The notes below the pieces were generated by a model. It was not told the DNA's origin, did not search any database, and was given only the letters and a program-made list of their open reading frames with translations. From positions 3,373 to 30,939 of the forward strand of contig NW_003131909.1 of assembly GCF_000003605.2 (NCBI RefSeq): 27,567 nucleotides of DNA. The letters run 5' to 3'. Below, piece after piece: positions 1-27,567 of the stretch; positions within the stretch are counted from its first letter, which is position 1, and every line of letters starts with the position of its first letter. The stretch comes from Saccoglossus kowalevskii (Eukaryota > Hemichordata > Enteropneusta > Harrimaniidae). A program made the translations under genes and the position numbers.

Positions 1-1111
1 AACATAAATACGAGACTGCATACTATAAATATGAGACTGCATAACACAGGGTAGAAACTGCATAGCATAACGACATGATAAAACATCACCAAAAACAGTT
101 ACAATGTCTCATACAATTCGGTACAGAAATAATTGTTGGTACAAATCGGTACATAGTAATTTTTTACATTGCATAATACGGTCGTAATCCGTTTTGACAT
201 GTTTGTTGTATTCTTCCTTTGACCGTGGATTAGACCAGGAATTTAGTACTATGTGGCTGCAACATAGTCTGACTATCAAAAAAACTGTTAAATAATTAAT
301 ATAAAATCCTGCTTGATAATTTGATAGATATTACCTACTTCGAAATGAGATACAAGTCGGGGTTTACTATAGCTGGTTCAATAAATTAAAGTCCGCATAT
401 CATGTATGGTTATAAAATCCAAAAAACATGGTCAAATGGTATACGAAAAATATAAATTCCTTTCACTCACTACAAATGGTACCCTTCAGGAGCCATTATA
501 CACAATTATGTTATTATAAGTTATTCTGTGTTGCATTGACCTAGAACACAAACATGCAATGCTAGTACGTGATTACTGCAGTGAGTAATAGGGTATACAA
601 CTCCGAGTATTACTGTTGTTATTTGGGTTATACACTGTCAAATTGAAATACATTTAATTCGCAGAAAATATATTATATTGATTAGAAATTCAGTTGGTCT
701 GTTACCTCATTAGCTTGACAAAGTTGTCATATTCTATGTCAGAAAATTAAACATAGGTAAACTCAATGTCTGTTTGAGAACACATTGAAAAATCTGGAAG
801 CTCACTACATACTCTGTTAGAGGTAAAAAAAAACGTAGGTCAATTGCCTTCCTCGACAAGTCTAAATGTCTGCTTAGGAACACATTGAAAATCTAAAATA
901 AATATTGTCTTGTTATTTCACAAACCTCTACATTGCTAAGACCATGAAAGGACTGAGGTAGGTGCTGAGTAAATTTAAATCTCGAGTGTCATACTTCTAA
1001 ACAAGATTGGTCACAGTATGCACTTCCTATTTGTGAGTTTATTTTTATCGCCGTGAAAGTGCCTATTAGTCTGTTACATCTTCACAAAGCAGATAAACAT
1101 ATTAGACTACT
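1..1111. other. AT-rich non-coding stretch with short repeats
   Basis: No gene seen. Positions 4-47 hold two copies of a roughly 22-bp unit (ATAAATAYGAGACTGCATA). A roughly 31-bp direct repeat starting AATGTCTG occurs at 765-795 and 865-894, exactly 100 bp apart. The sequence between them has a diverged relative at about 2452-2520. Confidence 0.5.
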
Positions 1112-1147
1112 CAGTGTTCTCCACAAATAAAATTTAAAGAGGGGTGC

Positions 1148-1193
1148 TAATTTGCATATAATTAGCATATTTAATTTGCATATAATTAGCATA
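1148..1193. repeat. Direct 22-bp repeat with octamer and homeodomain-like cores
   Basis: Two identical copies with a 24-bp period, inside the left end of the hAT-like element. Each contains ATTTGCAT (complement of the POU octamer) followed by TAATTA. TGCTAATT at 1145-1152 and AATTAGCA at 1160-1167 also form an inverted repeat. Confidence 0.9.
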
Positions 1194-1263
1194 CTAATCA
1201 AACATTTCAAAGGAAATTCTTAGCACTTTTATATTTACATCAATTAAATACTGTGTACAAGTA

Positions 1264-1635
1264 CTAAAGTTCTTGAATTATTTTGATGAATAAGTTAAAC
1301 CACTTGATGTGTAAAAAAAATATCAACTTTGACAAATGAAGAATATCAATTTTATTATTTGTAAAAGTGTAATGGAGCAAGTTGTGAAATTCTAGCCTTT
1401 CATTTATTTCTTTTAAATTTCTTTCAAATATTTCCATAGCTTTTATAAATGCACTGAGATATTGTAATAGTTGAAAACCCCAAGTAATAAGAAGAAAAAT
1501 ATTTTCACATAACAAAATTACCATTGGAAAGAAAAAGAAAAAATCGAATCCGATGACTGTAAATAAATTAATCATTATGTTGATTGCATTGTGGGTACTG
1601 AGGACAAAAGTCAAATCAGATACCGTGACATCCAT
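1264..1635 (-). other. Hydrophobic 123-codon open frame inside the hAT-like element (unproven)
   Basis: The frame starts at ATG 1635 and ends at TAG. It encodes two hydrophobic stretches (about residues 20-60 and 100-118) separated by a charged, helix-prone segment rich in E, K, N and R (about 66-83). Phenylalanine runs and AT-rich codons mean it could be chance. The helix-charged-helix order loosely recalls part of a 7TM chemoreceptor, but I cannot support any family. It lies between the transposon ends, so if real it would be a captured or decayed fragment. Confidence 0.2.
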
Positions 1636-2239
1636 GTTGTTTCAGTGTTTACCCATGGTTTACCGTACGTTTTATTTGGATGATTTATTTGATGATTCTT
1701 TTTACTTTTCGCCAATAAAAGGCAAGTAACAAGCAATTGGACCAATAAATTGTTGCTGGTTGTCCTGTTCTTAAGTATCTAAGCTAATTCAGGAATGATG
1801 AGAAAAACTTGTTTTGACTATCTCATTGCGTGATCATGGATGGCGTGATTAACGCAATGCTTGTGACAATCACTTCACGCGTCCATTCATTGCTTTTCGT
1901 TTATTTATTCAGCCAGTTTTTTCCCCCAGACATCAAATCGATTGTCCTAGTTGTTACCTATGCCACTATCTGTCTCCTAGTTCTTTGTTTTATCGCCTGT
2001 CTCTAAATAACGTCGTCGGGACATCTTCCGGGACTGTGAAACAGCCTGTCACCGAAAACAAAGGAGGGTGCTGAAGATAAATAGAGGGGCGCTACAAATT
2101 GAAGAGGGGCGCAAATAAATTAAAGTGGGGCGCCCCTTTTAAACCCATGTGAATGCAGGGCGCTTGTTGACCGATGCAGGGCGCACGACTTCCTATGCAG
2201 GGCGCTGCGCCCTGCTAAAACCCCTCGTGGAGAACACTG

Positions 2240-3288
2240 CTAGTTGTCTCTAATACAGAGTGTTCTCCCGTAATAGTCCAGCGTATTAATAGGGTATGAG
2301 GAATTTACGATTCCTGTGGGAAATGAATGTTGCCAGATCTAGGACTAAAATTGGCACCGCCCCTCTCTTCCATATCTGATTCTAATTCCTGAATTGTCCC
2401 ACAGGTCGATTTGGTTAGCATTATACATAGCCAGGCTGTAGTCAAATGATAAAGCTGGCAGTTCACTACATCTCCTTTTAGTGGACAAAAACAATTTCCT
2501 TCCTGGACGAGTCTACGAGTGTTGTAGAGGCATGCAGTTTATGTGGTCCACAAAACTCTCTAGGGATATGATCTAGAATGAAGCAAGAAGGTGGGGTTTG
2601 ATGGTCATTCTATGTATGAATACACATTATATATGTATCGTCACTCATACGAATGCCAGGGTAAGGTAAACCGCCCTAAACACTTTCATACTATAATTCC
2701 ATAGTCTCTCAAATGCTGATCCATCAAGTAAGCAAATATTAGAAGTAACACTGTCAGGCGAAAATGTGTCGCCAAATCAGGGCTTTTGGACATGTTCATG
2801 TAGTTTTCATGTTTCCCACTATGTACCTGACAATCTACGTAAGCTGCTTAAATTACGAAGAAGTAAGTCGTGAAAAAATATTCTAAGGTTGAGAATTATG
2901 ACTTTAAACTTAAACACTGATAACAATATTACTAATATGAAAAATGCAAATATTGATTCATACAACAGTGGTAGAAAATTATAACAACATAACAATCCGT
3001 GACACCTGGCGGCCATTAATTATATAAAACAATATGGCACTTAAAGTAAATATGATTATGCCAAAAAATCATTCTCAATATTGAAAACGACAACGGAAAC
3101 TGAACTTTACCCATATTTTCAAATGCGCATTTGTCAAAATTGAAATACAAAATGCGTTATAGGAAATTACATTAGCTGCGGTCCATAATACGACCATTTA
3201 TCATTTATTTACGAACGTCCCCATGAACATATCACAATATGTGATGAAATCAACATTGTCGAGTGTATAGCGTACAAACTAAATTGAT
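2240..3288. other. Non-coding stretch
   Basis: No gene seen. A CAGAGTGTTCTCCC sequence at 2255-2268 resembles the adjacent hAT-like terminal repeat and may be a fragment of a related copy. A diverged copy of the 795-868 repeat lies at about 2452-2520. A minus-strand 65-codon frame (2819-3016) has no support. Confidence 0.4.
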
Positions 3289-3437
3289 ACAGGGACGGAT
3301 ACAGGATTTTTTTATGGGGGGTCCAAACTTTAAAATCGCCAGGCTAAGTTTTTTATATTATACAAAAACAAATGGAATAAATTTTTCAACGGGGAGGGTC
3401 CCGCACACCAAGCCCCCCCCCCTAGATACGCCACTGT
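3289..3437. mobile_element. MITE-like short element with imperfect terminal inverted repeats
   Basis: The left end ACAGGGACGGATACAGG and the complement of the right end, ACAGTGGCGTATCTAGG, are imperfect inverted repeats, with a G run near the left end and a run of nine C near the right. The flanks ATTGA and TCAAT extend the symmetry. Its + strand reads through as a G-R-I-Q-D-F-F-M-G-G peptide, a transposon-derived string I recall from many invertebrate protein predictions; that recall is unchecked. No target-site duplication is clear. Confidence 0.5.
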
Positions 3438-5480
3438 TCAATGTGTATTGGTAGGACCCGACCTAGTTTCGACGTATACGCAAAGGGACAGACATATCCG
3501 ATGGCAGTCAAAACACTGTTTTAAAATGGGTATCGGGGTGGAGGGCGTGTCACCTTGTCAGTTTATTGTTGGTAAATGCTTCACCTCCAAATTTATTTCG
3601 TGGACGTAATGCGGAGTAATTCTTCTGAATAAAGCGGTACTGTGTTTACATATTTATTTTTTTTAGTTTGATCTTGATACGACGTTAGATTGTTCAATCC
3701 CTATGCCGACTAACCGCGAGATTGTTTATTCGTAATGTTGTGACATTGTATTCATTTTATTAACAACAAAAGACAATATATAGTACGGCGCGTATAACTA
3801 TAATCCGTGCAAACTTGCCGCGGCATTTCCTAATCATGGCGTTAGATTCCGCACCTTCCTCACCTTGATATTAACCGACATACTGCACGCACCAATCCCA
3901 ACCACCGTGACTATTATATTACGGGCGATCTTCGTACTGTTCTATGCGTTGTTTCGCCCTGTGTCAGTGCAAGTCATGTCGACATTTTTCAACTTCCAGT
4001 CAATAGAATTGCCGCAATATTAGAGATGTGGCTTAAATGACATTCCAAATCAATCGTTTAACAAATTAAACTTTTTCAGTTTTCAGCTGGCTTTGGTCTC
4101 TGTCCGGTTCCTCCAGCCGAGAATGTTTCCATGTCAAAGGACCGATATGGCAATGCTTCCTTGTATCAAATCTCGCAATTTACAAAAGTATGCTAACAGC
4201 AGTGAGGTCAGTAATCGTAAAACAAAAAGTGGCGGACATATTGTAAGTAATAATTGTGCACATTTTTTAATTCTAACCAACATTTACAGGGTAAATGTGA
4301 CAATAACAGCTTCTGCTATGTTTTATTGGAAATCCAGCAAATTCTTTTTTAAAAAGGAATCACTTACAAATCTATTATAGGTTATTTTCATCCAAATATT
4401 CAGAAACTATACTATATACAGAAACATGGTCTGTTTTTAAACGAATAGATACTTATTTATTTATTGACGAAAGAAACACCAAAATTCATGATTTGGACTT
4501 GTTATAAACCGTGTCCCAGCTATGCCTTGGTGGATTTCATTCCAATTCATAACTGATATAAATGTCTTAAATGTCATCGTGATAACTATGAAATCTTAAC
4601 TTAGAGCTATGTATGAAGTTCGATCTTTTCGATCACTGTCTTACTTCATCCTATAACCATATGAATGCCATTATAGCTCATTGTGTTTACTTCACAAATT
4701 ACATATGGCTTCCCATAGATATATTCCTTACTATTCAACCCAAAATTAAAGTTCTTGAATAATTGTTATAGCCTTCTTGATGGCTTTCCCATGAAAATTA
4801 TAAACACATTCCAGCATGTTCAGGACACATCCACTCGGTTAGGGTGCAAAACCAAGGAGTTTAATCATGTCAGTACAATCGCTACACTGGGTATCAATTT
4901 TTCCCGTATACAATTTATAGTTATTTGTTATAATCAATGATACAGGCCCACAGTATCTGACAAAAAATCGCCAGCTATATACTCCAGCAAGACAACTTTG
5001 CTCATTGTTAAACTAAACATGGAACATGGGCTCTACACTAATATTTGAATGCAATGCTTCGAATGTTACTGCTCGCCCTACATGCGAACTGGTCAAATAG
5101 CTTGTGTATTAAGTTCATTTTCCCATACAATACAATATCCACTTTCATTTAGTTATTCGTGAAAGGCCATTTATTTTTTTATTTCAAAGACAGGGATTCT
5201 GACATTTAAGTGTTATTGATTTATTCACGATGTTTCACTGTCACAAAGTTCGCTTAATAATGCTAAAGTCACAATTTCATTGCTAGGTTACACGTGTACA
5301 AAAGTGGACAGTGACGTATGTCTTTCTCGTCTTGGCTGCTTATAAAATTCCGTTTCCTGAAGATGTCAAAATCTTCCCATATTTCAAAAGTTAATACATC
5401 AATCGCCAAGCACACTTTCATTAGGAACTAGCAAGCAAACCGGTTTGGATCAAGACTCCTCTAGTGAAGGGTTCACGCTT
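3438..5480. other. Non-coding stretch with one exon-like segment
   Basis: No supported gene. The segment 4087-4242 follows a good acceptor (CTTTTTCAGTTTTCAG) and precedes GTAAGT at 4243, and is open across 52 codons. No partner exon is visible, so it is listed only as an observation. Confidence 0.35.
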
Positions 5481-5744
5481 TCATGACTCTTTGACACACA
5501 TGTCACAGAATTTCACGCAAGACGATGTGGCAGTGTGCCGATAGTCGTCCATATGAGATGTGGACACATGTACATTCCATTTAATCAATTTAGTATACAT
5601 CATTTTAGTATTCGAGCCAGGTACATATTGAATGTGTTCCTTTCTAAACCATTCAGGTGAAGCAATAGGCCTTCCAGTGCATATTGATGAAAACCACTGC
5701 TTGGACATTCCTGTTAGCCATACGTGTGTTGTCAGCATAATCAC
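5481..5744 (-). other. 87-codon minus-strand open frame next to the coding-like segment
   Basis: It encodes a moderately protein-like sequence with a W-F-S-S-I-C-T-G-R-P patch and a Cys-rich end (C-x3-C-x2-C near the C-terminus). It overlaps, in a different frame, the readthrough of the 5788-5981 segment, so at most one of the two can be genuine. No domain recognised. Confidence 0.15.
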
Positions 5745-5787
5745 GTAACTCGTTTAACAGGGAGAAGTTTTACCAAAGCGTATCAAA

Positions 5788-5981
5788 TTATATTCGTCGG
5801 TGACTGTCACTGAAGGCTTCATTCATGTAGTGTAATGGTGCGAAACAATTACACATCTGATCGTGAAAAAATTTGATACTCTCGGGTGACACCACTAAAT
5901 TTTTCAGACGGAATAAATTCCTTGTAATTTCCCACCATGGCATTGCTAGAATATCCAAAGTGCGTCGTGTTTCAAATGTCC
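5788..5981 (-). pseudogene. Coding-like minus-strand segment, possible exon or gene relic
   Basis: Reading leftward from 5981, the frame is open for about 63 codons and looks protein-like, with T-F-E-T-R-R-T-L, a P-W-W-E-I-T-R motif and a S-I-K-F-F-H-D stretch. It is preceded by a good 3' splice site: a TACTAAC branch-point-like string near 6001-6007 and TTTTTATACAG ending at 5982. The frame stops at TAA 5788-5790, meets another TAA soon after, then stays open for about 38 codons in the same frame. That suggests a decayed gene or a missed donor. I cannot name the family; the F-x-T...P-W-W pattern is only faintly like mitochondrial-class cytochrome P450s. Confidence 0.3.
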
Positions 5982-5983
5982 CT

Positions 5984-8381
5984 GTATAAAAACAAACGTA
6001 TAGTTAGTATATTTGCTACACAAATAGTTTAAAGTGAAACCCACAAAACAGTGACCGATATCAGGGGGATGCATGACATGATTGGTCGAAATAATCGTCT
6101 CATTTTCAATTATAGTCATGAGCAATGAAAAACTCTTTTCAGTAAAGTTGTGCCAAAATGTGTTCCGATAGCATACATGATAGCTCTAAATTGACTGATT
6201 CTATCGTTACGAGCTGAAAGAATAATCGAAAAACTGATGTAAAGGTGTTTTTGAGAGACGATTTTGATCAGACTCCAGCAAACTGTTGAAAGTAACCACA
6301 GGTTTTTTTTTATCCTGATCATAGCAAGTTACGAAATTCATGGAGAATGAAAAAGCACGTTTATATTTCACTCCAGTACTATTGCTCAAAAATGCTCAAC
6401 ATTTTTTCAGTGACTTTTGTCAGTGACAAGTTACCTAATTGGTATGCATTTCGAGTGTGTGCATGCGCAGTTTGAAATGGAACAATTTTGAACGCAATAA
6501 AATCACGCATAGAACTCAGGCTCCTACAAGATATTGTGGCGTAAAACTGGCTTTATTTCAATAGACATAATTTTAGCGCCTGCAATTTTCTATGAAATGT
6601 CTCTAAGTTTTGTTGAGGATTATTCTGTAAAGAAATCGCTGAAATTATTTCATACGTTTGTAAAAAGGCCGTTGTTGCTTTGACGATGGGCTACGGACGA
6701 CTCGGATGGCGCCCTCTCGCGCCAATCACCCCCCCTCGGCCGATATGCTTTTGTTTTTAAAATAGGTTCGAAAAACTACAACCTGGCCGGTAGCCTGAGT
6801 TTTGATGCTGCCATTATGTCAAGCCTGGCTGACTGCTCCCACAGAGACTTGACTGGCCGTATTTGTAACAAAAAGACAAACATACATGAACGGTCGGAGT
6901 TTAGAAATTAAACTTGTCTTAAACCGTGAACGTGCTACAATGATGACTGAAGAACTCCATGTTTATAGAATTATTCATTACTGACTATATATTATAGAGT
7001 ATATATCAGATCGTAAACGAATTGCAATCAATGACCGCAGTTCACAGTGAACCTGTATTGTCACTGTCGACCGCATATCACAACCTCACCTGTAGTCCTA
7101 AATTAACAATCACATATAGAGGGCGCAGTACACATATGGCAAGATTTCCCCCCGAACGAGAGTACACAATAATGGATTTTTAATAATGTGATATCAAGAT
7201 TCGATTGTGGAATACAGTTAACACTTGTTTGTCAATTGTTTTAGATTACTTCACCTAAACACGGAATATACAATACATACTTATTCATGGATGATTCCCA
7301 CTTAAACCTGTTATGCCAAACACATTATTTGATCTTTTCCGAATCTTCTGAAATAAATTGTTATTAAAGTGATACATTCGTTTGGAGTGTGCAAATAAGG
7401 GCAGGGAAACCATTAAATCCAGTAGTTAAGTTAATAACAAACTCAATTAAACTATCTGCATGTGTATATGTGCTTCAGTAGCTGTTTGAATCACCTGCAT
7501 AAAAAGAGCAAACAAATAAGTTTGTTATTGTACTTGTGCTTTATATGTAAATATGTGATCGGGCATATAATTGTTTTATGTTTGTTTTGTTTATGTGTTT
7601 TTGTTTTTGTTTGTTTTCTCCTGTTGGTTTCAGTTTAATAACATTAAAATTAAAATTAAAATATTTTATTAATCAAAGACGTTATATGCATGTTACATTT
7701 GTACTGTATCTAGGAAACGCATGTTTAATTAATCATTAATTAATCAGTGCGGAAGCCATGGTTTATATCTTCATTTTTTAAATAGTTTAAAAAAATACAT
7801 CTCAATCACGTGTATAAGAATATTGTCACTGACATGTCAATTGCGGAGGCAAGATTACCTGCGCGTGAAACCCTCAGGAAAGCTTGACATTTGCATTAGG
7901 CGTGTCATCGAATAATATTATCATTATCGTTTATTATATCGATATTATTAGTATATATCAGATGTATGATGGCTTAGTATATAATATTATATCGTTTTGC
8001 ATGTTGTCGGAAGCACGTGTTTTTTTTCTCGAAAAACTCCAATAAAATAGGTAATATTAGATAATAACACATAATACATAAGTTTGATTTTTCAAAAACG
8101 TAAGCAAGTTATTATCGAAGAATATCAGCTGACGTAGATAATTATCTGTGACATTTAACAGAAAGCAGATATTTGCTCAAAGTGCAGCTTCCTTGAATAA
8201 TTTCACCTTCATTCTTCCTCTGTGGCTGATATATCTGCCCAATATTTAATTAGATCACTGAACAAACATCCTTAGAAACAGCGTGTTACAAATATGAACT
8301 ATCGCCCATATTTGTTATAGCTGCAGCTGTGTTATTATTATTATGTCACCTATATTAAAATCATCGTCTTACATTGTACAT
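5984..8381. other. Non-coding stretch with weak coding-like patch and AT-rich palindromes
   Basis: Minus-strand frames at 6116-6389 overlap in two phases around an AT-rich stretch and may be a relic of the same gene as 5788-5981. Near 6700-6745 a short GC-rich patch (GGCGCCCTCTCGCGCC) interrupts the AT-rich background and may be a transposon edge. A perfect palindrome lies at 7725-7743. Otherwise nothing recognised. Confidence 0.4.
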
Positions 8382-8727
8382 TGTATGACATAACCTAGCG
8401 GTTATACCAGTATAATAACGCCCTCGTATAACCATCTAGCCAATCAGATCATGTCTTTCACGAACACACGTAGAAAATCAATTAAGTGATTTACCCTATA
8501 AATACAGTACCAATCAAGAATTACACACTTCATCTGGTCATTTACTCTTTGTTATTTACTTGTGTGGTCATGCGGTGCCGTTCAGATGCATCGGGTCTGA
8601 TCCGTTGGAGGATACTGTCATTTGCTATGTGGTTCTGATACATTCACACAAATAAAGTGTACAACTGATGTTTCGTTTTGGTCGCTTTAGTGTCCCAACT
8701 GAAAATTCAACAAAGTGCCTCTACTAT
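8382..8727 (+). mobile_element. Possible solo LTR
   Basis: An inverted-CCAAT-type GCCAATCAG near 8439, a TATA box (CCTATAAATAC around 8496) and AATAAA at 8651-8656 occur in the order of an LTR. TACAT directly precedes TGTATGACATAACC at 8382 and recurs at 8728-8732, as a 5-bp target duplication would. The right end does not finish in CA and no primer-binding site follows, so this may be a chance arrangement or an ordinary promoter. Confidence 0.25.
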
Positions 8728-8930
8728 TACATGATTATCCGTAATATAAATTGATCCTCTACGGGCAGAGATTATCTGGTTCAACCCTTCAAAATTATGA
8801 CAGCAGGTAAGACTACACGCATGTCCATTTGTTACAACAATTATCTATCGACACAATAGAATGGTCCCGATGTTGTGGATTTTTAGGACTATTTCAACAT
8901 ATTATTATGTTTTATATGCCCAACTCTAAT

Positions 8931-9305
8931 GTAATCAGATATGTGGATTATCCAAAGCATCTATGTGCCAAATATAATTGACATCCGATGAGTGTTGAAA
9001 TATCAGTGAAAAAGCTAAAAAACGGCAAATTATTAAGCAAAGTGGGAAATTAGTGTGTACGGATTTCAACCTAAAACTGACAGCTCTTTGCACTGTCCAA
9101 GAGCATCTATCTACCAAGTTTCATTGAAATGTAATGATTAGAGTTGTTGCTTAAAATTGAAGATATATTATGCAAACTAGGTAATTAGTATTCACAGATG
9201 TCACACCAAACCTAATCAGATTTCTGCATTGTTCAGGGCACCTATGTGTTCAAAGTTTCATTGAAATCTGTTGAGTGATTCTTGGGATATCCATGGACAA
9301 ACGAA
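8931..9305. repeat. Three diverged tandem copies of a ~140-bp repeat
   Basis: Units start near 8931, 9074 and 9212 (the last truncated). They share TAATCAGAT-like starts and a CTATGTRCCAAGTTTCATTGAAAT core. The third ends with GATATCCATGGACAAACG. The core resembles widespread invertebrate interspersed repeats that I recall, but I cannot assign a class. Confidence 0.7.
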
Positions 9306-11663
9306 TATGTATGACGTTTTGAGTTTAAAATGGAGGCATTACAATCAGAGGAGGCAATAACACGTAGTTAGTATTGCAAATCTGTCGTTTTTATAAGTTC
9401 GACAGTCTTTTATGGTACACCGTGTATGGATCACAGTCAGTCGTGTCTTATTGTGTTCATTCGCAATTATATAATTTGATTAGGCTAAAGATGTGTTGTC
9501 AGGATATTTCACCTTTACACATGGATACGGGACATATTATGGAAACTGCAGTGTTCAGAGGCAAATCTTATACGTCAATGCAAACAGTGTAATCCAATGT
9601 GAGTTATGTAAATACCATGGGCGCTCATGGTAACAACAAATGAAAGACTGCTATTCCTCCTGGGATCTATAGGTCCATGGTATTACCAAGTGGACATACA
9701 CAGCTGGAGATTGGATTATTCGTCGACAAAAACAATTTCAAACTATTTGCATGATATTCTGTGAAATGTTGTAATTTCATTGTGTTTACTCATGTGGAAC
9801 GACAAAGTAACACTGGATCAGTATTATGTGGATTAACACATACAAACAAATTGTAAACAACGCAACTCATGGCCCTTAGATGACCTATTATTCCACATGG
9901 GCAGATGTCTTGCACAACAAGACTAGTACGTGACAGCTATGAGATTATCCGTCGGTAAACAACGAGACGTACATGGGTAGTAAAAGTGTCATTGTGGTAT
10001 GTGATATCACTACGCTCTGCCGACATCCACCGTTAGACTTGTTGCAAAGACTATAGTATTTGGTTGTTGGCGATGAATCTATGTTGAGTCGTATTTACTG
10101 TGATGTTTGAAAAACAAAGAACCTTGTATGGAGAACTGCCATACTAGATGAACGTAGCCAAATTCCACACAAATGATGTTTCATGATTTCCAATGACGCC
10201 AAAGTAATACGTGTGTATGAGAATTAACATATACTCGCTGATTTGGTCCTTGTTGTTCGATACGACGTCGTTATTTTTAACATTTAAATTTATTCTGGTG
10301 AACGGTATATATTTATAACTACAAAAAGACTCGAATACTTTAAGGTATCATGGTTAACACGGCGCATAGTGTTGCGTGTGGGTACCACGACACATTTACA
10401 ACACGTGTCAACTACATTGTTCTGTATGAAAAGGTGCTTCTCGAACGGGTCAGAGGTCAATTGTTAGTTGATGCAATTTGTTGAGCTGTAACAACGCATT
10501 CGTGTCACTCTATTACCAGTACTCCACCAGGCAATGTACGAGATTGATTCTCTGGTCACGTAATCGGGTGAATCAACATGTTTTGACAGCAAAACATATA
10601 AGTCAATATTTTCCTAATATCATAGATAAATATACCAGTATACGCCGGTTATAATAAAGAGGGGGCTGAAAACATTCTATAATTTACAAAGCAATATATA
10701 TATAACATGTGGATATCAAAATAAAGTAATGACAATCTGGCATTTTTTTCAAGACACTTTAGGGCTGAAATGCCAAATAATTAAGAAAAATAGTGCTGAC
10801 CAAATTATTATTTTTTTATTTATTTTTTTTTTATTTTTAGTAAATAGATTTAACGACTGTTTCTCTTCAGAAATACGTGAAATGTAGTGTTACCAATAAA
10901 CGTCACAAGTTATTACCAAGTGTACCGACGGGTTGCACCGCCCCTAGTAATAAATAACATTGATCGGATGTCATAAATCAACGACCGTCATCGGGCATTT
11001 ATTTCTCGGGTACTTATATGTCGTTTTCATTAATTAATCCACTTATTCTGTGCCTCGGCCTGCGAATCGTAGAATATTTTGACAATACAAATAATTAGTA
11101 TCTTCTGTTCAAGACATAGACAATGTTATGTTAGACTTTGTTTGGACTAGTAACATACACAGTGGCATAAATCTCTTCTGACCAGAATAAAAAAAACACA
11201 TAAAAGGTTGTGTAAATCATGCTTCATAATATGTTAATATGCTCCATGTAGTATTTGGTGAGGAATGGAGTTGATTAACTCGAGGTGAGGTGGAATCAAA
11301 ACGTCCAGTCATTTTTCATTAAAAATAATACACACAAAATAAAGCTACAATTTCGTATTTCGTTAAAGCTAATGTCCTGAATGTTCAGATCATTGTTCTG
11401 TTTTATTATTTGCCTCACTGTGATTTTTATTCACGATATGTCGCACCCAGCAACACACTCCTCCCTACACTCGTCGAGTTGCTATACAGTGGAGTAAATA
11501 AATACTGTGTTACTAACCTCATCATTGCACTTCGAACGTCACGATATATGCGAGCATGGCACAATGGGTTACATACTCCTCACAGTTCTGACTAGATAAT
11601 CTCATGATCCGGGAGCATTCCTGTTGAACTAGCTCATTATTCGCGTTTAATTAACATTTCAAC
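9306..11663. other. Non-coding stretch upstream of gene 1
   Basis: No gene seen. A poly-T/A-rich tract lies at about 10805-10845. The 380 bp before gene 1 hold no clear TATA box; GTTGCTATAC at 11478 is only an X-box half site. Small open frames at 9374 and 11410 have no support. Confidence 0.45.
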
Positions 11664-14202
11664 ATGAGTCGTCCACGTCCAGGGAAAACTAAGCTAGTGA
11701 GCTCACGAAGACGGAACCCGAAGAACAAAACAGACGAAGCTAAAACTGATCACATAGACAATGAAAATAATGTCGATACTCGTAGACTAAGCAATGAAAA
11801 CATCGTCGTCGTCACTGTCAGTGAAAATGGTGATATCAAAAATACTCAGAACGATCGTCCACGTCCAAGGAAAACTAAGCTAGTGAGCTCACGAAAACGG
11901 AACCCGAAGAACAAAACAGACGAAGCTAAAACTGATCACATAGACAATGAAAATAATGTCGATACTCGTAGACTAAGCAATGAAAACATCGTCGTCGTCA
12001 CTGTCAGTGAAAATGGCGATATCGAAAATACTCAGAACGATCGAAGTTATCTGAAGAACAGTGCCAGTTCTGGTAGTATACGGGAGAAAGATCCTGAGAA
12101 ACAACATGCAGAATTTTACGATCTGGATAATTCGCAGGTAAGTTGGTAAGAAATGAATGTAAGGTCACTTATTATGTAATTTAACGTGGTAGTACGCTGA
12201 GAAAAAGATACTATTTTCACCCTGATAATTCCTGCAAAGAGTATGACAAACAACCGCATGTCTACGTCTGAGTAGCTCAAGCATATACAACTCAATTTAG
12301 GAATGCCGTGCTTGCTATAAGGCTCTTCACATACCACGCATCCAAACGCTGATTCTAGGCGACTGCTGCTCTAGCAATACGTCTTTGGAAAATAATTTAA
12401 ATAAGGGATAAAACATATATTATTATAAAAAAATATATATATATACTAGTAGTCCTGACATGCAGATTGCCTTCATGCAATACCTTGTCTAAATATGATC
12501 ATGCTTAGACGTACTATATTGAGATGTCTAGTGGATGTGACTCCTTGCCGTCTAATTCGCATGATGTTTCCGAACTAAGCTCACAAAGATGACCTGTTGG
12601 CGTAATTTAATATGTCATATGTACACGTCTTAAAGTGTAGCGTATCTATATATTCCATCCAATGTTGTTGTCGCCTTAATTTTTCAAATGCCATTTTGTA
12701 ACCAGCAAAATTTCGGTGAAACATTTCGCAAAATATTATGTATTTTTTTAATAATCTCCGTGTTAATTTTGAACCGACTCAACATAATTTATCATTAGCT
12801 ACATATCTTAACACGTCCATTATTACATTTTTAAGACAAACGGAGGCGGATTTGTTTTCAGAAAGCCCGGATGTGGAAGTTGACTTTGGCTTTCAATTGA
12901 GAAGGAGATTTTATAAAATAGTGTAGTACTGTTGTCAAAGATGTATTATTAGTGTCGGGTATTTCACGCCGATCCGACCAAGTTACATTGTATTATGTTT
13001 GTACACGACAACAATCACTTTGGGTCACTAAGAGGACAATCATTCGAAAATTTATTTCATTTTTACTGTATATTTTATTTTGTATTATATTGACTGTTGC
13101 CATATACAGCTTTCGCGATGACCACAACTTTGAAATAAAAACTTCCAGCAACCAAATAATAATTGCTGAGAAGAGTAATTTGAATGCTCTAACTTGTTGA
13201 TCATTACATCAGACTTGTGATGTGTCTACGTCATTTCACCGAACACTGTCATGCCGACATGCACAACCGATTATAAATTATTGTATTTTGTCAGATTGCT
13301 GAACACGATTCAGTGAAGAGCTACAAGAGTAGCGTAGGGTACGATGGCGATCCATTGTGGATGTGTAAGCAATGTTGGTGGTGGTTGTGGTTTGTGGTTG
13401 GTGCACTCATTGGTGGTCTTATTATAGGAATAGCACTAGGTGTTATTCTAGGCATACCAGTTTCAGGTGAGTCGATCAAAATTAGAGGAACGAAGGTGCC
13501 TTATTTACACTACGATGTGTCTTCGCATTACTTGTAAACACACAATGTGTTTCGCTTGTATATGCTGCATGGGACTCATAACAAACACATAATGCACAGT
13601 GCCACGATTGCGCATGCGTTGTCTAATTATTGTCGTGTGTGCCAGTGGTTTACTCTGACAATCACATGAATATGGCGCATTTCTTATACGTTTTCCGTGT
13701 GTTGGGCATTGTTTGTGTTTTGAACTGCCCTTCAATGACAATATTATCTGTAAGACGTTTTACCACGTACCTGATTCGTTAGTACCTGGCAATGGTCTAT
13801 GCTTAGAAAATACAATATAAATGTTTTCTAGTGTCTTTGGTTTTGCACAGGAACTGTGATTTTTGTTTGTTTGTTTTTGTCCATGACTTTGTAATCTTTA
13901 TTATTTGTTACATAGCAACAAATGACGACAAAACAGATTGCATAGATGAGCTGACAGCGTGCATTGAAGGTAGAAATACATATGCGGGGACGTACGGTGG
14001 TCTGAATCCAACGGGAGCCGGATGTAAAAACTACTTAGACGGTTGTTACATTGACGGGATGTCGGTCATATGCCAAAAGCCAGGAAGTTTACATTTTAAA
14101 ACTACCGTGAGCGGGGCCTCTAGTGACTGTGAGAGAGATTCCACTAACACCACAATAACATGCGGAGTCACGATGAAAATGATAACATATTGTTACAATT
14201 AA
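11664..14202 (+). CDS. Gene 1: type II single-pass membrane protein with Cys-rich ectodomain (3 exons, 310 aa, unknown family)
   Basis: Exons are 11664-12137, 13295-13466 and 13916-14202, with introns GTAAGT..TCAG (phase 0) and GTGAGT..ATAG (phase 1). The joined frame is 933 nt. The ATG has A at -3. Residues 3-126 are two 62-residue near-identical repeats, each beginning with a basic motif K-x-K-L-V-S-S-R-x-R-N-P-K; residues 127-185 are polar and end in a C-x-x-C patch. A tryptophan-led hydrophobic helix spans about 186-212, with glycines at 194, 198, 203, 207 and 211. Residues 216-310 are a Cys-rich domain (Cys 224, 231, 252, 259, 268, 287, 298, 308) with one sequon at N293. There is no N-terminal signal peptide, so N-in/C-out (type II) is inferred. 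Its downstream neighbour (16515-18126) is a paralogue with the same exon plan. An ATTAAA at 14212 is a possible polyadenylation signal. I do not recognise the family; function is unknown. Exon structure is confident because both phases and the paralogue agree. Confidence 0.82.
11670..12041 (+). repeat. Two tandem 186-bp coding repeats in exon 1 of gene 1
   Basis: Units 11670-11855 and 11856-12041 are in frame and differ at only four positions that I can see. Three differences change the residue (G/R, R/K, K/E) and one is silent. Each unit encodes 62 residues: the basic R-P-R-P-x-K-T-K-L-V-S-S-R motif followed by an acidic/polar stretch. The paralogue at 16515 has a single equivalent module, so the duplication is specific to gene 1 and recent. 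Confidence 0.95.
12138..13294 (+). other. Intron 1 of gene 1 (phase 0)
   Basis: This 1157-nt intron begins GTAAGT directly after a CAG exon end and ends TTGTATTTTGTCAG. It contains an AT-rich run with a short (TA)n tract near 12427-12445 and a chance open frame at 12952-13197 with one hydrophobic stretch. I see no exon in it with matching splice sites, although a cassette exon cannot be excluded by eye. Confidence 0.75.
13467..13915 (+). other. Intron 2 of gene 1 (phase 1)
   Basis: The 449-nt intron begins GTGAGT and ends TTATTTGTTACATAG. A second acceptor-like TTTGCACAG lies at 13842-13850. Using it would meet a stop in the required frame, so the downstream ATAG site, which also matches the paralogue's exon boundary, is preferred. 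Confidence 0.75.
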
Positions 14203-16330
14203 CAAGGAATGATTAAATAATATAATTATATTTACAATGCGTCACTATGGTAGCTACTTAAAACGTACCTGGCGGCAAATAAGATATCCGAGATATTCCG
14301 TTCAAATGTGACTACCAAGCGGGGTCGCCGTGGGGTTCATGCCCAAATATAAGTGGAATAGGTACACTGAACTATGTCACGAATATTTGTATATATTAGT
14401 CGTTTATATTTAATGACTCTTAATTCACTGACATCATCACACTATACAAAAAACTATAACTATCCAATCAGCTCATTATAATATTATAGCACAATACGCA
14501 TATTATGCATGACCTCAAAATGTCACACATCCTGATATTTATGTGGGTAAATATTCTATCAATTAGACATTTGTCAATTATTATTTTTCTAAGAATGTAG
14601 TTGGTTTACCCCTGGAGTTCATCCAAACCAGTTAAACATGACTAATGGCTGGTATAACATTGTATATTATTTACTGCTACTCTAGATAGAAAGTTCCCGG
14701 ATGTATGAATGTTAGGGGTTATATGCGAATCCTATTAGCTCTTATTTGTATTAGCACTTCCCAGCAGCATATTTATTTCAATTATGGTAATTAAACAGAA
14801 AACTTTTGAATATATATTCGGGGAGGGACCTTTTATGTTGTGTGTATCGTCTTGGTCGTGGTGGGATGGCGCCCAAACCAATACATATATCAGTTCCAAA
14901 TCATTGAAATAAAATTTGATTCTTATTCTATCCTATCAGTCCATTTTACCGTTCATCCTTACTTACTTCAATAATTATTTTAACCTTTTCTCGATTACGC
15001 ACACAAAGTTCCGAGTTTCAGTGTCACGACATCTCATCCGTCATTTTGTTCAACCAAATCTTAGCTGTAAAAAATCACACTGGTACAAAATGTATTTAGA
15101 TACGACAAGTTCAGTTTGATTTGAAGTACCGAAAATTCATATAAAATCTTGGTTTTGTCCAAATGTGGGCACACACGAGCAGGTAATCGTCGTTAACTAA
15201 TTTCAAACGAGCATACAAGTTGTTTTTGTAATCAACCATAATTCCCATTGTCACTAAATGGCATATTGAACGCAGCCGGAAGATGACATTACATTTCTAC
15301 CAAGTTATACTTTTTATTTTTCCTCTACATTGTTCGTGTAATCTTAATTCGATATGTGTTTTGTGGAGCATAGATTATTTTGTTTAATACGTGTTTTGGG
15401 ATCGCCATATACATATACGAAGAAAGTTTTCGAAATTTGATTGAAAAACAATGTATTTTATGCGCCGTGTATACATCGCATTCGTTCAAGACCGACCACG
15501 GCATTGAGCCACGACCGTTGTTCTTCAAATAACACCAGCATGATAAAATAAAATATGTGTTCTTCACAGTGAAGTTTGTGTGGTTTATCTTGAAATATGT
15601 AATTACGAAAAAACCAAATGGAGTCAGGTACACACTGTCGAACAAATCCACATTTGACATTCAACATGTATATTTTTATTTATAACTATTCTCGTTGTGT
15701 CCTTTAACAGCTGACCTACAGTGGCATGGGTTCTTGGCTGTGTGTACGTAATAACATAAATGTTGTTGCCGCTAAGAATAATACATTGTCATTGAGTTTG
15801 TTCATCTGACAAACTAACAATAGGCTCTTTGTTACCCACAGACGTCGGCGTATCAACGTCTGACAGAAACGGCGTGCCTTGGTATGCTTGATTGAAGTGC
15901 GTGATATCTGTACGTCAGCATTAACAATGCTGCGTTTTTGGACCCAGGTGTTGGCTAGCTCTGAGATCAAACAAGGATTACACATTCCAACAGAAAGGCA
16001 CATTAATATACGCGACAGTAGTTTAAATAGTCCGTCAATATATATTGATTTTTTTTGTCTGTCTATTCTCATCGAATAATCGCGTGTTATGTATAGCCAC
16101 ACCCAAAGCAGGTCGGGTTTTGGCTTTATTAATATAATGGAAATAGTTACGATTTATATAAGTGATTCATCCAACTTGTTGTTAAAAGATCACTAAGTTA
16201 TACACAAATTTAAAATTCACATGTTTAGTGAATTCTATTGCTCAATAATTTATTGGTTGCTGAGACGATGGCTGATTGAATTCGAACTCTCTTGCGAAGG
16301 TCGACAACAAAATATTGTGGACACATCGGT
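14203..16330. other. Intergenic region between the two paralogues
   Basis: About 2.1 kb of AT-rich sequence. ATTAAA at 14212 and AATAAA at 14908 are possible 3' ends for gene 1. Minus-strand open frames of 111, 69 and 128 codons (15325-15667 and 15716-16102) overlap one another in different frames and show no recognisable domain. I see no third copy of the paralogous gene here and no RNA gene. Confidence 0.5.
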
Positions 16331-16335
16331 GATTG

Positions 16336-16348
16336 GTTGCCTGGCAAC
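16336..16348 (+). promoter_or_regulatory. X-box-like RFX site upstream of gene 2
   Basis: GTTGCCTGGCAAC is a perfect inverted repeat with a one-base spacer and matches the RFX X-box layout (RYYNYY-N1-3-RRNRAC). It lies 167 bp upstream of the gene 2 ATG, next to an ATTGG (inverted CCAAT box) at 16332-16336. Binding is inferred from sequence only. Confidence 0.6.
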
Positions 16349-16426
16349 GTTAATCTTCACAGCTAGCTGGCGTATAATTGATGACGAGACACTGCTACTA
16401 ATGTACGATCTATCGAGGTAGTTTTT

Positions 16427-16440
16427 ATTGCTATGGTAAC
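16427..16440 (+). promoter_or_regulatory. Second X-box-like RFX site upstream of gene 2
   Basis: ATTGCTATGGTAAC fits the X-box pattern with one weaker position in the left half. It sits 75 bp upstream of the gene 2 ATG and about 90 bp from the first X-box. A weak TATA-like CATAAAAAGC follows at 16481-16490. Confidence 0.5.
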
Positions 16441-16514
16441 CCTGTTTACAAGCATAATATACTGTACAATGATTTGATCACATAAAAAGCCTTTAATCGA
16501 CCGCAGCCCGTATA

Positions 16515-17745
16515 ATGAGTAGTACAGGCAAAGTTAAGCTAACCAGCTCGCGTAAGCGAAATCCGAAGAAGAATCAAGTTGAAGATGCGGATTCAGCCGT
16601 TGAACTTGGCGATATCGGCGTCGATGAACAGTCACGCCATACCGTCACAAATGGCAATGTAAAGCAACGAGAGTACGGAGATGATAAAGACGACATACAA
16701 CCGACACCTGATGACAATAACAAAACGAAGACGTTTGACGACGAATCGTTGCGTGACGAGAAAGACGATCGCCGATCAATAGGCGGTGAAAATGACGAAG
16801 CACAAAAACGGGATGGTGAATATGATGATGACCGCTTATATGGTACAAACAGTAAAGATAAAATTGACGAAAATTACCAGGTAAACCAATTAATTAATTA
16901 AACTAAACCAATTTTGAGTTTGAGCGTGTTATACTACTACATCATGGTACTTAATACTGTGGAGGGACCATGATTCTAACAGCTTGCAGAGAGAATTGAA
17001 AATAGTGATCTAATCATAAGTACTGGATTTATCTAGCAGCCATAATATTGATTTTTATTGGCATTCTTCCTAGTTATGGCGCTACGTGGTCCAAAAATGT
17101 GAACATAATTTTTCCGACTTTGGGGAAATTTAATGCAGATATTTTGGTAGGGTTGTTTATCGAAGAGCGAATGTCTGCAGTGAAGCGAAGTATCAGTAGA
17201 GAATCAACTATATGACGACAATGTGTGTAAGAGGGGTGGTACCATTCGCCAACACAAAACACATAAAATCCATTCATCATAGGTGTATCGACATTGAAAT
17301 AAAATATTCCCTTGAATAAAATGGAAAAAAAATCTCCTTTGATAGAAATAACTGATTAATTACGTCAATTAATCATTTATAAATATATTTACCTCTATGG
17401 CAACCAACATTAACAAAGACCATTGTCGGTATATTGTAAATAGTCAACTACATATTAGAATATTGTTCATTAGTTACAGGAAAAGTCATTACCAACTACT
17501 ATTTACAATTTGTAACCTGTAGATAAAGGCAAAGAACACAAACTCTAACGACGGCTCCGATAGTCTATGTAGCCTGGCATGTAAACGGAACTGGTGGTGC
17601 TGGCCATTCTGTCTGGGTATAGTGATCGGTGCCGTCGTGATAGGAATATTTATAGGTATCATACTTAGTGGCCAGCTTAGAAGTAAGTGTTGTGCATTAT
17701 AATTTATAGCCTTGCCGTGTTCGATTGATTGATTGATTTATTAAC

Positions 17746-17804
<59 letters not shown>

Positions 17805-18126
17805 CGGGCATTTGCTTATATTTATTTCCACAGTTGTTTCAGATGAATACACCTATTGTAGCATTGAACTAGACATATGTACAGACGACGTGGCTTCTTA
17901 CTGTGCACAGTATGGTTCCCTCAACGGCTATGCATGTGGGAGTGGTTGCACTCACTACGTGAACAACTGTAGAGTACATGACAACACTGTTAGTTGCAAC
18001 AATTTCTACATGGTGACCTACCCTCACCCCAACTCTACTGAGGAATGTGAGAAGAATTATTCAAATAACAAAACCGATGTCGATATTCAATGTGGTTCGG
18101 ACGTAAGCATGGATCCCGTCTGTTGA
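16515..18126 (+). CDS. Gene 2: type II single-pass membrane protein with Cys-rich ectodomain (3 exons, 272 aa, paralogue of gene 1)
   Basis: Exons are 16515-16880, 17523-17682 and 17834-18126, with introns GTAAAC..TGTAG (phase 0) and GTAAGT..CACAG (phase 1). The joined frame is 819 nt. The ATG has A at -3. Residues 6-19 hold K-V-K-L-T-S-S-R-K-R-N-P-K-K, the same motif as gene 1. Residues 20-122 are strongly charged (D, E, K, R) and look disordered. A C-x3-C patch with W-W-C-W leads into a hydrophobic helix at about 146-170, with glycines at 154, 158, 163 and 167. The ectodomain 176-272 has ten cysteines (184, 191, 199, 210, 214, 221, 230, 247, 262, 272); eight match gene 1 in order, and C-x6-C, C-x6-C, C-x8-C and C-x9-C spacings are identical. 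Sequons are at N242, N250 and N254. Type II orientation is inferred. ATTAAA at 18162 may be the polyadenylation signal. Family and function are unknown. Confidence 0.84.
16881..17522 (+). other. Intron 1 of gene 2 (phase 0)
   Basis: The 642-nt intron runs from GTAAAC to CTGTAG. It contains a weaker X-box-like half site (CTATGGCAAC near 17395-17404). A minus-strand open frame at 17074-17280 has no recognisable content. I see no extra exon. Confidence 0.75.
17723..17804 (+). repeat. (GATT)n microsatellite in intron 2 of gene 2
   Basis: About twenty GATT units with one interruption (around 17738-17746) fill more than half of the 151-nt intron 17683-17833. The array ends about 29 nt before the exon 3 acceptor, so it occupies the usual branch-point neighbourhood. 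Confidence 0.95.
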
Positions 18127-19146
18127 CTTGAGTTAGGGTTGTGTTATTCAGTCTACAATGTATTAAACAATTCCTGAACCTGAACTGCAAAAAAATATTT
18201 CACATCGCCGAGCCGAAAGAAGCAGATAACTGCAAATCCAATTAGTGCGCAACAAAATAGCAACACATTTCGTGTCAGTACATTGTATTTTATGCTTTTC
18301 GATGATATCTGGATGTCACAAACATTATTTATATATATATATATTGCGAATTGAAAATGTTTCCGATAACCAATTGCGAGAATCTGACCGGTGGTGGCGT
18401 GCTCTCTGTAATTTGAAGCAATGAGTCGCATCCAGTGGAATTGGTGGAATTTCCTGGAGTGATCTGTATTTTTCAAACAGTTGTGGACGTTGGGGGTAAA
18501 GTGCGAACACATACTGGGATGAATTTGCTCCAGAATATGTTTTTGTTAATTGGTGTATTCATGGTGTACTTATTCATTCATTTACTTGACATCATGCAGA
18601 GTATACTTAGTATATGCATAATATAACAGTCTTTCATCATAAACACATTGTGTTAATGCTTCCATATAAAACATTTACACGAATATAAAAGTAACCAAAG
18701 CATAGTCATATGTATTGTATATTGTTGATGCTATTATTGGTAATGCTAAAAAGATATACAACGTCAGCAAATGTACCGTATACAACGATCGAATGGAGAT
18801 ACGTGAATGAAACACACATAAGAATTCGACAACACGTATTAGAAACACCGCGGGGAAGTATTTAAACATATAGCGGTACACGCAGAGTTTTGATCAGAGC
18901 CGAGTAAATTACACGTTGGCACTAGCCCGAATGTAATTTATGAGACCCTAATCAGAATTTGGGTTTTATATCTATAAACCCACACTTTCCAGTGATTGTT
19001 TCGGACTTACTGGTACATCACAATAACACGATAAAATTGAAAGATTCAGAAATCCGCATTTTCAGCGCTGAATGTATATTATTGTACGTTATGTCATCTG
19101 CTCATGATAATTCAATGGATACCTCTTGACATTGAAATTACCCTTC

Positions 19147-19149
<3 letters not shown>
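18127..19149. other. Non-coding stretch downstream of gene 2
   Basis: The gene 2 3' end is followed by AT-rich sequence. There is a short (TA)n tract at about 18329-18345 and an imperfect hairpin TGGGTTTTATA/TATAAACCCA at 18959-18982. Overlapping small open frames on both strands (18153-18881) show no domain. Confidence 0.45.

Positions 19150-19238
<89 letters not shown>
19150..19238 (+). repeat. Compound (TA)n-(TG)n microsatellite
   Basis: About 31 TA units (19150-19212) run directly into about 13 TG units (19213-19238). The open frame across it is an artefact that reads Ile-Tyr and Val-Cys repeats. Confidence 0.98.
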
Positions 19239-20218
19239 GGGCTTCTGCCAGGTAAGTGTTCTCAAAACAGTACGCTGAATAACAATTTCAGCCTCCTAGT
19301 CGTATTGTTGAAAAGGACAATGATAGGATACATGATATTATTAAACATCTGTCACCTAACGCCATAAGTTACAGTTTTAACGGGGTATTTTCATCCTACC
19401 AAAAGGAAATGTGAATTCCAAATATGGAATGATTACTCGCGTAAGCGTCTTTTCATAATGCAAACAAACATGGCTGTCACCAGGGTTAGAGCGGAATCCA
19501 CACAAAGAAGTTCGCTGATTCTGTTCTAAACTTTTCGGATTTGGCATTCTCATGATGTATCCTTGGAAGAAACAGATGTATAATAATAAGGCTATTACAA
19601 GGATACCTAAAAGTATGCACTCAGACCCCGGGACTCAGACAGTACGCCGTCCCGGCCCGGGGGGGTCACTCTATATAAAAACCTTACACAATGTGCGTTC
19701 TTGCTAAAAAAAAAATAATAATAGGCCCCTAGGGCTGGCAGCACATTGACAAACCATACCCCCTATTGCGGACACAATGTAAATTTAGTATCCCCTAATG
19801 CAGACATATTGAAGAAAAAACCACCCTCTATTTCAGACACATATTGAGAACATCCTACCCCTATTGCGAGCATTGTCTGCAGTTTTTTGCACTCAGGCGG
19901 AGTGTGATAATCTCAAACAAATTACTGTGTATGCAACTCCTGTTGGTGTCATTCGTTGTTTGGTGAAGAAAGATGAGAAATATTGATATGATTGTGAATA
20001 TGGACAAGTATTTGATAGTTTAATACACAATGCACACAACTTTGCCAGGATTCTTATTCCATCAGATACCATTACGCAATTTTATGTTCGGCTCCGAGTG
20101 ACTTTGGCATGAATACAGAACAGAAAATCCAGAAAAAAGCAGGAGCTGAATGCAAAAGAAGTTTCGGAAGTGTGGATGACTCAGGGATGACTTTCTGCAT
20201 GCGGCTTATTGTAAACGA

Positions 20219-20655
20219 CGAAACGAAACGAAACGGGATAATACACATAATGAAAATTAAACAGAAATTAGAGAAAATGGGTTTTATACGCACAATATTT
20301 ACAAAATATCTGTCGAAAATAATATTTAATACGTATATGGCTCGCTTCGCTAATTACAGATAATCAAAAATCTGTAATCAGCGAAACAAGGGTCTTACAC
20401 GTAAAATATTAACAATTGTCGGTCAAAACTTGGCCAGTATATTCACCTTTCAGTAGTGTATATAACGACATAAAACATTTGCCGAAAATAACAATATAAT
20501 CAGTAAATGGTTCGTTTCGCTAATTATAGATAATTGTTTAATGAAGTTTTATACAAATACAGGTCAAGTTTCGTCCGATATTTGTGATTATTGTTCCTGT
20601 AAGACCCTTATTTCGCTGCGTGATTGCATTATGTTATCCCGTTTCGTTTCGTTTC
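20219..20655. mobile_element. Nested inverted-repeat element (MITE-like) inside 19641-21008
   Basis: CGAAACGAAACGAAACGGGATAAT at the left is mirrored by ATTATGTTATCCCGTTTCGTTTCGTTTC at the right end. A second inner pair, around AGCGAAACAAGGGTCTTAC (20380-20398) and GTAAGACCCTTATTTCGCT (20599-20617), points the same way. Subunits ending in TTCGCTAATTAYAGATAAT repeat at about 20346 and 20516. Confidence 0.6.
20346..20385. repeat. Strong hairpin inside the nested element
   Basis: Arms TTCGCTAATTACAGA (20346-20360) and TCTGTAATCAGCGAA (20371-20385) pair with one mismatch around a 10-nt loop. Confidence 0.8.
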
Positions 20656-21008
20656 TTAGATTACAACAAGCCTCCTTATGCTCGTGTTGGAAGTGGCGGG
20701 AAAATCCCAGCGGGAAAGTTCAGGCGGACGTTTGCGGCCTGGTCGGGGCTATGGGCCCGCCAATTCGGGGCCTAGGGCCGTGTATGGGAGTGGTTGTTGC
20801 AAGAGAGGGCCTACAGTGGGCGCAGTAACCCTGTGAGCTTATTTCTGAGAGCCTATTGCAGACATTAGCATTTTAAAGGGGGCCTATTTGCCTCCCGCGC
20901 GGGTCCGCTTTAGAAGCTGAAAAACACCCTGCTTTCCCGTTAAATGTTGAACGCACATGGGGTAGTAACAGCATATAGAGTGACCCCCCAGGCGTCCCGG
21001 GCGCCGTC

Positions 21009-22839
21009 GCACACTGCTGCTGCTGTGCTGTCTTCGTGCGTAGTTTGAGCTCAGACTAGTACATGTAATACAAGTCTGAGGCTTGAGATATCCTCGTAAT
21101 AACCTCATAGTATTTTGCTTCGTCACGAAATGAGGTCGCTTTGTGTGTAACACACCTCCGAGTATTCGTTCGATGTAGCATTACATTACATTCTCTAATG
21201 GGCATGTGCAGCGGTTGTATTGAAGATACGGTAACAATCATTATGCACAGTATTAGTTGTTCTGATTTTTCATCTAACGAAGGAGTAGTTTGTTCTGCAA
21301 ACGCAATATTTTATTTTATTTTATGATAAATCATAGTATCAACCAGCACCTCGTAGCCGTGCTGTTTCAAGAGTAACCCTTATTGTCATTTACAAGATAC
21401 TGGGCATAAATGTGACTGTTGCACTTGAAATAGCACTGCTACAAGGTGAGATAAACGACTTATACAAAGACAATCCGACGAAAATGTAAAATAAATGCAT
21501 ACGCTATTTCACTTTTTTGCTGCTTTGCATAATTACAAAAGACCATTCCAAGTTTGACCAACCTTTGTAATAGTTGAGAAAGAATTCTCATTCTTTCGAC
21601 ATTCCAAACATTTACACCTGGCCAAGCTCCGAGTTCAAAAATGCTTGACGCGGGCAAGTGTGCGAATTACCAGTCTACATGTTCACGGACCAAATTGTGG
21701 TTATTACTATTATGCGTATGACAAAAACTGTGACTGATTACAAATCTGCAATCTATATCTCATTTGACTAATAGCGTTGATCTCAAATCACTCGTCAGTT
21801 ATATCATTCAATACCACAACCAAAATGTGCCAAGTGACTTGATTTGCCGTTACGTGATAACTTCTCAACAAATTACAATGTACGAATACTACGACATTAA
21901 CGGTAGAAGTAGAGTTGATTGCCATACTCTAGTAAATACTCATTTTAATTGATTTCCCAAATTCAATCTTGAGCAAATATACTTTATAAAATAGAGAATA
22001 TAGGTTATTAACTGTCAACGGCGCCTCACAAAGACCTTTAATTCACATAAATAAGAAAGAATCTACGAAAAGATGAATGAAATGTTCATTCAAAACTGTT
22101 TTCTAATTACAATGGATCCCGTTTTTTGTACACAACTTCCTGTAGTGGAAGACAATAAGTATTGCTCAATTTATTGAACTACAAATATTTCAGGCACGTG
22201 TGTCATGATCTGCTTATTATATGTTGAACCAGGTGTCTTTAAATGATAAAACATTAACTTTCTTGCCATTGAAAATGTATGACAGTTTGAAAAAACAGTG
22301 CAAATTATGCCAAAACGTGTTCAGATTTTGCTACGGATTCTGTTATGCAGTAGTGCTACAGTTTAATTAAAAGTAGTGTGGCTGTCGCATTTACAAAAAC
22401 GGCCTTTGAACGAGCAAATCCTTTCGCAACCGTTCGTAAATTTGCTAAACCTAACGGTATTTGGCGTTATATAGTGTATTCAGCAATGGTCAGGTGACCA
22501 CACGTCTCGCTGAATTGATAACATGGCATTGTCACCTGATCGTTAAGACCGCTCTCTAATGGAACGAACGCGCTCTAATAGAATGGCTCGAGCTAGGTCT
22601 ATTCGCTTTTAACTGTCATGAATTTGTTTTTGCGTATCTGTTAACCGACTTAATTAGCTGATTATTAGCGAATTGCTGTGTTATGTCTGTCATCGTGTAG
22701 GCCTATTTGAAGTTTTGGACGGAACTTGGCTCAGTGATTTGGAACTAATTACAAGATACCGTCGCTATTCTGACATCCGTAGATATTAATGTAGTGAACG
22801 ATTAATCAAAAGATATGACGTATTCAGTACTTAGTATGA
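21009..22839. other. Non-coding stretch
   Basis: No gene seen. A short inverted repeat (GGTCAGGTGAC at 22488-22498 and GTCACCTGATC at 22531-22541) has E-box-like cores. Small open frames at 21056-21952 show no domain. Confidence 0.4.
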
Positions 22840-23285
22840 TTGGCTTTATAATTGAAGGTTACGCCCTAGAGTCTTTTACTGTTTTGTAATTGGTCAGAGT
22901 TTTGAAAATGAATAAAGAGAGTTTTGAGTTGGTCTTGGCGAATACTCCACGACAGACGCAGTCCGAGAGAGTCCAGGGGCGAGCCTTGAGGCAGTCCAGT
23001 CTTGGGCGAGTCTTGGTTCAGCCTTGTGATAGTCTTGGGGACTTTTCCCCAGGGCGCTGTGTCTTATAGAGTGCTCCAAAAGATCGACTAAGACGAGAGT
23101 TGAAACGTATTTCGTTGTGTGTGCCTTATTTGACTGTAAAGTTAAAGTGACTTTCCCGATCCCGTACCTCAAGGGGACGAGATAGAGAGACGAGACGAGT
23201 TTCCCCCCTGGCGGTGTGGAGACCCCGAGAGAGAAGATTTCCCCCTGATATAACACCGAAGCGCTTCTGCGGGGTAGAAAACAGT
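22840..23285 (+). mobile_element. GC-rich LTR-like or leader-like block
   Basis: GATTGGCTTTATAATTG (an inverted CCAAT box and a TATA box, about 22839-22855) is followed about 60 bp later by AATAAA at 22911, then by about 370 bp of distinctly GC-rich sequence with GAGACGAG, CTTGGGG and runs of C. This is the order U3-R-U5 would give. Terminal TG/CA and a target-site duplication are not convincing. The minus-strand 120-codon frame (22894-23256) is probably just a product of the GC-rich composition. Confidence 0.3.
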
Positions 23286-24177
23286 CACTGTGACGACTTT
23301 ATATGGCTGCGTGTGCAGTCACTTGTCATTTACTGGTAGAATATATCTAGTCTCGAAATTTACAGTATATATTAACAGAAGACTGACTACAGGTCAAAAT
23401 GATGTCGATGTTGAGAATGAATTTTCTTTCACCCATCCACATTTTGAAACGTCAAGTGTCTCCTGAATCAAATGCGGCATTTCGACTCGGACTAATCTGA
23501 TTAAAATCTGATGTAGTGTACGGGCTTTAATTATTTTGGCTATAAACTTATTTTTATTTTATTTTTTATTACTTTTGTTATTAATGCCCTTTTATTTTAT
23601 TATTTTACTTTGATTTTGATTTTGTGATTACTTTTTTAATTCCGTCCTTGTTGGCTTTCGCAATTACCAAAACTTCAAAAAATAAATACTAGAACACAAA
23701 AAAATTATACATAAAAGCCAAAACTAGGATCTTGTTCGAAAATTGTTCGAATTAGACAACTGCGAATTAGATGATTGAATCATAGTTTCGCTATCACTGC
23801 TGAATCGTGATTGTGTGATAAGTACTTAGCACATAGAGGGCGGTACAGAAGAACTACTGAATAACGAATCACAACCACTCGTTTGAATTTGAACCTACAT
23901 ATAGGTAAATATTTACAACCGCCGTTAACCACATGCATGGGTGAACTGAAACGTGTTATATTCGTATAGTAATATAAATGCACATAACGGTAAGTACAAG
24001 TTTATTAGACTAAGTGATATACATATGGTATAATGTGATATTCAAGACGTTTATGTAACAATTGCAAATATCCCACTGTCGGTGAACCATTTGTGAATTA
24101 TGTACGTCAGTTTAGCGTGGTGATATTTCAGCACATGGTATTGACATATTTCTCGATTAGTTGCACTTAATAGCGTT
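23286..24177. other. AT-rich non-coding stretch
   Basis: Contains a T-rich run of TTTTATTTTATT type at about 23545-23620. No gene or RNA seen. Confidence 0.45.
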
Positions 24178-24368
24178 CGCGTTCGCTGGTTATTGCATAG
24201 AGGGTCTATGGTTATTGCCAATGGAATGAAACAATGCGCAGTGTGCTTCAGTGTGTTTTCAATGAAAAGTTCCTTTGACAGTTTTCATGATAATTTAATA
24301 AGATCTTTGAAATCGATCTTTCATCAAAAGAACATAATTTATCGTGAAAGATTAGTCTTTGATCCATC

Positions 24369-24372
24369 AAAA
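24369..24372 (-). terminator. Pol III terminator of tRNA-Glu copy 1
   Basis: A TTTT run on the minus strand begins five bases after the tRNA 3' end. Confidence 0.7.
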
Positions 24373-24377
24373 GTTAG

Positions 24378-24449
24378 TTCCCTAGCCGGGAATCGAACCC
24401 GGGCCCTGTGGGTGAAAGCCACATATCCTAACCACTAGACCACTAGGGA
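24378..24449 (-). tRNA. tRNA-Glu (anticodon TTC), copy 1
   Basis: The 72-nt gene folds as a full cloverleaf: acceptor TCCCTAG/CTAGGGA, D arm with A box TGGTCTAGTGG, anticodon stem TGTGG/CCACA around loop CTTTCAC, and T arm CCGGG/CCCGG with B box GGTTCGATTCC. Anticodon TTC is at 24414-24416 and reads GAA. There is no intron and CCA is not encoded. Confidence 0.97.
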
Positions 24450-24653
24450 GCACATATTCGTTATTCCAATCGCTCAGCAACACGGTGTTATTGCAATAAC
24501 AATGTAATCTGGTTTTCAGGGTAAACGTGAGTAATTACATAATCTAAACCAGATTTCCAACACTGATTTAGACTTTGCATTACAAATACTGAATACGTCA
24601 TATCAAGCGATGCGTCTTTAATAGTTAACACATTCATATCAATGAGAATAGCA

Positions 24654-25310
24654 TTAATTTCCAGATAAATGCCTTTCAAGATGACTTGTATTGGTAATGA
24701 TGTCACAATATCAAATCACAGAACAATGATTGTGTTGATATATACAAAGTTGCTAGTTTAGACTGGACTTAATACGAGAAATCTTCATAATCCATGTTTT
24801 ATTTTGTGTTCGCGCATTTGTGGTCCTGGAGAGGTTTGGTCTAAATAAATGAATAAATAAATGTCATCCACTGACAAAATGTCTATTACTTGGTACCTGT
24901 TCAGAAATACAATAACTTTGGTGATTTTTCTGCTGATATTCTTAAGTGCAGTTTCGCTGTCCGTTCTTGGTCTTTTGTGATGGAACAGCGGCTAATTTGC
25001 ATAATTAACGCTGTTTGTGGCAGTTTTTTGTTTAAATGAATCAATTTCAATGATATCGATCCCATTTCAAATTACATGATATTTATGCCATTCGCACGCT
25101 TAATTGAGTTTATTCAAAATACCCTTAAATATTTGGCAAGGTAATATTTGGCCTTGTTTGTGTATGATGTATTTTCATTGTGAAGTTTAATTTAAATTTA
25201 AATTACATTAGTATAATAGTGCTTTGTTTTGATACATGTACAATGGAACGCATAGATGTTCAGGGCTATACATTTACAGCATAATCTAGTTACATGTATT
25301 AACCATATTT
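24654..25310. other. Spacer between the two tRNA segments
   Basis: AT-rich with no gene seen. It contains an 18-bp perfect palindrome TAATTTAAATTTAAATTA at 25188-25205 and an AAATAAATGAATAAATAAAT run near 24843-24862. Confidence 0.45.
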
Positions 25311-25483
25311 CGCGTTCGTTGGTTATTGCAAACGGAATGAAACAACGTACAGTGTGCGTAATTGTGTTTCTCAGTGAAAGGTTTCTTCGATTTTCTTCTT
25401 CAATTTTCATGATAATTTTTTAAGATCGTTGAAATCGTGGTTTTGTCAATACAATATAATTTATCTTGAAATGTTGATCCATC

Positions 25484-25489
25484 AAAAAA
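25484..25489 (-). terminator. Pol III terminator of tRNA-Glu copy 2
   Basis: A TTTTTT run on the minus strand lies four bases past the tRNA 3' end. It is longer than in copy 1. Confidence 0.7.
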
Positions 25490-25493
25490 TTAG

Positions 25494-25565
25494 TTCCCTA
25501 GCCGGGAATCGAACCCGGGCCCTGTGGGTGAAAGCCACATATCCTAACCACTAGACCACTAGGGA
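25494..25565 (-). tRNA. tRNA-Glu (anticodon TTC), copy 2
   Basis: All 72 nt are identical to the copy at 24378-24449, with the same cloverleaf, A and B boxes and anticodon TTC. Identity within the gene against diverged flanks points to selection or gene conversion. Confidence 0.97.
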
Positions 25566-25777
25566 GCACATATTATTCATTCGAATCGCCTAGCAACATG
25601 CTGTTATTGCAATATTGTAACCTGGTTTCCGACGTATTAAACGTGAGTAATTACATAATCTAAACCAGATTTTCAACACTGATTTAGACTTTTGCATTAC
25701 AAATACTGAATACGTCATATCAAGCGATCTGTCTTTAATAGTTAACACATTCATGTTAATGGGAATACCAGCAATGG

Positions 25778-25803
25778 CACATAACCTAACCACTAGACCA
25801 CTA
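25778..25803 (-). pseudogene. Truncated tRNA-Glu fragment (5' part only)
   Basis: On the minus strand this matches the 5' part of the two tRNA-Glu genes, from about base 5 of the acceptor stem through the D arm and A box into the 5' side of the anticodon stem, with one base change. It then breaks into the end of duplicated segment copy 2. It has no anticodon and no B box. Confidence 0.75.
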
Positions 25804-27447
25804 TCGATGACTTATAAATTATGCTAACCTCAATCGTAAACCAATAATTCATAAATGTAGTAAACAGTGAGCTTGTTTGCTTCCACATACATATATAGTA
25901 GTGTAATTATTCAAGACGATGACATGTACACTCAATAGGATTATACTTTGGCAATAAAATTGCTCTTGTTGAATCAATCAACCTCTTTAATAAAAACAAA
26001 TAAATCAATCGCTGGTGATTTTGCTTCCGTTAGCGGCGTTCTTAATTTGCAAAAATAGTTTAGATCGTACATCTTATGTTTTCCCTTATATTTGGGAAAA
26101 CGGGTATCTTCTCGGGAGAGGTGTATTCGTTTTTGATGAATTCATCCATTTAGTAAAAACAATGTCTTCACTTTAGTAATCAAGTGCATGGATAAATTAC
26201 AGTCCATCAACAACATGTTGGAAGTGGAGAAATCCATTGAAATTTGAGTGCAAACCTTGTATAAACGTGTGATTGTCACCCTGCTAACAGTATATTTCTT
26301 TGTAATTTGCCATTTGAATTTGAACAATTCAGCGACAAGAATAACAAGAATCCGGAATAACAATTACAAAATGTCAAGTTCGTGTCACGTGATGCAAATC
26401 AACTCGACAGTTCAGTGTCCCCGCTCAACGAAAATTAGAAACTTATTGTAAACCCCTTTGAAAAAGATTTTTGCCATCACTGCCGATGTATTGGTCGTAA
26501 TTTTCTAAAACCTAGTACATTTACACAACCAGGCCAAGTACCAAGCTAATGAAATTAGCGACGCGGTACGCCATTTTGTTCAACTTTGCAAGATAAAAAT
26601 GATAGCATTTGTAGAACAATTCAATCAGTTTAGTCGTTCTGATCAATGTCCATGGCCGCTATTGCAATACCTATACTGGCGATAAGACAACAATGAGAGA
26701 TTGTACAACTTAAAAAACGTGATAAACCCTCGTACTCAATCACTGTCTGAAAGTCTGCCCTTGGTATTATTGTCCGTTCATTGACCATCGCAAATTAAAT
26801 CAGATTAAAACCTGTCTATGATTTTCAGTGTTTGCACAGATTGCAATTATTGGACAACTGTCGTATGCTCTCAATTATAAAATACTGTAAACGCTTTAGT
26901 TATTATTCGCTTATAATTGATCTAAATGCGTGTGAAACTTTCAGCAGAACTCATTGTTTCAATGTAAATTTAAGACCCGTAAATTTGGCTCAAAATATCG
27001 AACTTATGATTTTAAATAACGAAAAGTAATAAGTTCACAAGATAGCGACACACAGGTCAAATGATAGGACATACTGAAAAACTATCGGATACTAGTATAT
27101 AATGTATGATATCATACTGGAGGGTCTATGATAATATCCAATGTTTTATATGGAAAGCCGTACGGGACCCTGCTGCGCCGATATAAATTGCATGGTAAAA
27201 CATATAGCTTCAAAATTATGCTGCTTCTTCAACAAAAGTGCGATTTCCGATGTCTACGTTTACCAATTGTAGTAGTAGCAATCAGCACAAAACTTATTCA
27301 CAGTCGTCGCTAATTAATTAGTAGTTGTCGCAAAGCGAGTTGTAGTAGTCGCGATTTAACGGGTGATGATTTGTAGAAGTCACTAACACACTACAGCGTA
27401 TTTGTCGCTGACGCAGTTCCTTAATTTATAGACGACGACACTTCATT
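25804..27447. other. Non-coding stretch
   Basis: AT-rich; small open frames at 26142-27313 show no domain. From about 27299 GTCG-containing strings become frequent and lead into the tandem repeat at the window's end. Confidence 0.4.
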
Positions 27448-27567
27448 TTCCAAGTTGTCGAAGCAAACAAGTCCCCCTAGTAGACGACGCAACTTGCACT
27501 TTTCAAGTTGTCGACGCAAAACGAGTCCCCCTAGTAGACTTTGCATTTTTCATCCAAGTGACGCAGA
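27448..27567. repeat. GTCG-rich ~53-bp tandem repeat, cut by the window end
   Basis: CAAGTTGTCGAAGCAAACAAG at 27451 and CAAGTTGTCGACGCAAAACGAG at 27504 are each followed by GTCCCCCTAGTAGAC (27471-27485 and 27525-27539). A third start, ATCCAAGTGACGC, is at about 27551. Related GTCG motifs precede it from 27299. Confidence 0.8.

Follow-up and report, generated by a model that had tools for sequence, protein, structure and literature searches.

Within the analyzed stretch of 27,567 nucleotides (in the following referred to as the window), two neighboring genes on the same strand look like an orphan membrane-protein pair, ordinary in kind and real in substance. As judged from their sequences, they are old tandem paralogues which have been conserved as protein. 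That the gene pair is real is, in our own judgement, nearly certain. Both products are proposed to be single-pass type II membrane glycoproteins with the N-terminus inside and the C-terminus outside.

Gene structure and relationship of the two copies

Translation of the proposed exons (Table 1) yields open frames of 310 aa for gene 1 and 272 aa for gene 2, and all four introns exhibit GT-AG borders. The intron phases, 0 and then 1, are common to both genes, and the exon junctions fall on matching aligned residues (Q158/I159 vs. Q122/I123 and 215/216 vs. 175/176). The tandem pair with shared architecture and intron phases, which an earlier note on this DNA had described from the letters, is thereby confirmed. 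The sequence ATTAAA is found 3′ of each stop codon, at 14212 in gene 1 and at 18162 in gene 2. Intron 2 of gene 2 harbors a GATT microsatellite of 20.5 units (17723-17804).

Table 1. Coordinates and content of the exons of both genes and of the duplication within gene 1.
Feature	Position	Strand	Content
Gene 1 exon 1	11664..12137	+	Presumed cytosolic tail, residues 1-158; KL-x-SSR-x-RNP block, twice
Gene 1 exon 2	13295..13466	+	Two juxtamembrane cysteines, W-rich start, glycine-rich transmembrane helix
Gene 1 exon 3	13916..14202	+	Ectodomain with eight cysteines; stop TAA
Gene 2 exon 1	16515..16880	+	Presumed cytosolic tail, residues 1-122; KL-x-SSR-x-RNP block, once, then acidic stretch
Gene 2 exon 2	17523..17682	+	Cysteines before and at helix start; glycine-rich transmembrane helix
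Gene 2 exon 3	17834..18126	+	Ectodomain with the eight cysteines of gene 1 and two more; stop TGA
In-frame tandem duplication, 186 bp (62 aa)	11669..12040	+	Inside gene 1 exon 1; copies 11669-11854 and 11855-12040

A blastn comparison of the gene 1 region with the gene 2 region gave E-values below 0.1 inside exon 1 only. In tblastn searches against the window, gene 1 exon 2 was matched by gene 2 exon 2 at 2e-6 (reverse query only 0.18), and the N-terminal parts matched each other (E = 8e-4 and 0.003). Neither ectodomain query retrieved the other in these searches up to an E-value of 10, so that the case for the ectodomains rests on their pairwise comparison and on shuffles. A two-sequence BLASTP aligned them with an E-value of 5e-9 (35.8 bits, 26/96 residues identical). 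Their alignment score of 104 was reached by none of 5000 shuffles in which the cysteines of gene 2 were kept in position (mean 25.4, sd 8.5), and likewise by none of 5000 shuffles of all residues (mean 21.1, sd 7.1). The best-kept part of both proteins is formed by the N-terminal 20 residues, where 13 of 18 aligned residues are identical, as compared to 25 of 103 over the remainder of exon 1, 19 of 53 in exon 2 and 27 of 91 in the ectodomain.

Over 90 aligned ectodomain codons, identity amounts to 47, 53, and 21% at codon positions 1, 2, and 3, as compared to a chance agreement from composition of 29, 27, and 26%, the underlying amino-acid alignment somewhat favoring positions 1 and 2. As third positions are at chance while first and second positions are above it, these values point to an old duplication kept as protein, in agreement with the earlier claim that both copies are under constraint at the protein level. 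A third copy was not seen within the window by tblastn and profile searches. Outside of the two genes, the best E-values of profile matches were 1 with the ectodomain, 2.4 with the N-terminal block and 0.039 with the hydrophobic exon.

Besides the two genes, the window includes 77 open frames with a length of 58 aa or more, 20 of which were covered by the Pfam scan. One open frame (5484-5753, minus strand) matched the STAG domain below threshold (E = 1e-4; 22.6 bits against a cut-off of 25) and had no match among PDB sequences up to an E-value of 1; it is perhaps a gene fragment. Two tRNA-Glu (TTC) genes on the minus strand (24377-24449 and 25493-25565) are located within a tandem duplication of ~1.1 kb, the blocks of which are 79-98% identical and of which there is also a partial 55-base copy (25773-25827, 76%). 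A 54-bp tandem repeat of about two copies spans 27429-27539. The ratio of observed to expected CpG is 0.99 over positions 1-27567, and CpG depletion was not seen.

Membrane topology, cysteine framework and search for relatives

Each protein contains one hydrophobic helix, which is located far from the N-terminus, and the N-terminus itself reads as hydrophilic in both. The best three 19-residue hydropathy windows start at residues 191, 192, and 196 in gene 1 and at 151-153 in gene 2. Small-x3-small glycine runs are present in the helix of gene 1 (194-198 and 199-203-207-211) and of gene 2 (154-158 and 163-167). The net charge of the 15 flanking residues is -1 and 0 on the N side and -4 and -1 on the C side (genes 1 and 2, respectively); the C side is thus more acidic, which is the expected direction but a weak signal, and the N side carries no net positive charge. 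Of the type II layout assigned earlier, the single helix distant from the N-terminus stands, while its orientation is weakly indicated by the flank charge. N-glycosylation sequons occur in the ectodomains, at residue 293 in gene 1 and at 242, 250, and 254 in gene 2, and also in the presumed cytosolic tails (21 and 83 in gene 1, 69 in gene 2).

An ectodomain of eight cysteines had been described for the pair. This applies to gene 1 and to the eight shared positions, but gene 2 contains ten, its extra pair being located within the x22 gap. The shared E-L after Cys1, the Y-G-x-L-N stretch and G-C-x2-Y are all present as described. Even cysteine numbers would suit an oxidized domain with every cysteine paired. 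Only ~12 residues separate the helix from the first ectodomain cysteine, and tryptophan is absent from both ectodomains. The cysteine spacing pattern has two occurrences in the window, as compared to zero in 100 order-1 Markov samplings, a count which constitutes a post hoc test, as the pattern was read off these two genes themselves. Structure predictions from two two-row alignments reached a pLDDT of 36.3 and 36.9 with every residue below 50, and therefore no fold is claimed. The helices which both models place on the first two cysteines, and the strands which they draw further on, are no evidence at a pLDDT of 36-37.

In HMM profile searches with both proteins no Pfam family scored above its cut-off, which is in line with the impression of the earlier note that no named domain fits. 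The ectodomain also had no match in NCBIfam and none among PDB sequences up to an E-value of 10. Among the Pfam matches listed to E 10, a range in which the HMMER filters discard most matches above 0.1, only Paramecium_SA covered the ectodomain (E = 8.6, gene 1 only), and PHROGs yielded the functionally uncharacterized phage family phrog_38226 (E = 0.022, gene 1 only); both are taken as chance. The same applies to matches over the helix (DUF5957, 0.024, and DUF3561, 0.082, in Pfam; DUF3561, 0.022, in NCBIfam; the holin phrog_689, 0.16) and over the tail (PML_CC, 0.69, and PA_Ig-like, 1.1, in Pfam), with all weak Pfam and NCBIfam matches being below the curated cut-offs. Three scans of viral contigs and two of genome contigs, neither collection being animal, gave 2, 2, 39, 40, and 28 stretches matching a pattern, none of which was confirmed at E-values up to 1e-3. 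Phages and plasmids gave no match to window bases 1-25000 (megablast) or to the gene 2 ectodomain (tblastn). In the literature, the family was not described among the matches listed by title, and peptide strings from the proteins were unmatched. The label of an unrecognized family is consequently a provisional one, its scope being Pfam, NCBIfam, PDB sequences, PHROGs and non-animal (bacterial and viral) contigs. Short cysteine-rich domains which have diverged are poorly caught by HMMER, and the family may already bear a name that is absent from these resources.

Conserved tail block and a working model

The best-conserved part of the presumed cytosolic tails is a block, KL-x-SSR-[RK]-RNP, in which serines adjoin the R-x-R and which is located ~105-170 residues from the helix. 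R-[RK]-R at this block is the sole R-x-R of gene 2. Gene 1 has it in each of its two block copies and contains three further R-x-R at residues 3, 65, and 67. The two 186-bp copies in gene 1, by which the block is doubled, exhibit four differences, three of them amino-acid changing, and the duplication is young-looking.

Because the R-x-R block is conserved with its adjacent serines, and because the helix contains glycine runs, an assembly-gated surface display is proposed for these putative type II glycoproteins. The helix would be a signal anchor which self-associates via its glycines, and the juxtamembrane cysteines may carry acyl groups. The last exon would fold as a four-disulfide module (five in gene 2), which might bind a ligand at the cell surface. 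KL-x-SSR-[RK]-RNP could represent an arginine-type ER-sorting signal that is masked by assembly or phosphorylation in a manner resembling the invariant chain, and the surface would then be reached by assembled complexes only, perhaps including mixed ones of gene 1 and gene 2 products. This mechanism as a whole, which is built by analogy, is plausible yet tentative.

The MHC class II invariant chain p35 (CD74) is among the closest known systems. According to the passages of PMC8362237 considered, the type II protein Iip35 contains a cytosolic R-x-R and a serine, the phosphorylation of which recruits 14-3-3, with beta-COP being also involved, and its transmembrane domain contributes to trimerization to a debated extent. 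It thus shares with the model a cytosolic R-x-R, a phosphorylatable serine and a single helix active in trimerization. Unlike in CD74, the blocks of genes 1 and 2 are far from the membrane, there is no shared family in Pfam, and the likeness was drawn without direct sequence comparison; the resemblance is in how the proteins may work and not one of membership. N-terminal arginine motifs are further described, in the part of PMC2799409 considered, to retain type II proteins such as glucosidase I in the ER. The same part holds a counter-example, a tail with R-x-R which reached the Golgi and which shows that the position of the motif matters. The R-x-R could also be fortuitous in a basic tail.

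Alternative readings and significance

It appears quite possible, if rather doubtful, that the ectodomain belongs to a known cysteine-rich fold, e.g., peritrophin-A/CBM14, C-type lectin-like, LU or SRCR, and has diverged too far in sequence to score, as short cysteine-rich domains are poorly caught by HMMER and PDB sequence searches. By eye, G-x-Y...C-x2-Y-x3-C resembles the CBM14 motif, with six central cysteines in roughly similar order and with the G-x-Y and C-x2-Y positions. The six cysteines of CBM14 are separated by gaps of 13-20, 5-6, 9-19, 10-14, and 4-14 residues. The ectodomains instead show 20-22, 6, 8, 16-18, and 10-14, of which 20-22, 8, and 16-18 are partly or wholly outside these ranges, and they have two further cysteines. 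A comparison by hhalign gave CBM14 a probability of 0.19%, and 127 of 200 cysteine-fixed shuffles were equally good, although this test is weak, having no positive control and a small profile of seven rows (six stretches and one typed consensus), five of them without the first cysteine. Type II C-type lectin-like receptors share the type II layout and a C-terminal disulfide-rich domain of ~100 aa. The C-type lectin fold is, however, rich in W, which the ectodomains lack, and Lectin_C was not among the Pfam matches listed to E 10. Against known folds more generally stand the Pfam and PDB results given above; the folds compared individually were CBM14 and the C-type lectin.

Two functional readings seem improbable to us. 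Tethered ligands are often type II proteins with a compact C-terminal disulfide module, and a precursor of this layout might be cut near the membrane and shed as a soluble cysteine-rich factor; the short stretch between helix and Cys1, however, leaves little room, and the protease sites sought there (R-x-x-R, KR, RR) are all absent from both proteins. Allorecognition or immune surface proteins retained as a diverging tandem pair would be in line with the low ectodomain identity of these paralogues (26 of 90 aligned), the extra cysteine pair of gene 2 and the tail duplication of gene 1, but the window contains two copies only. Pseudogenes or chance open frames, for which the failure of the ectodomains to find each other by tblastn might speak, are very improbable, as six of six exons are open, their boundaries agree, and codon positions 1 and 2 are kept with position 3 at chance.

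The reading preferred here is a constrained pair of putative type II membrane proteins. Its strongest version, a new extracellular eight-cysteine module of one animal lineage, carried by tandem type II proteins which exit the ER only when assembled, is unlikely to hold in full, albeit conceivable. If relatives exist under another name, the result would be routine annotation. If the domain is without known relatives, it would add an extracellular cysteine-rich module and a small family of membrane proteins, and the conserved tail block offers a trafficking hypothesis which is open to direct test.
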